Source of the DNA: Streptomyces sp. DHE7-1
GTDB lineage: Bacteria > Actinomycetota > Actinomycetes > Streptomycetales > Streptomycetaceae
Assembly: GCA_016432725.1 (NCBI GenBank)
Contig: JACJDG010000003.1
Span: forward strand, 868,001 to 932,000
DNA: 64,000 nucleotides
Direction of reading: 5' to 3'
In this document: positions 1 through 64,000 of the stretch, one piece after another
How the letters are laid out: each line of letters starts with the position of its first letter
Position numbering within the stretch: the first letter of the stretch is position 1
Position numbers and translations under genes: made by a program
Notes under the pieces: model-generated
The model's input: the letters and a program-made list of their open reading frames with translations, nothing else
What the model was told of the DNA's origin: nothing
Databases searched by the model: none

Positions 1-468
1 CAGCCCGGGGTTGCCGCTCTCGGTGCGCAGGAAGGCGAGCAGTTCGCCGGAGGCGTCGCCGGTGCGGGTCTGCAGGCGGTCGGTGACGACCAGCGCGCCC
101 GCGTTGATGAACGGGTTGCGCGGGATGCCGTTCTCGTACTCGAGCTGCACCAGGGAGTTGAAGGGGTTGCCGGAGGGCTCGCGGCCGACGTGCTCCCAGA
201 GTTCGTCGCCCTCGCGGGCCAGGTCCAGGGCGAGGGTGAACACCTTGGTGATGGACTGCGTGGAGAACGGCTGCCGCCACTCCCCCACCCCGTACACCGT
301 GCCGTCCAGTTCGGCCACGGCCATGCCGAAGCTGCGCGGGTCGCGGGCCGCGAGCGCCGGGATGTAGTCGGCGGGGCGCCCGCGGCCGGGCGTGCGGCCC
401 AGCTCCTGGGCGATGCGCTCCAGGACCGGCAGGAAGGCGGGGGACGACGTCGCTGTCATGATCGCCAT
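1..468 (-). CDS. glsA: Glutaminase (3' part outside window)
   Basis: Hydrolyses L-glutamine to glutamate and ammonia; a cytosolic serine enzyme of the beta-lactamase-like fold. The first ~155 residues are visible and contain FSTQSITKVF, which carries the S-x-x-K catalytic pair, and GNPFNS plus RNPFINAGALV, all typical of GlsA. The start is ATG at 468 or ATG at 459 (four codons in, M-A-I-M-T). The C-terminal half lies beyond the window edge. It sits just downstream of aspA on the same strand, so it belongs with the amide-nitrogen genes that follow. Confidence 0.93.
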   Translation of the reverse strand, partial: MAIMTATSSPAFLPVLERIAQELGRTPGRGRPADYIPALAARDPRSFGMAVAELDGTVYGVGEWRQPFSTQSITKVFTLALDLAREGDELWEHVGREPSGNPFNSLVQLEYENGIPRNPFINAGALVVTDRLQTRTGDASGELLAFLRTESGNPGL

Positions 469-513
469 TGTGCCCCCGGGCCGGTCCGGGCGCCTCGTGC
501 GTGCCCGCCCGGG

Positions 514-1923
514 TCAGGCGGCGGGCGCCCCGCTGCCCGCGACGATCTCGGGGCGCAGCAGTCCGGCCAGCCGGTCGGCGGGCAACAGGCCCTTCTCCAG
601 CACGAGTTCGGCCACGCCCCGGCCGGTGGCGAGGGCTTCCTTGGCGATGTCGGTGGCGGCCGTGTAGCCGATGTACGGGTTGAGCGCGGTGACCAGCCCG
701 ATGGAGTTCTCCACGGCCGCGCGCAGCCGCTCGGTGTTGGCGGTGATGCCGGTGACGCACCGTTCGGCCAGCGTCAGGCAGGCGCTGCGCAGATGGGTGA
801 TGCTCTCCGACAGGGAGTGCAGGATGAGCGGCTCAAACGCGTTGAGCTGGAGCTGTCCGGCCTCGGCGGCCATGGTGATGGCGACGTCGTTGCCGATGAC
901 CTCGAAGGCGACCTGGTTGACGACCTCGGGGATGACCGGGTTGACCTTGCCCGGCATGATCGACGAACCGGCCTGCACCGGTGGCAGGTTGATCTCGCCG
1001 AGGCCCGCGCGGGGACCGGAGGACAGCAGGCGCAGGTCGTTGCAGCTCTTGGAGAGCTTGACCGCGACCCGCTTCAGCACACCGGACATCTGCACGAAGG
1101 CACCGCAGTCCTGGGTGGCCTCGACCAGGTTGGCCGCGGTGACCAGGGGCAGTCCGGTGATGGCGGCGAGGTGCCTGCGGGCGGCCTCGGCGTAGCCGGC
1201 CGGGGCGTTGAGGCCGGTGCCGATGGCGGTGGCGCCGAGGTTGATCTCGTGGATCAGTTCCACGGCCTCGGCGAGCCGGCTCCGGTCCTCGTCGAGCATC
1301 ACGGCGAACGTCGAGAACTCCTGGCCGAGGGTCATCGGCACGGCGTCCTGGAGCTGGGTGCGGCCCATCTTCAGCACGTCGCGGAACTCGAAGGCCTTGC
1401 CCGCGAAGGCGTCCTGGAGGACGGCCATGGCCTTGAGCAGACCGCGCACCGCGAACACCGTCGCGATCTTGACGGCGGTGGGGTACACGTCGTTCGTGGA
1501 CTGGCCGAGGTTGACGTCCTCGTTGGGGTGCAGGTGCTCGTACCGGCCCTTGCCGTGGCCGAGCAGTTCCAGCGCGCGGTTGGCCACGACCTCGTTGGCG
1601 TTCATGTTGGTGGACGTGCCGGCGCCGCCCTGGATGACGTCCACGACGAACTGGTCGTGCAGAGCGCCCGCGCGTATCTCCCGGCAGGCGGCGACGATCG
1701 CGGCCGCCTTCCGGGGCTCCAGCAGGCCGAGTTCCTCGTTGGCGAGGGCGGCGGCCTCCTTCACGGCCGCCAGGGCGTCGATCAGGTGCGGGTAGGCGGA
1801 GATCGGGGTGCCGGTGATGGGGAAGTTCTCCGTCGCGCGCAGGGTGTGGATGCCCCAGTACGCGTCGGCGGGTACGTCGCGGTCGCCGAGCAGGTCGTGC
1901 TCGCTTCGGGTGGCGGCGGTCAT
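514..1923 (-). CDS. aspA: Aspartate ammonia-lyase
   Basis: Converts L-aspartate to fumarate and ammonia (fumarase/aspartase superfamily, tetrameric, cytosolic). The 469-residue product has the family signature SSIMPGKVNP near residue 320 (catalytic loop serine), NMNANEVVANRA near 108, and GQSTNDVYPTA near 140. Its length is normal for the family. It lies 45 bp downstream of the asparaginase gene on the same strand. Together they form a path from asparagine to aspartate to fumarate, probably one transcript with the FadR-type regulator upstream. Fumarase is the main alternative, but the N-terminal layout and the operon context favour aspartase. Confidence 0.95.
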   Translation of the reverse strand: MTAATRSEHDLLGDRDVPADAYWGIHTLRATENFPITGTPISAYPHLIDALAAVKEAAALANEELGLLEPRKAAAIVAACREIRAGALHDQFVVDVIQGGAGTSTNMNANEVVANRALELLGHGKGRYEHLHPNEDVNLGQSTNDVYPTAVKIATVFAVRGLLKAMAVLQDAFAGKAFEFRDVLKMGRTQLQDAVPMTLGQEFSTFAVMLDEDRSRLAEAVELIHEINLGATAIGTGLNAPAGYAEAARRHLAAITGLPLVTAANLVEATQDCGAFVQMSGVLKRVAVKLSKSCNDLRLLSSGPRAGLGEINLPPVQAGSSIMPGKVNPVIPEVVNQVAFEVIGNDVAITMAAEAGQLQLNAFEPLILHSLSESITHLRSACLTLAERCVTGITANTERLRAAVENSIGLVTALNPYIGYTAATDIAKEALATGRGVAELVLEKGLLPADRLAGLLRPEIVAGSGAPAA

Positions 1924-1968
1924 CGGGGTGCGGCCTCTTTCGGAGGGACAGGGGGTGTGGGGGCGGGG

Positions 1969-2994
1969 TCAGGCGCAGGTCGGCAGCGGGACCGGGTCCA
2001 GTGCCGCCACCGGCCGCACCCGGCCGACCGGCTCCCCTCCGCCGAGCAGCGGCTCGCCCGCGAACGCGGTGAGCAGGGCGGGGTCGACGCCGGCCCGGGC
2101 CAGGGCCGCCGCGGCCACCGGTATGCGGGCCCGGTTCGCGCCGTCGGCGATCTTGACGGCGACGGCGCGGCCGTCCGGGAGCGCGGCGACCTGGACGCCC
2201 TCGAAGCCGTCCTTGGCGAGCAGGCCCGGCACGGCCCGCATCAGCTCGGCCACGTCCCGGCCGGCGCCGGAGGCCATCTCGGCGTGCTCGCGCATGGCGT
2301 CGGCCACCCGGGCCCCGGCGGTACCGGGCGCGGCGGTGGTGAGACGGGCGGCGGCGCGGGCGAGGCCGTGCAGGGAGACGGAGAACAGCGGCGCGCCGCA
2401 GCCGTCCACGGTCACCCGGGCGATCGGCTGGCCGGTGAGTTCCTCGACCGTGTCCGCGACGGCCCGCTGGAGCGGGTGGGCCGGGTCCAGGTAGTCCGGC
2501 AGGGACCAGCCGTTGAGCTTCGCGGTCCACAGCATCGCCGCGTGCTTGCCGGAGCAGTTCTGGGCGAGCCGCGAGGGCTCCCGGCCCGCGCGGACCCAGG
2601 CGTCCCGGACGGCCGGGCCGTACGGCATGTCGGGCACGTTGCGCAGGTCGTCCGCGCCGAGCCCGGCGAGTTCCAGGATCCGCCGGGTGCCGTCGAGGTG
2701 CCGCTCCTCGCCGGAGTGGCTCGCGGCGGCCAGCGAGAGCAGCGCGCCGTCCAGCGGGAGACCGGCGCGCAGCATGGCCACGGCCTGGAGCGGCTTGAGG
2801 GCCGAGCGGGGGTAGAACGCGGCCTCGATGTCGCCGAGCTGGAGCTGGACGCGGCCGTCGGCGCCGAGGACGACGACCGAGCCGTAGTGGACGCCCTCGA
2901 CGACTCCGCCGCGCACGAGGTGGGCGACGGGGGCGTGCCGGGGTTCCCGGACGGCGGGCGCGGACGCGGTGGCGGGAGAGCTGCTGTACATCAC
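1969..2994 (-). CDS. Asparaginase (actinobacterial PF06089-type)
   Basis: Likely hydrolyses L-asparagine to aspartate and ammonia. The 341 residues match the asparaginase family seen in Rhizobium and actinomycetes: FYPRSALKPLQAVAM near residue 60, SHSGEERH near 112, NCSGKHAAML near 166 and TVDGCGAPLFSVSL near 215. No signal peptide is seen, so it should be cytosolic. It lies between the FadR-type regulator (73 bp upstream) and aspA. The start is an ATG pair at 2994/2991. Confidence 0.88.
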   Translation of the reverse strand: MMYSSSPATASAPAVREPRHAPVAHLVRGGVVEGVHYGSVVVLGADGRVQLQLGDIEAAFYPRSALKPLQAVAMLRAGLPLDGALLSLAAASHSGEERHLDGTRRILELAGLGADDLRNVPDMPYGPAVRDAWVRAGREPSRLAQNCSGKHAAMLWTAKLNGWSLPDYLDPAHPLQRAVADTVEELTGQPIARVTVDGCGAPLFSVSLHGLARAAARLTTAAPGTAGARVADAMREHAEMASGAGRDVAELMRAVPGLLAKDGFEGVQVAALPDGRAVAVKIADGANRARIPVAAAALARAGVDPALLTAFAGEPLLGGGEPVGRVRPVAALDPVPLPTCA

Positions 2995-3067
2995 TGCCTG
3001 AATCGGTGGTCGGGGTGGGGAGGGCGGGACGGGCGCGGGGCGCGGGTGGCGTGGACCGGACCGCGGG

Positions 3068-3799
3068 TCACGCGCCGGGGCCGCCGTCGGCGGCCGCGTC
3101 GGGGCGGCCGGCGCGCACGATGTCGGTGAGGGTCGTCTCGACGCGGTCGAGGTGGTGGCTCATGGCCTGGACGGCGTCGTGTTCGCTGCCGTCCGCCAGC
3201 GCCTCGAGGATCGCCCGGTGTTCCCGGTTGGACTGCTCGCGGCGTCCGCCCAGTTCGTTGAGGAAGGCCGACTGGCGGGCCAGCGCGTCGCGGATCTCCT
3301 CGATGACCCGGCGGAAGACGGGGTTCTGCGCGGCCTCGGCGACGGCGAGGTGGAAGAGGCTGTCCATCGCGACCCACGCGGTGGTGTCCGTCTCCCGCTC
3401 CATGCGGTCGAGCAGCCGGTCGAGGCGGTCCAGGTTCTCCGGGGTGCGGCGGACCGCCGCGTAGCCGGCGACCGGTATCTCGACGTGGCGGCGGACCTCG
3501 AGCAGATGGCCGGCCGTGTAGTCGCCGAAGGTGGGCTCGTCGACCGAGTCCGCGACGACGAAGGTGCCCTTGCCGGTCCGGGAGACCGTCAGGCCCATCG
3601 TCTGCAGCGCGCGCAGCGCCTCGCGCAGCACCGGCCGGGAGACCTCGAGGGTGCGGCACAGTTCGGCCTCGGAGGGGAGCTTGTCGCCCACGGCGTACTC
3701 GCCGCGTTCGATGGCACCGCGCAGGTGGCCGAGGACCGCCTCCATGGCGCTGACGCGCCGCGGACCGGGACCACCTGTCTGGCTGTCTGACAGGTTCAC
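3068..3799 (-). CDS. FadR-type GntR transcriptional regulator
   Basis: DNA-binding regulator, probably of the asparaginase-aspartase genes directly downstream. The N-terminal winged helix (about residues 18-85) has GDKLPSEAELCRTLEVSRPVLREAL, broken here as GDKLPSEAEL and SRPVLREALRAL. The C-terminal half is an all-helical FCD ligand domain with conserved histidines (FHLAVAEAAQNP, HRAILEAL, MSHHLDRVE), as expected for a metal-binding effector site. The start used is GTG 3799. ATG 3745 is an alternative that gives a shorter N-terminus. A perfect inverted repeat overlaps the 5' end. Ligand unknown; aspartate or asparagine is a guess from context. Confidence 0.9.
   Translation of the reverse strand: MNLSDSQTGGPGPRRVSAMEAVLGHLRGAIERGEYAVGDKLPSEAELCRTLEVSRPVLREALRALQTMGLTVSRTGKGTFVVADSVDEPTFGDYTAGHLLEVRRHVEIPVAGYAAVRRTPENLDRLDRLLDRMERETDTTAWVAMDSLFHLAVAEAAQNPVFRRVIEEIRDALARQSAFLNELGGRREQSNREHRAILEALADGSEHDAVQAMSHHLDRVETTLTDIVRAGRPDAAADGGPGA
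3773..3795. promoter_or_regulatory. Putative operator of the FadR-type regulator
   Basis: ACCTGTC and GACAGGT form a perfect 7-bp inverted repeat with a 9-bp spacer. It lies within the first codons of the regulator if GTG 3799 is the start, or just upstream of the gene if ATG 3745 is used. An autoregulatory operator is the simplest reading; this is inference from symmetry and position. Confidence 0.5.
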
Positions 3800-3917
3800 A
3801 CGAGCGATCCTGCGTCCTGCGGGGCGACCCTGTCAAGGCGGGCCGATCGGGGGAACGGACACGGGGTGCGGCGCCCGGACCGGGCCGCCGCACCCCGCGG
3901 GTGACCGGTGACTTCGC

Positions 3918-4754
3918 TCAGCTGCTGAGGGTGCCGGTGGCGAGCAGGCCGAGGAGCGCGACGCCGATCACGATCCGGTAGATCACGAAGGCGTTGAAGG
4001 AGTGCTTGGCGACGAACTTCAGCAGCCAGGCGATGGAGGCGTAGGCGACCACGAAGGACACGATCGTCCCGGCGGCCAGCGGGGCGGCGCCCACCCCCGC
4101 GCCGAGGGCGTCCTTCAGCTCGTAGATGCCGGCGCCGGTCAGGGCCGGGATGCCGAGGAAGAACGACAGGCGGGTGGCCGCGACCCGGTCCAGGTCGAGG
4201 ATGAGCGCGGTGGACATGGTGGCGCCGGAGCGGGAGAAGCCGGGGAAGAGCAGCGCGAGGATCTGCGAGCAGCCGACCAGCATCGCGTCCTTGAAGGAGG
4301 TGTCGTCCTCACCGCGCTTGTGCCGGCCCATCTGGTCGGCCGCCCACATCACACCGGATCCGACGATCAGGGAGCCGGCGACCACCCAGAGCGAGGCGAG
4401 CGGGCCTTCGATCAGCGGCTTCGCGGCCAGGCCGACCACGACGATCGGGATGGTCGCGGCGATCACCCACCAGGCGAACTTGTAGTCGTGGTGGTAGCGC
4501 TCCTCGGGCTTGGTCAGGCCGCGGAACCAGGCGGAGACGATCCGCTTGATGTCCTTGAAGAAGTACACGAGCACGGCCGCGATGGCGCCGACCTGGATGA
4601 CGGCGGAGAACCCGACGACGGACTTGTCGTCGACGGGGATGTCCATGAGCCCCTCGGCGATCTTGAGGTGGCCGGTCGACGACACGGGGAGGAACTCGGT
4701 CACCCCCTCGACTACTCCGAGGACGACGGCCTGACCGACGGAGATGGCGCTCAT
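3918..4754 (-). CDS. uppP: Undecaprenyl-diphosphatase (BacA/UppP)
   Basis: Integral membrane phosphatase that recycles undecaprenyl pyrophosphate to the monophosphate carrier for peptidoglycan and other envelope polymers. The 278 residues include the two family motifs, EGVTEFLPVSSTGHL near residue 16 and FPGFSRSGATMS near 172, and about eight hydrophobic segments. The start at ATG 4754 has purines upstream. It stands alone between the regulator and the fluoride genes. Confidence 0.95.
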   Translation of the reverse strand: MSAISVGQAVVLGVVEGVTEFLPVSSTGHLKIAEGLMDIPVDDKSVVGFSAVIQVGAIAAVLVYFFKDIKRIVSAWFRGLTKPEERYHHDYKFAWWVIAATIPIVVVGLAAKPLIEGPLASLWVVAGSLIVGSGVMWAADQMGRHKRGEDDTSFKDAMLVGCSQILALLFPGFSRSGATMSTALILDLDRVAATRLSFFLGIPALTGAGIYELKDALGAGVGAAPLAAGTIVSFVVAYASIAWLLKFVAKHSFNAFVIYRIVIGVALLGLLATGTLSS

Positions 4755-4829
4755 GGGATCCAGTTCTGAAGAGAGTTGGTCGACAGTGCTGTAGACGTTC
4801 CTACTATGCCCGGTGCGGCGGACCGGTCG

Positions 4830-5204
4830 CTACGCCCACAGGGCGCCGGCGAGCCAGACCCCGGCGAAGGCCGCCGCCAGACCGGCCACCACGCTCGCCG
4901 CGGCGTTGGCCGCAGCGTAGAGGGCCGCACCGGCCTCGGTCAGCCTGAGCGTCTCGTAGGAGAAGGTCGAGTACGTCGTCAGGGCTCCGCACAGGCCGGT
5001 GCCCAGCAGCAGCTGAAGGTGCTGACCTGCGGCTCCCGCCAAGGCGGCACCGGTGAGCAGCCCCAGGACCAGGCAGCCGGTGACGTTCACCACGAACGTG
5101 CCCCAGGGGAAGAGCGAGTCGTGCCTGGCCTGGACGGCGCGGTCGGTGAGATAGCGCAGGGGCGCGCCGACCGCGGCCCCCAGCACGACCAGCAGCCAGT
5201 TCAC
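4830..5204 (-). CDS. crcB: Fluoride channel subunit CrcB/Fluc
   Basis: Small four-helix membrane protein of the Fluc family, which exports fluoride. The 124 residues include the conserved [10 protein letters not shown] near 15, [11 protein letters not shown] near 35 and [15 protein letters not shown] near 76, with the TxxSTF pore element. Its start overlaps the stop of the upstream DUF190 gene. With the second crcB at 5578 it probably forms a heteromeric channel, as is common where crcB genes come in pairs. Confidence 0.93.
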
Positions 5205-5581
5205 AACGACCTCTTACCGTTCGGGTCCGTTCCGTCCGGGTCCGGGCCCCGCCCCACGTACCGGATGACCTCGCAGTCCTCCAAGGTCACCAGCCCTTCG
5301 CCGACCAGTTCGTCGAGCTGCGGCAGGAACGCCCTGACGCGCTCCTCGGTGTCCACGACGACGATCGCGACCGGCAGGTCCTCGCTCAGCGAGAGCAGCC
5401 GGGAGGTGTGGATGCGTGAGGAGGCGCCGAAGCCCTCGACGCCCCGGAAGACGCTGGCCCCGGCGAGTCCGGCGGCGTGCGCGCGGTGCACGATCTCGGA
5501 GTAGAGCGGCCTGTGGTGCCAGGTGTCGTCCTCGCCGATGTACACGGTCAGCCGCAGGGCCCGGCCGGTGAGGGATGTCAT
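5201..5581 (-). CDS. DUF190 protein
   Basis: A 126-residue soluble protein of the DUF190 family, with a ferredoxin-like fold related to PII-type regulators. [20 protein letters not shown] near residue 10 and [12 protein letters not shown] near 39 are characteristic. It lies between two crcB genes, with overlaps at both ends (ATG 5581 overlaps the upstream crcB stop and its TGA overlaps the downstream crcB start). Translation is probably coupled. The role is unproven; linkage suggests a part in fluoride export. Confidence 0.85.
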
Positions 5582-6069
5582 CGCTGCCTCCTGGTGAGCA
5601 GGGCACGGGCGGCGGCCGAGGCCGCCCACACCGCCGCGAGGGCCGCGAGCAGGGTGACGGCGAGATACACCAGGGCGGTGCGCGGGTGCCCGCCGTCGGT
5701 GAGCTTCTGGATGTCGACGGCGTAGGTGGAGAAGGTCGTGTAGCCGCCGAGCACCCCGGTGCCGAAGAAGGGGCGGACCAGGCGGTGGGCGGCCCACACA
5801 TCGGTGATCAGCACCATGAGGACGCCGATCACGGCGCAGCCGGAGACGTTGGTCCAGAAGGTCGCCCAGGGGAAACCGCCGGCCGGGGTGGGCCAGGCCA
5901 GGGTGAGCGCGTAGCGGGCCGTCGCCCCGAGGGAGCCGCCGGCGGCGACCACCGCGACGACGGGAGCCTGGGCGCGCCATTCGGACCGCCGCCGCTGGGC
6001 GGGGCGGGCGCGGAGGCTCTCGGCTTCCGGGGCTGTCATGCTCGTGGATCTCCTGTTCGGCCGGACCAC
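5578..6069 (-). CDS. crcB: Fluoride channel subunit CrcB/Fluc, second copy
   Basis: Second Fluc subunit, up to 163 residues, with a ~30-residue basic N-terminal extension before the first helix. It shows [25 protein letters not shown] and [15 protein letters not shown], matching the first copy. ATG 6039 gives a 153-residue product and may be the true start. It leads a three-gene overlapping operon crcB-DUF190-crcB. Confidence 0.92.
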
Positions 6070-6107
6070 GACGGGTGATCACGGCCGGGCACCAGGGTAC
6101 CGCCGGG

Positions 6108-7058
6108 TCACCCGGTGGCCGGTGCCGCGCAGACGGCGACGCCCGGCTCCCAGAAGCTGCCGAGGACCAGCAGACCGGCGCTCACGCAGACGCTGGTGAC
6201 CATGCGGTAGCGGGAGCGGTGGCGGCTCAGGTGGTGCACGGTGCGGCCGTGGTCGTCGACCGCCACCACGCCGATCGTGCCGCCCGGACGGAACGGGGCG
6301 CGGACGGCCGCCCGGGCGGCGGCCCGGCGGGCGCCCGGCGGGGTGCGGTGCAGCAGGCCGAGCGGAGGGACGCGGGGTCCGGCGAGGGCCACCCAGACCG
6401 GTCCGTCCGGGCTCTCGCGCCACATGTTGTCGGGCATGCCCGGCAGGTCCGTGAAGTGGTCGGACCGGCCGGCGCGCGGTCCGGTGAGGTGGTAGCGGGT
6501 GAGCCGGCAGGCGCCGGTCTCGGCGATCACCAGGAAGGTGCCGTCACCGCTCAGCGCGAGACCGTTGGCGAACTGGAGGCCGTCCAGCAGCACCTCGGGT
6601 GTGCCGCCGCCGGGCGGAAGGCGGAGCAGCCGGCCGGTGCCGGTGTGCTCCACGATGTCGCCGATCCACTGCTCCAGGGGGTAGCGGCGGCTGGAGACGG
6701 TGAAGCACACGCTGCCGTCGTCCAGCGCGACGGCGTTGCTGCACACCCGCAGCCGCTCCCCCGCCACCGAGTCCGCCAGGACCCGCACGGCGCCGTCGGG
6801 GTCGACCCGGAGCAGGCCGCGTTCCGCGTCGCAGACCAGCAGGCCGCCGTCGGCCAGCGGTTCCAGACCGAGCGGGCGGCCGCCGGTGTCGGCCAGTGTC
6901 TCGACCCGGACCGCGCGCGGATCGGCGAGGTGACGGATGCGCAGGACGCGTCCGTCCGCCGTCCCGGTCAGGACGTGGCCCTCGGCGTCGGTCACCACGT
7001 CCTCCGGGCCGCGGCCGCCGAGGCGCACGTAGTGGAGTGGGACGAGTGCCTTGGTCAT
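6108..7058 (-). CDS. SMP-30/strictosidine synthase-like beta-propeller protein
   Basis: A 316-residue protein with six-bladed propeller features: repeated G-x-V-L/R-x-D elements, [13 protein letters not shown] near residue 16, [11 protein letters not shown] near 160 and [19 protein letters not shown] near 205. These match the SMP-30/gluconolactonase and strictosidine synthase-like families, usually metal-dependent lactonases or esterases. The substrate cannot be read from sequence. Its upstream neighbour, 6 bp away, is a small HTH gene on the same strand that may control it. Confidence 0.75.
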
Positions 7059-7064
7059 TCGTGT

Positions 7065-7355
7065 TCACCAGCCCTTCTCGAACATGCGGGCCACCTCGGC
7101 GATGCGGATCTCGTCACGCCGGTAGTGGGTGCGGCACCGGATCCGCCGGGTGCGGAGCAGGCCCAGGCGGGTCAGCAGGTCGAGGTGGGCGGCGGCCGTC
7201 CGGCGGGGCACACCCAGCTTGGCGGCCACGGCCCACGCGGTGACGCCCGTCTCGGCCGGGTCGCCGCTCCCGCGCCCGGCCGGGAAGTGCGCCGCCGGGT
7301 CCTTGAGCCAGTCAAGGATGGTCTGCCGTACGCGGCCCGAGGGAGTTCCCGTCAT
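7065..7355 (-). CDS. Small winged-helix (ArsR-like) regulator
   Basis: A 96-residue protein whose middle (TAWAVAAKLGVPRRTAAAHL, about residues 40-60) is a helix-turn-helix, followed by LLTRLGLLRTRRI and a short wing. The start is ATG 7355. It sits directly upstream of the SMP-30-like gene in the same direction, so the two are likely co-transcribed. No metal-binding cysteines of ArsR type are visible. Target unknown. Confidence 0.7.
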   Translation of the reverse strand: MTGTPSGRVRQTILDWLKDPAAHFPAGRGSGDPAETGVTAWAVAAKLGVPRRTAAAHLDLLTRLGLLRTRRIRCRTHYRRDEIRIAEVARMFEKGW

Positions 7356-7888
7356 CCGTCCCGCCTCCGTCCCCGGCCTCCTCGTGCGCGGTGTTCCCAC
7401 TCTGGCGCAGCCGGACGCGTCCCGTACAAGACTCGTCGCCCCTTGACCGGTACCGAACGGCCTTTGCCGCGCGAGGAATTCACGGGCAGTGCACGGAACC
7501 CGGCCGTCCGCCCACGGCCGGGTCCCCTCCGGGGCGGTTCGGCGGTGGCCGGACCGGGCCGTAGACCACTCCCCCGCGGCCACCGCGGCGACCCCGGCGC
7601 TCACCGCCGACCGTCGGCCGGGGGAACCGGACCGCCGGCGGGACGGTGCGGGGCGCGTGCGGGGCCCGCTCGTCCGAATGGGCGGCCGGGGCCCGGCCGC
7701 GGGGGTCCTCCCGGCGGAACCGGTCCGCCGCGAGTCGGCCCGAGCCGCGCCGGCCCCGCGGCGGCGGTGACCGGGGCCGGGCCGGCGCAACCGGTCAGGA
7801 TCGGAGAAGCGGCGGCGGGCCCGCCCGGCCTAGCGTGGAGTCACCGGCGGGGAGCCGTCGGGACACCGACCTCCGAGGAGTGAGTTCC
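7356..7888. other. Intergenic region between divergent genes
   Basis: This 533-bp stretch separates the leftward HTH gene from the rightward VOC gene. I see no convincing gene. GAGGAG at 7875-7880 is the ribosome site of the VOC gene. TACCGAACGGCCTTT (about 7451-7465) is a half match to the island palindrome described elsewhere, but it is too weak to call. Confidence 0.5.
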
Positions 7889-8239
7889 ATGACCGCCGGC
7901 GCGCAGACGATCATCTACCCCGTCAAGGACCTGGAGAAGGCCAAGGCTCTGTTCGCGGCGCTGCTGGGTGTCGAGCCGTACGCGGACGAGCCGTACTACG
8001 TCGGTTTCAAGGCCGCCGGGCAGGACGTCGGTCTCGATCCGAGCGGGCACGCCAAGGGCATGACCGGGCCGGTCCCCTACTGGCACGTCACCGATCTGCG
8101 GGAGCGGCTGGCCGCGCTGGTGGCGGCGGGCGCCGAGCCGGTGCAGGACGCGCAGGACGTCGGCGGCGGCCGGCTGATCGCGTTCGTCAGGGACGCCGAC
8201 GGCAACCTGGTGGGCCTCCTCCAGGACCCGGCCGCCTGA
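7889..8239 (+). CDS. VOC (glyoxalase/bleomycin-resistance) family protein
   Basis: A 116-residue single vicinal-oxygen-chelate domain: IIYPVKDLEKAKALFAALLGVEP at the N-terminus (split as YPVKDLEKAKALFAALLG), YYVGFKAAGQDVGL in the middle, and a C-terminal FVRDADGNLVGLLQ strand. The metal-site glutamate usual in this strand is not obvious, so enzyme activity is uncertain. The start is ATG 7889 with GAGGAG 9 bp upstream. The MarR gene follows on the same strand. Confidence 0.85.
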   Translation: MTAGAQTIIYPVKDLEKAKALFAALLGVEPYADEPYYVGFKAAGQDVGLDPSGHAKGMTGPVPYWHVTDLRERLAALVAAGAEPVQDAQDVGGGRLIAFVRDADGNLVGLLQDPAA

Positions 8240-8265
8240 GCCGTCACGGGCCCCGGCATCCGCAC

Positions 8266-8283
8266 TAGTTGCACACTCAACGA
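8266..8283. promoter_or_regulatory. Possible MarR operator
   Basis: GTTGCACACTCAAC at 8268-8281 has short inverted arms (GTTG/CAAC) and lies about 30-45 bp upstream of the MarR start. Its place and TTG-rich symmetry fit an autoregulatory MarR site. Weak evidence. Confidence 0.3.
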
Positions 8284-8311
8284 TTGGCCGGAACGGTGCT
8301 ACGGTGCGGGT

Positions 8312-8710
8312 ATGGCAGTCAAGACGGCCGATGCCCGGCTCGAGGAACGGTGGCGGGACATCCTCACCGTGCACGCGCGCACGATGTGCGAGATCGACCG
8401 CGCCCTGCATCCGCACGGGCTCGGCGCCAGCGACTTCGAGGTGCTGGACATCCTGGCCGCCGAGTCGCCCGCGCAGGGCGACCAGTGCCGGGTGCAGAAC
8501 CTGGTCGGGCGGGTCCATCTCAGCCAGAGCGCGCTGTCCCGGCTGATCGGCCGGCTGGAGAAGGACGGCCTGGTCGAACGCTCGGTGTGCGCGGAGGACC
8601 GGCGCGGGGTGTGGGTCGCGCTGACCCCCAGGGGCCGTGATCTGCACGCCGAGGTACTGCCGCTGCAGCGGGCCGTGCTGGAGCGGATGCTGGCCGAACG
8701 GACCGGATGA
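8312..8710 (+). CDS. MarR family transcriptional regulator
   Basis: A 132-residue winged-helix regulator. ADFEVLDILA-like text (ASDFEVLDILAAES, residue ~40) leads into the HTH, with LVGRVHLSQSALSRLIGRLE as the recognition part (65-85) and ERSVCAEDRRGVWVALTPRG as the wing (90-110). The last 20 residues form the dimer helix. It follows the VOC gene and may control it in response to a phenolic or oxidant. No redox cysteine pair typical of OhrR is seen. Confidence 0.9.
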   Translation: MAVKTADARLEERWRDILTVHARTMCEIDRALHPHGLGASDFEVLDILAAESPAQGDQCRVQNLVGRVHLSQSALSRLIGRLEKDGLVERSVCAEDRRGVWVALTPRGRDLHAEVLPLQRAVLERMLAERTG

Positions 8711-8771
8711 CCCGGAGCGGACCGCGGGACACCGTCGTGGGCCCCGCGGTTCCGTCGCGCGTACGGGCCGC

Positions 8772-9173
8772 TCAGCGGGCCAGCAGGGTGCGCACCCCCT
8801 GTGAGGTCAGCGTCAGCCCGTGGGCGGAGCTGCCGTCGATGGCGAGGGAGAGGTCCTCCTCGGGCCACTGGGAGGCCAGGGCGCCGAGCGGTATCAGGCG
8901 GTAGCGGGAGATGAACGGCAGCAGCTCGGCCATCGTCCCCTCCGAGGTGAAGACCGGGACGACCGGATCGCCGTCGGCCTGCTCGAGGACGGGCAGCGCG
9001 ACGGTGGAGGAATCGGCGCCCTCCCCGTCCACCGCCTCGTCCGGCACCGGGACGAGCACCTCGCTGTGCGCGAGGGTGTCCAGGGCGATCTGATCCTCGG
9101 CGTTCACGGCCAGCGCGTCGAGCGCCTGTTGGGCCGGCGTGGGCAGATTGTCGTCGTGAGCGGGTGTCTCCAT
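8772..9173 (-). CDS. SseB family protein
   Basis: A 133-residue protein with an SseB N-terminal-type domain: LVPVPDEAVDG, VALPVLEQADGDPVVPVFTS and a short alpha-beta C-terminus. Family members are widespread in Streptomyces and poorly understood. ATG 9173 is chosen because the codons upstream of it are low-complexity and unlike the family. It stands alone and points towards the MarR gene. Confidence 0.7.
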   Translation of the reverse strand: METPAHDDNLPTPAQQALDALAVNAEDQIALDTLAHSEVLVPVPDEAVDGEGADSSTVALPVLEQADGDPVVPVFTSEGTMAELLPFISRYRLIPLGALASQWPEEDLSLAIDGSSAHGLTLTSQGVRTLLAR

Positions 9174-9418
9174 GGCAGATCCCCAGGTAGCGGCGGTACG
9201 GGCACACGGCCGGGGGGCCCGGGCGTGCTCCCGCCTCGCGTACCCGGTTCGGATTCGGGCCATGCGTGCGGATTCCGGGGAGGAGCGGCGGCCGACCGGT
9301 GAGAACGGGCCGGACGGCGGAGAGCGGTCCGGCTCTGAGGACGGCCCCGGACGGGGCGGAACCGGGCGCGACGCGGTCAGGGCGGAGCCGGTAAGGGCAG
9401 GGCCGGTCGAGAGGCCGG

Positions 9419-9600
9419 TCAGGGCAGGGCCTCCGCGAGCACTTCGTCGACGGTGGTCACCCTGATCAGCGGCCGGTACAGGTCCATCGCCCGCACTGCC
9501 CGGGTGTGTGAGTCGTCGTCCGCGCCCGCGCAGGCGTCCGCCGCCAACCAGGACCTCGGTGCCGGCGTCGGCGGCCGCCAGGGTGGTGGACGGCGCGTAC
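9419..9600 (-). pseudogene. Isochorismatase-family remnant (C-terminal fragment)
   Basis: Reading leftward from ~9600 gives STTLAAADAGTEVLV. After one extra base near 9545 the frame continues as ADDDSHTRAVRAMDLYRPL and ends VDEVLAEALP plus stop (TGA at 9421-9419). This matches the C-terminal third of isochorismatase-like cysteine hydrolases. The N-terminal two-thirds with the catalytic Asp-Lys-Cys is absent from the adjoining DNA. I read it as a decayed gene. Confidence 0.55.
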
Positions 9601-9645
9601 CGGGCCCGGCCGACCGGCGGCGGCTCGGCGGCCGGCCGCGGGGGG

Positions 9646-9969
9646 TCAGCGGCCGAACTCCTCCTGGATCGGCGTCCTCGGCTCCTCGCGCAGATGCAGG
9701 GACAGTCCGGGCCTGCCGCCCTCGCGTGCCCGTGCGATCCGCCGCGCGGTGGCTGGGTCGGGGTCCGCGGCCGGGTCCACCCGGACCGACCTGGCGACCT
9801 CCTCGCGGTCGGCCTACCGCTCGGGCGGCATGCCGCGCAGCGCCCGCAGCACCTCTTCCGGTGCGTCGGCGTCCCGGGCCGCCGTCACCAGCCGGTCCTT
9901 CCCGGCGGGGAAGTGGACGCCCCTGATCGCGGCCAGCACGTCGGGAACGGTGGTGCGTGCGCGTGTCAT
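9646..9969 (-). pseudogene. DUF2795 protein interrupted by an in-frame amber codon
   Basis: From ATG 9969 the frame gives 51 residues (GVHFPAGKDRLVTAARDAD, then EEVLRALRGMPPER), then TAG at 9816-9814. It stays open for another 55 codons (ADREEVARSVRVD to PIQEEFGR) and ends at TGA 9648-9646. Both parts together form a normal DUF2795 domain, in which the residue at the stop is usually an aromatic (LPD-x-x-Y). A TAC-to-TAG change explains it. GGAGAC-type purines precede the start. It is either a pseudogene or, less likely, a readthrough case. Confidence 0.65.
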
Positions 9970-10023
9970 GGGGTCTCCTCCTTCGGGTCTCCTCCGCTCG
10001 TCGCGAGTTCCGCCCGCCGACGC

Positions 10024-10087
10024 GTGGCGCCCGCCAGTCCGTGGCGCCCGTCAGTCCGTGGCGCCCGTCAGTCCGTGGCGCCCGTCG
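10024..10087. repeat. 17-bp tandem repeat, ~3.8 copies
   Basis: Unit GTGGCGCCCGTCAGTCC starts at 10024, 10041 and 10058, with a partial copy from 10075. The first copy differs at one base. It lies between the DUF2795 gene and the 48-residue peptide gene. No gene is visible across it. Confidence 0.85.
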
Positions 10088-10136
10088 GCGCGGGCCGCTC
10101 CCGACGAGGTCTGCTCGCCGGTGAGCGCCCCTGTCG

Positions 10137-10283
10137 TCACTGGCCGCCGGCGGAGGCGTCGCGGCCGTCGTCCTCGTCGTCCCGCTCGCCCTCGGCCTGC
10201 GAGGGAGTGGTGCGTGGCGGTTCGGGCCTCGTCACGTCGTCGTTGCGTTCGCCCTCGGCCTGCGAGGGGGTCTGTTCGGTCAT
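10137..10283 (-). CDS. 48-residue acidic peptide with duplicated TPSQAEGER motif
   Basis: ATG 10283 is preceded by GGAGG at a good distance (about 8 bp). The product begins MTEQTPSQAEGERNDD and repeats the block as TTPSQAEGERDDEDD about 20 residues later, ending GRDASAGGQ. It is very hydrophilic and acidic with no membrane segment, and is predicted to be disordered. Function unknown. The codon bias and the repeat at protein level support a real gene. Confidence 0.6.
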   Translation of the reverse strand: MTEQTPSQAEGERNDDVTRPEPPRTTPSQAEGERDDEDDGRDASAGGQ

Positions 10284-10552
10284 GCCGGTACCTCCACACC
10301 TGTCGCGTGCCGGTGCGACGTATCCGAGTACCCGCGGGCACCGGATCCCACGGGAGGAATCGGAGGGAATTTGTCACCGGTCGAGGGCGCGCTCCCTGAT
10401 CAGGCCGGGGTTCGGGACCGTCTCGCGCGCCGTCCGCGTCCGCCTGCCCGCCGACGAGGCGACGGAAGAGGCCGTCGGCCGGCCCCGGGCCCGGCTCTCC
10501 GACATCTCCTGAGAGGCGCGGGCCGCGGCGGTGCCTCGGCCGCCGACCGGGC
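10284..10552. other. Intergenic region, no confident gene
   Basis: Both strands have short open frames at 10370-10515 with acceptable codon use (leftward 43 codons from ATG ~10503; rightward ending at TGA 10512), but none has a convincing start or recognisable family. It may hold remnants, in keeping with the decayed genes nearby. Confidence 0.4.
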
Positions 10553-11168
10553 TCAGACCCCGTCGCGCGTCGCCGCCCGGAGCCTCTCGAACGCGGTGGG
10601 GCGTGGCCGGTCCCGCAGGAAGCCGGCGATGCGCAGGGCGCATTCCCGGGGGGACAGCACGCTGGTGTCCACCTCGACGTCGTGCGGCCCGTGCGCGTGG
10701 ACGTGCTCGTACTGCAGGGCGGCCAGTCCCGGCTGCCGGTCGCCCCGGGCACGCTCCCGGCGCTCCAGTTCGGGCAGGGGGCAGCGGACGGCGACCAGGC
10801 AGGTGTCCCGGGCACCAGGAGGCCGAGCAGGTCGAGCAGGCGCCAGTGGCGGCTGAGCGGGTGGTCCACGACGAGGTTGTTGCCGCCCGCCGCCATCCCG
10901 GCGACCGCGCGGTGGAAGCCCTTGACGGTGCGGTCGATCTCGGCCGGGAGGTCCGCGCCGGCGAGCGGCCGCCCGCCGCGCATGGAGTGGAAGGTGTCGA
11001 CGGGCATGTGGAACCAGGTGCCGTCGAGCACTTCCAGCAGCGCGCGGGCGATGCTCGACTTGCCCGAGCTGGACGTGCCGTTGAGCAGGACGACCGTGCC
11101 CCGGCCGGTGTGCCGGGGATGCGTGCGTGGTCCGGGTCGGCCGGGTGCGGAGCCGCTTCGGTCGCCAT
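10553..11168 (-). CDS. Chloramphenicol phosphotransferase-like P-loop kinase (two frameshifts)
   Basis: The clear domain begins with a Walker A motif, VLLNGTSSSGKSSIARAL, then FHMPVDTFHSMRGG and VVDHPLSRHWRLLDLLG. After a shift it continues as VAVRCPLPELERRERARGDR to the C-terminus, the order seen in CPT-like small-molecule kinases. One base is missing between ATG 11168 and the P-loop (G run at 11115-11118 or C run at 11099-11102) and one at 10807-10809. With both restored the gene encodes ~205 residues. It is either decayed or misassembled. Substrate unknown. Confidence 0.65.
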
Positions 11169-11374
11169 GGGTCGTCCTTCCGTCGGCGAGGGCCCTGGGC
11201 CGGGCGGGGCGCCGTGATCATCGCATCCCGGCGCGTACGACGGCACGAGTGGTGGCGGGGCGGGGCCCTCGGGAGGGGTGGGACGGGCGCGGCTCGCCGC
11301 GACGGCCTGCGGTGGCCTAGTCTGCTGCGCTGGTGACGGCCCGGGCAAGGGGCCGGTTCTTTGGGGTTGGTGGC

Positions 11375-11830
11375 ATGGTCGCTGGTCGGGTGGTGCGGTT
11401 CGACGGATCCCGGGGGTACGGGTTCATCGCTCCGGAGGACGGCACCGAGGACGTCTTCCTGCACGTGAACGATCTGCTCATTCCCGAGCAGCAGCTGCGT
11501 CCGGGGCTCGTGGTGGAGTTCGAGGTCGAGGAGGGCGACCGGGGTCCGAAGGCCTCGTCGGTGAAGCTGCCGGCCGCGTCCGCCGGCCGGCAGGCGGCAC
11601 CGGCCGGGGGCGGCGGCGCGGTGCCCTTCCCGGTCACCCCCAGGCATCCGGACGCCAGGCACCCCGACGGCGACGACCCGCTGTGCGACGTCCTCACCCC
11701 GGACGAGTACCTCCACGAGGTCACCGAGATCCTGCTGGCCACCGCGCCGTCCCTGACCGGGGAGCAGATCCTTCAGGTCCGGCTCGGGCTGCTGCGGTTC
11801 GGCAGGAACCACGGGTGGACCGAGGACTGA
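11375..11830 (+). CDS. Cold-shock-domain protein with C-terminal extension
   Basis: A 151-residue protein. Residues 1-65 are a cold-shock OB fold (GRVVRFDGSRGYGFIAPEDG with the RNP1-like GYGFI, then DVFLHVNDL as RNP2-like). A ~30-residue Gly/Ala/Pro linker follows, then a helical C-terminal ~50 residues. It probably binds single-stranded RNA or DNA. ATG 11375 starts the domain exactly; GTG 11333 upstream is open but unlikely. The extension makes it longer than the ~67-residue CspA type. Confidence 0.85.
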   Translation: MVAGRVVRFDGSRGYGFIAPEDGTEDVFLHVNDLLIPEQQLRPGLVVEFEVEEGDRGPKASSVKLPAASAGRQAAPAGGGGAVPFPVTPRHPDARHPDGDDPLCDVLTPDEYLHEVTEILLATAPSLTGEQILQVRLGLLRFGRNHGWTED

Positions 11831-12052
11831 GACACCGGTCCCGGTCGGGCGCCGTCGCGACGACGGTCTCCGTGCCGGCGAACGCGGCGGCGCGGGTCGT
11901 CACGACCGCGCCGGTGGCGTCGAGTCGGCTTCCGGCCGCCCGGGCTCGTCGCGGAATGACTCGCACGCTCGTCGAGGGCGTCCGCCACCGCGGGAGGCGG
12001 GGCGCCCTCGGCGCGAGCGGCCAGCAGGGTTCCCTTACGGTCCCGGCGCACC

Positions 12053-12936
12053 TCACACGCGGTGCGGGACGACGGCGACCGGGCACCGCGCGTGGTGCAG
12101 CAGGGTGTGGGCGGTCCTGCCGAGCTGCAGGCCGAGGTGGCCCTCGCGCCGCACGGCGCCGACGACGATCAGGTCGGCCTCGGCCGACGCCTCCAGCAGG
12201 ACCCGGTGGGCGGGGCCCTCGGCCGGCCGGCGCTCGATCTCCAGTCCGGGGTGCTCCCGTTCGGTCTCCCGCAGGGCGTCGTCGAGGCCGGCCAGGGCCC
12301 GTTCCTCGCGGGACCGGGCCGCGTCGTCGGCGATCATCATGTGGTCCACCGGCTGCTGTGCCGGGGTGCGCCAGGCCCGGACGGCCGTCAGGGCACAGCC
12401 CCGCGCCTCCGCCTCACGGGCGGCGAACCGCAGGGCGTCGGCGCTGCCCGCCGACTCGCCCACTCCGGCCACGATGCGGCCCAGCGACCCCGCGACGTTC
12501 CGTTCCGCCCCCGGACCACGACGACCGGGCACTCCGCGCGCGCCGCCACCGCGAGGCTCACCGACCCCAGCAGCAGACCGGCGATCTCGCCCCGCCCGCG
12601 TACGCCGGTGACCAGGGCCGAGGCCGTGGGTGCCGCCGCCAGCAGCACCGCCACCGGGTCGGCGGGCAGCACATCGCCGGACACCTTCACCTCCGGTTCG
12701 CGCGCGCGGACGCGTTCCGCGCCGGAGGCGACGATGTGCTGGGCCATGACCTCCTCGGCGGGCCGGCCGGTGCCGAAGGACGGCCGGGCGCCCTCGTAGC
12801 GCTCCCACAGGGAGGCGTGGACCAGGCGCAGCGGCAGCCCGTGCCGCGCCGCCTCGGCCGCCGCCCAGTCGACCGCGAGCAGACTGGGGTCCGAGCCGTC
12901 GACGCCCACGACCAGCGGGAGTTCCATCGTCGCCAT
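12053..12936 (-). CDS. Universal stress protein, tandem domains (frameshifted)
   Basis: Two UspA domains. The first (to ~150) starts MELPLVVGVDGSDPSLLAVDWAA and carries the nucleotide-binding GVRGRGEIAGLLLGSVS. The second has IVAGVGESAGSADALRFAA and ends GHLGLQLGRTAHTLLHHA then CPVAVVPHRV. The frame breaks at G run 12510-12514; one more G restores a ~294-residue protein, the usual tandem size. It is the first of seven such proteins in the window and begins the dormancy island. Confidence 0.88.
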
Positions 12937-13022
12937 CGCCTTCTCCGTCCGGTTGCCGCACCCCCCCTACCGTGACCCCCTTCGCTGCCCCGCCTGCTGT
13001 CGCGCGGTCGCCGCGGCCCCGG

Positions 13023-13922
13023 TCAGGGGCCTGGGCTGATGCGGCGGCCGGTGAGGCGGGTGGGCCGGATCGACACCCACATCTCGCGTTCGCCGCCCGC
13101 CCACGGCTCCCCGTACGCGCCCCCGGCGAGCCGCCGGGCGGCGTCCGGGTCCGTGACGGCTCGCGCGGTGCCCACGGCGAGCACGCTCCAGCCCTGGCTG
13201 AGCGGCTCGTCCAGGTGGTCCACCTCGAAGGCGACCTCCGTGCCCACGGCCGCCGCGGGCAGCGAGCCCGGCGCGGTCCGGAAGGCGATCGCGTCGTCGA
13301 GGATCTCGTAGTTGACCGGCACGACCGCGGGCGACCCGTCGGGCCCCGTCACCGCGACGCGGCCGACGCCGTGCGTGGACAGCAGGGCGCGGCACTCGTC
13401 CGGGCCGAGGTCGCGCAGGCGCGGGTGGAGCAGCGCGTGGCCCTGCCCGGGCGGCCGGTCGGCGCCTCCGCCGCGCAGCGCGGCGACGGTCGTGCCGAGC
13501 GCGTCGGCCAGCCTGACGAGGGTGGCGAGCGTCGGGTCCGCGGGGTGTTCCTCCAGGTAGGCCAGGTAGTCGGGCGACATGCGGGCGCGGCCCGCCGTCT
13601 CCTCCCGGGTGAGCCCGCGCCGCCGGCGCTCCACCGCCACCCGCCGGCCGATGTCGCCGCCTCCCGGGGCGCCGAACGCCGGGACGGCGGCACCGGACTC
13701 CGCCGGGGCCGCGTGACCGGACTGGGGCGCGCCGTGGGCGATGTGGCGGATGTGCGCGTCGGGCCCGGGGAAGACCAGCGACACCTGGTCCGTGTCCGAC
13801 CAGCGCACGTCGTAGGGCGGGGTGCCGTCGTCGTGGTGCAGTCCGACGATCTCGCCGTCGCGCCGGGCGATGCCGGTCGCCGGGCTTTCGACGACGAGCT
13901 GGTCGCCGAGGTGAGCTCGCAT
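13023..13922 (-). CDS. DUF1918 - XRE helix-turn-helix - PPOX-fold fusion
   Basis: A 299-residue three-domain protein. Residues 1-58 are DUF1918 (GDQLVVESPATGIARRDGEI, YDVRWSDTDQVSLVFPG). Residues ~88-150 are an XRE HTH (RRVAVERRRRGLTREETAGR, MSPDYLAYLEEHP, LATLVRLADALGTTVAAL). Residues ~165-299 form a pyridoxamine-oxidase-like split barrel (GVGRVAVTGPDGSPAVVPVN, VAFEVDHLDEPL, GWSVLAVGTA). It likely senses a flavin or F420-type ligand and regulates transcription. It is last in the pncB-DUF1876 operon. Confidence 0.85.
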   Translation of the reverse strand: MRAHLGDQLVVESPATGIARRDGEIVGLHHDDGTPPYDVRWSDTDQVSLVFPGPDAHIRHIAHGAPQSGHAAPAESGAAVPAFGAPGGGDIGRRVAVERRRRGLTREETAGRARMSPDYLAYLEEHPADPTLATLVRLADALGTTVAALRGGGADRPPGQGHALLHPRLRDLGPDECRALLSTHGVGRVAVTGPDGSPAVVPVNYEILDDAIAFRTAPGSLPAAAVGTEVAFEVDHLDEPLSQGWSVLAVGTARAVTDPDAARRLAGGAYGEPWAGGEREMWVSIRPTRLTGRRISPGP

Positions 13923-13938
13923 GGTCGCCGCCCTCTCC

Positions 13939-14226
13939 TCAGAGTGATGCCGTCTTCAGGGTCCCCGGGGCCGGCCCGGGTGTCCCCATGCCCTGGATGT
14001 CCCGTTCGGCGGTCGTCAGCAGCTGCTTGGCCAGGTCGACCATGGCCCGCCCCGCCGCCAGTTCGTCGCCGATCTCCGGTACGTTCGCGTCCGCCGGGTG
14101 GCAGTGAGCCGCCCCTTCGCCGGTGAGCGCCGTGGTGCCGGTGTCCAGCACCACATGTGCCTTCGTCGTCCCCTCGTCGTCCTCGAAGAGGTGGAGGCGG
14201 ACCTTCCACTCAGCCGTGTGCGACAT
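13939..14226 (-). CDS. DUF1876 (dsRBD-fold) protein
   Basis: A 95-residue protein of the actinobacterial DUF1876 family (double-stranded-RNA-binding-like fold): WKVRLHLFEDDEGTTKAHVV at the start, then IGDELAAGRAMVDLAKQL. Members are often found in hypoxia/dormancy regulons of mycobacteria (general knowledge). Start ATG 14226. It lies 12 bp downstream of pncB and 16 bp upstream of the XRE-PPOX gene, so one operon is likely. Confidence 0.88.
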   Translation of the reverse strand: MSHTAEWKVRLHLFEDDEGTTKAHVVLDTGTTALTGEGAAHCHPADANVPEIGDELAAGRAMVDLAKQLLTTAERDIQGMGTPGPAPGTLKTASL

Positions 14227-14237
14227 CGCTTCTCTCC

Positions 14238-15644
14238 TCACCTGGATACCGGCCGGTGGGCCACCGGCCGGTATGGCCCGTGGGCGGTGGATCCCGCGCC
14301 GGGCGGCCGGGGACCGGCGGCGGACATCCGCTCCTCGATGCCCCGCCGGACGTCGGCGGCCAGCGCGGCGAGCCGCCCGGACACCGTCGCGCGGGGCGCG
14401 ACCGGGGCGCGGACGCGGCGAGCGGCGGGCGGCAGCCCGTCCAGGTCTGCGGCGAACCGCGCCCGGCCGTCGTCGAGCGTGGCCGGGCCGCCGGTGCGCC
14501 GCCCGCCGGCCATCACGGTCTCCAGCAGCGGCGTGCCGTCGCCGGGGGGCCGCTCGTCGGCGAGGGCGATCACATCGGCGTACCCGGGGCGGCGGAACAC
14601 CTGTTTGGGGCCGGGCGCCGTCACCTTCGCCGACGACAGCTTCATCACCGGTCTGCCGTCGTACTCCACCATCTTGTAGGCGGAGTCCAGATACGGCGCG
14701 TCGGCCGAGACGCCGACTCGGGTGCCGACGGCGAAGACGTCGATCGGGGCCCCGGCGCGCCTCAGGTCGTCCACCGCGTACTCGTCGAGCCCGCCGCTGG
14801 CGATGATCCGCACCTCCGGCAGGCCCGCGTCGTCCAGGAGGGCCCGGGCACGGACCGCGAGGGCCCCGAGGTCGCCACTGTCCAGGCGTACGGCGGAGCC
14901 CGGCCCGCGGTCCAGGTCGCGCAGGACGCGGGCCGCGACGCGGACGCCGGCCTCGGTGTCGTAGGTGTCCACCAGCAGGGTCAGCGGCCCCGGGTGGGTC
15001 CGGGCGAAGGCGCGGAACGCCTCCTCCTCGCCGGGGAACGCCTCCACGTAGGAGTGGGCCATGGTGCCCACGGCGGGTGTGCCGACGGCCGTGGCGGCGG
15101 CCACGTTGCTGGTCCCGGCGAAGCCGACCAGCGCGCCGAGCCGGGCCGCCTGGAACCCGGCCTGCGGGCCGTGGGTGCGCCGCAGGGAGAAGTCCACGAC
15201 CGGGCGGCCGTCCGCCGCGAGGGCGCAGCGCGCCGCCTTCGAGGCGATCAGCGTCTGGTGGCTGAGCCGGTTCAGCACGTACGTCTCGACGAGCTGCGCC
15301 TCGGGCAGGGGCGCGGTCACCTCCAGCAGGGGTTCGCCCGCGAGCACGATCCGCCCCTCGGGCACGGCCCGTACCCCGCCGGTGAACTCCAGTCCCAGCA
15401 GGGGCCGCAGTTCGTCCGGCGGCCGGTGCAGGGCGGCGGCGAAGTCCTCGACGTCCTCGGGGCCGACGTGCAGGCCGCAGAGGTACTCCAGGGCCGACTC
15501 GAGACCGGCGGCGACCAGGAATCCGCGCCCGGGCGGCAGGTCGCGGACGAACAGGCTGAACGTCGCGGGGCCCGACATGCCCTCCCGCAGGTACGAGAGG
15601 GCCATGGTGACCTCGTACAGATCGGTGGTCGTCGCCTCCGACAT
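14238..15644 (-). CDS. pncB: Nicotinate phosphoribosyltransferase
   Basis: Salvages nicotinate to NAMN with PRPP and ATP, feeding NAD synthesis. The 468 residues include TDLYEVTMALSYLREGM at the N-terminus, FSLRRTHGPQAGFQAAR near 155 (with the catalytic-region His), GTMAHSYVEAF near 197 and VRLDSGDLGALA near 250 for phosphoribosyl binding. The ~40-residue Pro/Arg-rich C-terminus is likely disordered. A perfect island palindrome lies about 70 bp upstream, so NAD salvage is probably part of the dormancy response. Confidence 0.95.
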   Translation of the reverse strand: MSEATTTDLYEVTMALSYLREGMSGPATFSLFVRDLPPGRGFLVAAGLESALEYLCGLHVGPEDVEDFAAALHRPPDELRPLLGLEFTGGVRAVPEGRIVLAGEPLLEVTAPLPEAQLVETYVLNRLSHQTLIASKAARCALAADGRPVVDFSLRRTHGPQAGFQAARLGALVGFAGTSNVAAATAVGTPAVGTMAHSYVEAFPGEEEAFRAFARTHPGPLTLLVDTYDTEAGVRVAARVLRDLDRGPGSAVRLDSGDLGALAVRARALLDDAGLPEVRIIASGGLDEYAVDDLRRAGAPIDVFAVGTRVGVSADAPYLDSAYKMVEYDGRPVMKLSSAKVTAPGPKQVFRRPGYADVIALADERPPGDGTPLLETVMAGGRRTGGPATLDDGRARFAADLDGLPPAARRVRAPVAPRATVSGRLAALAADVRRGIEERMSAAGPRPPGAGSTAHGPYRPVAHRPVSR

Positions 15645-15705
15645 CGGCGTCGCCTCCTCGGCTCCCCCGTCGTCCCACGATCGGTCGGCGGCGGACCCCG
15701 CTCAC

Positions 15706-15721
15706 AGGGCCGAACGGCCCT
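15706..15721. promoter_or_regulatory. Island palindrome (putative DevR/OsdR-type box), pncB promoter
   Basis: AGGGCCGAACGGCCCT: perfect 7-bp arms around AA. It is centred about 70 bp upstream of pncB. The same sequence recurs at 50731-50746. Confidence 0.6.
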
Positions 15722-15801
15722 GCCGTGGCGACGTCCGGCCCCGGCGGCCGGACGGCCCGAGAGCGGCTCCCGCCGGCCGCGGGCGGGCGGACCGGTCCCG
15801 G

Positions 15802-16620
15802 TCAGCTCCGGGGTACGACCGCGACCGGGCACGGCGCGTGGTGGAGCATCGCGTGGCCGATCAGGCCCAGTTGGAGGCCCGGGTGCCCGTGCCGCCGGGG
15901 CGCGCCGACGATCAGCAGGTCCGCGGCGGACGCGGCGTCGAGCAGTTCCCGGCGGGCCGGTCCCTCGATCACCCTGCGGGTCACCGGCACGTCGCCGTAA
16001 CGTTCCGTCAGTCCGCGCAGGGCGTCGTCGAGCACCTGCGCCGGCGGGCGCCGGTGTGCCTCCAGCGCCCAGGAGGGCGCCTGCGCCGTGGCGTGCGCGA
16101 CGGGCGGCGCGGTCCAGGCGTGCACCACCACCAGCCCGCAGTGCCGCACCTGGGCCTCGCGGAAGGCGAAGGCCACCGCCGTGCCGCTGCCCTCGCCGTT
16201 CTCGACGCCTACGACGACGCTGCCGAACGCGGTCCGGCGGTGTTCGGCCGCGCCGCGCACCACGACGACCGGGCACTCCGCCCGGGCCGCCACGGCCAGG
16301 CCGACGGACCCCAGGAGCATCGCGTCGAGATCGCCCAGTCCCCTGGAACCGAGGACCAGCGCGAAGGCCTCGTGTCCCTTGCCGATCAGCGCGCCGGCCG
16401 GGTCGGCGTGCAGCACCTCGCTGGTCACCGGCACCGTGGGGGCGCACCGCAGGACCCGCTCCGTGGCGGCGCCGATCAGGGCGCCGGTGTCCTTGTCCCC
16501 CGGCGTCACGTGCACCAGGTGCAGCGGCACCCCGTGCCGGACCGCCTCGCCCGCGGCCCAGTCCACCGCCGCCAGGCTCGCCTCGGAGCCGTCGAGGCCG
16601 ACCACCAGGGGAACCGTCAC
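15802..16620 (-). CDS. Universal stress protein, tandem domains
   Basis: A 272-residue tandem UspA protein. Domain 1: VPLVVGLDGSEASLAAVDWA and LGSRGLGDLDAMLLGSVGLA. Domain 2: VVVGVENGEGSGTAVAFAF, ending GHPGLQLGLIGHAMLHHAPC. Both domains keep G-x2-G-x9-G(S/T)-like ATP sites, the second one weaker. The start is GTG 16620 with GAGGAGA 6 bp upstream. It is divergent from the next USP gene, sharing a promoter region with an island palindrome. Confidence 0.93.
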   Translation of the reverse strand: MTVPLVVGLDGSEASLAAVDWAAGEAVRHGVPLHLVHVTPGDKDTGALIGAATERVLRCAPTVPVTSEVLHADPAGALIGKGHEAFALVLGSRGLGDLDAMLLGSVGLAVAARAECPVVVVRGAAEHRRTAFGSVVVGVENGEGSGTAVAFAFREAQVRHCGLVVVHAWTAPPVAHATAQAPSWALEAHRRPPAQVLDDALRGLTERYGDVPVTRRVIEGPARRELLDAASAADLLIVGAPRRHGHPGLQLGLIGHAMLHHAPCPVAVVPRS

Positions 16621-16754
16621 CGTCGTCGTCTCCTCTCGGCCCGGCCGTGTCCGGCCCGTGCGGGCCGGCGGACCCGGTCGGCCGGGTCTCCAGCTTCGTA
16701 CGGGACGGGTGCGGCCGCCACGCGGCGGCCCCGGGGCCGGCCGGTCCCCCGGCC

Positions 16755-16770
16755 GGGGCCGTGCGGCCCT
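16755..16770. promoter_or_regulatory. Island palindrome between divergent USP genes
   Basis: GGGGCCGTGCGGCCCT, with arms GGGCCG/CGGCCC around TG. It lies 135 bp upstream of the leftward USP and 177 bp upstream of the rightward one. No gene is visible in the 326-bp gap (16621-16946). Confidence 0.5.
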
Positions 16771-16946
16771 GGTGTCCGCGCGCGGGACGAGGTGTCCTGG
16801 AGTTGAGCCGAGGGCCACGAGGAGACACGGTGAAGCGGAGCGAAACCGCGCACCGTGCAATCAGGGCCCGCGAGAAGCGGGCGGCCCCCGGCTCCACCCG
16901 TGCCGGGGCGCGCCGGGAGGTACAGCCGGCTACCCGGAGGTGTGTC

Positions 16947-17828
16947 ATGACGAAACCGGTCGTCGTCGGAGTGGACGGATCGCCGTCGAGCCTCGACGCC
17001 GTCGAGGTCGCGGCCCGCGAGGCGGGGCTGCGGGGCGCGGAACTGCGTCTCGTGCACGCCTTCGGCTGGCCGGCGGTGCATCTGCCGCCCGGCGGACCGC
17101 CGTGGAATCCGGCGGCGGCGGGGGCGCGCGAGATGGTGGACGGCACCCTGGTGCAGGCCGAACGGCGCGCCCGCGAAGCGGTACCGGAGCTGGCGGTCAC
17201 CCGCGAAGTGGCCGCCGGTGAGCCGCTGATGGTGCTGGAGATCGAGTCGCACACCGCCTCGCTCGTCGTGGTCGGCAGCCGCGGGCTGGGCGGATTCGGC
17301 GGCCTGCTGCTCGGCTCCACCGGAGTGCACCTGTCCGCGCACGGCCGCTGCCCGGTGCTGGTGGTGCGCGGCAGGCCCGATCCGGACGGTCCCGTGCTGC
17401 TGGCGTCCGACGGCTCACCGGCCGGCGAGGCCGCCGTCGGGCTCGCCTTCGACGAGGCGTCGCTGCGCGGCGCGGACCTGCTGGCGCTGCGGGTGTGGAA
17501 CACCTGGAGCGACGACGCCGGCGAACCCGCCCACCCGCTGGACGTGGTGACGGACGCCGGCCGGCTGCAGGCCCTGGAGGAGCGCCTGCTGGAGGAGAGT
17601 CTGCGCCCGTGGCGGGAGCGCCGTCCGGAGGTCGGGGTGGAGCGGCGCGTGGTGCGCTCCCGGGTGCGCCCGGCACTGATCGAGGCCAGCGGCGGGGCGC
17701 AACTGCTCGTCGCCGGTGCCCGGGGCCGGGGCGGCTTCACCGGTCTGCTCCTGGGCTCGGTGAGCCAGGCACTGCTGCACCACGCGCACTGTCCGGTCAC
17801 CGTGGTGAGGGGCCCGGCGGAGCCTTGA
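16947..17828 (+). CDS. Universal stress protein, tandem domains
   Basis: A 293-residue tandem UspA protein: VVVGVDGSPSSLDAVEVAAR at the N-terminus, VVVGSRGLGGFGGLLLGSTG near 112 and, in domain 2, VAGARGRGGFTGLLLGSVSQ near 262. Both nucleotide-binding motifs are intact. ATG 16947 has GGAGG 8 bp upstream. Confidence 0.93.
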   Translation: MTKPVVVGVDGSPSSLDAVEVAAREAGLRGAELRLVHAFGWPAVHLPPGGPPWNPAAAGAREMVDGTLVQAERRAREAVPELAVTREVAAGEPLMVLEIESHTASLVVVGSRGLGGFGGLLLGSTGVHLSAHGRCPVLVVRGRPDPDGPVLLASDGSPAGEAAVGLAFDEASLRGADLLALRVWNTWSDDAGEPAHPLDVVTDAGRLQALEERLLEESLRPWRERRPEVGVERRVVRSRVRPALIEASGGAQLLVAGARGRGGFTGLLLGSVSQALLHHAHCPVTVVRGPAEP

Positions 17829-17872
17829 CCCGCAGGGTCCGGCGGAGCCCTGACCGCCGGGCTGGGCGCGGT

Positions 17873-17958
17873 GCCCGGCAGGGCGGGCACGGCGGCCCGG
17901 GAAGGCGGGCACGGCGGCCCGGCAGGGCGGGCGCGATGCCCGTGAGGGCGGGCGCGGG
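17873..17958. repeat. 22-bp imperfect tandem repeat, four copies
   Basis: Units close to GCCCGGCAGGGCGGGCACGG start at 17873, 17895, 17917 and 17938 (the last two slightly shorter). They sit in the short gap between the convergent USP and SHOCT genes. They may be replication slippage or an extended terminator-like GC structure; function unclear. Confidence 0.7.
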
Positions 17959-17964
17959 CGCGGG

Positions 17965-18252
17965 TCAGCGTCGGGCGGGCCTGGGGGCGTCACCGGCGTC
18001 CTCGCGCAGGACGGCGAGCCGGCGGCGGTACTCCTCCTCGTCGATCTCGCCGCGGGCGAAGCGCTCGGCGAGGAGGTGCTCGGCCGCGGGGCCCGCGGGC
18101 CGCGTCCCGGCGGGCGCGCCGCCCTCGCGCGGCCGGGCCAGGGCGCGGTACAGCAGCACGCCGAGGGCGACGATCAGGGCCCAGAAGAGCAGCATGCCGA
18201 CGGACATGGCGAACCAGCCCCACCCGGCATCGTGGTCGTACCAGAACATCAC
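17965..18252 (-). CDS. SHOCT-domain membrane protein
   Basis: A 95-residue protein with one hydrophobic segment (FAMSVGMLLFWALIVALGVL, about 14-35) and a C-terminal SHOCT motif (LLAERFARGEIDEEEYRRRL, 60-79). SHOCT domains often mark small membrane proteins with oligomer or stress roles. The start is ATG 18252 or 18249. A palindrome at 18371-18385 lies between it and divergent ppdK. Confidence 0.85.
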   Translation of the reverse strand: MMFWYDHDAGWGWFAMSVGMLLFWALIVALGVLLYRALARPREGGAPAGTRPAGPAAEHLLAERFARGEIDEEEYRRRLAVLREDAGDAPRPARR

Positions 18253-18370
18253 GGCGACTCACTTCCTGGAGGGCACCGGGACGAGCGCTCCGGTGCGCGG
18301 GGGCCAGCCTGTCTGTGTCCACCGTCGCCCGTGCCGGACGGCGCGTCATGAGCCGATGAGGCCCGTCCGG

Positions 18371-18385
18371 GGGCCGTTGGGCCCT
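18371..18385. promoter_or_regulatory. Island palindrome between SHOCT gene and ppdK
   Basis: GGGCCGTTGGGCCCT, one mismatch from perfect symmetry. It is centred 126 bp upstream of the SHOCT gene and about 150 bp upstream of ppdK. Confidence 0.45.
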
Positions 18386-18528
18386 GGTCGGGCCTCGGGC
18401 CCGTCCCGGCGGCGCGGTCCGGGGCCGGTCGGCCCGGCCCACGGGCCGGAGGGCACCTCCCGGCCGCCGCCCGGCGGCGGACGCTGGACGGGTACCGGCA
18501 CCGGACCGACGAGCCGAGGAGAGGCGTC

Positions 18529-21216
18529 ATGAGCCGCTACGTGTACGACTTCCGGGACGGCGGCCGCGAACTGGCCGCCCTGCTCGGCGGCAAGGGGGCG
18601 AACCTCGCCGAGATGACCCGGCTGGGGCTCCCGGTCCCACCGGGGTTCACCGTCACCACCGACGCCTGCCGCGCCTTCCTGGCGAACGGCGAGGAGCCGG
18701 CGGGCATGTCCGCCGAGGTCTCCCGGCACCTGTCCGCGCTGGAGGCGGCCACCGGGCGGCGGCTCGGGCAGCGCGACGACCCGCTGCTGGTCTCCGTGCG
18801 CTCCGGGGCGCGCTTCTCCATGCCCGGCATGATGGAGACGGTCCTCGACATCGGCCTGAACGACGACTCCGTGCTCGGCCTGGCCAAGGTCTCCGGCAGC
18901 GAACGCTTCGCCTGGGACTCCTACCGCCGGCTCGTGCAGATGTACGGCAGCACCGTCATGGGCGTCGAACCGGCCCGGTTCGACGAGGTCATGGCCCGGC
19001 TGAAGGAGGCCCGTGGGGCCCCCGACGACCTGCGTCTCGACGCGGGCGACCTCGCCCGGCTGGTGGAGACGTACAAGCAGCTGATCAGGGACGAGACCGG
19101 CCGGGACTTTCCGCAGTCCCCCGCCCAGCAGCTCCAGCAGGCGGTCCTCGCCGTGTTCCGGTCCTGGAACGCCGGGCGCGCCCGGCTGTACCGGCGGCGC
19201 GAGCACATCCCGGACGACCTGGGGACCGCGGTCACCGTGCAACGCATGGTGTTCGGCAACCTCGGCCCGGACTCCGGCAGCGGTGTCGCCTTCACCCGCG
19301 ACCCGGCCACCGGACGCCCCGGGCTGTACGGCGACTACCTGTCGAACGCCCAGGGGGAGGACGTCGTCTCCGGGGTCCGCGACGCCGTGCCGCTGGCCGA
19401 ACTCGAACGGCTGGACCCGGCGTCGTACCGCCGCCTGCGCGATCACGCGCGGACCCTGGAGCGGCACTACCGCGACCTGTGCGACATCGAGTTCACCATC
19501 GAACGCGGCACTCTGTGGATGCTGCAGACCCGGGTGGGCAAGCGCACCGCCGGCGCCGCGTTCGCCATCGCCGCCGAGCTGGTGGAGGAGGGGCTCATCA
19601 CGGCCGACGAGGGCCTGGCCCGGGTCGGCGGCGACGGGCTGGCACGGCTGATGTTCCCGCGCTTCGACACCTCCGCCGCCGGCACCCCGCTCACCCATGG
19701 CGTGCCGGCCTCGCCCGGCGCCGCGGTCGGCGCGGCCGTGTTCGACTCCGCGGAGGCGGTACGGCGGGCCGCGGCAGGTGAGCGGGTGGTGCTGGTCCGG
19801 GAGGAGACCACACCGGACGACCTGCCCGGCATGGTCGCCGCGCAGGCGGTGCTCACCGGACGGGGCGGGAAGACCAGCCATGCGGCCGTCGTCGCCCGCG
19901 GCATGGGCAAGGTGTGCGTCTGCGGCGCGCAGGACATCACCGTCGACACCGGGGCGCGGCGGTTCACCACGCGGGCCGGCACCGTCGTCGAGGAGGGCAC
20001 GGTCGTCTCGGTGGACGGCTCCAGCGGTGACGTGTACGCGGGCGCGGTCCCGCTCGCCGCCTCGGCCACGATGCGCTACCTGGAGACGGGCGAGCAGACC
20101 GGCAGCGAGGTCGCCTCGGTCGCACGCGCTCTGGAACACGCCGACGCGGTACGGCGGCTGGAGGTGCGGGCCAACGCCGACACCCCCGAGGACGCGGCGC
20201 GGGCACGGCGGTTCGGGGCGCGGGGCATCGGCCTGTGCCGGACCGAGCACATGTTCCTCGGCGAACGGCGCAGGCTGGTCGAGGACATGATCCTCGCATC
20301 CTCGGACGCCGCGCGGGAGCGGGCGCTGGCCGCTCTGCTGCCGCTCCAGCGACAGGACTTCGCGGGCATCCTGGAGGCGATGGACGCACTGCCCGTCACC
20401 ATCCGGCTGCTCGACCCTCCGCTGCACGAGTTCCTGCCGGACCGCACGGGTCTCGCCGTGCGCGTCGCGGCCGCCGAGGCGGCGGGCGGCCGGGCGGACG
20501 CCCGCGAAGCGGAACTGCTCGCCGCGGTGAACCGGATGCACGAGGAGAACCCGATGCTCGGTCTGCGCGGCGTGCGGCTCGGTCTGGTGGTGCCCGGCCT
20601 GGTCGCCATGCAGGTGCGGGCGGTCGCCGAGGCGGTGGTGGAGCGCGTCCGCGCCGGCGGCTCGCCCCGCGCGGAGATCATGGTGCCGCTCGTCGGCGCC
20701 GTCGAGGAACTCCGGCTCGCCCGGGAGGAGGTGCGGCGGGTCCTGGACGAGGTCGGCGCGGAGACGGGCGTGCCGGTCGAGTGCCCCGTCGGCACCATGA
20801 TCGAGCTGCCCCGGGCCGCGCTCACCGCGGGCCGGATCGCCGCGGAAGCGGAGTTCTTCTCCTTCGGCACCAACGATCTGACCCAGACCACCTGGGGTTT
20901 CTCCCGGGACGACGTGGAGGCCGCGTTCTTCCCGGCCTACCTCGACAAGGGCGTGTTCGCCGCCTCGCCGTTCGAGACGCTGGACCGCGAGGGAGTGGGC
21001 AGGCTCGTCAGGATCGCCGTCGAGGAGGGCCGTGCCGCCCGCCCGGGACTGCAGACCGGTGTGTGCGGCGAGCACGGCGGCGACCCGGAGTCGATCCGCT
21101 TCTTCCACTCCGTGGGGCTGGACTACGTCTCCTGCTCGCCGTTCCGGGTCCCGGTGGCCCGGCTGGAGGCCGGCCGGGCGGCACTGGACGACGTCGACAC
21201 CGGCGACACCCGGTGA
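18529..21216 (+). CDS. ppdK: Pyruvate, phosphate dikinase
   Basis: Interconverts pyruvate + ATP + Pi and PEP + AMP + PPi. The 895 residues give the full three-domain enzyme: an N-terminal ATP-grasp (LLGGKGANLAEMTRLGLPVP, SVRSGARFSMPGMMETVLDIG), the swivelling domain with catalytic His451 in GRGGKTSHAAVVARGMGK, and a C-terminal TIM barrel with FFSFGTNDLTQTTWGFSRDD and GVCGEHGGDP (catalytic Cys). In an oxygen-limited setting it could run towards ATP using PPi. Start ATG 18529 follows GAGGAG. Confidence 0.97.
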   Translation: MSRYVYDFRDGGRELAALLGGKGANLAEMTRLGLPVPPGFTVTTDACRAFLANGEEPAGMSAEVSRHLSALEAATGRRLGQRDDPLLVSVRSGARFSMPGMMETVLDIGLNDDSVLGLAKVSGSERFAWDSYRRLVQMYGSTVMGVEPARFDEVMARLKEARGAPDDLRLDAGDLARLVETYKQLIRDETGRDFPQSPAQQLQQAVLAVFRSWNAGRARLYRRREHIPDDLGTAVTVQRMVFGNLGPDSGSGVAFTRDPATGRPGLYGDYLSNAQGEDVVSGVRDAVPLAELERLDPASYRRLRDHARTLERHYRDLCDIEFTIERGTLWMLQTRVGKRTAGAAFAIAAELVEEGLITADEGLARVGGDGLARLMFPRFDTSAAGTPLTHGVPASPGAAVGAAVFDSAEAVRRAAAGERVVLVREETTPDDLPGMVAAQAVLTGRGGKTSHAAVVARGMGKVCVCGAQDITVDTGARRFTTRAGTVVEEGTVVSVDGSSGDVYAGAVPLAASATMRYLETGEQTGSEVASVARALEHADAVRRLEVRANADTPEDAARARRFGARGIGLCRTEHMFLGERRRLVEDMILASSDAARERALAALLPLQRQDFAGILEAMDALPVTIRLLDPPLHEFLPDRTGLAVRVAAAEAAGGRADAREAELLAAVNRMHEENPMLGLRGVRLGLVVPGLVAMQVRAVAEAVVERVRAGGSPRAEIMVPLVGAVEELRLAREEVRRVLDEVGAETGVPVECPVGTMIELPRAALTAGRIAAEAEFFSFGTNDLTQTTWGFSRDDVEAAFFPAYLDKGVFAASPFETLDREGVGRLVRIAVEEGRAARPGLQTGVCGEHGGDPESIRFFHSVGLDYVSCSPFRVPVARLEAGRAALDDVDTGDTR

Positions 21217-21553
21217 GCGCGCCCTGCCCCGGTGGCACGACGGGGTGGGCCGGGTCCTGGTGACGGCGGGCCGGGCTCTGGTCGCGGCGGACGGACCGGG
21301 ACTTGGTCCCGGCGGACGGGCCGCCCTCCTCGGGGCGGCCCGTCCGGTGTGGTCGCGGCTCGGGGCGGTCCGTCCAATGCGGTCGCGGCTCGGAGCCGCC
21401 CGTCCGGTGTGGTCGCGGCCGGGCCGCCGGGCGTGCCGGTGGCCCGGTCGTGCCGGTGCGACCGGCGCGCGATCGGGTCTCCGTCCACGCGGTCGGGCTC
21501 CGCTCGGGTGCGGACGGCTTCCAGGTCGCCCGGCTTCCCGTCCGGTGCGCCGC

Positions 21554-21632
21554 GGCTCGGTGTCGGCCGCGGCTCGGCTTCGGCCGCGGCTCGGCTTCGG
21601 CCGCGGCTCGGCTTCGGCCGCGGCTCGGTGTC
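21554..21632. repeat. 17-bp tandem repeat, ~4.6 copies, in a gene-free region
   Basis: Unit GGCTCGGCTTCGGCCGC from 21554, 21571, 21588, 21605 and a partial at 21622. The repeat's last copy abuts the stop of the leftward USP. The rest of the 414-bp gap after ppdK (21217-21630) is also low-complexity, with a ~32-bp degenerate unit around CCGTCCGGTGTGGTCGCGG at 21338-21420, and has no gene I can support. Confidence 0.85.
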
Positions 21633-22503
21633 AGGAGGCTTCGGGTACGACGGCGACCGGGCAGGCCGCGTGGTGCAGGACGCCGTGCACGACCCGGCCG
21701 AGGTGCGGCCCGAAGGGGCCGTGCCGGTGCCGGGCGCCGACCACGAGCAGGCCGGCCTCGTGGGAGGCGGCGACCAGGACGTCGCGGGCGTGCCCCTCGA
21801 CGGCCCGGCGGGTCACCTCGAGACCGGCCGGAGCGTCGGCCAGGGCCTCCTCCACCGCCTCGGCGGCCCGCTGCTCCTCGAAGTGGGCGGGCTCACCGGT
21901 GAGCAGCGGGTGCCCGGTGGTCGCGTGCGCGGGGTGCCGCCATGCCCGTACGGCCTCCAGGGGCACCCGGCGCAGCACCGCCTCCTCGGCGGCGAAGCGG
22001 GCGGCGGCCGAGACCGTCGGCTTCTCACCGACGCCGAGGACGACGGGGCCGCGCGAAGCGGAGCCGGCCCGGTTGTCGTGGCTGCCGCGCAGCACGATCA
22101 CCGGGCAGTGCGCCCGCCCTGCGACCGTGAGGCTCACCGAGCCCAGGAGCGCCTCGGTCACTCCGCCTCGGCCGCGGCAGCCCAGCACCACCGCGAGGGC
22201 GGTGCGGCTCTCCCGTACCAGTCCCTCCTCCGGTTCCTCCCCCAGTACGTCGGTGTGGACCGGCACCTCGGGTCGGCGGGCCCTCGCGCGCTGCCGGGCG
22301 GTGCCGACCACGTCCTGCGCCATGACCTCCTCCTTCGGACGGTCCAGCTCCTGGGCGAGCAGCGCGCCCTCGTACCGGTCCCAGAGCGAGGCGTACACCA
22401 GGCGCAGTGGCGCGCCGCGCAGGGCGGCCTCGTCGGCCGCCCAGTCGACGGCCCGCAGGCTCGGACCGGATCCGTCGACGCCGACGACGATCGGAAGCTC
22501 CAT
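21631..22503 (-). CDS. Universal stress protein, tandem domains
   Basis: A 290-residue tandem UspA protein. MELPIVVGVDGSGPSLRAVD opens domain 1 and GCRGRGGVTEALLGSVSLTV is its nucleotide site. Domain 2 has VVLGVGEKPTVSAAARFAA and ends HRHGPFGPHLGRVVHGVLHH then ACPVAVVPEAS. It closely resembles the USP at 12053 in its opening, which suggests duplication. The next gene upstream is another USP 22 bp away in the same direction. Confidence 0.93.
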   Translation of the reverse strand: MELPIVVGVDGSGPSLRAVDWAADEAALRGAPLRLVYASLWDRYEGALLAQELDRPKEEVMAQDVVGTARQRARARRPEVPVHTDVLGEEPEEGLVRESRTALAVVLGCRGRGGVTEALLGSVSLTVAGRAHCPVIVLRGSHDNRAGSASRGPVVLGVGEKPTVSAAARFAAEEAVLRRVPLEAVRAWRHPAHATTGHPLLTGEPAHFEEQRAAEAVEEALADAPAGLEVTRRAVEGHARDVLVAASHEAGLLVVGARHRHGPFGPHLGRVVHGVLHHAACPVAVVPEAS

Positions 22504-22525
22504 CGGGCTCTCCTAGGCTCGGGAG

Positions 22526-23383
22526 TCAGGTGTGCGGGACGACGGCCACGGGTGCCTCGACGTGGTGCAGCACGGCGTGGGTGACGTGGCCGATACGGGC
22601 GCCGAGGGGGCCGGTGCGGACCCGGCGGCCGACGACGACCAGGGCCGCGTCACGGGCGGCGCCCACGAGGACCCGGGCGGCGCTGCCGCACCGGCTCGCC
22701 TCGATGACCTGGACGTCGGGGAACTTCTGCCGCCAGGGACGCAGCAGTTCGGTCAGGACGGTGGCCTGCCCGCGAGCGTGCGAGGCGTGCTCTCCGGCGT
22801 CGCCCTGGAGCGGGTGCACCGAGCCGTGCGGCTCGTTCCAGCCGTGCACGACCCGCAGGGCGGTGTCCCGGCACGCGGCGGCGGCGAAGGCGAACTCCAG
22901 CAGCGTGTCGTCCGGGGCCCCGGTGTCGAGGCCGAGGACGACGGGCCGGAAGGGGGCGGCGGCCGACGGTACGCCCGCCGGGTCCGGCCGGTGCTCGTCG
23001 GCGGCCTGCTCACCGGCCCGGACCAGCACCACCGGACGCTCGGCGCGGGCGATGACGGCCAGGCTGACCGAGCCGAGCAGGAACCCGCCGACGGCGCCGA
23101 GCCCGTGGGAGCCCAGGACCATCAGTTCGGCGGCGTCCGCCGCCTCGGTCAGGGCCTCGGCCGGGTCTGCCGTGAGCCGGTCGGTGACCACCTCGACACC
23201 CGGATGCCGCAGCCGGACGCCCTCGGCGGCCTCGCGCGGAAGGTCGTCGGCGGCGGGGCCGGGCTCGCGGACGTTGACGATCTTCAGCGGCAGGTGGCGC
23301 AGCCCGGCTTCGCGGGCCGCCCACTCGACGGCGGCGCGGCTCTCGGGCGAGCCGTCGAGGCCCGCGGTGACGGTTCGGGTCAT
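22526..23383 (-). CDS. Universal stress protein, tandem domains
   Basis: A 285-residue tandem UspA protein: MTRTVTAGLDGSPESRAAVE, VLGSHGLGAVGGFLLGSVSL near 112 and a C-terminal half ending GARIGHVTHAVLHHVEA then PVAVVPHT. ATG 23383 is chosen because GGAGG lies 8 bp upstream; an in-frame GTG three codons earlier is possible. It looks like a paralogue of the USP at 48651. Confidence 0.93.
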   Translation of the reverse strand: MTRTVTAGLDGSPESRAAVEWAAREAGLRHLPLKIVNVREPGPAADDLPREAAEGVRLRHPGVEVVTDRLTADPAEALTEAADAAELMVLGSHGLGAVGGFLLGSVSLAVIARAERPVVLVRAGEQAADEHRPDPAGVPSAAAPFRPVVLGLDTGAPDDTLLEFAFAAAACRDTALRVVHGWNEPHGSVHPLQGDAGEHASHARGQATVLTELLRPWRQKFPDVQVIEASRCGSAARVLVGAARDAALVVVGRRVRTGPLGARIGHVTHAVLHHVEAPVAVVPHT

Positions 23384-23551
23384 GGTCTCCACCTCCGGGG
23401 ACTGGGGGCGGTCGGGGCTGTCTGGGGTGGGTGGGCGTGCGTCCCGCCGGGGGCGGGGCGGCCGGTGCAGCGGGTGGCCGGTTGGGGGGTGGAGGCTGGT
23501 GGGCCGGTGGTCGGAGGTCGTCCGCCGTCCGGCGTCCGTGACCGGGCGGTG

Positions 23552-24424
23552 TCAGTCCGCGCGGAGGAGGTTCTTCACCTCGACCACGTCGGCGATCCGC
23601 TCGACCTCGGCCAGCAGCCGCGCCCCGGTCGCCGGGGTCACCTGCCCAGCCAGCTCGACGATGCCGTCGTGGACGGTCACATCCACCGTCCCGCGGTCGT
23701 GCGGGGAGCAGACGGCCCGGATCCTTGTCTCCACCTCCGCCCGGATCACGGCGTCGTCCCTGATCAGGGTCTGCAGCAGGGCGTCCCGGCCCACGACGCC
23801 GACCAGCCTGCCTTCGTGGTCGGCGACCGGCAGCCGCTTCAGCCGGGACAGCGCCGCGAGCCAGGCGGCCTCGGCGACGGTGGTGCCCGGCAGCACGGTG
23901 ATCGCGGGGCTGGTCATCAGGTCGGCCGCCGTCTCGCCCCGGGCCTTTTCGTGCAGACGCCGCTCGCGGAGCCTGCCGATGGGTCCGGGCCGGTGGCCCG
24001 AGGCCTCGAACGCGACCTTGGCCAGCAGATCCGACTCCGAGACGATGCCGAGCACGCGGTCCTCGCCGTCCACGACGGGGAGGGCACCGACCTGTTCGCG
24101 CGCGAGCAGCCGGGCGATGTCCCGGTAGGGCAGGTCGTCCCGCAGGGACGCGGCGGGCACGTCCATCACGTCCCGAACCAGCACCGGGCCGGCGCCGTGC
24201 CCCGGCGTCGTGGGCCGTGTGGGCGGTGCGGCCCGGGGGGCCGGCTGGGAGGTCTCGCCCGGCGGGGACTCGCCGGGGCCCGCGTGCCAGGCCGCGGCGG
24301 CGGCCACGGCGCCCAGGTACCGGACGAGCATGTCCTGCCGGGCGCTCTCACCGGGGCTCCAGGAACGGCCGGGCTGGGTCCGCCGGGCCTCCGCCCCCGT
24401 GGAGAAGTTCTCGTGCCTGTTCAC
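23552..24424 (-). CDS. CBS-pair plus BON domain protein
   Basis: A 290-residue protein with a ~75-residue disordered N-terminus, a CBS pair (first: VRDVMDVPAASLRDDLPYRD and VGALPVVDGEDRVLGIVSE; second: TSPAITVLPGTTVAEAAWL and LPVADHEGRLVGVVGRDALL) and a C-terminal BON domain (TVDVTVHDGIVELAGQV). CBS pairs usually sense adenine nucleotides and BON domains often bind membranes. It is divergent from the V-ATPase operon across a shared palindrome, so the two may be co-regulated. Confidence 0.92.
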   Translation of the reverse strand: MNRHENFSTGAEARRTQPGRSWSPGESARQDMLVRYLGAVAAAAAWHAGPGESPPGETSQPAPRAAPPTRPTTPGHGAGPVLVRDVMDVPAASLRDDLPYRDIARLLAREQVGALPVVDGEDRVLGIVSESDLLAKVAFEASGHRPGPIGRLRERRLHEKARGETAADLMTSPAITVLPGTTVAEAAWLAALSRLKRLPVADHEGRLVGVVGRDALLQTLIRDDAVIRAEVETRIRAVCSPHDRGTVDVTVHDGIVELAGQVTPATGARLLAEVERIADVVEVKNLLRAD

Positions 24425-24483
24425 GGTGGCCTCCGTCGGGTTGCCTCTGGTCCAGTGTCACCGCGCTCCCGTGCCCGCCGCCT

Positions 24484-24521
24484 AGAGCCGAACGGCCCTG
24501 GTGGAGCGGCGTGACGGCCCT
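24484..24521. promoter_or_regulatory. Island palindrome plus half-site between CBS-BON gene and V-ATPase operon
   Basis: AGAGCCGAACGGCCCT at 24484-24499 differs by one base from the perfect box and is centred 67 bp from the CBS-BON start and 96 bp from the first V-ATPase gene. A half-site ACGGCCCT follows at 24514-24521. This 163-bp gap is the only sizeable non-coding DNA before the operon, so it probably holds the operon promoter. Confidence 0.55.
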
Positions 24522-24587
24522 ATCCGGTGCGGGCCGGGGCGGGGACGGTGAAACTGGAGGAGCAGCCGACCGGCAGGAGGCCGGGAG

Positions 24588-25025
24588 ATGAGCCTGCGGG
24601 ATTTCCTGGAGCGGTTCCGTCCCACCGGTACGCCCGGAGCGGCCGCCGTCGGCGTGCCCGCCGACCGGGCGGCGGAGCGGGCCGCGGAGCTGGAGCCCGC
24701 GCTGGCGCGGCTGACGGACGTGCAGCGGGAGGCGGCCCGGATCCGCGCGGCGGCGGACGAGGCGGCCGAGGTCCTGCGACGGGACGCCGCGCTGCGGGCG
24801 GAGCGGGTCGTGGCGGACGCGCGGGAGCGGGCCCCGGAGGTACGGCGGCTTGCCGCGGCGCCCGTCCTCGAGGACGCCCGGCGCGGGGCCGACGCCGTGC
24901 GCGCGGCCGGTGCCCGGACCGCCGAGGCGGTCCGCGCGCGGGCCCGCGAACGCATGCCCGCACTGGTGGACCGAACAGTGGCCGACGCCCTGCGCCGGGC
25001 CACCGGGACCGGTGGAACACCATGA
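24588..25025 (+). CDS. V/A-type ATPase peripheral-stalk subunit G/H-like
   Basis: A 145-residue Ala/Arg/Glu-rich, strongly helical protein with heptad-like spacing through residues 40-120 (RIRAAADEAAEVLRRDAALR, ERVVADARERAPEVRRLA). This fits the stalk subunit that pairs with subunit E. Family identity comes mainly from composition and position at the head of a V-ATPase operon. GGAGAT lies just upstream of ATG 24588. Its TGA overlaps the ATG of the next mini-ORF (ATGA at 25022). Confidence 0.7.
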   Translation: MSLRDFLERFRPTGTPGAAAVGVPADRAAERAAELEPALARLTDVQREAARIRAAADEAAEVLRRDAALRAERVVADARERAPEVRRLAAAPVLEDARRGADAVRAAGARTAEAVRARARERMPALVDRTVADALRRATGTGGTP

Positions 25026-25117
25026 GCACCGCATGGCCGGCCGCAACGGCCCGGACGGTGAACCCCACGGTGACCGACACCCCACGCCGGGCCACCGAGG
25101 CGGACGGAACACCATGA
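25022..25117 (+). CDS. Mini-ORF 1 in the V-ATPase operon (31 residues)
   Basis: ATG 25022 overlaps the stop of subunit G/H (ATGA). It encodes MSTAWPAATARTVNPTVTDT and eleven more residues (PRRATEADGTP), and its own TGA overlaps the ATG of mini-ORF 2. It may be a by-product of the tandem duplication that keeps translational coupling intact rather than a functional peptide. No family is recognised. Confidence 0.45.
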   Translation: MSTAWPAATARTVNPTVTDTPRRATEADGTP

Positions 25118-25205
25118 GCACCGCATGGCCGGCCGCAACGGCCCGGACGGTGAACCCCACGGTGACCGACACCCCACGCCGGGCCACCGGGGCGGGCCGA
25201 GCGCC
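25022..25205 (+). repeat. 92-bp direct tandem repeat (two copies) made from a gene junction
   Basis: Copy 1 is 25022-25113 and copy 2 is 25114-25205; they differ at only a few bases near the end of the unit. The 5' part resembles the start of subunit C (ATGAGCACCGCATGG recurs at 25206). The 3' part resembles the end of subunit G/H (protein level VDRTVADALRRATG versus VNPTVTDTPRRATE). The unit is therefore a diverged duplicate of the G/H-C junction. As 92 is not a multiple of three, each copy resets the frame and ends in ATGA. Confidence 0.9.
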
Positions 25206-25209
25206 ATGA
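25114..25209 (+). CDS. Mini-ORF 2 in the V-ATPase operon (31 residues)
   Basis: Second copy of the repeat unit: ATG 25114, 31 codons, same first 25 residues as mini-ORF 1 and ending GAGRAP. Its TGA overlaps the start of subunit C (ATGA at 25206). Together the two mini-ORFs relay ribosomes from subunit G/H to subunit C. Confidence 0.45.
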   Translation: MSTAWPAATARTVNPTVTDTPRRATGAGRAP

Positions 25210-26118
25210 GCACCGCATGGGTGGCCGGGACGGTCCGGGCCCGGGAGCTCGCCCTGCGCCGCGTCGGCGACGCCGGGGCCCGGGAGCTCGCGGTCCGCGC
25301 GGATCTCGACGAGGCCCTGCGGGAGCTGGTCGTGACGCCGTACGGGAAGTACGCGCCGCCGGTGGCCGGGCTGTCCGAGGCCCAGCGGGCGGTGTCCGCC
25401 ACGCTGCTGTGGCACCTGCGGGTGCTGGCGGGCTGGCTGCCGCGCGGCGGAGCACGCCTGCTCGTGCCGCTGGCCTGCGGTTTCGAGGTGGCCAACGTGG
25501 CCGCCCTGCTCGCCGGAGACGGTCACGGCCCGGCCTCCGTGGAGCCGTACCGGCTCGGCGCCCTGGAGACCGCCTGGCGGCGGCTTGAGGGCGCGGGTTC
25601 CGGGCCCGGGATGCGCGCCGTGCTGACCGCGTCCGCCTGGGGCGATCCGGGCGGTGACTCCGCCGGTGCCGTGCTCACCGGCATGCGGATGGCCGCCGCG
25701 CGGCGGACCGCCCTCGCGGTGCCGCAGGCGCGGGACTGGGCGGTGGGGCGCGCGGCGCTGCTGACGGCGCGTGAACTGTTCGTGCACGGGCGGCCGCTGA
25801 CGGAGCCGGTACGGCGCGACGCCGCCCGGCTGCTGGGGGCGCGGGCGACGGGCGCGGCCTCCTATCCGCGGTTCCGCGAACTGCTGCCGGCCCCGGCCCG
25901 CCGGCTCCTGGCCGAGGCCGGGGAGCCGGGCGCGTTGTGGCGGGCGGAGGTGGGCTGGTGGCGCACGCTGCGGGACGACGGTGCCGCCATGCTGCGCGAC
26001 AACCGGTTCGGTCCCCGCACGGTCGTCGGCGCGGTCGCGGTACTGTCCGTGGACGCCTGGCGGGTGCGCGCCGCGCTGGAGTCGGCGGCGCGGGGAGGCC
26101 GGGTCGGGGAGGCTTTCG

Positions 26119-26132
<14 letters not shown>
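25206..26132 (+). CDS. ntpC: V/A-type ATPase subunit C (d-like, central-stalk cap)
   Basis: A 308-residue helical protein placed where the subunit C/d gene lies in such operons. It would couple the central shaft to the membrane ring. Helical segments such as LRELVVTPYGKYAPPV, ARLLVPLACGFEVANVAALL (about 85-105) and FRELLPAPARRLLAEA are consistent with the family, in which a residue row resembling L-x-x-x-x-E-x-x-N is conserved. Sequence divergence is high, so the call rests partly on context. Translation appears coupled to mini-ORF 2. Confidence 0.72.
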
Positions 26133-27961
<1,829 letters not shown>

Positions 27962-27963
27962 CG

Positions 27964-28188
27964 ATGGGCACCGTGGCCGCCATCGGCGCGCGCCCGGACG
28001 TGAGCGGGCTGGCCCTCGCCGGGGTGGAGGTGCTGGTCGCGGAGAGCCCGGACGCCGTCCGCCGGGCCTGGGGCCGGCTCCCGCGCGGCGTCGCCCTGGT
28101 GATCCTCACGGCGCCGGCCGCCGAGGCGCTCGGGGCCGGGGTGACGGTGCCGGATCCGTCCCGGCCGCTGACCGTGGTGATGCCCTGA
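27964..28188 (+). CDS. ntpF: V/A-type ATPase subunit F
   Basis: A 74-residue central-shaft subunit with the family's Rossmann-like start (VAAIGARPDVSGLALAGVEV), ALVILTAPAAEAL in the middle and a PLTVVMP ending. It is shorter than the usual ~100 residues, lacking the C-terminal helix region. It starts 2 bp after subunit K stops, and its TGA overlaps the ATG of subunit E (TGATG). Confidence 0.85.
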   Translation: MGTVAAIGARPDVSGLALAGVEVLVAESPDAVRRAWGRLPRGVALVILTAPAAEALGAGVTVPDPSRPLTVVMP

Positions 28189-28697
28189 TGGCCGCGCCCG
28201 TGGACGCGCTGGAACCGGTGCGTGCCGAACTGCTGCGGGCGGCCTGGGCCGAGGCGGCGGCGGTGCTCGACCGGGCGCGGGCCGACGCGGAGGAGGCGCT
28301 GCGCGTCGCGCGGGACACGGCCGACCGGGTGCTCGCGGCGGCCCGCGAGGCCGGCGCCGCGGACGGGGCCGCGGCGGCCGCGGGTGAGCGGATGCGAGCG
28401 GCCGAGGACGCGTGGACCGCCGAACTCGCCGCCCGCGCCGAGGTCTACGCGGACCTGCGGGCCGAGGTCCGCGCGGGTGTGCGGCGGGCACTGGCCGGGG
28501 ACCCTCGCGCACGGGACCGGCTGGTGGCGGCGGCGCGGGACCTGCTGGGGGCACGGGCGCGCGTCACGGACGCGCCGGGCGGCGGGGTGAGCGCCGAGGT
28601 GCCCGGGCGCCGCGTCGACCTGTCGGCGGACACCCTCGCCGACCGGGCCCTGGACCGGGCCGGGGTACGGGCCGAGCACCTGTGGGAACGGCCGTGA
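28188..28697 (+). CDS. ntpE: V/A-type ATPase peripheral-stalk subunit E
   Basis: A 169-residue protein with a long Ala/Arg/Glu-rich helix (residues ~5-95; AAWAEAAAVLDRARADAEEA) and a compact C-terminal domain (VSAEVPGRRVDLSADTLADR). This is the E-subunit layout: a coiled stalk plus a globular head that binds the catalytic hexamer. Slightly shorter than the typical ~190. It ends in GTGA shared with subunit A. Confidence 0.85.
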   Translation: MAAPVDALEPVRAELLRAAWAEAAAVLDRARADAEEALRVARDTADRVLAAAREAGAADGAAAAAGERMRAAEDAWTAELAARAEVYADLRAEVRAGVRRALAGDPRARDRLVAAARDLLGARARVTDAPGGGVSAEVPGRRVDLSADTLADRALDRAGVRAEHLWERP

Positions 28698-30577
28698 CCG
28701 GCCCGGGCGGCGGACGTGTGGCGGACGGCGACGGCGCCCCGCACGGACGGTCCGGCACGCACGCACGGTCCGGCACGCACGCACGGTCCGGCCCCGCGCC
28801 GGAGACCCCGGACCCGAGCCCGGACCGGCTTCCCGCCCCGGATCCGGACCCGGCTCGTCGCGACGCCGTACCCCGCGTCCTCCGGGTCGCCGGGCCGCTG
28901 GTCGAGATGGAGTGCCCCGCCTCGGTCGCCATGCACGATCTCGCCTCGCTGGGCACCGCCGGGCTGCCGGGTGAGGTGGTCGCCGTGCACGGCGGCTCGG
29001 CCACCGTCCAGGCGTACGAGTACACGGGTGGCATGGCGCCCGGGCAGCCCGCCGAACCGCTCGGCCGGCCGCTGTCGGTGGTGCTCGGACCCGGCCTGCT
29101 CGGCGGGGTGTTCGACGGTCTGCTGCGGCCGCTGTCCGGCGTCGGCGACCTGCTGCTGCCCGGTGCCGGGGACGGCGCGCCGGACCGGCGCACCTGGCCC
29201 TTCGTGCCCCGGGTGGGCGAGGGTGCCCGGGTGGAGGAGGGGGACGTCCTCGGGGAGATCGGGGCGCGGGTGCGCCTGAGCCTGCTCGTGCCGCCCGGCC
29301 GGGCCGGGACGGTGACCGGCGTCGCGGCGGCGGGCGAGTACCGCGCGGAGGCCGTGCTCGCCGAGGTGGCGGGGCACGAGGTGCGCATGGCACAGGGCTG
29401 GCCGGTCCGCAGGCCCCGGCCGGCCGCCGGGCGGCTGCCCGCCGACGAGCCGCTGCACACCGGGCAGCGGGCGGTCGACCTGCTGTTCCCGGTGGCCCGG
29501 GGCAGCACGGTCGCCGTGCCGGGCGGCTTCGGCACCGGCAAGACCATGCTGCTGCAGCAGATCGCCAAGTGGTGCGACGCCGACGTGATCGTGTACGTCG
29601 GCTGCGGCGAGCGCGGCAACGAGATGGCGGACGTCATCGAGGAGCTGTCCGAGCTCGCCGATCCGCGCACCGGAGGACGGCTGTCGGAGCGCACCGTGAC
29701 CATCGCGAACACCTCCAACATGCCGATGATGGCGCGCGAGGCGAGCGTGCACACGGGCGCCACGGTCGCCGAGTACTTCCGCGACATGGGCCTGGACGTC
29801 GTCGTCATCGCCGACTCCACCTCCCGCTGGGCGGAGGCGCTGCGCGAGTTCGCCTCCCGGATGGGCGAACTCCCGGCCGAGGAGGGCTACCCGGCGGGAC
29901 TCGCCTCCCGGCTGGCGGCGTTCTACGAGCGGGCGGGCCCGGTGCGCACCCTCGGCGGCGCCCGCGGTTCCGTCACGGTGATCGGTGCCGTGTCCCCGCC
30001 CGGCGGCGACCGCACCGAGCCGGTCACCGCGCACACCGAGCGGTTCGTACGGTGCCTGTGGAGCCTGGACCGGGACCTCGCCTACGCCCGCCACTACCCG
30101 GCCGTCTCCTGGACGGACTCCTTCTCCCGGGACGCGGCCGCGCTCGCCGCCGCCTACGCGCGGGCCGGTGATCCCGGGTGGGCGGCCCGGCGGGCCCGGG
30201 TGGCCGTTCTGCTCGCCGAGGCCGACCGGCTGGCCGACCTCGTGGAGCTGGTCGGCGTCACGGCCCTGCCGCCCCGTGAGCGGATCAGCGTGCTCGCCGG
30301 GCGGCTGCTGCGCGAGGCGGTGGTCCAGCAGAGCGCGCTGTCCCCGGCGGACGCCTACAGCGCGCCGGGGAAGACGGCGGCGCTCGTGGAGGCCGCGCTG
30401 TCGGTGATCGACCGCTGCGTCGAGCTGGTGGAGGGCGGTACGGGGGCGGACGCGGTCGAGGCGGTCGACTTCACCCCGCTGCTGCGGGCCCGGGAGACCG
30501 CCGGGCCCGCCGAGACCGCTCCGGTGGGCCGTGCCCGCGACACCGTGCTGGACCGGCTCGGGCGGTCGGCGGCATGA
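28694..30577 (+). CDS. ntpA: V/A-type ATPase catalytic subunit A
   Basis: Hydrolyses or makes ATP in the rotary complex. It has 627 residues from GTG 28694, which overlaps the stop of subunit E. Residues ~60-230 are the beta-barrel and the A-specific bulge domain (VEMECPASVAMHDLASLG, RRTWPFVPRVGEG). The Walker A is GGFGTGKT at 277-284 followed by MLLQQIAKWCDAD, then VGCGERGNEMADVIEE, the arginine/serine region ANTSNMPMMAREAS and DSTSRWAEALREF. The N-terminal ~55 residues are a disordered Pro/Asp-rich extension with an RSGTHA repeat. Confidence 0.96.
   Translation: MTGPGGGRVADGDGAPHGRSGTHARSGTHARSGPAPETPDPSPDRLPAPDPDPARRDAVPRVLRVAGPLVEMECPASVAMHDLASLGTAGLPGEVVAVHGGSATVQAYEYTGGMAPGQPAEPLGRPLSVVLGPGLLGGVFDGLLRPLSGVGDLLLPGAGDGAPDRRTWPFVPRVGEGARVEEGDVLGEIGARVRLSLLVPPGRAGTVTGVAAAGEYRAEAVLAEVAGHEVRMAQGWPVRRPRPAAGRLPADEPLHTGQRAVDLLFPVARGSTVAVPGGFGTGKTMLLQQIAKWCDADVIVYVGCGERGNEMADVIEELSELADPRTGGRLSERTVTIANTSNMPMMAREASVHTGATVAEYFRDMGLDVVVIADSTSRWAEALREFASRMGELPAEEGYPAGLASRLAAFYERAGPVRTLGGARGSVTVIGAVSPPGGDRTEPVTAHTERFVRCLWSLDRDLAYARHYPAVSWTDSFSRDAAALAAAYARAGDPGWAARRARVAVLLAEADRLADLVELVGVTALPPRERISVLAGRLLREAVVQQSALSPADAYSAPGKTAALVEAALSVIDRCVELVEGGTGADAVEAVDFTPLLRARETAGPAETAPVGRARDTVLDRLGRSAA
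28748..28792 (+). repeat. 18-bp in-frame repeat in the subunit A N-terminus
   Basis: CGGTCCGGCACGCACGCA repeats at 28748, 28766 and partly at 28784, encoding RSGTHARSGTHARSG. It lies in the disordered N-terminal extension and does not disturb the enzyme fold. Confidence 0.85.
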
Positions 30578-31983
30578 AGGGGCCCGCCGACGTCGAGTAC
30601 ACGGGGGTGCGGGAGCTGCGCGGCCCGCTGGTGGTCGTCGAGGGCGTGAGCGGGGTGGGCTGGGACGAGTTCGCCACGATCGCGGTCGGCTCGGGCGGGC
30701 GACGGCACGGGCTGGTCCTGGAGGTGGACCGGGACCTCGCCGTGGTGCAGGTGCTGGAGGACACGGCCGGGATGGACCGGACCCGCACCCGGGTGGCCTT
30801 CTCGGGCGCGCCGCTGCGGGTCCCGGTCGGCACCGGCTGGCTGGGCCGGGTCTGCGACGGGCGGGGCGAGCCCGCCGACGGCGGCCCGCCGGTGCTGGGC
30901 GCCGCCGACGCGGCGGTGGGCGGCGCCCCGATCAACCCGGTGCACCGGCAGCCGCCGAACGAGCCGGTGCTCACCGGTGTGACCGCCGTGGACGTGCTCA
31001 CCACCCTGGTGCGGGGCCAGAAGCTGCCGGTGTTCTCCGCGGCCGGGCTGCCGCACCTGGAGCTGGCCGTGCAGATCGCGGCGCAGGCCGCCTGCGGGGG
31101 CGAGCCGTTCGCCGTCGTCTTCGCCGGGATGGGGCTCACCCACGCCGACGCGGCGTTCGTCCGGGCGGGGCTGGCGGAGCGCTCGGCGGCGCGGGACCTG
31201 GTGCTGCTGCTCAACACCGCCGACGATCCGGTGATCGAGCGGCTGCTGACCCCGCGCATCGCCCTGACGGTGGCCGAGCACCTGGCGTTCGCGGAGGGCC
31301 GCCACGTGCTGGTGGTGATGACCGACATGACGGCCTACGCGGAGGCGCTGCGCGAGGTGTCCGCCGCGCGCGGCGAGATACCCGCCCGCCGGGCCTATCC
31401 GGGGTACCTGTACAGCGACCTGGCCTCCCTGTACGAGCGGTGCGGCCGGATCCGGGGCCGCCCGGGCTCGGTGACGATTTTGCCGGTGCTGACGATGCCG
31501 GCCGGGGACATCACCCATCCGGTGCCGGACCTCACCGGTTACATCACGGAGGGCCAGATCGTGCTGTCCGCCGAGGCGCACACGGCCGGCACCTATCCCC
31601 CGGTCGACCCGCTGGCCTCCCTGTCGCGGCTGATGCGCAAGGGCGCCGGCGCGGGCCGTACCCGCGCCGACCATCCGGACGTCGCGGCGCAGCTCATCGC
31701 CGCGCTCGCCCGGTCACGGCAGGTGCGGGAGCTGGCCGACCTCATCGGGCGGCCGGCGCTCTCCCCGGCCGATCTGCGCCACCTGGACCTCGAGGACGCC
31801 TTCCGGGAGCGTTTCCTCGCCCAGGGCACGGCCGAGAACCGCTCGCTGGACGAGTCCCTGGACCGGGCTTGGGAGGTACTGCTGACGTTGCCGCGCGGCC
31901 AGCTCGGCATGCTCCCGGCCGAGCTGCTCGACGCCCGGCGGCCGTCGTCCGCCGACGGCGCGGACGGGGCGGGGACGCCGTGA
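30574..31983 (+). CDS. ntpB: V/A-type ATPase regulatory subunit B
   Basis: Non-catalytic nucleotide-site partner of subunit A. The 469 residues include PINPVHRQPPNEPVLTGVTA near 125, VLTTLVRGQKLPVFSAAGLP near 147 (where the degenerate P-loop of B subunits lies), VVMTDMTAYAEALREVSAAR near 248 and YPGYLYSDLASLYERCGRI near 275, all typical. ATG 30574 overlaps the stop of subunit A (ATGA). Confidence 0.96.
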   Translation: MKGPADVEYTGVRELRGPLVVVEGVSGVGWDEFATIAVGSGGRRHGLVLEVDRDLAVVQVLEDTAGMDRTRTRVAFSGAPLRVPVGTGWLGRVCDGRGEPADGGPPVLGAADAAVGGAPINPVHRQPPNEPVLTGVTAVDVLTTLVRGQKLPVFSAAGLPHLELAVQIAAQAACGGEPFAVVFAGMGLTHADAAFVRAGLAERSAARDLVLLLNTADDPVIERLLTPRIALTVAEHLAFAEGRHVLVVMTDMTAYAEALREVSAARGEIPARRAYPGYLYSDLASLYERCGRIRGRPGSVTILPVLTMPAGDITHPVPDLTGYITEGQIVLSAEAHTAGTYPPVDPLASLSRLMRKGAGAGRTRADHPDVAAQLIAALARSRQVRELADLIGRPALSPADLRHLDLEDAFRERFLAQGTAENRSLDESLDRAWEVLLTLPRGQLGMLPAELLDARRPSSADGADGAGTP

Positions 31984-32600
31984 GCGGGCGCGGGGGCCGG
32001 GGGCCGGTGGGGCGGGCCGGCCGGCTGCGGCTGCGGCGCGGCCTGGCGACCGCCGAGCGCGGGGCCGAACTGCTGGAACGCAAGCTCCGGCTGCTCCTGG
32101 ACCGGGAGGGCGCGGAGCGCGAGGCGGCCGGGGAGGCGGGCCGCGTCTGGCGCGAGCGGCTGGCGGAGGCGGACAGCTGGCTGGTGCGCGGGCTGCTGCT
32201 CGGCGGTGAACGGGCGTGGGCCGAGGCGACGCCCGCCGACCGGGCGCGGGTCGGTGTCGAGTGGGACGCGGTGATGGGCGTCCGGCATCCGGCGGCCCTG
32301 TCCTGGACGGCCCCGGTGCGCGCCCCTCAGGAGCCGGCGCCGCCCAACACGGCACTCGCGCACGCGGAGACGGCCTACCGCGCCGCGGTGCGGGCCGCCG
32401 CCGAACACGCCGTCCACCGGGCGGCCGCCGAGCTGCTCGCCGCGGAGGCCGCCCGGACCCGGCAGCGGGTCCGGGCCCTGCGCCGGCACTGGATCCCCCG
32501 GCTGCGGCGGGAGCTGGCGGCCGTCGAGCTCGCGCTGGAGGAGGCGGAGCACGAGGACGCGGTACGGCGGCGCTGGGCCGCGACGCGCGCCGTCCGGTGA
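31980..32600 (+). CDS. ntpD: V/A-type ATPase subunit D (central shaft)
   Basis: A 206-residue antiparallel coiled coil that rotates inside the A/B hexamer. The N-terminal helix (RLRLRRGLATAERGAELLER, about 16-35) and C-terminal helix (RTRQRVRALRRHWIPRLRRE, about 162-181) are the usual paired helices. A linker in the middle (GVRHPAALSWTAPVRAP) is typical. GTG 31980 overlaps subunit B (GTGA). It is the last gene of the operon; hsp20 follows on the other strand. Confidence 0.9.
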   Translation: MSGRGGRGPVGRAGRLRLRRGLATAERGAELLERKLRLLLDREGAEREAAGEAGRVWRERLAEADSWLVRGLLLGGERAWAEATPADRARVGVEWDAVMGVRHPAALSWTAPVRAPQEPAPPNTALAHAETAYRAAVRAAAEHAVHRAAAELLAAEAARTRQRVRALRRHWIPRLRRELAAVELALEEAEHEDAVRRRWAATRAVR

Positions 32601-32666
32601 CGGAGAGGTGCGGGCGGACGGCGGCGGGCCCCGCGCGGAGCCCGCCGGCCGGGGACCGGTCGCCGG

Positions 32667-33071
32667 TCAGTGCTTGTGCTTGATCTCGACGTGCCTCGCC
32701 TCCGTCCGCTCGGCGCCCAGGCCGACGCTGACGGTGAGCACGCCGTCGGTGTAGTCGGCCGTGACGTCGTCCTCGTCGGCGCCGCGCGGCAGCGTCACGC
32801 TGCGGCTCATGGCGCCGTACCGGAACTCGCTGTGGTTCTTGTCCACGTCCCGTTCGGTGCGCTCGGCCTGGACCGTCAGGACGCCTTCGCCGACGACGAC
32901 GTCGATGTCCTCGGGGACCATGCCCGGCAGTTCGGCGCGCATGACGTAGCGGCCGCTCTCCGTGTAGTCCTCGATCCGTACGGCGGGCATCGAGAACTTG
33001 CTGGGAATGGTCTCGAACCAGTCGGGCATGTCCGGGAACGGGAATTTCTGCCTGCGTGTCAGTGTGGCCAT
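32667..33071 (-). CDS. Small heat-shock protein (Hsp20/alpha-crystallin)
   Basis: ATP-independent chaperone. The 134 residues carry an alpha-crystallin domain (about 38-128): YVMRAELPGMVPEDIDVVVG, RSVTLPRGADEDDVTADYTD and a DGVLTVSVGL-type strand. The I-x-I tail motif is not clear; the end is EARHVEIKHKH. DosR regulons in mycobacteria include HspX of this family. The start is ATG 33071. It is divergent from the USP at 33298 with two palindromes between. Confidence 0.95.
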   Translation of the reverse strand: MATLTRRQKFPFPDMPDWFETIPSKFSMPAVRIEDYTESGRYVMRAELPGMVPEDIDVVVGEGVLTVQAERTERDVDKNHSEFRYGAMSRSVTLPRGADEDDVTADYTDGVLTVSVGLGAERTEARHVEIKHKH

Positions 33072-33143
33072 CACCGTGACCTCCTCGGCGGTCGTCGGGT
33101 CTGCCGGCACCTCCAGTGCAGCGCGCGCGGGCCCCTCGCGCGT

Positions 33144-33179
33144 AGGCCGAACAGCCCTTCTTGCGGGCCGCTGGGTCCT
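33144..33179. promoter_or_regulatory. Two island palindromes between hsp20 and USP
   Basis: AGGCCGAACAGCCCT at 33144-33158 and GGGCCGCTGGGTCCT at 33165-33179, 21 bp apart centre to centre (two helical turns). The first lies 80 bp upstream of hsp20; both are 120-150 bp upstream of the rightward USP. Confidence 0.5.
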
Positions 33180-33297
33180 TTCCGGCACCGGCGCCGGAAG
33201 CCGGGGACCCCTGGCACTGGCAGTCCGGCCGTACCGGGACTTCCATGGAAGGAGCGGTGGTCCTCCCCCGTGCCACCGCCGCGAGGAGGCGAGGACG

Positions 33298-34227
33298 ATG
33301 AACGTGCTGCCCCGGCCCCGGTCCCGGCGAACGAGGGAGGCCGCCATGGCGGGCGCCGCTGACCGCAGGCCGGTCGTGGTGGGTGTCGATCCGGACCCGG
33401 GCCGGCGGATGGCGCTGGCCTGGGCTGCCGACGAGGCGGTCCGGCGGCGGGTCCCGCTGCGCCCGGTGCACGTGGAGGGCGTACCGACCAGAGGCACCCG
33501 GGCGCCGGACGTCCCGTCGTCCTGGGAGCAGTGGAACGACACGCTGCACCGGGCCGGCAAGCGGGTGCTCGACGACGCCGTCGACTTCGTCACCGCGCGC
33601 TGCCCGGACGCCGTCGTCGATCCGCTGCTCGCCGAGGGCGACCCGGTGTGGGTGCTGCGCGAACAGAGCCGCGACGCCACGTCGGTGGTGCTGGGCTCGC
33701 GGCATCTGAACCGGACGCAGGAGGTGTTCGGCTCGGCGGCCGTCGCGCTGCCGGTGGCGGCCCACGCGCACTGCCCGGTGGTCGTCGTGCCCGAGCCGGA
33801 GCACGTCACGCAGGAGCCCGCGTACTTCGTCGTGGGCGTCGACGGCAGCGAGCGTTCCGCCGTCGCCGTCGACCTGGCGTTCGAGGAGGCCGCGCTGCGC
33901 GGAGCCCAGTTGCGGGCGCTGTACGTGTGGCAGCCGGGGCCGCTGCGGATCTTCGACGAGTACGCGGCGCAGCAGGAGTGCCGGCGGCTGCTGTCCGAGA
34001 CGGTGGCCGGCCGCCGGGACCGCTATCCGGAGGTGGACCTGCGCCACGAGCTGCTGACCGGGCATCCCGTGCGGGCGCTCGCGGACGCCTCGGCGCACGC
34101 GCTGGGCCTGGTGGTGGGTACCCGGGGGCACGGCGGCTTCACGGGCATGATGCTGGGCTCGGTCAGTCAGGGCCTGCTGCGCCACGCCCGCTGCCCTGTC
34201 CTGGTGGTCCCGTCGCCGCCGGCGTGA
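33298..34227 (+). CDS. Universal stress protein, tandem domains
   Basis: A 309-residue tandem UspA protein with a ~22-residue N-terminal extension, VVVGVDPDPGRRMALAWAAD opening domain 1 and VVGVDGSERSAVAVDLAFEE opening domain 2. Domain 1's nucleotide loop (LGSRHLNRTQEVFGSAAV) lacks the Gly pattern, so only domain 2 (GTRGHGGFTGMMLGSVSQG) looks able to bind ATP. GAGGAGG precedes ATG 33298; ATG 33346 is an alternative. Confidence 0.92.
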   Translation: MNVLPRPRSRRTREAAMAGAADRRPVVVGVDPDPGRRMALAWAADEAVRRRVPLRPVHVEGVPTRGTRAPDVPSSWEQWNDTLHRAGKRVLDDAVDFVTARCPDAVVDPLLAEGDPVWVLREQSRDATSVVLGSRHLNRTQEVFGSAAVALPVAAHAHCPVVVVPEPEHVTQEPAYFVVGVDGSERSAVAVDLAFEEAALRGAQLRALYVWQPGPLRIFDEYAAQQECRRLLSETVAGRRDRYPEVDLRHELLTGHPVRALADASAHALGLVVGTRGHGGFTGMMLGSVSQGLLRHARCPVLVVPSPPA

Positions 34228-34369
34228 ACCGGGGCGGACCTGCACCGGGGCGGAGGGGGCCGCCGCGGACGGGCCCGGTCCCCGGAGTCCCGCCGGCCCG
34301 GCACGGCACAGCGGCCCGCGAAGGAGCGCGGGCGGACGGCACCTTCCGCCGCACATCCCGGGAGGAACA

Positions 34370-34582
34370 GTGAGCAAGCGTGTCCGAACCCTGCCGCGGA
34401 TCGAGTCCGAGCGCTGCGGCGCCCGGCTGCCGTCCCGCGGAGCCGCGCGCTCCGAGGCCGTGCGCGCCCGGGACGGCCGTGCCGCCCGGGCACCCCGGCG
34501 CGGGGCGGGTGAGTGGATGCTGCTGCCCGGGGGCACGTGGCGGCACGTCCGGACGATCCGTGTACCGAGCCTGTTCGGCTGA
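34370..34582 (+). CDS. Small basic hypothetical protein (70 residues)
   Basis: GTG 34370 is preceded by a strong GGGAGGAA. The product starts MSKRVRTLPRIESERCGARL and ends MLLPGGTWRHVRTIRVPSLF plus G. It is Arg-rich with no recognised domain. It sits between a USP and the GAF kinase on the same strand. The ribosome site is the best support; it could also be a leader ORF. Confidence 0.45.
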   Translation: MSKRVRTLPRIESERCGARLPSRGAARSEAVRARDGRAARAPRRGAGEWMLLPGGTWRHVRTIRVPSLFG

Positions 34583-34679
34583 GGACGCCGGCCGCACGCC
34601 GGGGCCCCGGGCCGCCGTGGAACGACCACGCCCCGTCGGGCATCCTGGGGGTGAGTCGGCGGACCGGCGAGGGGAGCCC

Positions 34680-36416
34680 GTGGTGGACGAGCGCGCGCAG
34701 TACGGGCGCGAGGCGGAGGCGTCAGGGATGTCCCCGCAGCTGCGCCTGGACGCGCTGCTGGACGACCTCCAGACCCAGGTGGCGCAGGTCCGGGCGGCAC
34801 GGGACCGGGTGCACACGCTGCTCCGGGCCGTCCTCGCCGTCGGTTCGGACCTGGACCTGGAAGTGGTGCTGCACCGCATCGTCGAGTCGGCCGTCGCCCT
34901 GGTGGACGCCCAGTACGGCGCGCTCGGCGTGCTCGGCGACGAGGGCACGATCAAGCAGTTCGTCACGGTCGGCATGGACGAGGAGACCATCGAACGGATC
35001 GGGCACTATCCGCGCGGCGAGGGCATCCTGGGCCTGCTCATCCGTCATCCGGAGCCGTTGCGGCTCGCGGACCTGCACCGGCACGCGGCGTCCGTGGGCT
35101 TCCCCGCCGGGCACCCGCCGATGAGCAGCTTCCTCGGCGCCCCCGTCCGGGTCCGCGAGCAGATCTTCGGCAACCTGTACCTGACCAACAAGCGCAGCGG
35201 GGCGGAGTTCGACACCGACGACGAGGCGGTGCTGCGGACCCTGGCGGCGGCGGCCGGTGTGGCGATCGACAACGCCCGGCTGTACGAGGACGCGCAGCGC
35301 CGGCAGCGGTGGCTGGCGGCCAGCAACGACCTGACCCGCAGCCTGCTGTCGGGCGCCGAGCCGAGCGCGGTGCTGGAGTCCTTCACCGCGAAGGTGCGGG
35401 AGGTCGCGGGCGCGGCCCTGGTCACCCTCGCGGTCCCGGTCGGCGATCGCGGTGAGCTGGTGATCGAGGCGGCCTCGGGAGCGGGGGCCGAGAAGGTCCG
35501 GGGTCTGGTGCTGCCCCCCTCGGCGCTGGCCGCCAAGGTCTTCACCTCCGGTGAGACGATCACCAGCGACGCCCTGAGCGCCGACCCTCGCGCGGAGGGC
35601 GGCAGCGCCTCGGTGGTGGAGCTGGGGCCGGCCTTCTTCGTGCCGCTCGGCACCCCGGAGCACGTCCGCGGGGTGCTGCAGGTGGCCAACCTGCCCGGCG
35701 GGGCCCTGTTCGCCGACGCCGTGAGCGACATGGTCACCGGGTTCGGCAACCAGGCGGCGCTGGCCCTGGACGTCGCCGAGCACCGGCGGGACGCCGAGCG
35801 GATGGTGGTGCTGGACGACCGCGACCGGATCGCCCGGGACCTGCACGACCTGGTCATCCAGCGGCTGTTCGCGGGGGCGCTGTCGCTGCAGTCGACCCTG
35901 GGCCGGGTCTCCGACCGGCCGCAGGCGAGCGAGCGGATCCAGCGGGTGGTGGACGACCTGGACGACACCATCAAGATCATCCGTTCCACCATCTACGCCC
36001 TGCGCGAGCGCGACCAGGCGCGGCGCGGCAGCGGGCTGCGCGCCCAGCTCGTCGCGGCCACCGAACGGGCCACCGAATCGCTCGGCTTCGCCCCGGCGCT
36101 GCGCATGACCGGGCTGCTGGACACCGTCGTCTCCGCCGAGCAGGGCGAGCAGCTGCTCGCCGTGCTCGGCGAGGCGCTGTCCAACGCGGCCCGGCACGCG
36201 CACGCCACGTCGGTCGACGTCGGGGTCGAGGTCACGGACGCCGCCCTGCGGCTGCGGGTGGCCGACGACGGCCGCGGCATCGATCCGGCGGTCACCCGGC
36301 GCAGCGGGCTGGCCAATCTGCGCCGGCGCGCGGAGGAGATGGCGGGCTCGTTCGCCGTGTCCGCGAACGAGCCGAGCGGCACGGTCGTCGAGTGGACCGT
36401 GCCGCTGGCTCCCTGA
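34680..36416 (+). CDS. GAF-domain sensor histidine kinase (DevS/OsdK-like)
   Basis: A 578-residue soluble sensor kinase. Two GAF domains (about 50-190 with VALVDAQYGALGVLGDEGTI and FLGAPVRVREQIFGNLYLT; about 215-370 with LVTLAVPVGDRGELVIEAAS) precede a HisKA_3 box DRDRIARDLHDLVIQRLFAG with phospho-acceptor His389, then an HATPase (GEALSNAARHAHA, VADDGRGIDP). This is the layout of mycobacterial DosS/DosT and Streptomyces OsdK, which sense oxygen or redox. Start GTG 34680 or 34683 after GAGGGGAG. Its likely partner regulator is at 49958. Confidence 0.93.
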   Translation: MVDERAQYGREAEASGMSPQLRLDALLDDLQTQVAQVRAARDRVHTLLRAVLAVGSDLDLEVVLHRIVESAVALVDAQYGALGVLGDEGTIKQFVTVGMDEETIERIGHYPRGEGILGLLIRHPEPLRLADLHRHAASVGFPAGHPPMSSFLGAPVRVREQIFGNLYLTNKRSGAEFDTDDEAVLRTLAAAAGVAIDNARLYEDAQRRQRWLAASNDLTRSLLSGAEPSAVLESFTAKVREVAGAALVTLAVPVGDRGELVIEAASGAGAEKVRGLVLPPSALAAKVFTSGETITSDALSADPRAEGGSASVVELGPAFFVPLGTPEHVRGVLQVANLPGGALFADAVSDMVTGFGNQAALALDVAEHRRDAERMVVLDDRDRIARDLHDLVIQRLFAGALSLQSTLGRVSDRPQASERIQRVVDDLDDTIKIIRSTIYALRERDQARRGSGLRAQLVAATERATESLGFAPALRMTGLLDTVVSAEQGEQLLAVLGEALSNAARHAHATSVDVGVEVTDAALRLRVADDGRGIDPAVTRRSGLANLRRRAEEMAGSFAVSANEPSGTVVEWTVPLAP

Positions 36417-36429
36417 CCGCCGGGTCCGC

Positions 36430-38814
36430 TCAGCCGTCCCAGGTCCAGTCGGCCACCTCGGGCATGTCCGTGCCGTGCTCGCGGATGTACACGTGGTGGC
36501 GCTGACGGGCGTCCTCCATGTGCTGGCGTACGGCCGCCGCACGCACCGCCAGCCCGGGGACGCGGTCGATGACGTCCATGACCAGGCGGTAGCGGTCGAG
36601 GTCGTTGCTGACCACCATGTCGAACGGTGTGGTGGTGGTGCCGATCTCCTTGTAGCCGCGCACGTGCAGGTTGCGGTGACCGGTGCGCCGGTAGGCCAGG
36701 CGGTGGATCAGCCACGGATAGCCGTGGTAGGCGAAGATGACCGGCCTGTCCGGAGTGAACAGCCCGTCGTACTCGAAGTCGGTCATCCCGTGCGGGTGTT
36801 CCTCCTTCGGCAGCAGTCGCGCGATGTCGACCACGTTGACCACGCGCACGGCCAGCTCGGGCAGGTGCCGGCGCAGCAACCGGGCGGCGGCCAGCACCTC
36901 CTGGGTGGGTACGTCGCCGGCGCAGGCCAGCACCACGTCCGGGTCCCGTGACCCGTCCTCGGTGCCCGCCCACTCCCAGACCCCGGCGCCGCGCGCGCAG
37001 TGCACCCGCGCCTGGTCCATCGGCAGCCAGTCGAAGCAGGGCTGCTTGCCGGCGACGATCACGTTGACGTAGTCGCGGCTGCGCAGGGCGTGGTCGGCCA
37101 CGGACAGCAGGGTGTTGGCGTCCGGCGGGAAGTAGACCCGGACCGCCTCCGGGCTCTTGTTGAGGATGTGGTCGACGAAGCCGGGGTCCTGGTGCGAGAA
37201 CCCGTTGTGGTCCTGGCGCCACACGTGCGAGGTCAGGAGGTAGTTGAGGGAGGCGACGGGGGCCCGCCAGGACAGCCGGCGGGTGGTGCGCAGCCACTTG
37301 ACGTGCTGGTTGACCATCGAGTCGACGATGTGGACGAACGCCTCGTAGCAGGAGAACAGTCCGTGCCGGCCGGTGAGGAGGTAGCCCTCCAGCCAGCCCT
37401 GGCAGGTGTGTTCGGACAGGATCTCCATCACCCGGCCGTGCCGGTCGAGGTGTTCGTCGACGTCGAGGGTCCCGGCCTGCCAGGCCTTGCCGCTGGCCGC
37501 GTACACCGCCTGGAGGCGGTTGGAGGCGGTCTCGTCGGGGCCGACGAGGCGGAAGTCGCGGCGGTCGGCGGTGGCCCGCATGACGTCCTCGAGGAGGTCG
37601 CCGAGGACGCGGGTCGGTTCGTGCAGGGTGGCGCCGGGCTTGTCGACGGCTACGGCGTACCGCTCCAGCGGCGGCAGCGGCAGTTCGCGTGCCAGCAGGC
37701 CGCCGTTGGCGTGCGGGGTGGCGCCGAGCCGGCGCGGACCCGCGGGCACGCAGGCCAGGACCTCCGGCCGCGGGGCGCCCCGCTCGTCGAAGAGTTCCCG
37801 GGGCCGGTACGAGCGCAGCCAGCGCTCCAGTTGCCCCAGGTGCCCGGGGTTGTCCCGGACGGCGGCCAGCGGGACCTGGTGGGCGCGCCAGGTGCCCTCC
37901 ACGGGCACGCCGTCGACCTCGGCCGGGCCGGTCCAGCCCTTCGGGGTGCGCAGCACGATCATCGGCCAGCGAGGCCGTTCGGTGGCGCCGTCCTCGCGGG
38001 CGGCGCGCTGGGCGGTGGCGATGCGGTCGAGTGCGGTGTCCATGGCGGCGGCCATGGCGCGGTGCACGGTGTCCGGGTCGTCACCCGTGACGTGGAGCGG
38101 GTCGTGGCCGTAGCCCCGCAGCAGGTCGTCGAGTTCGGCCTCGGGGAGCCGGGCGAGCACGGTCGGGTTGGCGATCTTGTAGCCGTTGAGGTGCAGGATC
38201 GGCAGTACGGCGCCGTCGTGGACCGGGTCGAGGAACTTGTTGGAGTGCCAGGATGCGGCCAGTGGTCCGGTCTCGGCCTCGCCGTCGCCGATGACGCAGG
38301 CGACCACGAGGTCCGGGTTGTCGAGCGCGGCGCCGTACGCGTGGGAGAGCGCGTAGCCGAGTTCGCCGCCCTCGTGGATCGAGCCGGGCGTCTCCGGGGC
38401 CACGTGGCTGGGCACCCCGCCGGGGAACGAGAACTGCCTGAAGAGGCGTGCCATGCCGGCCGCGTCCCGGGTGACGTCGGGGTACGTCTCGGAGTAGGAG
38501 CCCTCCAGCCAGGAGTTGGCGAGCACGGCGGGTCCGCCGTGGCCGGGGCCCCAGACGCACAGGGCGTTCAGGTCGCGGGCCTTGATCACGCGGTTGAGGT
38601 GGGTGTGCACCAGGTTGAGGCCGGGTGAGGTGCCCCAGTGGCCGAGCAGCCGCGGCTTGATGTGCTCCGGGCGCAGCGGTTCGGACAGCAGCGGGTTGGC
38701 CATGAGGTAGATCTGGCCTGCGGACAGGTAGTTCGCGGCGCGCCAGTGGGCGTCCAGCGACCTCAGTTCCTCCTCCGTGAGGTTGCCGGGCACCTGCTGG
38801 GTGTCGACGGACAT
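36430..38814 (-). CDS. xfp: Phosphoketolase (xylulose-5-P/fructose-6-P)
   Basis: Thiamine-diphosphate enzyme that splits xylulose-5-P or fructose-6-P to acetyl-phosphate plus a sugar phosphate. The 794 residues match the family length. Motifs include [18 protein letters not shown] near 54, [20 protein letters not shown] near 90, [20 protein letters not shown] near 178 (ThDP-binding GDGE...N) and [18 protein letters not shown] near 538. It gives ATP through acetate kinase without respiration. A small gene lies 54 bp upstream on the same strand. Confidence 0.97.
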
Positions 38815-38868
38815 CGGGGTTCCTTTCCGTACGGGCGGTTCAGGGACCTGGGTCTGCGGGACGTGTCC

Positions 38869-39102
38869 TCAGCCGACGCGTTCCCAGCCGCGGCGGGGCG
38901 CACGGGTGCCGAGGCGGGTGTCGCGGCTGCGGTGGACGATGTAGGGGCGGGTGAGATGGCCGACCGGTGCGGTGAGCACGTGGACCAGGCGGGTGGTGAA
39001 GTACCGCCGGGAGCGCACCAGCGCCTCCGGCGGCCCGCCGTCCGGACCCGGGGGCCCCGGCCCGCGCTCGCCGTCCGGGGCCCGCTCCTTCTCCGTGGCC
39101 AC
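38869..39102 (-). CDS. Small basic protein upstream of phosphoketolase (77 residues)
   Basis: GTG 39102 has an AAGGGG purine tract 7 bp upstream and an island palindrome at 39119. The first ~28 residues are Gly/Pro-rich and disordered. The rest (SRRYFTTRLVHVLTAPVGHL, then YIVHRSRDTRLG) is basic with some hydrophobic faces. No family recognised. Likely co-transcribed with xfp. Confidence 0.5.
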   Translation of the reverse strand: MATEKERAPDGERGPGPPGPDGGPPEALVRSRRYFTTRLVHVLTAPVGHLTRPYIVHRSRDTRLGTRAPRRGWERVG

Positions 39103-39118
39103 CGTTTCGCCCCTTCCC

Positions 39119-39133
39119 GGGCCTGACGGCCCT
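39119..39133. promoter_or_regulatory. Island palindrome upstream of small gene and xfp
   Basis: GGGCCTGACGGCCCT: arms GGGCC/GGCCC with one extra asymmetry. Centre about 24 bp upstream of the GTG start of the small gene. Confidence 0.45.
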
Positions 39134-39765
39134 TCGGATGCTCCCCTCGGTCCCCGTCCCAGGGAACGCCATCGCCCGTGCCGCCACAATTCCCGGAACC
39201 GGGCGCCGGGGCCCGGCCCGTCGCGCGAAGCGGCCCACGACCGGTGCGGACGCCGGGTCAGGCGGACGGCCGCGGCTACGGCATACGGGTGCCGCCCCGG
39301 GCGCGTACCGCCAGGACGGCCTCCAGCCGCCCGGTCCCCACCGCCCGGCCTCGCGCGGCACGGCCCCGCCCCGGCGGTGCACGGCCTCCAGGCGGCTCCG
39401 CTGCTCCGGGACGTCACCGGCCGGCGCGGGGAACGGTCCAGGTGCCCCGGCCCCGGTGTGCGGGCCCGGCACATCGACGGTCGTCCGGGCGGCCTCTGCC
39501 TTCCGCGTGACGTCCCCGTCCCGGTCGGCGTCGCGCACCAGGCTCCTCAGGCCCGCGACCGCCCCGTGCCCCATCGGCTCTTCGACGGACGCCGGTGCCA
39601 GGCGGCCGCGGGTGGTCGCACATCTCGCGGTTCTCCTCGTCGTCAGTGGATCCGGGCGGCCGGGGCACGCCGGCCGGGTGACCGGACCGGGGCGCGGATC
39701 GTCCGGCCCCGCGGCGCGTGCCGGTGTCCTGGTCCCACTATCGGCGTCCGGGGCGCCTGCTGGAG

Positions 39766-39781
39766 GGGGCCGTTCGGCCCC
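39766..39781. promoter_or_regulatory. Island palindrome, distal copy upstream of PPOX gene
   Basis: GGGGCCGTTCGGCCCC, perfect 7-bp arms around TT. It lies 122 bp upstream of the PPOX start. Confidence 0.55.
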
Positions 39782-39844
39782 TTCTCCCCGGCCCGTCGGC
39801 CCCCGGCGTCCGGCCGCCCGGGCGGGCCCCGGGGCGCCTCGTCA

Positions 39845-39860
39845 AGGGCCGTCCGGCCCT
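39845..39860. promoter_or_regulatory. Island palindrome, proximal copy upstream of PPOX gene
   Basis: AGGGCCGTCCGGCCCT, perfect arms around TC, centred 43 bp upstream of ATG 39896 and 79 bp from the distal copy. Confidence 0.55.
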
Positions 39861-39895
39861 AACGGTGCCCGGCGGCCCGGAGGGACCATGGACGG

Positions 39896-40318
39896 ATGTT
39901 CCCCACCGACGGCTTCCGCGTGCTCGACCGGCAGGAGTGCCTGCGCCTCCTGGCCGAGGTACCGGTCGGCCGTGTCGTGTACACCCGACGGGCGCTCCCC
40001 ACGGCGCTGCCGGTCAACTTCTCCATGGACACGGACTCCGCCGTCGTGCTGCGCATCTCGGCCGGCTCGGACCTCGTCCGGGCGATCGACGGAGTGGTGG
40101 TGGCCTTCGAGGCCGACGACTTCGACGCCGGGGCCCGGTCCGGGTGGAGCGTGGTCGTCACGGGCCGTGCGACGGTCGTGACCGGTCCCGCCGAGCACGA
40201 ACGGCTCTCGCGCACCGGGCCGCGATCCTGGGTGGTCACGCACGACGGGGTCTTCGTGCGCATCGAGGCCGAACTGGTCACCGGCCGGGAGCTGACGGGC
40301 AGCGCCGACGCGCGCTGA
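39896..40318 (+). CDS. PPOX-fold flavin/F420-binding protein
   Basis: A 140-residue split-barrel protein of the pyridoxamine 5'-phosphate oxidase superfamily: FRVLDRQECLRLLAEVPVGR, LPTALPVNFSMDTDSAVVLR and VVAFEADDFDAGARSGWSVV, then VTGRATVV. It is a paralogue of the gene at 50875 (both start with PNDGF/PTDGF-like text and share [10 protein letters not shown]). Mycobacterial DosR regulons include similar flavin-binding proteins. Reaction unknown. Confidence 0.88.
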   Translation: MFPTDGFRVLDRQECLRLLAEVPVGRVVYTRRALPTALPVNFSMDTDSAVVLRISAGSDLVRAIDGVVVAFEADDFDAGARSGWSVVVTGRATVVTGPAEHERLSRTGPRSWVVTHDGVFVRIEAELVTGRELTGSADAR

Positions 40319-40362
40319 GGCGGGCGGCCCGGGCGGCGTACCGCCGGTTCGCTCCCCGGGGC

Positions 40363-41567
40363 TCAGTCCTCGGCGTGGGCCAGCCAGAGGTCCGGGCCGA
40401 ACACCTCGTAGCGGATACGGCGGGCGGGCACGCCGGCACGGAGCAACTGGGCGCGGACGGCCCGCATGAAGGGCAGCGAGCCGCAGAGGTAGACGTCCGC
40501 GTCGGCGGGCAGGTCCAGTCCGTCGAGGTCCATCAGCCCCTGGCGCACCCCGGGTTCGGCGGGCACGTCGTGCTCGTACCAGAACTCCGCCCGTGCGCAC
40601 GCCAGTTGGTCCACCAGGCGCCGGGTGTCGGCCCGCAGCGCGTGGCCGGCCGGGCTGCGGTCGGCGTGCAGGACCCTGACGGGGCGCACCGAACCGGTGG
40701 CGGCGAGGTGTTCGAGCATGCCGACCATCGGGGTGCAGCCGATGCCGGCGGAGACCAGCACGAGCGGGGTGTCGGCGTCGTCGAGGACGACGTCCCCGAA
40801 CGGGGCCGACAGGGTGAGTTCGTCACCGGCCCGTACGGCGCGGTGGAGCAGGCCGGAGACCTCGCCCTCGGGCGCGCCGGCGAGGCTCGCCACCCGCTTG
40901 ACGGTGATGCGCCGCAGCCGGTCGCCGGGGGCGCCCGACAGGCTGTACTGGCGGGTCTGGCGGACCCCGTCGGGCATGCGCACCCGGACACTGACGTACT
41001 GGCCGGCCCGGGCCGCGGGCAGCGGGCCGTCGTCGGCCGGGCGCAGCAGGAGCGAGACGACGTCGGGGTCTCCTCCCGCCGCTCCACCACGGTCCACTGC
41101 CGCCACGGGTCGCGCGGGTCGATCCGCGCCTCCTGGTAGAGCCTGGCCTCCTGGGCGATGAGAGCGCCGGCCATCAGCCAGTACACCTCGTCCCAGGCCC
41201 CGGACACCTCCGGTGTGACCGCCTCGCCCAGGACCTCGCCGATCGCCCCGAACAGGTACTTGTGGACGATCGTGTACTGGTCGGCCGTCACACCGAGCGC
41301 GGCGTGCTTGTGGGCGATGCGCGCCAGCATCGCGTCCGGCCGGGTGTCGGGGGCGGCCAGCAGAGCCCGGGCGAAGGCCGCGACGGATCCGGCGAGTGCC
41401 CTGCGCTGTTCGCCGTTGGCCTGGTTGCCGCGGTTGAACAGACCGTCCAGCAGCTCGGGCTGCTCGGCGAACATGGTGCCGTAGAACCGCTCCGTGATCT
41501 CGTCCAGGGCACCGCCGACGGCGGGCAGGGTGGCACGGACGACGGCGGCCGACTCGGGCGAAAGCAT
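40363..41567 (-). CDS. hmp: Flavohaemoglobin (NO dioxygenase), one frameshift
   Basis: Oxidises nitric oxide to nitrate using O2 and NAD(P)H. The globin domain (1-~140) has ITERFYGTMFAEQPELLDGL, the proximal-His region ARIAHKHAALGVTADQYTIV and EVYWLMAGALI. The reductase part (~150-401) has the FAD motif RQYSLSGAP and the NAD motif LVLVSAGIGCTPMVGMLEHL, ending YEVFGPDLW. The frame breaks at ~41064-41075, between the globin and reductase domains; one missing base restores ~401 residues, the normal length. Start ATG 41567. Confidence 0.92.
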
Positions 41568-41682
41568 GGAAACCCTCCATGGATGCGTGCACTTGGGGAC
41601 GGCGCTCACCGTCTCGGCCGGGATCCGGCGTCCGGATCGGACCGGCCCGCCGATCATCTCGGCGGGGCCGGCGCGGCGCATG

Positions 41683-41697
41683 GGGCCGAACCGCCCT
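41683..41697. promoter_or_regulatory. Island palindrome upstream of hmp
   Basis: GGGCCGAACCGCCCT, one mismatch from perfect, 123 bp upstream of hmp. The 361-bp gap 41568-41928 holds nothing else I can support. Confidence 0.45.
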
Positions 41698-41928
41698 GCG
41701 CGCAGGGCCGGTCGGTCCGCCCGGGAGGGCCGCACCGCACGCGGTGAGGGTGAGTGAGCGCGGCAAGTGGGCTGCCGCAGGGTGGACTTGGCCGTCAGGT
41801 GGGCCGGCCGTCGCGGTTTCCCGCCGGCACGCGGGCCGGTGGCCAAGGAACTTGGGCGTCACGCGGGCCGGCCTCACGGCTTCGCGCCGTCACGCGACCC
41901 GGCGGCGAGGGGCCCTCGCGTCCGTGGC

Positions 41929-42935
41929 TCAGGCCGTCCGGACGATGTCCAGGACCTCTCGCACGGGCCGCCGGGGGTGGCCGGGCCGAAGGGACCGTAG
42001 CCCAGCCGCAGCACCATCTGGACGTTGCCCCGGCCGACGACCGGATCGCGGACCAGCAGCCGCAGGTCCGGGCTCTCCAGGGCGTGCGAGGTCAGGGAGG
42101 TGGCGAGGCCCGCGAGGGTGGCCTCCAGCAGGACGCGTTCCAGTGCCTGGCCCGCGCGCAGCCAGTCGGCGGGGGCGTCACCGGGTGTGCTCAGCAGGGC
42201 GAGGTGCGGGTTGCGCTCGAAGGCGGTGGCGCCGCGGTCGGTCACCGGCCGGCGCCCGGCGAAGTCCCGCAGCGGCGCACGGCCGTCCCGCATCCGGGGT
42301 CCGAACGCGTACTCGGGCACGCCGTCGGTGGCGGTCTCCGCCTCGGGCCCCAGCCGGGTCCAGTGCCGCAGGTCCTCCAGGCCCTCCGGGTGCACGGCGT
42401 CCCGGCTCTCCGCGTCGTGCACCAGGTCGAGCACGGTCTCCACGTGCCAGGGGCCGGGGAAGAGCAGCTCGGCACCCTCGTGTGCGGCGGCGGCCCGCAG
42501 GGCCGTCCGGGCGTCCTCGGGGACGTCCTTCTCGTCGAAGGGGTGCCGGCTGGTGTGCCGGCGGCGGATCGCCGGGTGCAGCCGCGCCAGGTCGTCCTCG
42601 TCCGGTACGGCACGGCCGGGCGCCGGGACCGGCCGGACGGCCGCGAGCAGCAGCGGGTCCCCGGGATCCGGCAGCAGCCTCACCTCCGGGGCGAGTCCGG
42701 CGTGCGCGGCGGCGACGCGCAGGTTGAACAACGCCGCGCCGCAGCCGATGTACAGCGCCCGGTTGCCGGGGTCCGAGCGGGGCATGGCGCGGCCGAGATC
42801 GGGGCGCAGCTCGAGCACGCCCTCGTCCGCGAGCAGGCGGAAGCGCCAGGGCTGCGCGTTGTGCATGGACGGGGCGACCACGGCTTCCGCGACCAGTGCG
42901 GCCGCGGCCTTCGCGTCGAGTTGCTGCGGGTCCAT
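41929..42935 (-). CDS. Acg-type nitroreductase-family protein (frameshift near 3' end)
   Basis: About 335 residues. APSMHNAQPWRFRLL near 24 and a pseudo-symmetric nitroreductase fold (GCGAALFNLRVAAAHAGLAP; QALERVLLEATLAGLATSLT) match the Acg family (Rv2032), FMN-binding proteins of the mycobacterial DosR regulon. The last 20 codons are out of frame: one extra base in the G run 41973-41977 restores RRPVREVLDIVRTA and a stop at 41929. Start ATG 42935 follows GGAGG. Confidence 0.85.
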
Positions 42936-43026
42936 CACGCCCTCCTCGCGGATCGGGCCGCCTCGGCTCCCCGTCTCCAGTATCCGGCCGGCCTGCGCGA
43001 CGGGCCCGGCGGTGCCGGGGTGCGGG

Positions 43027-44040
43027 TCAGGCCGTGCCGGGACGGACGAGCACGTTCTCGCCGGAGCGGCCCGCGATGTGGTCCTCGATGTTGGTCACGG
43101 TGGTCCGGGCGATCTGCCCGACGGCGTCCCTGGTGAAGTAGGCCTGGTGGGAGGTGACCAGGACGTTGCCGAAGGTCATCAGCCTCGCCAGGCGTTCGTC
43201 AGTCATCACCTCCAGCGACTTGTCCAGGAAGAACACGCCGGCCTCCTCCTCGTACACGTCGAGGCCGACACCGCTCAGCCGGCCCGCGCGCAGCGTCTGC
43301 AGCAGGGCGTCGGTGTCCACCAGGCCGCCGCGGCTGGAGTTGACCAGGACGGCGTCGTCCTTCATCAGCGCCAGCGCCTCGGCGTCGACCAGGTGGTGCG
43401 TGCCGGGCAGCAGCGGGACGTGCAGGCTGATCAGGTCCGCCTCGGCGAACAGCCGCTCCCGCGGGACGTACTCCATGCCGAGGGCGAGGCAGTCGGGGTT
43501 CTCGGCGACGTCCCAGCCCAGCAGCCGCATGCCGAATCCGTGGGCGATCCGGGCGAACGCGGCGCCGATCTTCCCGGTGCCCACCACCCCGGCCGTGCGG
43601 CCGCGCAGGTCGCGGCCCATGAGTCCGTCGAGCCGGAAGTCGAAGTCCCGGGTGCGCCGGGCGGCCCGGACGATCCGGCGGTCGACCGCCAGGGCCAGGG
43701 TCCAGGCGAACTCGGCGACAGAGTACGGCGAGTAGGACGAGACCCGGGCCACGGTCAGCCCGAGTTCCCTCGCGGCGGGCAGGTCGATGTTGTTGTACCC
43801 GGTGGAGCGCTGGGCGATCATCCGGGTGCCGCCCTCGGCGAGGGAGCGCAGCGCCTCGGCGTCCAGGGTGTCGTTGACACTGCTGAGCACGACCTCGTGG
43901 CCCACGGCGGTCGGCGCCGTGTCCCGGTCCAGGAACAGCCGCAGACAGCGCAGCTCGTGACGGCCGGCGAACGCGCTGTCGAACGCGTCCCTCAGCAGCG
44001 GCTCCTCGTCGGCGAGGACGCCGTACGCAACGATCTCCAC
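43027..44040 (-). CDS. D-lactate dehydrogenase-like 2-hydroxyacid dehydrogenase
   Basis: A 337-residue NAD-dependent D-2-hydroxyacid dehydrogenase, most like fermentative D-LDH: QRSTGYNNIDLPAARELGL near 75, VVGTGKIGAAFARIAHGFGM near 143 (nucleotide motif), NSSRGGLVDTDALLQTLRAG near 228 with the catalytic Arg, and a late SHQAYFTRDA with the catalytic His. GTG 44040 follows GAGGAG. It would regenerate NAD+ when respiration stops. Confidence 0.92.
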   Translation of the reverse strand: MEIVAYGVLADEEPLLRDAFDSAFAGRHELRCLRLFLDRDTAPTAVGHEVVLSSVNDTLDAEALRSLAEGGTRMIAQRSTGYNNIDLPAARELGLTVARVSSYSPYSVAEFAWTLALAVDRRIVRAARRTRDFDFRLDGLMGRDLRGRTAGVVGTGKIGAAFARIAHGFGMRLLGWDVAENPDCLALGMEYVPRERLFAEADLISLHVPLLPGTHHLVDAEALALMKDDAVLVNSSRGGLVDTDALLQTLRAGRLSGVGLDVYEEEAGVFFLDKSLEVMTDERLARLMTFGNVLVTSHQAYFTRDAVGQIARTTVTNIEDHIAGRSGENVLVRPGTA

Positions 44041-44184
44041 GTGTTCTCCTCGGTCGCATCCGGCGATCACCCCTCCACCGTAGGGCGGGGACTGGGCGGG
44101 TGAGAGGGCCGACCGGGCCGGGAGGCGGGGCCCATCGTCCCCGGACACCGCGTCACCACGCCCGCCGCGGCGCCCGGTCGCCGG

Positions 44185-44682
44185 TCAGCGGGCCGTCAGC
44201 TCGGCCGCGACCCCGGCCGCCCACGTCTCGATCGCGGGGAAGTCCCGGAAGTCGCCGCCCTTGCCGCCGCGGAGGATCATCCGGGCGAGCCGGCCCTCGG
44301 CGCCGTCCTCCAGGCAGCCGCCGAAGGTGACGTGCTCCCTGGCGTCGACCCGGTCCATCGCCCGCCGCACCCCTGCCACGGGCGGGATGTCGCGCTCCGC
44401 GGCGGAGGGGTCGAGCGGTCCGCTGCTGAAGAACCACACCGGTCGTGCGGCCAGGTCCCGGCGGTGACGGCGCACGAAGCGGCGCGCCTCCTTCTGCCGG
44501 CGCCCGGCGTACAGCGCGCCGCCGACCACCACGGCGTCGTACGCGGTGACGCCCGGCACCGACGCGGCGGGCCGCGCCTCGGCCGCGAGCCCCGCCTCGC
44601 ACAGCACCCCGGCGACGGTCTCGGCGATCCTCGCCGTCGATCCGTTCGTCGAACCGTAGGCCACCAGAACCCTGCCAGTCAT
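44185..44682 (-). CDS. Flavodoxin-domain protein (HemG-like)
   Basis: A 165-residue flavodoxin: VLVAYGSTNGSTARIAETVA binds the FMN phosphate, and AYDAVVVGGALYAGRRQKEA plus WFFSSGPLDP complete the fold. The size and G-A-L-Y-A-G motif fit menaquinone-dependent protoporphyrinogen oxidase-like flavodoxins. Start ATG 44682 after GAGGAGG. Between D-LDH and the PatA-like gene, all leftward. Confidence 0.85.
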   Translation of the reverse strand: MTGRVLVAYGSTNGSTARIAETVAGVLCEAGLAAEARPAASVPGVTAYDAVVVGGALYAGRRQKEARRFVRRHRRDLAARPVWFFSSGPLDPSAAERDIPPVAGVRRAMDRVDAREHVTFGGCLEDGAEGRLARMILRGGKGGDFRDFPAIETWAAGVAAELTAR

Positions 44683-44753
44683 GGCGGTCCGCCTCCTCTC
44701 ACCTCGGGTGCGGCCGGTCTCCGGCCCCACCGTGGTCCGTCCGCGGGCCCGCC

Positions 44754-47461
44754 TCAGCGGAGCCGGCGCAGATAGGGGTCCTGGGCGTCGCGCGGGACCA
44801 GGCGCACCCGCGCGTCGAGCACGCGGATCCGGTCCGGGGTGGCGAGCACGGGGTTGAGGTCGGCCTCGGCGAGCTGCGGCAGGTCGGCCGCCATGCGGGA
44901 CAGCCGGTGCAGCAGCTGTTCCAGGCCCTCCAGGTCCGCCGGCCCGCTGCCGTGCGCGCCGAACAGCAGCGGGGCGCAGCGCGGGGCGGTGATCAGGTCG
45001 TGCACGTCGTGGTCGGTGAGCGGGGCCAGCCGGGCGGCGTGGTCGCCGAGCACCTCGGTCGCGGTGCCGCCGAGCCCGAACAGCACGAGCGGTCCGAAGA
45101 CCTCGTCCTGGACGACACCGGCGAGCAGTTCGGTGCCGCGCGCCGCCAGTGGCTGCACGACCGCTCCGGTGAGCAGCCCGGCGAACCTGTTCTCGAAGTC
45201 CCGGAAGGCGGCGCGCACTTGGGAGTCGCCCTGGAGGTCGAGGTGCACGGCGCGCTGTTCGCTCTTGTGGACCAGGCCGGGCCAGTGCGCCTTCAGGACC
45301 ACCCGGCCGTCCGGGCCGCGCAGCCGTTCGGCGGCCATGACGGCCTCGTCCTCGGTCTCCGCCCAGGCCCAGGGGAGCTGCGGGATGCCGTAGCAGGCCA
45401 GCAGGTCGGCGCAGGTGCGCGGGTCGAGCAGGCCGCCGTCGGGATGCGCGGCCAGGAAGGTCCGCACGACCTCCCGGGCGCGGGCCGTCTCGACGCCGTC
45501 CAGGTCCGGGACGGTGCCCGCGGGGCGGGCGAGCCAGGAGGAGCGGCGGGCGGCGTGGGCCAGCGCCCGGGCGGCCGCCTGCGGTTCGGCGTAGGAAGGC
45601 ACGGCGCCGCCGCCCGCGGCGGGCAGCAGCCGGACCGGCAGGTCCTGTTCGAGGCGTACCGCGGCCACCGGCCCGGTCCCCTGCCCGGACGCGCCGGTGA
45701 GGGCACGGACCAGGTCGTCGCCGGTCGCGGCGGCGACGGCGGTGGGCACGAGCGCGACCAGTACGGCGTCGACGCCCGGGTGCCGGGTCAGCCGCTCCAG
45801 GCAGCCGGTGAGCTGCTCCTCCGTGACGGCGGCGGTGGCGTCGACCGGATTGCCGGCGGTGGCGCCCTCGGGAAGCACGGCGATCAGGTCGCGGACCAGT
45901 TCCGGGTCAGCGGTGGCAGGGTGAGCCCGGCCTCGGCGCAGGCGTCGGCCGCGAGGACGCCGGCGCCGCCCGCGTTGGTGACGATCGCGACGCGGGGTCC
46001 GGCGGGCAGCGGCTGGGAGTGCAGCAGCGCGGCGGTGCCGAGAAGTTCCCCCACCGAGCGGGTCGCGGTGATGCCCGCCTGGTCGAACAGGGCCTGCCGG
46101 GTCATCGTGCGGGTGGCGGCGGCCGCGGTGTGCGAGGCGGCGGCGCGCCGGCCGGCGGCGGTGCGGCCGGCGTCCACGGTGAGCACCGGCATGCGGCGGG
46201 TGACCCGGCGGGCGGTACGGGAGAAGGCGCGCGGGCCGCCGAAGGACTCCAGGTGGAGCAGGGCGAGGTCGGTCCGGCCGTCGCACTCCCACCACTGGAG
46301 CATGTCGTTGCCGCTGACGTCGTACTTGTCGCCGAGGGACGCGAAGGAGGAGACACCGATGCCCAGCCGGGACAGGCCGTCGAGCAGGGCGATGCCGACG
46401 CCGCCGGACTGCACGGCGACACCGGCGGTGCCGGGGCGCGGATGCCCGGCGGCGAAGGTGGCGTCCAGGCGCAGACCGGACTCGGTGTTGGCGACGCCGA
46501 GGCAGTTCGGGCCGACGAGCCGCATGCCGTGAGCACGGCAGGCGGCCAGCAGCGTCCGCGCCTGGTCGGCGTCGAGGCCGGCGGTCACCACGACCAGGGC
46601 CCGCACCCCGGCCTTGCCGCACTCCTCTGCGACGCCCGGGACCGCCGCGGCGGGCACGGCGACGACCACCAGGTCGGGGGTGACCGGCAGGTCCCCGACG
46701 GCCGGGTAGGAGGGCACGCCGAGGATGTGGTCGACGCCCGGGTTCACCGCGAACAGGCGGCGGGTGTATCCGCCGGCCTTCAGGTGGTGCAGGACCGCTC
46801 GGCCCACCGAGCCAGGGGTGCGTCCGGCGCCGGCCACGGCGACCGCGTCGGGGCGCAGCAGCGGCACGAGACTGGCCACGTCGGCGGCCCGGCCCCGGGC
46901 CTCCACGGCCGCCAGGTACGTGTCGTCCTGGTCGAGCCGGATGGTGCACCGGACCTCGGGCCCCTCGAAGCGGCGGGTGACGCGCAGGCCCAGGTCGGAG
47001 AAGAGCCGGAGCACCTCCCGGTTCTCGCTGAGCGCGTCGGCCGTGAAGGTGGTGACGCCGTCGGCGCGGGCCGCCGAGACCAGGTGCTCCACGAGCAGGG
47101 TGCCCACGCCGAGGTGGTGCAGCGTGTCGCCGACCGCGATCGAGATCTCGGCCGTGTTCTTCTCCCCCGCCGTGTCGTACGCGGCCGTGTCGTACTCCGC
47201 CAGGCCGAGCACCCGGTCCTCGGTCCGGGCCAACAGCGCCCGGTATCCGGGGCGGGCCGGGGCGCAGGCGCGGTCGGCGGCGAGGGCGCCGGACCGCCGG
47301 CTGACGGTGAAGAAGCGCAGCCGCAGGTTCTCCGGGGACATCTCGTCGTAGAACCGCCGCAGGCCGTCGTGGTCGGCCGGGGTCACGGGACGGATGCACA
47401 CGGTGGTGCCGTCCGCGAGCAGCGCGTGGACCGGGGGGCGGTTGAGCACGTCGTCCGACAT
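44754..47461 (-). CDS. GNAT - NDP-forming acyl-CoA synthetase fusion (PatA-like), one frameshift
   Basis: About 902 residues. An N-terminal GNAT acetyltransferase (1-~165; TADALSENREVLRLFSDLGL, acetyl-CoA site HHLGVGTLLVEHL) is fused to CoA-binding, ligase-CoA (VAVQSGGVGIALLDGLSRLG, PVLTVDAGRTAAGRRAAASH) and ATP-grasp (VLKAHWPGLVHKSEQRAVHL) domains. This order matches Streptomyces protein lysine acetyltransferases of the PatA type. The His of the phospho-loop may be ASHTAA. One base is missing at the G run 45904-45906. Start ATG 47461 after GGAGGAG. Confidence 0.88.
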
Positions 47462-47543
47462 CACCAATCTCCTCCAGGCGTCTCGATGTCTCGAGCATCC
47501 AGCGGTTCGGGCACCGCTCCCATGGGCTGTCCGGGCACGGCAC

Positions 47544-47559
47544 GGGGCCGTACGTCCCC
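47544..47559. promoter_or_regulatory. Island palindrome upstream of the PatA-like gene
   Basis: GGGGCCGTACGTCCCC, one mismatch, centred 90 bp upstream of ATG 47461. The 311-bp gap to ppk2 (47462-47772) holds no gene. Confidence 0.45.
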
Positions 47560-47772
47560 GGTCCCACGACCGGCAACGTACGGTGGCCGGGGACTGCGTC
47601 CCGGGCGAGACGGTGGCCGGGGTCCGGTGGCCGGCGAGCGTGGAACGGTGACGGACGGTCCCGGGGAGCGGCGAGCGGTGGCGGGCGGCCTCCGGCGGAA
47701 AGTACGGTGGCGTCCTGGTGTACGGCCCTGGCGTGCGCGACCGGGTGGGCCGGCGGGCGTGGTGGAGGCGGC

Positions 47773-48576
47773 ATGGCCGGTAAGAAGGCGGCGAAGCTGC
47801 CGCGCGAGGCGTACGAGCGGGAACTGCTGCGCCTGCAGACCGAGTTGGTGAAGCTGCAGGAGTGGGTGCGGGCCGAGGGCGCCCGGCTGGTCGTGGTCTT
47901 CGAGGGCCGGGACGCGGCGGGCAAGGGCGGCACCATCAAGCGGGTCGCCGAGCATCTCAATCCCCGGGTCGCCCGGATCGCGGCGCTGCCGAAGCCGACC
48001 GAGCGCGAGCGCTCGCAGTGGTACTTCCAGCGGTACGTGGAGCATCTGCCGGCCGCCGGGGAGATCGTGCTGTTCGACCGGTCCTGGTACAACCGGGCCG
48101 GGGTCGAGCACGTGATGGGCTTCTGCACGAAGGAGGAGCACCAGCTCTTCCTGCGCCAGTGCCCGATCTTCGAGCGGATGCTGGTGGAGGACGGCATCCT
48201 GCTGCGCAAGTACTGGTTCTCGGTGAGCGACACCGAGCAGCAGGAGCGCTTCCGGCGCCGGCTGGAGGATCCGCTGCGGCAGTGGAAGCTGTCCCCGATG
48301 GACCTGGAGTCGATCACGCGCTGGGAGGCCTACTCCCGGGCCAAGGACCAGATGCTGGTCCACACGGACATCGTCGAGGCGCCGTGGTTCGTCGTGGAGA
48401 GCGACGACAAGCGGCGGGCGCGGCTGAACATGATCGCCCACCTGCTGGACTCCGTCCCCTACCACGAGGTGCCGCCGCAGGTGCTGCGACTGCCGTCGAG
48501 GCCGCCGTCGACCGGCTACGAGCGTCCGCCGCGTGATCTGCAGACCTACGTGCCCGATCACAGCGCCGGACTCTGA
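47773..48576 (+). CDS. ppk2: Polyphosphate kinase 2
   Basis: Transfers phosphate between polyphosphate and nucleoside phosphates. The 267 residues are a single PPK2 domain: VVFEGRDAAGKGGTIKRVAE near 36 (Walker A), then LPKPTERERSQWYFQRYVEH, VLFDRSWYNRAGVEHVMGF near 98 (Walker B) and the lid region RRRLEDPLRQWKLSPMDLES. One-domain enzymes of this length usually phosphorylate GDP or ADP. ATG 47773 follows GGTGGAGG. Confidence 0.95.
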   Translation: MAGKKAAKLPREAYERELLRLQTELVKLQEWVRAEGARLVVVFEGRDAAGKGGTIKRVAEHLNPRVARIAALPKPTERERSQWYFQRYVEHLPAAGEIVLFDRSWYNRAGVEHVMGFCTKEEHQLFLRQCPIFERMLVEDGILLRKYWFSVSDTEQQERFRRRLEDPLRQWKLSPMDLESITRWEAYSRAKDQMLVHTDIVEAPWFVVESDDKRRARLNMIAHLLDSVPYHEVPPQVLRLPSRPPSTGYERPPRDLQTYVPDHSAGL

Positions 48577-48650
48577 GCGGCCGCGCACCCGCGGCACCGC
48601 CGCCGCGCCCTCCCCGGGGTGCGGCGGCGGCCGCCGGACGGAGCCGTGCG

Positions 48651-49550
48651 TCAGTCGTGCGCCACGACGGCGACGGGCGCGGCGGCGTGGTGCAGGACGG
48701 CGTGGGTGACGGTGCCGATGTGGGCGCCGACCGGGGAGCGGCGCACGCGCCGCCCGACCACGACCAGGGAGGCGTCGCGGGAGGCCTCGATCAGCAGCAG
48801 CGAGGGGCTGATCCAGCGGGACTCCGCGACGACCTCGACGCCGGGGTGCTTCCGCCGCCAGGGACTCAGGGCCTCCTCCAGGGCGGCGGCGTGGCTCTGG
48901 GCCACCGTCGTGGTGACCTCGGGGTCCATGGCCATGCCGTACGAGTAGTAGTACGACGGCGGGTTCCAGGCGTGCACGACCCGCAGCGGCACCGAGCCGC
49001 GCTCCGCGGCCTCGAACGCGAACTCGATCAGGGCCGCGTCCGGCGCCTTGACGTCCAGTCCCAGCACGACCGGGCCCGCCGGGTCGCCCACGCCCCCGTC
49101 CGCCGTGCCGTGCCCGCCGTCGGTCCCCTGGCCGGAGCGGACCAGGACCACGGGCCGCTCGCTGTGCGCCACGACGGACTGCCCGACCGAGCCGACCAGG
49201 AATCCGCCGAGTCCGCCGAGTCCACGCGAGCCGAGCACGAGCAGTTCGGCCTCCCCGGCCGCGGCGGTCAGGAGTGCGGACGGCAGCCCGGTGAGCTGCT
49301 CGGTGCTCACCTCGACGCCGGGGTGGGCCGACCGCAGGGCGTCGGCGGTCTCCCGGAGGATCCGCTCGGTCCAGTGCTGGTGGGTGTCGGCGCCCAGCAG
49401 CGGGGCCTCCGCCATGGGTTCCGGCACCGGCTGCCAGACCTGGACCAGCTTCACCGGCAGGCCGCGCAGTCGCGCCTCGCGGGCGGCCCACTCCGCCGCG
49501 GCCCGGCTCTCGGCCGAACCGTCGACGCCTACGGTGATGGTGCGGGACAT
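48651..49550 (-). CDS. Universal stress protein, tandem domains
   Basis: A 299-residue tandem UspA protein: SRTITVGVDGSAESRAAAEW, VLGSRGLGGLGGFLVGSVGQ in domain 1 and VVGRRVRRSPVGAHIGTVTH in domain 2, ending HDxx-like VAVVAHD. It is a close paralogue of the USP at 22526. ATG 49550 is preferred over GTG 49559 by spacing to GAGAGG. Confidence 0.93.
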   Translation of the reverse strand: MSRTITVGVDGSAESRAAAEWAAREARLRGLPVKLVQVWQPVPEPMAEAPLLGADTHQHWTERILRETADALRSAHPGVEVSTEQLTGLPSALLTAAAGEAELLVLGSRGLGGLGGFLVGSVGQSVVAHSERPVVLVRSGQGTDGGHGTADGGVGDPAGPVVLGLDVKAPDAALIEFAFEAAERGSVPLRVVHAWNPPSYYYSYGMAMDPEVTTTVAQSHAAALEEALSPWRRKHPGVEVVAESRWISPSLLLIEASRDASLVVVGRRVRRSPVGAHIGTVTHAVLHHAAAPVAVVAHD

Positions 49551-49755
49551 GATGTCCACCTCTCGTGGATCGGGGGACGCGCGGGGGCGTCGTCCTCAAA
49601 GGGGCGCGCGGCGCGGGGCCGCCGGTACCGCGAGGGCCCTCGTGCGGGAGCCGGGCCCGCGGCGGGCCCGTGGATCACGTGGTCGGCCCCTGCCGACGAC
49701 ACTCACTCTGGCCGGGTGCGTGGCACCTCGCCGGATGCCGAAGGTCTCGCTCCGT

Positions 49756-49770
49756 GGGCCGAACGTCCCT
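49756..49770. promoter_or_regulatory. Island palindrome upstream of USP
   Basis: GGGCCGAACGTCCCT, one mismatch, about 210 bp upstream of the USP start. The rest of the 407-bp gap 49551-49957 has no supported gene. Confidence 0.45.
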
Positions 49771-49957
49771 TTCCCCAGGGGGCGTCTGCCCGATCTTCGT
49801 GGATCGGGCCGCGGCGTCCGGTGCGATGCCTCGGCGTGCGGTCGAGTCGCCCTCGTACCGGGCGTACGTGGGCGGTTCGGCCGTGCGGCGAGGTGCCGTG
49901 CCGGGCGTCGCGGACCCGCGGAGGTCGGGGAGACGCCCCCTGGGGGACGTCGGGCGG

Positions 49958-50641
49958 TCAGCGCCCCTCCCGTTCCCGTCTGTCCTGGACCTGGGTGGCG
50001 ATGACGGCCGCCTGGATGCGGCGCTCCACGCCGAGTTTGGCGAGCAGCCGGGAGATGTGGTTCTTCACCGTCTTCTCGGCGAGGTAGAGCCGCTGCCCGA
50101 TCTGACGGTTCGTCAGCCCTTCGCCGATGAGGGTCAGGATCTCCCGTTCGCGGTCGGTCAGCCCGGGCAGCTCGTCGGGTTCCTCCTGCTGCCGCGGGCC
50201 TCCGCGCAGCCGTGCCATCAGCTTGGTGGTGGCGCTCGGGTCGAGCAGGGACTGGCCGCGGGCCACGGTGCGTACGGCGGACACCAGGTCCGAGCCGCGG
50301 ATCTGCTTGAGGACGTAGCCGGAGGCGCCCGCCATGATCGAGTCGAGCAGCGCCTCCTCGTCGTCGAACGAGGTCAGCATGAGGCAGGCCAGCTCGGGCA
50401 TGCGCGAGCGCAGTTCCCGGCACACGCTCACGCCGTCGCCGTCGGGCAGCCGGACGTCCAGCACCGCCACCTGCGGGCGCAGGGCGGGGACCCGTACCAG
50501 GGCCTGGTCCACGGTGCCCGCCTCACCGACGACCTCGATGTCCGGCTCGTCGTTCAACAGGTCGCGCACACCGCGCCGGACCACCTCGTGGTCGTCCAGC
50601 AGGAAGACCCGGATCGGGCTGCCCTGCTCGCCGTCCGCCAT
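49958..50641 (-). CDS. NarL/FixJ response regulator (DevR/OsdR-like)
   Basis: A 227-residue response regulator. The receiver has [20 protein letters not shown] (acidic pair) and phospho-acceptor Asp62 in [13 protein letters not shown]. The C-terminal LuxR-type HTH (about 155-215) has [20 protein letters not shown] and [20 protein letters not shown]. The layout and neighbours match DosR/DevR and OsdR. Start ATG 50641. A perfect palindrome lies about 97 bp upstream, suggesting autoregulation. Confidence 0.93.
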
Positions 50642-50730
50642 TGACCGCTCCTCGTCCGCGCTCTTCGTGGCCGCCCGTGGGTGCCCGGCGGCTTCCCTAC
50701 GGATCCTTGCCCCGTCCGGGCCGGACAGCC

Positions 50731-50746
50731 AGGGCCGAACGGCCCT
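50731..50746. promoter_or_regulatory. Island palindrome upstream of the DevR-like gene
   Basis: AGGGCCGAACGGCCCT, identical to 15706-15721, centred 97 bp upstream of the response-regulator start. Confidence 0.6.
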
Positions 50747-50874
50747 GGTGTGCGCCGTGCCGTGCGATCCGCGGTCACGGGTCCGCGCCCGGCGGGTTCG
50801 CCGGCCCCTCACCGGGAACCCGCGACGGACGGCCGTGTGCGGAGGCAGGCCCGTCACGTCCCGGGTGCCGCGCG

Positions 50875-51315
50875 TCAGGCGGGGAGTCGCACGCCGTACA
50901 TCGTGCGGCCGCCCACCAGCTCCCGGCCGGTGACCAGCTCCGGCTCGATGCGCACGAAGATCTCCTCGGGCGAGGGCACCCAGGAGCGCGGGCCGATCCG
51001 GTCCAGGCGCTCCACCTCGGCCGGGTCCGTGACGACCCCGGCCCGCCCGGTGACGACGACGCTCCAGCCGGACTGCTTGTCCGCGTCGACCGCGTCCGCC
51101 TCGAAGGCCACGACGGAGCCGTCGACCGCGCGGACCATCTCCGAGGCGGCCGAGGCGCGCAGCAGCACCGCCCCGTCGTCGTCGAGGCGGAAGTTCACCG
51201 GCACGACGGCGGGCAGCGCCTGGCGGGTGTGCACGATCCGGCCGACGGGCGCCGTGGCCAGCAGGCGCATGCACTCGTGACGGCCGAGTTCGCGGAAACC
51301 ATCGTTCGGGTACAT
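50875..51315 (-). CDS. PPOX-fold flavin/F420-binding protein
   Basis: A 146-residue split-barrel paralogue of the protein at 39896: [40 protein letters not shown] and [20 protein letters not shown]. Start ATG 51315 (no strong ribosome site). Transcribed towards devR and divergent from the Rv1733c-like gene. Confidence 0.88.
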
Positions 51316-51464
51316 CGGACAGCCCGTCTTTCGCACGGTGGACCGGATTCGCCTGGTGGTGGACCGGATCACGCTCCATGCTGGGCCGGATCCCCGCCGC
51401 GGTGCGAGGGACCACCGGTCCCTGCGGCCCCGGAGAACGGCCCGTGACCGCACGGCTCGGCGGG

Positions 51465-51480
51465 AGGGCCGGGCGGCCCA
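51465..51480. promoter_or_regulatory. Island palindrome between PPOX and Rv1733c-like genes
   Basis: AGGGCCGGGCGGCCCA, 6-bp arms GGGCCG/CGGCCC in a G-rich spacer; 157 bp upstream of the PPOX start and 122 bp upstream of the membrane protein. Confidence 0.4.
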
Positions 51481-51594
51481 GCGGAAGCGCCCGGGATTGC
51501 CCCGGTCGGCCCAGCGACCGCGCCTGGCCGGCCCATGCCGCGGCACCGCCCGGGCTGCGACCTTCGGAGTGTGACGAGCGGGAGGTGGGGACGG

Positions 51595-52194
51595 ATGCGC
51601 GAGGACAGCCGGATGAGCGGCGGACGGGGGCGGACGGGGGTCCTGCTGTGGCGGTGGCGGAGAAATCCGCTCCGGCGCCGTGACGACGTGCTCGAGGCGT
51701 GGTTCCTGCTCGCCGTGTGGGTGCTCGTCGTGGTGGGCGGCACGCTCGTCGGCCTGGTCACCGCCCGGGCCGCGGGCGAGTCCTTCGGCCGGCAGCGGGC
51801 CGAACGGACACCGGTCACGGCCGTGCTGCTCGACGACGCCCCGCGCACGGCGATCGCGGGCCCGGGCGACGACCGGACCTCGGCGCGGGTCCGCTGGACG
51901 GCCCCGGACGGCACCCGGCACAGCGGCGGCACGCTGGTGCCCGGCAGGCTACGGGCCGGTTCCGCCGTGGAGATCTGGCTCGACGCCTGGGGCAGGCCGA
52001 GCAACGCGCCGCCGACGTCCGGTGAGGCGACAGCCGAGTCGGCGCTGCTGGGCGTCTCGGCCGCGCTCGCCCTGACCGGCGCGGCGTTCGGCGTCCGGTG
52101 TGCCGGACGGTGGTGGCTCGACCGGCGGCGCATCGAGGAATGGGACCGGGAGTGGGCCCTGCTCGGCCCGCGGTGGGGGCACAAGACCGGCTGA
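51595..52194 (+). CDS. Rv1733c-like two-helix membrane protein
   Basis: A 199-residue protein: a basic N-terminus ([20 protein letters not shown]), a membrane helix ([20 protein letters not shown], ~40-60), a ~90-residue extracytoplasmic domain with [19 protein letters not shown], a second helix ([20 protein letters not shown]) and a tail [20 protein letters not shown]. This pattern is the actinobacterial family of Rv1733c, a DosR-regulon antigen. Function unknown. It marks the right end of the island. Confidence 0.85.
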
Positions 52195-52329
52195 CCGGCG
52201 GCGACACCCGCTCGGCCGCGCCCCCGCTCCACGGTCGCGCGGCCCGGCGGCATGACGGTCCGTGAGGACGGGATCTTTCGTACCCGGAATCCCTCCGTCA
52301 GCAAGTCCGCTGTAAGTAGGCTGATATGC

Positions 52330-53397
52330 ATGAAGGCACTTTTGTTGTCTGGTGGCTCAGGTACCCGATTGCGCCCCATAACCCACACCTCGGCGAAGCA
52401 GCTCGTACCCGTCGCGAACAAACCGGTGCTGTTCTACGGCCTGGAGGCGATCGCCGGGGCCGGCATCACCGAGGTCGGGATCATCGTGGGGGACACGGCC
52501 GAGGAGATCCGGGAGGCGGTCGGCGACGGTTCCGCGTTCGGGCTCGCCGTCACCTACATCCCGCAGGAGGCCCCGCTGGGCCTGGCCCATGCGGTGCTGA
52601 TCGCCCGTGAGTTCCTGGGCGACGACGACTTCGTGATGTACCTCGGCGACAACTTCGTCGTCGGCGGCATCACGGATCTCGTGGACGCCTTCCGCGCCGA
52701 GCGGCCCCAGGCCCAGATCCTGCTGACGCGGGTGCCGGACCCGACCGCGTTCGGCGTGGCCGAACTCGACGCCGCGGGGCGGGTGATCGGCCTGGAGGAG
52801 AAGCCGAGGCACCCCAAGAGCGAACTCGCCCTGGTGGGCGTGTACCTCTTCACCCCGGCGATCCATGAGGCCGTGCGCTCCATCGAGCCCTCCTGGCGCG
52901 GCGAGCTGGAGATCACGCACGCCATCCAGTGGCTGATCGACGCCGGACGCGACGTGCGCTCCACGACGATCTCCGGGTACTGGAAGGACACCGGGAACGT
53001 CACCGACATGCTCGAGGTGAACCGCTCGGTGCTGGAGACGCTGGAGCGCCGGATCGACGGCACCGTCGACGACGACAGCGAGATCATCGGGCGGGTGCGG
53101 ATCGAGCCCGGGGCGAAGGTGACCGGCAGCCGGATCGTGGGCCCGGTGGCCATCGGCGCCGACACCGTGATCACCGACTCCTACATCGGCCCCTTCACCT
53201 CGATCGCCGGCGACTGCCGCATCGAGGACAGCGAGATCGAGTACTCCATCGTCCTGCGCGCGTCCTCGGTGAGCGGCGTCCGGCGGGTGGAGGCCTCCCT
53301 CATCGGCCGCAACGTCGAGGTGACCCCCTCCCCGCGCAAGCCCGCCGCCCACCGGTTCGTACTCGGTGACCACAGCAAGGTGCAGATCTCGTCATGA
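52330..53397 (+). CDS. Glucose-1-phosphate thymidylyltransferase, long (StrD/RmlA-like) form
   Basis: Activates a sugar 1-phosphate to an NDP-sugar. The N-terminal nucleotidyltransferase (1-~240) starts KALLLSGGSGTRLRPITHTS, with VMYLGDNFVVGG and VTDMLEVNRSVLE. The C-terminal ~110 residues are a left-handed beta-helix (IIGRVRIEPGAKVTGSRIVG). The 355-residue size is the StrD-type class rather than the 290-residue RmlA. ATG 52330 lacks a ribosome site; TAGGCT at 52317-52322 may be a -10 for a leaderless or near-leaderless transcript. First gene of the polysaccharide cluster. Confidence 0.92.
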   Translation: MKALLLSGGSGTRLRPITHTSAKQLVPVANKPVLFYGLEAIAGAGITEVGIIVGDTAEEIREAVGDGSAFGLAVTYIPQEAPLGLAHAVLIAREFLGDDDFVMYLGDNFVVGGITDLVDAFRAERPQAQILLTRVPDPTAFGVAELDAAGRVIGLEEKPRHPKSELALVGVYLFTPAIHEAVRSIEPSWRGELEITHAIQWLIDAGRDVRSTTISGYWKDTGNVTDMLEVNRSVLETLERRIDGTVDDDSEIIGRVRIEPGAKVTGSRIVGPVAIGADTVITDSYIGPFTSIAGDCRIEDSEIEYSIVLRASSVSGVRRVEASLIGRNVEVTPSPRKPAAHRFVLGDHSKVQISS

Positions 53398-53458
53398 CGA
53401 CCGCCCGCCCGGTGACCGGCCCCGGCGGCCGCACCGACCACCAGAGGAGACCGACCCG

Positions 53459-54055
53459 TTGAACACCAGGATCCAGCCCACCGCCCAGGTCGACGAGTCG
53501 GCCACGATCGGCGACGGCACGACGGTCTGGGATCTGGCCCAGATCCGGGAGGACGCCCGGCTGGGCGGCGGGTGCATCGTGGGCCGGGGGCGTACGTCGG
53601 CCCCGGGGTGCGGATCGGCGACCATGTGAAGCTCCAGAACTACGCCCTGGTCTACGAACCCGCGGTGCTCGGCGACGGGGTGTTCGTCGGCCCGGCGGCC
53701 GTGCTCACCAACGACCACTTCCCCGTTCCGTGGACCCGGGGGCCGGCTGAAGCGCGGCGGCGACTGGGAGGCGGTGGCCGTCGTGGTCGGCGAGGGCGCG
53801 TCGCTCGGGGCCCGTTCGGTGTGCGTGGCGCCGGTGCGCGTCGGACGCTGGGCCCTGGTCGCGGCGGGCGCCGTGGTGACCCGGGACGTGCCGGACTTCG
53901 CGCTGGTGGCGGGCGTCCCGGCACGCCGCGTCGGCTGGGTCGGCCGGGCCGGCGTACGGCTGGTGGAGCGCGAGGGCGAGCCGGGCTGCTGGGAGTGCCC
54001 CGAGACCGGCGAGCGCTACGACGAGAAGGACGGCGAACTCGTCCCGCGCGTATGA
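53459..54055 (+). CDS. WbpD-like sugar N-acetyltransferase, two compensating indels
   Basis: Left-handed beta-helix acetyltransferase: MNTRIQPTAQVDESATIGDG, then YVGPGVRIGDHVKLQNYALV, VFVGPAAVLTNDHFP and SVCVAPVRVGRWALVAAGAV. It fits WbpD/WlbB-type enzymes that N-acetylate UDP-3-amino sugars. The frame breaks at the G run 53586-53590 (one base missing) and again at 53727-53732 (one G extra or two missing). Start TTG 53459 follows GAGGAG. Restored length ~198 residues. Confidence 0.82.
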
Positions 54056-54330
54056 CCAGTTGATCTCCAGAAGTAATGGTCCCGATTCTCCCAAAACACC
54101 GTTCGTCGAACATGTGCAGGCATAACATGTGTGCGAACTGTGCAGGTTCAGCACAGGGAGCACACGACCCGGGGGGTTTCAGAGTGGGGACATCTGTGCC
54201 TGAAGCGAGGAGCGGCAGCCGCTCCGGCGCCTGACCTCCGCATTGCCCTTACACCGCCCGGCCGTTCACGCCGCGGCGATCTCAAGTCTGCGCGAAAACA
54301 GGACCCACAGGGGGTTGGTGTGTCCGAACG
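54056..54330. promoter_or_regulatory. AT-richer intergenic region with nested repeats
   Basis: 275 bp of lower G+C than its surroundings. It holds CGAACATGTGCAGG (54107) repeated as CGAACTGTGCAGG (54134), AACATGTG at 54109 and 54124, and a perfect inverted repeat CTGTGC-N7-GCACAG at 54138-54156. It is likely a regulated promoter for the genes from 54331 on. Confidence 0.5.
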
Positions 54331-55502
54331 ATGACCATCACACGTCTGGCGGCGCTCGGCCGCGAGGAACCGGCGCTGCTCACGCTCGCCCGACGACTGC
54401 TCACGGTCGCCGAGTCCGGGCTTCCGTCGATGCTGCTTCCCGGCAAGGAGGCCTTCGCCTTCACCATGGCCGGGCACCGGTCACCCGACGGCTCGTGGAC
54501 GCTGGAGCGGCGCGGGACCAGCACCCGGTACGCGGCCATCACCGCGCTCGGCGTCCGGTTCCTGCCCGAGGAGCGCCAGCGCACGGTGCTCGGCGGTCGC
54601 AGCGCCCAGGAGTTCACGGGTCTGCTGATCGAGTCCCTGCCCGCGGTGACCAATCTCGGTGACGCGGCGCTCATCGCCTGGGCCGCCGCCGACACCGGGC
54701 ATCCCAAGCTGTCCGACGCCCTCGACCGGATGCGCGCCCTGGACGAGGAGGGCGGGCCGCAGTACACGGTCGAGGCGGCGTGGGTGCTCTCCGCCCTGGC
54801 GGCGGCGCACGGCACGGTCGACGTGGAGGACCGGCTCACCGCCGCCCGGGACCGCCTGCTGCGGGCCCGGATCGGGAAAAGCCCGCTCTTCCCGCACGCC
54901 ACCGGCCCGGGCTGGTGCCCTGGTACCGGGCCCACGTGAGCTGCTTCGCCGACCAGACGTACCCGCTCCAGGCCCTGGCCCGGGCGCACGCGTGCGGCGA
55001 CGGGGACGGCGATCCGGAGGCACTGGCCGCGGCCGAGGCCTGCGCCGCGCGCATCTGCGAGCTTCAGGGCGACGGCGGGCAGTGGTGGTGGCACTACGAC
55101 GCGCGCACCGGCGGCGTCGTGGAGGGCTACCCGGTCTACAGCGTCCACCAGCACGCGATGGCGCCGACCGCCCTGTTCGACCTCGCCGACGCCGGCGGCA
55201 CCGACTTCGCGGCGTCGGTCCGCAAGGGCCTTCGCTGGATGACGGACGTGCCCGAACTGGCCGGACGGCCGGGCGGGCAGGAGCCGTTGATCCTGGACGA
55301 GCTCGGCGTCACCTGGCGCAAGGTCTTCCGGGGCGATCCGAAGAAGGCCGTGCGCGCAGCCCGGGGCCTGGGCACCAGGGTCGTCCCGAACCTCCGGCTG
55401 ACGCCCCTGGACCGGGTGTACCGCCCCGTCTCCGTCGACCGCGAATGCCGCCCGTACGAGTTCGGCTGGATGCTCCACGCCTGGCAGGGAGGCCGCGTAT
55501 GA
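54331..55502 (+). CDS. Predicted alpha/alpha-toroid protein of polysaccharide cluster, one frameshift
   Basis: About 390 residues after restoring one G in the run 54909-54911. The sequence is a series of helix pairs (STRYAAITALGVRFLPEERQ, VTNLGDAALIAWAAADTGHP, TVEAAWVLSALAAAHG, TYPLQALARAHACGDGDGDP) with an aromatic QWWWHYDARTGGVVEGYPVY and VHQHAMAPTALFDLADAG. This suggests a toroid fold as in prenyltransferase-repeat or six-hairpin glycosidase families. I cannot name a function. Its stop overlaps the start of the WecG-like gene, so the role is probably in glycan assembly. Confidence 0.75.
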
Positions 55503-56269
55503 GCGGGCGTCAGTCCCTCTTCGGGGTCGAACTCGACCCGCTGACCATGGACGAGACCGTACGGCGCTGCCTGGCCGCGGTCCGGGAGGGCCGGCAGTTG
55601 GAGATCGGCGTGGTCAACGCCGCGAAGCTGGTGAACATGCGGCGGGACAAGCGGCTCGCCGAGGCCGTGTCCGGCTGTGATCTCGTCCTCGCCGACGGAC
55701 AGGCCGTGGTCTGGGCCGGCCGGCTCCTGCGCGCCCCGCTGCCGGAGCGGGTGGCCGGTATCGACCTGTTCCTGCGGCTGCTGGCCGAGGCGGAGTCTGC
55801 GGGCATGTCCGTGTACTTCCTCGGCGCCCGCCAGGAGGTGCTGGAGCGGATGCTGGCCGAGGTGGCCGGCCGCTTCCCCGGCCTGAAGGTGGCCGGCAGC
55901 CGGAACGGCTACTTCGACGACTCCGAGCAGGAGGCCGTCGCGGACGCCATAGCCCGCAGCGGCGCGCGGATGCTGTTCCTCGGCATGACGTCGCCCAAGA
56001 AGGAGATCTTCACCGCCGCGTACGGCGAGCGCACCGGCGCCCACGTGGTGCACGGCGTCGGCGGCTCCTTCGACATCCTGGCCGGCGTCACCCGACGGGC
56101 CCCCGTGATCTGGCAGCGGTGGGGCGTCGAGTGGCTCTACCGGGCGCTGCAGGAGCCGCGCCGGCTGGGCCGGCGCTATCTCACCACCAATGCTGCCTTC
56201 GTCCTCATGACGGCGCGCGAGTTCATCCGGCTCACCCCGTCGCCCGCCTCCGCGAACAGGAGTCACTGA
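55499..56269 (+). CDS. WecG/TagA/CpsF family glycosyltransferase
   Basis: GT26 enzyme that adds ManNAc or ManNAcA to a lipid-linked GlcNAc. The 256 residues show IGVVNAAKLVNMRRDKRLAE near 40, LVLADGQAVVWAGRL near 68, SVYFLGARQEVLERMLAEV near 103, MLFLGMTSPKKEIF near 160 and GVGGSFDILAGVTRRAPVIW near 185. ATG 55499 overlaps the upstream stop and its TGA overlaps the next ATG. Linkage with the ManNAc and ManNAcA synthesis genes supports a ManNAc(A) donor. Confidence 0.92.
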   Translation: MSGRQSLFGVELDPLTMDETVRRCLAAVREGRQLEIGVVNAAKLVNMRRDKRLAEAVSGCDLVLADGQAVVWAGRLLRAPLPERVAGIDLFLRLLAEAESAGMSVYFLGARQEVLERMLAEVAGRFPGLKVAGSRNGYFDDSEQEAVADAIARSGARMLFLGMTSPKKEIFTAAYGERTGAHVVHGVGGSFDILAGVTRRAPVIWQRWGVEWLYRALQEPRRLGRRYLTTNAAFVLMTAREFIRLTPSPASANRSH

Positions 56270-57527
56270 TGCGCGTCGTCGTGGTCGGACAGGGATATGT
56301 CGGCCTGCCACTGGCCGTCCGGGCCGCCGAGGTCGGTCACGAGGTGATCGGCTACGACGTGGACTCCCGGCGGATCAAGAGCCTCGCCGCCGGCGAGTCC
56401 TTCGTCGAGGACGTCTCCTCGGAGCGGATCCGCGCCGCGCTGGACAACGGCACCTACCGCCCCAGCGACGCGGCCCGGGACTGCGGCGGCTTCGACGTCG
56501 CCGTGGTGACCGTGCCGACGCCGCTGCACGAGGGCACCCCGACCTGCGGTACATCAAGGAGTCGGCGGTCACCCTCGCCCGCTATCTGCGCCCCGGCGCC
56601 ACCGTCGTCCTCGAGTCGACGACCTATCCCGGCACCACCCAGGAGCTGTTCGCCCCGATCCTGGAGGACGGCTCGGGCCTGACCGCGGGCCCCGACTTCC
56701 ACCTCGGCTACAGCCCGGAGCGGATCGACCCCGGAAACACCGTCTGGGGCTTCCAGGAGACCCCGAAGGTGGTGTCCGGCGTCGACGCGGCCTCGCTGGA
56801 GGCCGTGCGGGACTTCTACGGGCAGCTCGTCGACACCACCGTGCCGGTGCGCTCGCCCAAGGAGGCCGAGCTGGCCAAGCTGCTGGAGAACACCTTCCGG
56901 CACGTCAACATCGCGCTGGTCAACGAGATCGCGATGTTCGCGCACCACCTCGACATCGACGTCTGGCAGGCCATCGACGCCGCGTCGACCAAGCCCTTCG
57001 GGTTCATGAAGTTCACGCCCGGACCGGGCGTCGGCGGCCACTGCCTCCCGATCGACCCCTCGTACCTGTCCTGGCGGGTGCAGCGCGAACTCGGCCAGAG
57101 CTTCCGCTTCGTGGAGCTGGCCAACGACATCAACAACCACATGCCCGAGTACGTGGCGCGGCGCATCAGCGACCTGTTCAACGAGAGACGCCGGTCGGTG
57201 AACGGCTCGAACATCCTGCTGCTGGGCCTGGCGTACAAGAAGAACACCGGTGACGCCCGCGAGTCGCCCGCCCTGCGCATCTCCCAGCTGCTGCTCGACA
57301 TGGGAGCACAGGTCAAGGCGGCGGACCCGCACGTGGTCGAGAGCCTGCCGGTGGACACCCGGCTGGTGCGGGTGGAACCGGTGCCGGAGGAACTGGCCGC
57401 CGCCGACGTGGTGGTCCTGCTCACCGACCACGACAGCTTCGACTACGAACTCATCGCCCAGCACGCCCGTTTCGTCCTCGACTGCCGCCGCCGGCTGTCG
57501 GCCGGGCCCACGATCGAGGTGCTCTGA
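56269..57527 (+). CDS. UDP-N-acetyl-mannosamine (or UDP-glucose) dehydrogenase, one frameshift
   Basis: NAD-dependent oxidation of a UDP-sugar to a uronic acid. VVVVGQGYVGLPLAVRAAEV is the N-terminal Rossmann motif; AELAKLLENTFRHVNIALVN and TPGPGVGGHCLPIDPSYLSW hold the catalytic Lys and Cys. Next-door UDP-GlcNAc 2-epimerase argues for a WecC-type substrate. One C is missing in the run 56537-56540; restored length ~419. Overlaps the WecG-like gene (TGATG). Confidence 0.9.
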
Positions 57528-57530
57528 ACC

Positions 57531-58645
57531 ATGCCCCGCATCGTCTGCGTCGCCGGTGCGCGACCCAACTACATGAAGATCAAACCGGTGATGGACGCGC
57601 TGGAACGCCGGGGCGCCGAGGTGGTCCTGGTCCACACCGGTCAGCACTACGACCCGGCCATGAACGAGGTGTTCTTCACCGACCTCGGCATCCGGCCGCC
57701 CGACCACTTCCTCGGGGTCGGCTCCGGCAGCCACGCCGAGCAGACCGGCCGCGTGATGACCGCGTTCGAGCCCCTGCTCGGCAAGCTGTCCCCGGACGTC
57801 GTCGTGGTGGTCGGCGACATCAACTCCACCCTGGCCTGCGCCCTGGTGACGGCCAAGGCGGGCCCGCTGCTGGCCCATGTCGAGGCCGGACTGCGCAGCC
57901 GCGACTGGAGCATGCCGGAGGAGGTCAACCGGGTCGCCACCGACCGGGTCAGCGACTATCTGCTGGCCCCCTCCCCCGACGCCGCCGCGAACCTGCGCGC
58001 CGAGGGGTACCGGGAGGACCAGATCCACCTGGTGGGCAACGTCATGATCGACACGCTGCTGGCCAACCTGGAACGGGCCCGCGCCTCGGACGTCCTCGAC
58101 CGGCACGGCCTGACCCGGGGCGAGTACGGTCTGGTCACCCTGCACCGGCCCGCCAACGTGGACGACCCCGAGGTCCTCGCCGGGCTGCTGAAGGCCCTGG
58201 GCGAGATAGCCGGCCGCTGCCCACTGCTGCTGCCCGTGCACCCGCGCGCCGCCGAGCGGCTGGCGGGCATCGGCGTCCCCGGGGGATCCGGCTGGTGCCG
58301 CCCGCCGGATACCTGGACTTCATCGCGCTGCAGGACTCGGCGCGCCTGGTGCTGACCGACTCGGGCGGCGTCCAGGAGGAGACCACCGCGCTCGGCGTGC
58401 CCTGCGTGACCCTGCGGGACAACACCGAACGGCCCGTCACCGTGGAGCAGGGCACGAACGTGCTGGCGGGCCGGGACCCGGCACGCATCGTCTCCACCGT
58501 GCACCGGGTGCTGGACGAGCCGCCCGCGCCGCGCCGGCCCGAACTGTGGGACGGACTGGCGAGCGACCGCATCGCCGGCGTGCTGCTGGAGGGAGGCACC
58601 GCGAGCAGCCGGCCGAGGCCCACCGACCAAACAGCAGCCATATGA
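57531..58645 (+). CDS. wecB: UDP-GlcNAc 2-epimerase, one frameshift
   Basis: Makes UDP-ManNAc. The 371-residue restored product has VAGARPNYMKIKPVMDALER, VHTGQHYDPAMNEVFF, HVEAGLRSRDWSMPEEVNRV near 115, VTLHRPANVDD near 200 and DSGGVQEETTALGVPCVTLR near 280. The GTB fold and all key residues are present. The frame breaks at the G run 58281-58285 (one G missing). It starts 3 bp after the dehydrogenase. Confidence 0.93.
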
Positions 58646-58696
58646 TCCGCTTGCAACATATGCTCATCGGGGGTCGGGGCGTGAGGGGGGACCACC

Positions 58697-59574
58697 ATGG
58701 ATCTCGCTGAGATCTTCCGGGTCATGCGCAGGCGCTGGTACGTGCTGCTGCCCGGACTGCTGCTGACCGCCGCGCTGGCGGCCGGCGTGGCGCTGGTCGT
58801 TCCCGTCACCTACCAGTCGCAGAGCACGGTGGCCCTTCTGAACTCCCAGAAGGCCACCGTGGCCTACGACGGCAATCCGTTCCTCAGCACCCAGACCTCG
58901 CTCACCGGCATGGCCGACAGCCTGGCCCGCAACCTCAACTCCGACGGTTCACTGCGGGAACTCAAGTCCCGTGGCGCCAAGGGCACGTTCGAGGCGAAGC
59001 TCGCCGACAACGCGCAGGGGCCGCTGATGTGGCTCACCGTCACCGGCACCGACAAGGCCGCCGTGCTGTCCTCGGACCGCATCCTGACGGCGTACGCCAG
59101 GGAGCGGCTGGACCAGTTCCAGAAGCAGCAGTCGGTCGCCCCGAAGGCCATGATCCGCATGACCACGATCGTGCCCCCGCAGAACCCGGTGGCGCAGACG
59201 AAGACCCGGCTGGAGTACCTGGTCATGGCCGGGGGCCTGGGCCTGGTGCTGAGTCTGGCCGCCGCCTTCTACGTGGAGGCGCGCCGCCGGCCGCGGCCGC
59301 AGGCGCGCGCGGCGGAACCCGAGCGTCCGGCGGCCGTCTCCGGACCGGCCGCCGTCTCCGGTCCGCCCGGCGCCGAGCCCGCGGCCGGGGAATCGGCCGT
59401 GGAACGGACCATCGCACTCAGGACGCCGCCCAGCTGGTCGCGGTCCGCCGAGAACAGGCCCGCCGCGGAGCCGGGGCCGGACGGCCCGCCATGGCCGTGG
59501 CGCCCGCCGCCGAGCCGCTCGACGAGGAGTCGACTCATGGACAGCGTTCGCACACCGGACAGCGAGACCGCTGA
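58697..59574 (+). CDS. Wzz/CapA-like chain-length determinant, 3' end uncertain
   Basis: A membrane protein with an N-terminal helix (VLLPGLLLTAALAAGVALVV, 17-36), a ~140-residue external domain and a second helix (LVMAGGLGLVLSLAAAFYVE, ~175-194), then a Pro/Ala-rich tail. This is the Wzz topology without a kinase domain. As written, the frame runs unbroken into the flippase gene. If one base is missing near 59486 it would end at TGA 59572-59574 instead. GAGGAG before ATG 59537 supports two separate genes. GGGGACC lies upstream of ATG 58697. Confidence 0.75.
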
Positions 59575-61022
59575 GCCGGGCGACACCCCCGCTTCCCCCT
59601 CGCTCGGGCACAAGGTCCGTTCCGCGGCCCGGTGGAGCCTGATCAACACCGTGGTGATGCGCCTCGGCAACTTCGCCACCGGCATCCTGCTGGCGCGGTT
59701 CGCCCTCGGGCCCGCCGAATGGGGCGTCTACGGCATCGCCCAGACCGTGCTCCTGGTGCTGCTCTCCGCGAACGAGCTGGGCGTCGGCCTGGCCATCGTC
59801 CGCTGGGACGGCGACCCGCGCCGTTTCGCACCGACCGTGCTGACGCTGGGCACCGCGTCCAGCGTCCTGCTGTACGCCGCCATCTTCGTCTCGGCACCAA
59901 CGGTGGCCGGGCTGCTGGACTCGCCCGGGGCCTCCGACGTGCTGCGGGTGATGTGCCTGTGCCTGGTGCTGGACGGGGTGGCCCAGGTCCCCGCCGGCTA
60001 CCTGACGCGTGAGTTCGCCCAGGGCAGGCGGATGGTGATCGACGCGCTCAACTTCGTCCTCAGCACCGCCGTGACGCTGGTGCTGGCCTTCGCCGGCTGG
60101 GGCGCGATGAGCTTCGCCTGGGGAGCGGTGGCCGGCAACGTCGCCGCGCTCCTCGGCTGCGCGCTCGCCGCCCCCGGCATGCTGCGGTTCGGCTGGGACC
60201 CCGGCAGGCCCGCGCCCTGCTCAGGTTCGGCCTCCCGCTGGCCGGGGCGAGCCTGCTCGCGCTCGCCGTCGTCAACGTGGACACGATGGTCGTCGGGTCG
60301 TCCCTCGGTTCGGTCGCCCTCGGTTTCTACGTCCTGGCGTTCAACATGTCGGGCTGGCCGGTGCGCATCATCTCCGAGGCGGCCCGCCGCGTCTCCTTCG
60401 CCGGCTTCTCCCGCCTGGCGGCCACCCCGGAGGCCCTCGCACAGGGCTTCAGCCGTGCCCTCGGCGTGCTGGTCACCGGCACCGTCCCGCTCTGCGTGCT
60501 GCTCGGCGGACTGGCCGAGCCGGTCGTCCGTCTCGTCTACGGGAGCACATGGGTGCCCGCCGCCTCGGCGCTGCCCTGGCTGATGGCGCTGGGCCTGGTC
60601 CGGATCGGCTGCGAACTCGCCTACGACTGCCTCGTCGCCGCCGGACAACGGCGCTCCCTCATCCTCGTCCAGGGCCTGTGGGTCGTCGCCCTCGTCCCCG
60701 CCCTCGTCGCCGGCGCCCGCCTCGGCGGCATCGTCGGGGTCTCCCAGGGACACGTCATCGTCGCGGCCGTTCTCGTCGTCCCCGTATTTCTGTACGCCCT
60801 CGGCCGGGCCGGGATCGGCCCCGCCCACATCGTCAGGGCCTGTACCTGGCCCTTCCTCGGGGAGTCGTGATGACCGTGGTGACCCTCACCGCGAAGCGGC
60901 TCCTCGGCGACGGCATCGTCGCCCTCTTCGCCATCGGCGCCACCGCGCTGGCCTGTTATGTGGTGTGCGTCCTGCCCAGCCGCCGCTTCCTGCTCGGCGC
61001 CCGAACCCCGGAGGCCGCGTGA
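59537..61022 (+). CDS. Wzx-type lipopolysaccharide flippase, two frameshifts
   Basis: Polytopic exporter of the MATE/MVF superfamily that flips lipid-linked repeat units. It starts after GAGGAG, with KVRSAARWSLINTVVMRLGN near 27, ARFALGPAEWGVYGIAQTVL and some twelve hydrophobic helices. One C is missing at 60199-60202 and one G at 60859-60862. The second break hides the last two helices (RLLGDGIVALFAIGATALAC), which otherwise look like a separate 50-residue gene at 60870. Restored length ~495, normal for Wzx. Confidence 0.88.
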
Positions 61023-62063
61023 CCAGGCTCCGTCAACTGCTCGCCGCACTCGCCCTGTTACTCTGCGCCGCGTGCGCCTCGGGCGCCGACGCCGCACCGT
61101 CCGTCCACGGCACCTCCCGCGGCACCGCCCACCCGCCTCCCCCGGCGCCGGAGGACCCCTCGTCACCGGAAGCCCGCTCGGCGTCCCCGGCCGGCTCGTC
61201 GTCCGGGAGCCCCGCGCCCCGCGGGGTGTCCCCGCGGCCCGCGGCACCGGCGGCGCAAGCCGAAGCGGGCTTCCCCGACGCCCGCTCCACCGGGCCCCGC
61301 ATCCCGCTGGAGCCGCACTCCACCGGGAACATGAGCGTGAAGACCGACGGCACCGTCATCCGGGGGTGGGACATCACCGGCTCACTCGACATCTACGCGG
61401 ACGACGTCACCGTCATCGACTCGAGGATCACCTCCACCAACTGGTGGGGGTGAACCTGCGGCCGGGGCACAGCGGTCTGCGGATCCTGCACAGCACCATC
61501 ACCGCCGTCCCCGGCAAGGGCCCCGACAACGGGGCGTGGACTACGCGGTCTCCAACATGGGCGGCAGCGCCGTCGAGGTCGGCTGGTGCGACGTCTCCGT
61601 CTTCGGCAACGCCCTCTCCATGGGGCAGGGCAACCTCCACGACAACTACGTCCACGACCTGGTGCCCTTCCGCAACGCCGGCGGCGAGTGGCAGCACACC
61701 GACGCGGTGATCAGCGGCGGCAGCAACAAGGGCAGCCTCGTCGTCCGGCACAACACGCTGCTCAACTCCGTCCCCGTGGACCAGGGGGCCTCGGCCGCCG
61801 TCGGGCTCTTCGCCGACACCGGCCCCGTCTCCAACACCGTCATCGACGGCAATCTGCTGGCCGGCGGCGCCTACGCCCTGTACGGGGGCGGCGAGGGCGC
61901 CACCGGCATCCAGGTCACGAACAACGTCTTCTCCACCCGGTACCACCGCAACTCCGGCCACTACGGCGCCGTCACCGCCTGGAACGCCGGCGGGGCCGGC
62001 AACGTCTGGCGCGGCAACCGGTTCACCCACGGGCACTCGGTCGCCCCCGAGCCGGCCGGCTGA
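61019..62063 (+). CDS. Secreted right-handed beta-helix protein, two frameshifts
   Basis: A signal peptide (RLRQLLAALALLLCAACASG) leads into a ~65-residue Pro/Ser-rich linker and a parallel beta-helix domain: GTVIRGWDITGSLDIYADDV, GNLHDNYVHDLVPFRNAGGE, VIDGNLLAGGAYALYGGGEG and IQVTNNVFSTRYHRNSGHYG. Such folds occur in polysaccharide lyases and epimerases and in glycan-binding proteins. Single Gs are missing at 61446-61450 and 61531-61534. Restored length ~348. GTG 61019 overlaps the flippase stop. Confidence 0.82.
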
Positions 62064-62074
62064 GGAAGAGAACC

Positions 62075-62865
62075 ATGAGACGTATCGCCCGCGCCCCCTG
62101 GGAACTGCTCAAGGGCGCCTTCGGCTGGCTCGTGCTGTTCGAGCTCCGCAACAAGGTCCTGCTCGCTCCGTCCGCGGTGCGACTGCGCCGTGTCGAGAAC
62201 GCCGAGACCCGTCGCCTCGCGGCCGCCACCGCTCCCCCGCCGGCCGCCCTCGTCGCGACGGTGATCGCCACGCACCGCCGCCCCGGGGAACTGCGGGCGG
62301 CCGTCCGCTCGGCGCTGGACCAGACCGTCCGCGACCAGGTCGTCATCGTCGTCGACGACGGCGCGGGCCTCCCCGAACTCCCGTACGATCCACGGCTGTT
62401 CGCCGTGTCGCTGGCCCGGAACACCGGGGTCGCCGGGGTGGTGCGCAACGTGGGCATCCGCCTGACCCGGTCGCGGTACGTGGCCTTCCTCGACGACGAC
62501 AACCTGTGGGAGCCCGACCATCTGGAGCGGGCGCTGGCGGTGCTGGAGGCCCCGGCGGGCCCGACGGCGTCTACACGGCGCTGCGCCGGGTCCTGCCGGA
62601 CGGGACCGAACGGGACGTCCTGTCCGTGCCGTTCGACCGCCGCCGGTCCGCCCGCGAGTCCTTCCTGGACACCAACGCCTTCGTCGGGCGGCGCGACGGG
62701 ACCCTGCGCTTCAGCCGGCTGCGCCGGACCCCGGAGGTGCTGCCCCGTGAGGACTGGGAGCTGGTCCACCGCTACAGCCGCCGACACACCGTGCGCCACG
62801 TGCCGCACGCCACCGTGCGGTACCTGGTGAACCCCGGCAGTTTCTACACCACTTGGTCCGGCTGA
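62075..62865 (+). CDS. GT2 family glycosyltransferase, one frameshift
   Basis: GT-A fold enzyme: VATVIATHRRPGELRAAVRS near 62, VIVVDDGAGLP near 93, ARNTGVAGVVRNVGIRLTRS and the metal motif AFLDDDNLWEPDHLE near 142. After the break at 62557-62559 (one G missing) it continues GVYTALRRVLPDGTERDVLS and LPREDWELVHRYSRRH, the acceptor region. Restored ~263 residues. A ~60-residue N-terminal part precedes the GT core. Acceptor and donor unknown. Confidence 0.87.
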
Positions 62866-62884
62866 GCGGGAGGCCGGCCGCGCC

Positions 62885-63796
62885 TCACGGCCCGGGTGTG
62901 ACCCGCAGCGCGCCCGGCCTGAGCAGCGCGGCCGCCGCGGCCCGGCTGGCCCGCCTGCCGAGGGCCGCGCGGGACGCCTCGCGCAGGAACACGGCGGCCC
63001 GGAAGCACACCGTGGCGCCGGGCCCGTGGCGCCGCCCGTACAGGCGCACGCGGTTGAGTGTGAGCAGGGTCCACAACCGGGGCGAGACCCGGGACTCGCC
63101 GCCCAGGTGAACGGCTTCGGCCGTCGGCTCCAGCTGGGTGGCGTAGCCACGGTCCCGCGCGCGCAGGCAGTACTCGGTCTCCTCCGAGTAGAGGAAGAAG
63201 GACTCGTCCCACGGCCCGCAGGCGGCCAGGCAGTCGGCCGAGAGGGCCATGAGCGCGCCGGTCGCCCAGTCCGCGCGCGTGGGCCGCGCGTAGGCGGCGG
63301 GGTCGGTGACCAGCTCGCTCAGGCCCGGGAAACGCCCGGCCCGGCGGTTGCCGATGAGGGCCTCGCCGAGGGCCCGGGGCACGCTCGACTCGCGGCGCAG
63401 CGAGTGCAGGGGCGCCGCCCGGCCCTCCTCGTACAGCAGGGGGACGGCGATGCCCACATGGGCCCCGAGGGTGTCCACGAGGCGCTTGGCGCAGCCCTGC
63501 CGCATCCGGATGTCCGGGTTGCAGACGAGTACGGCCGCGTATCCGTCCTCCCACTCGCCGGCCGCCTTCAGGGCCGCGTTGACCCCGGCGGCGTACCCGG
63601 CGTTGCGGCCGGTCTGGACGACCGTGGCGTCCGGGGCGAGCGACCGGAGCACCTCGACGGTGTCGTCGGCGGAGTCGTTGTCGGCGACGACGAGCCGCCA
63701 GTCGAGGCCGGCCATGCCCTCGGGCAGCGCGGCGAGGAACCCGGGCAGCACCGACGCGCTGTTCCAGGTGACGGCGATGACGGCGACGGGGCTCAT
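62885..63796 (-). CDS. GT2 family glycosyltransferase (rhamnosyltransferase WbbL-like)
   Basis: A 303-residue GT2 enzyme: VAVIAVTWNSASVLPGFLAA, LVVADNDSADDTVEVLRSLA, VQTGRNAGYAAGVNAALKAA, VLVCNPDIRMRQG (N-P-D-I metal motif) and WDESFFLYSEETEYCLRARD, which is the E-x-E-D-like acceptor motif of WbbL-type rhamnosyltransferases. ATG 63796 overlaps the stop of the upstream membrane gene. It converges with the GT2 at 62075. Confidence 0.92.
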   Translation of the reverse strand: MSPVAVIAVTWNSASVLPGFLAALPEGMAGLDWRLVVADNDSADDTVEVLRSLAPDATVVQTGRNAGYAAGVNAALKAAGEWEDGYAAVLVCNPDIRMRQGCAKRLVDTLGAHVGIAVPLLYEEGRAAPLHSLRRESSVPRALGEALIGNRRAGRFPGLSELVTDPAAYARPTRADWATGALMALSADCLAACGPWDESFFLYSEETEYCLRARDRGYATQLEPTAEAVHLGGESRVSPRLWTLLTLNRVRLYGRRHGPGATVCFRAAVFLREASRAALGRRASRAAAAALLRPGALRVTPGP

Positions 63797-64000
63797 CGGG
63801 TCTCCACGAGTTGGGGGAGCTGGGGTTCGGTGGTCCTTGCGGGGGCCGGCTCGGCGGCGCCGGCCGCCTCGCCCCGGACGAAGCCGAGGAGGCTGCCACC
63901 CGCCCCCAGCAGCAGGAAGAACAGGCCGGCGAACATCGGGAAGCTGAGCGAGTCGAAGGTGGCGCTCACGACGAGCGCGACCAGCGAGGAGGCGAAGAAC
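63793..64000 (-). CDS. Membrane protein, C-terminal end (O-antigen ligase/polymerase-like?)
   Basis: The last ~68 residues are visible: two hydrophobic stretches (ASSLVALVVSATFDSLSFPM, GLFFLLLGAGGSLLGFV) and a ~30-residue hydrophilic tail ending QLPQLVETR. A position next to GT2 genes in a Wzx/Wzz cluster, and the SATFDSLSFPM text near the end, suggest a Wzy or O-antigen ligase family protein. The rest lies outside the window. Confidence 0.6.
   Translation of the reverse strand, partial: FFASSLVALVVSATFDSLSFPMFAGLFFLLLGAGGSLLGFVRGEAAGAAEPAPARTTEPQLPQLVETR

Follow-up and report, generated by a model that had tools for sequence, protein, structure and literature searches.

A complete, compact V/A-type ATPase operon beside a predicted OsdR box in a dormancy-type island of Streptomyces sp. 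DHE7-1

Why should a Streptomyces that possesses an F-type atp operon carry a second rotary ATPase among low-oxygen and dormancy genes? The question is raised by the window, the 64,000-nucleotide stretch of Streptomyces sp. DHE7-1 analysed here, where nine open genes (positions 24588 to 32600, order G-C-I-K-F-E-A-B-D) encode a complete V/A-type rotary ATPase. From sequence comparisons, and with a probability of roughly 0.55, we propose that a failure of oxygen supply or respiration turns on this complete, compact and presumably proton-coupled enzyme together with the OsdR (DosR/DevR-type) dormancy regulon. The operon and its surroundings comprise the following features (positions in the window; aa, amino acids):

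23552-24424, minus strand: divergent CBS-BON protein, which recurs beside the operon in relatives
24484-24499, no strand assigned: predicted OsdR box AGAGCCGAACGGCCCT, 15.7 bits, between the CBS-BON gene and the ATPase operon
24588-25025, plus strand: G/H-like subunit, peripheral stalk, 145 aa; weak family matches, orthologue at the same place in 67 of the 80 related loci
24956-25238, plus strand: 92-bp tandem repeat, 3.1 copies, at the G/C junction
25206-26132, plus strand: subunit C, 308 aa; PF01992 E-value 0.014, below cut-off; orthologue in 69 loci
26137-27543, plus strand: subunit I, short, 468 aa from the ATG at 26137; PF01496 E-value 9e-22, with model and fold match
27548-27961, plus strand: subunit K, 137 aa, N-terminal hydrophobic extension plus one hairpin, Glu120; PF00137 E-value 6e-15
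27964-28188, plus strand: subunit F, short, 74 aa; PF01990 E-value 6e-4, below cut-off; fold match to Enterococcus hirae F
28188-28697, plus strand: E-like subunit, peripheral stalk, 169 aa; no Pfam match, NCBIfam E-value 0.04; orthologue in 80 of 80 loci
28694-30577, plus strand: catalytic subunit A, 627 aa; NF003220 634.8 bits, over cut-off
30574-31983, plus strand: subunit B, 469 aa; NF003235 595 bits, over cut-off
31980-32600, plus strand: rotor subunit D, 206 aa; PF01813 E-value 2e-27
32667-33074, minus strand: Hsp20
33298-34227, plus strand: universal stress protein
34680-36416, plus strand: GAF-GAF histidine kinase; its domain composition and the likeness of the island, not a comparison to the S. 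coelicolor protein, make it a candidate OsdK
49958-50641, minus strand: LuxR-type response regulator, candidate OsdR by island resemblance; perfect box upstream at 50731

All nine frames are open, without frame errors and in the order given by the original prediction. The overlapping stops and starts that it described occur at F/E (1 nt) and at E/A, A/B and B/D (4 nt each), whereas gaps separate C from I (7 nt, with the I start at 26137), I from K (4 nt) and K from F (2 nt), and the G/C junction is no plain overlap. Because this junction holds the 92-bp repeat, subunit C most likely starts at 25206. Subunits A, B, D, I and K exceed their Pfam family cut-offs, while F and C stay below theirs. 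G and E, which have weak family matches, were assigned from their position and from orthologues at the same place in relatives, as found at the 80 loci by a profile search limited by position and strand; for C too, position and conservation complement a weak profile match.

Three lines of evidence assign the enzyme to the V/A type. First, the catalytic subunit A, with its Walker A motif and GER glutamate, and subunit B exceed their NCBIfam cut-offs, their scores with V/A families are far above those with atpA/atpD, and the operon does not hold the F-type alpha/beta/gamma set. Second, the membrane motor is formed by an I subunit with the essential arginine and a K subunit with its carboxylate. 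Third, the rotor subunit D is over its cut-off, and F, which is below its Pfam cut-off, yet has F subunits as its top fold matches.

The residues singled out by the original prediction were found, namely GGFGTGKT at residues 277-284 of A and Glu120 in K; the arginine of I that it called Arg439 bears this number if I starts at 26119 and becomes Arg433 with the ATG at 26137 (Arg432 counted from 26140), an ATG that is nearer the conserved start of the family than 26119. The alignments, the model and the residue numbers of I are based on the stretch from 26140, one codon past this ATG, and in this numbering a second conserved arginine stands at 374. The catalytic glutamate of A occurs in all 81 aligned rows, and the A residues are kept in 81/81 rows, a single row having the T of the Walker A motif replaced by N. 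Similarly, Glu120 of K is present in 77/77 rows and both arginines of I in 74/74. Homology to solved A subunits begins near residue 60 of A, the first approximately 60 residues being non-homologous.

The operon family is a distinct clade, common to Streptomyces, Nocardia, Mycobacterium, Amycolatopsis and others. The full gene order is found at 65 of the 80 related loci; twelve of the other 15 end at or near a contig end, while L026 is without F, L060 has only E-A-B-D and L080 is without G and C. The Pfam model of subunit D, which may overlook divergent D subunits, matched 13 of 150 Streptomyces genomes, the present one included (12 over the cut-off, and G037 below it). The rarity proposed for actinomycetes thus holds, as a patchy distribution, in Streptomyces, but not in other lineages of the phylum, which often carry a V/A-ATPase (D-subunit match in 73 of 296 genomes). 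The enzymes sampled from these lineages have the same core subunits, but they are of a different, standard-sized type with the order I-K-E-F-A-B-D in eight of nine readable operons, an open reading frame for I of 650-729 aa in eight of nine (one is cut) and a separate branch in the A tree. As to the literature, a passage of PMC12451618 describes the gain of an A/V-type synthase in Melissospora, and a table line of PMC5336288 gives a prokaryotic V-type ATPase module for Nocardia seriolae; parts of further papers are cited beside these passages (PMC4154653, PMC6302529, PMC5910484).

The island around the operon, with its low-oxygen and dormancy genes, resembles the OsdR (DosR/DevR-like) island of S. 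coelicolor, and it also encodes phosphoketolase, pyruvate phosphate dikinase and polyphosphate kinase 2. The OsdR/DevR dormancy regulon of PMC5069765 has similar island genes and predicted boxes, and the main text of that paper holds no occurrence of ATPase, ATP synthase or V-type. The titles and abstract openings listed by searches of open-licence papers gave no description of such an operon in a dormancy regulon, and no open-licence paper joining "DosR regulon" and "V-type ATPase" was found. The stress or dormancy-type setting proposed at the outset recurs at nearly all loci examined: stress-gene neighbours, some of whose families were picked for their recurrence at ATPase loci, are present at 59 of the 62 loci with usable flanks (absent at three) versus none of 20 control stretches. 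Eighteen of the 80 loci had been left out as being without G, D or 3 kb on both sides, and the controls, scored with the same profile set and threshold, lay at round positions that we chose in seven genomes. A genus draw gave stress neighbours at 11 of 11 loci, five of which are also among the 80 (L092 is L049, L094 is L005, L095 is L009, L099 is L020 and L101 is L029). Less favourably for the proposed reading, OsdK-like kinases occur in 106 of 121 Streptomyces genomes; as their surroundings are not conserved as a block, no empty site was readable in 12 stretches beside the closest of them.

The predicted OsdR box, scored with a matrix of the sites that PMC5069765 gives for S. coelicolor, has its centre some 97 bp before the first ATPase gene and is kept in the close relatives of the window. 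Boxes of at least 12 bits precede the operon in 13 of 35 family representatives (40 clusters, minus five without a usable upstream region) versus 3 of 203 control upstream regions, and a looser box core in 17 of 35 versus 7 of 203; six of the 13 belong to the window's own close clade. The island as a whole contains 27 predicted boxes of at least 10 bits, as compared with 5 to 14 in ten resampled sequences.

Together, the dormancy-island setting and the box beside the operon suggest that this second ATPase keeps resting cells energised. The regulation, ion and direction that we infer are as follows. The candidate OsdR would activate the divergent CBS-BON and ATPase transcripts, and the ATPase would spend ATP from fermentation or stored phosphate to pump protons out, which would hold a modest membrane potential and the internal pH in non-growing cells. 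Reverse running, with ATP made at low proton-motive force, would also be possible: the carboxylate retained in every K hairpin leads us to expect a high H+/ATP ratio.

Such synthesis, for example in microaerobic or nitrate respiration, might even be the main work of the same enzyme in the same regulon, a possibility that we regard as doubtful. It would fit the one carboxylate per single-hairpin K, a feature of the Thermus synthase as well, and the nearest solved A subunits by score, which are archaeal A-type ones followed by Thermus. Against it, pumping is the role usually inferred for a second V-type enzyme, and the F-type atp operon that the original prediction had proposed to look for is indeed in the genome. 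The atpA and atpD genes are each split between frames in the present assembly; because rpoB is likewise broken, this points to sequencing error, not to a V-type enzyme replacing the F-type one.

It is unlikely that the operon encodes an enzyme of general stress, be it acid, osmotic or cation stress, independent of OsdR and hypoxia, with a box that, lying between two divergent genes, may serve CBS-BON alone. P-type cation ATPase and TrkA neighbours, at 23 and 20 of the 42 Streptomyces loci with usable flanks, would agree with such a role, as would the 22 of 35 representatives, mycobacterial ones among them, that have no 12-bit box upstream. A known parallel, described in part of PMC6863869, is the patchy thaumarchaeal V-ATPase with a reported acid-tolerance role, pumping protons under stress; that enzyme is the only ATPase of its cell, whereas the present genome also has the F-type operon. 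OsdR-dependent expression is favoured by the boxes that Actinoplanes, Lentzea and a Nanopelagicales genome also have in front of the operon, and by the richness in predicted boxes of the island that holds the operon.

A sodium pump of the Enterococcus kind appears very improbable. The overall subunit set is shared, A, B, D, F and I being recognisable in the E. hirae structures and the E. gallinarum operon L180; however, K here has neither the Gln of TM1 nor the Thr beside the Glu, both of which act as sodium ligands and are present in a Rubrobacter K. Operon L180 differs further by its I of 664 aa, its F of 104 aa, its two-hairpin K and its order I-K-E-C-F-A-B-D; that the Enterococcus type has another gene order than the window had been stated in the original prediction. 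The gene order of Thermus also differs from that of the window.

The compactness of subunits I and F was overlooked in the first reading. The same core subunits form the Thermus thermophilus V/A-ATPase (6qum, 3a5c, 5gar), with which I, F and K align, but its I and F chains have 649 (6qum) and 104 residues versus 468 and 74 here. I is about 190 residues shorter than the Rubrobacter and Enterococcus I, and its model, computed for I alone and used for the overall fold match only (rmsd of 8 to 9 Å against whole chains), predicts a single cytosolic lobe without the long collar arm for two stalks. F, whose best fold match is E. hirae 3vr4_H, Thermus F (3a5c_H) ranking lower, reaches position 77 of the 102 residues of the E. 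hirae chain in the fold alignment and stops there; it has 70-90 aa in 77 rows, without the C-terminal helix of the studied enzymes. A degenerate or non-functional remnant, to which these short forms and the repeat at the G/C junction of this genome could point, is less credible still, as the short I and F are family-wide and the functional residues are kept across many genera. More tentatively, the compact V/A-ATPase might be a reduced dormancy motor of Actinobacteria, which would have lost the C-terminal helix of F and the I arm that anchors both peripheral stalks in A-ATPases, and which, with a reduced stator, possibly of one stalk, and under a DosR-type regulator, would maintain the proton-motive force of cells that do not respire.

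An old question at the centre of DosR biology is how aerobic actinobacteria, when dormant and deprived of oxygen, maintain a proton-motive force. The second rotary ATPase, with its predicted operator of the DosR/OsdR type, opens this question to direct tests in a soil genus that is harmless. Furthermore, the short I and F would be a natural experiment on the minimum stator and rotor for a V/A-ATPase.

The complete V/A-type ATPase operon announced by the original prediction was borne out as nine open frames on the + strand of the window (24588-32600), in the order G-C-I-K-F-E-A-B-D:

G/H-like subunit, + strand, 145 aa, assigned mainly by place and conservation
Subunit C, + strand, 308 aa, weak V/A-type family match
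Subunit I, + strand, 468 aa, strong V/A-type family match
Subunit K, + strand, 137 aa, strong V/A-type family match
Subunit F, + strand, 74 aa, weak V/A-type family match
Subunit E, + strand, 169 aa, assigned mainly by place and conservation
Subunit A, catalytic, + strand, 627 aa, strong V/A-type family match
Subunit B, + strand, 469 aa, strong V/A-type family match
Subunit D, + strand, 206 aa, strong V/A-type family match

Key residues are conserved in the operon and its relatives with short I and F subunits (hereafter the compact family). In subunit A, residues 277-284 read GGFGTGKT and residues 305-307 read GER; the Glu of GER is present in 81/81 family rows, and Glu120 of K is kept in 77/77. 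Subunit I possesses Arg374 and Arg432 (residue 1 being taken at 26140, the codon that follows the ATG at 26137), both kept in 74/74 rows and located in stretches aligning to the eukaryotic subunit a; we take them to be the counterparts of its essential arginines. The N-terminus of A (28694-28870) comprises about 60 low-complexity residues with a SGTHAR repeat and no match to solved A subunits, and the true start of A may lie downstream of 28694. The G/C junction (24956-25238) harbors 3.1 copies of a 92-bp unit holding two 31-codon mini reading frames, each with a terminal ATGA overlapping the next start, so that translational coupling across the repeat seems to be kept. No such insert occurs in the 67 relatives possessing both genes, since their G stops fall between -27 and +3 bp relative to the point where C homology begins.

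As anticipated, the same genome also encodes an F-type ATPase (at about C1:5285900-5293000, C1 being a contig of the DHE7-1 genome), whose subunits other than alpha and beta were named by reading the sequence. The alpha (atpA) and beta (atpD) frames are split in the assembly (C1:5288730-5292495), likely through indel sequencing errors, since rpoB (C1:4539862-4543167) is frame-split as well.

The compact family differs from other V/A-ATPases in several respects. First, subunit I has a median length of 468 aa (73 relatives), as compared to 664 aa in Enterococcus gallinarum and 656 aa in Rubrobacter. The AlphaFold model of I alone (mean pLDDT 79.1, pTM 0.60) shows the membrane helices preceded by a single compact lobe in the cytosol, and a long coiled-coil arm is absent; the model aligns with Thermus I (6qum_N, 649 residues) over 425 residues (Z 13.2, rmsd 8.3). 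Knowing that the A-ATPase collar touching both peripheral stalks is described in PMC6131620 as made of subunit a/I alone, the stator should be altered if I lacks the arm as modelled. Second, F spans 70-90 aa (77 rows), and its model (pLDDT 89.0) covers residues 2-77 of E. hirae F (3vr4_H, 102 residues; 74 aligned, Z 10.9, rmsd 2.0), the C-terminal part of which extends beyond the end of the compact-family model. Third, K consists of a single hairpin preceded by an N-terminal hydrophobic extension, and has neither the Gln in TM1 nor the Thr next to the Glu that are present in a Rubrobacter K, a pattern that favours protons as the coupling ion. Fourth, eight of the nine readable operons (from 14 fetched stretches) of the other V/A-ATPases of the phylum have the order I-K-E-F-A-B-D, with weak E and F matches, and I frames of 650-729 aa are found in eight of the nine, the ninth being cut.

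Scanning a single genome for each species returned 240 stretches encoding a relative of A, and the 80 best loci were retained. They come from Streptomyces, Kitasatospora, Nocardia, Mycobacterium, Amycolatopsis, Lentzea, Actinoplanes, Nocardioides and others; 65 of these 80 display the full G-C-I-K-F-E-A-B-D order and 12 of the remaining 15 end at or near a contig end. D-subunit matches occur in 73/296 genomes of the phylum and in 13/150 Streptomyces genomes, that of DHE7-1 included (12 above the cut-off). In an A-subunit tree of 70 sequences, for which the program warned of long branches, the 57 compact-family rows share one branch (support 100/100, length 1.07), where Streptomycetaceae form one group (100/99) and mycobacteria fall in three places; we read this as an ancient enzyme that was lost many times and transferred on some occasions. 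A close A subunit is encoded by four large plasmid records (three Streptomyces, one Embleya). At locus L134, in another genome of the phylum, B and D adjoin a divergent A subunit of V/A type, which sits on a long branch (1.27).

In the window, part of an 8.14-Mb genome, the operon is accompanied by genes for a CBS-BON protein (divergently transcribed), Hsp20, several universal stress proteins (Usp), a GAF-GAF histidine kinase, phosphoketolase, pyruvate phosphate dikinase (PPDK), nitroreductase, PNPOx-like proteins, polyphosphate kinase 2 and a LuxR-type response regulator. This content resembles that of the S. coelicolor island of the dormancy regulator OsdR (around SCO0198-SCO0219), as described in PMC5069765. 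With a matrix built from the S. coelicolor sites of PMC5069765, 27 OsdR boxes of at least 10 bits are predicted in the window versus 5-14 in ten resampled sequences. Perfect predicted AGGGCCGAACGGCCCT boxes lie at 50731, upstream of the response regulator, and at 15706, upstream of a nicotinate phosphoribosyltransferase gene; the stretch that separates CBS-BON from the ATPase has the predicted box AGAGCCGAACGGCCCT (24484), with its centre about 97 bp ahead of the first gene of the operon.

Similar boxes were searched for across the family, with A clustered at 80% identity and a single representative taken from each cluster; upstream regions were usable for 35 of the 40 clusters. In 13/35 representatives, the 250 bp upstream contain a predicted box scoring 12 bits or more, versus 3/203 control upstream regions. 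Six of the 13 belong to the close clade of the window, and Actinoplanes, Lentzea and a Nanopelagicales genome are among the remaining seven. No 12-bit box was found upstream in the other 22, mycobacterial ones included. A looser DosR-type core occurs in 17/35 representatives (6/19 outside Streptomyces) versus 7/203 controls.

Stress-type neighbours (Usp, CBS, Hsp20, P-type cation ATPase, TrkA or PPDK), some chosen because they recur at these loci, were found at 59 of the 62 loci that have both G and D and are flanked by 3 kb or more on either side (Streptomyces, 41/42; others, 18/20). In a draw of loci within the genus (5 of 11 also among the 80), CBS-BON occurs in 11/11, Usp in 10/11 and Hsp20 in 5/11; at the same threshold, none of these families was found in 20 control stretches (20 kb, from seven of these genomes), though genes for an acyl-CoA ligase, a kinase or a response regulator do occur in some of them. 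Several other genera have a single Usp gene after D. A second group of Streptomyces V-ATPase loci (L020, L028, L029, L033, L039, L041, L044, L046 and others) adjoins genes for an acyl-CoA ligase, an ACP-like protein and E1alpha, E1beta and E2-like 2-oxoacid dehydrogenase components (each gene cluster being present at 14 to 21 loci; names read from sequence). Plasmids of S. fungicidicus, Pseudonocardia and Rubrobacter (L179, L181, L182) also have genes for a P-type cation ATPase close to those for a V-ATPase, the V-ATPases at the latter two loci being of a different type from the compact family.

The enzyme class is already known, and public records carry annotations for single subunits (G, F and E being hypothetical in that of S. 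fungicidicus p1); no description of the compact family or its OsdR/DosR regulon link was found in searches of open-licence literature. The OsdR regulon has been linked to hypoxia (PMC6302529). Stress-linked pumping has a precedent in the V-ATPase of thaumarchaea, the operon of which improved E. coli growth at low pH (PMC6863869). We propose that OsdR-type control, acting through the operator, would induce a presumably proton-coupled V/A-ATPase, which would most likely work as an ATP-driven pump and may help cells that are not respiring to keep their membrane energised and to sustain their pH.
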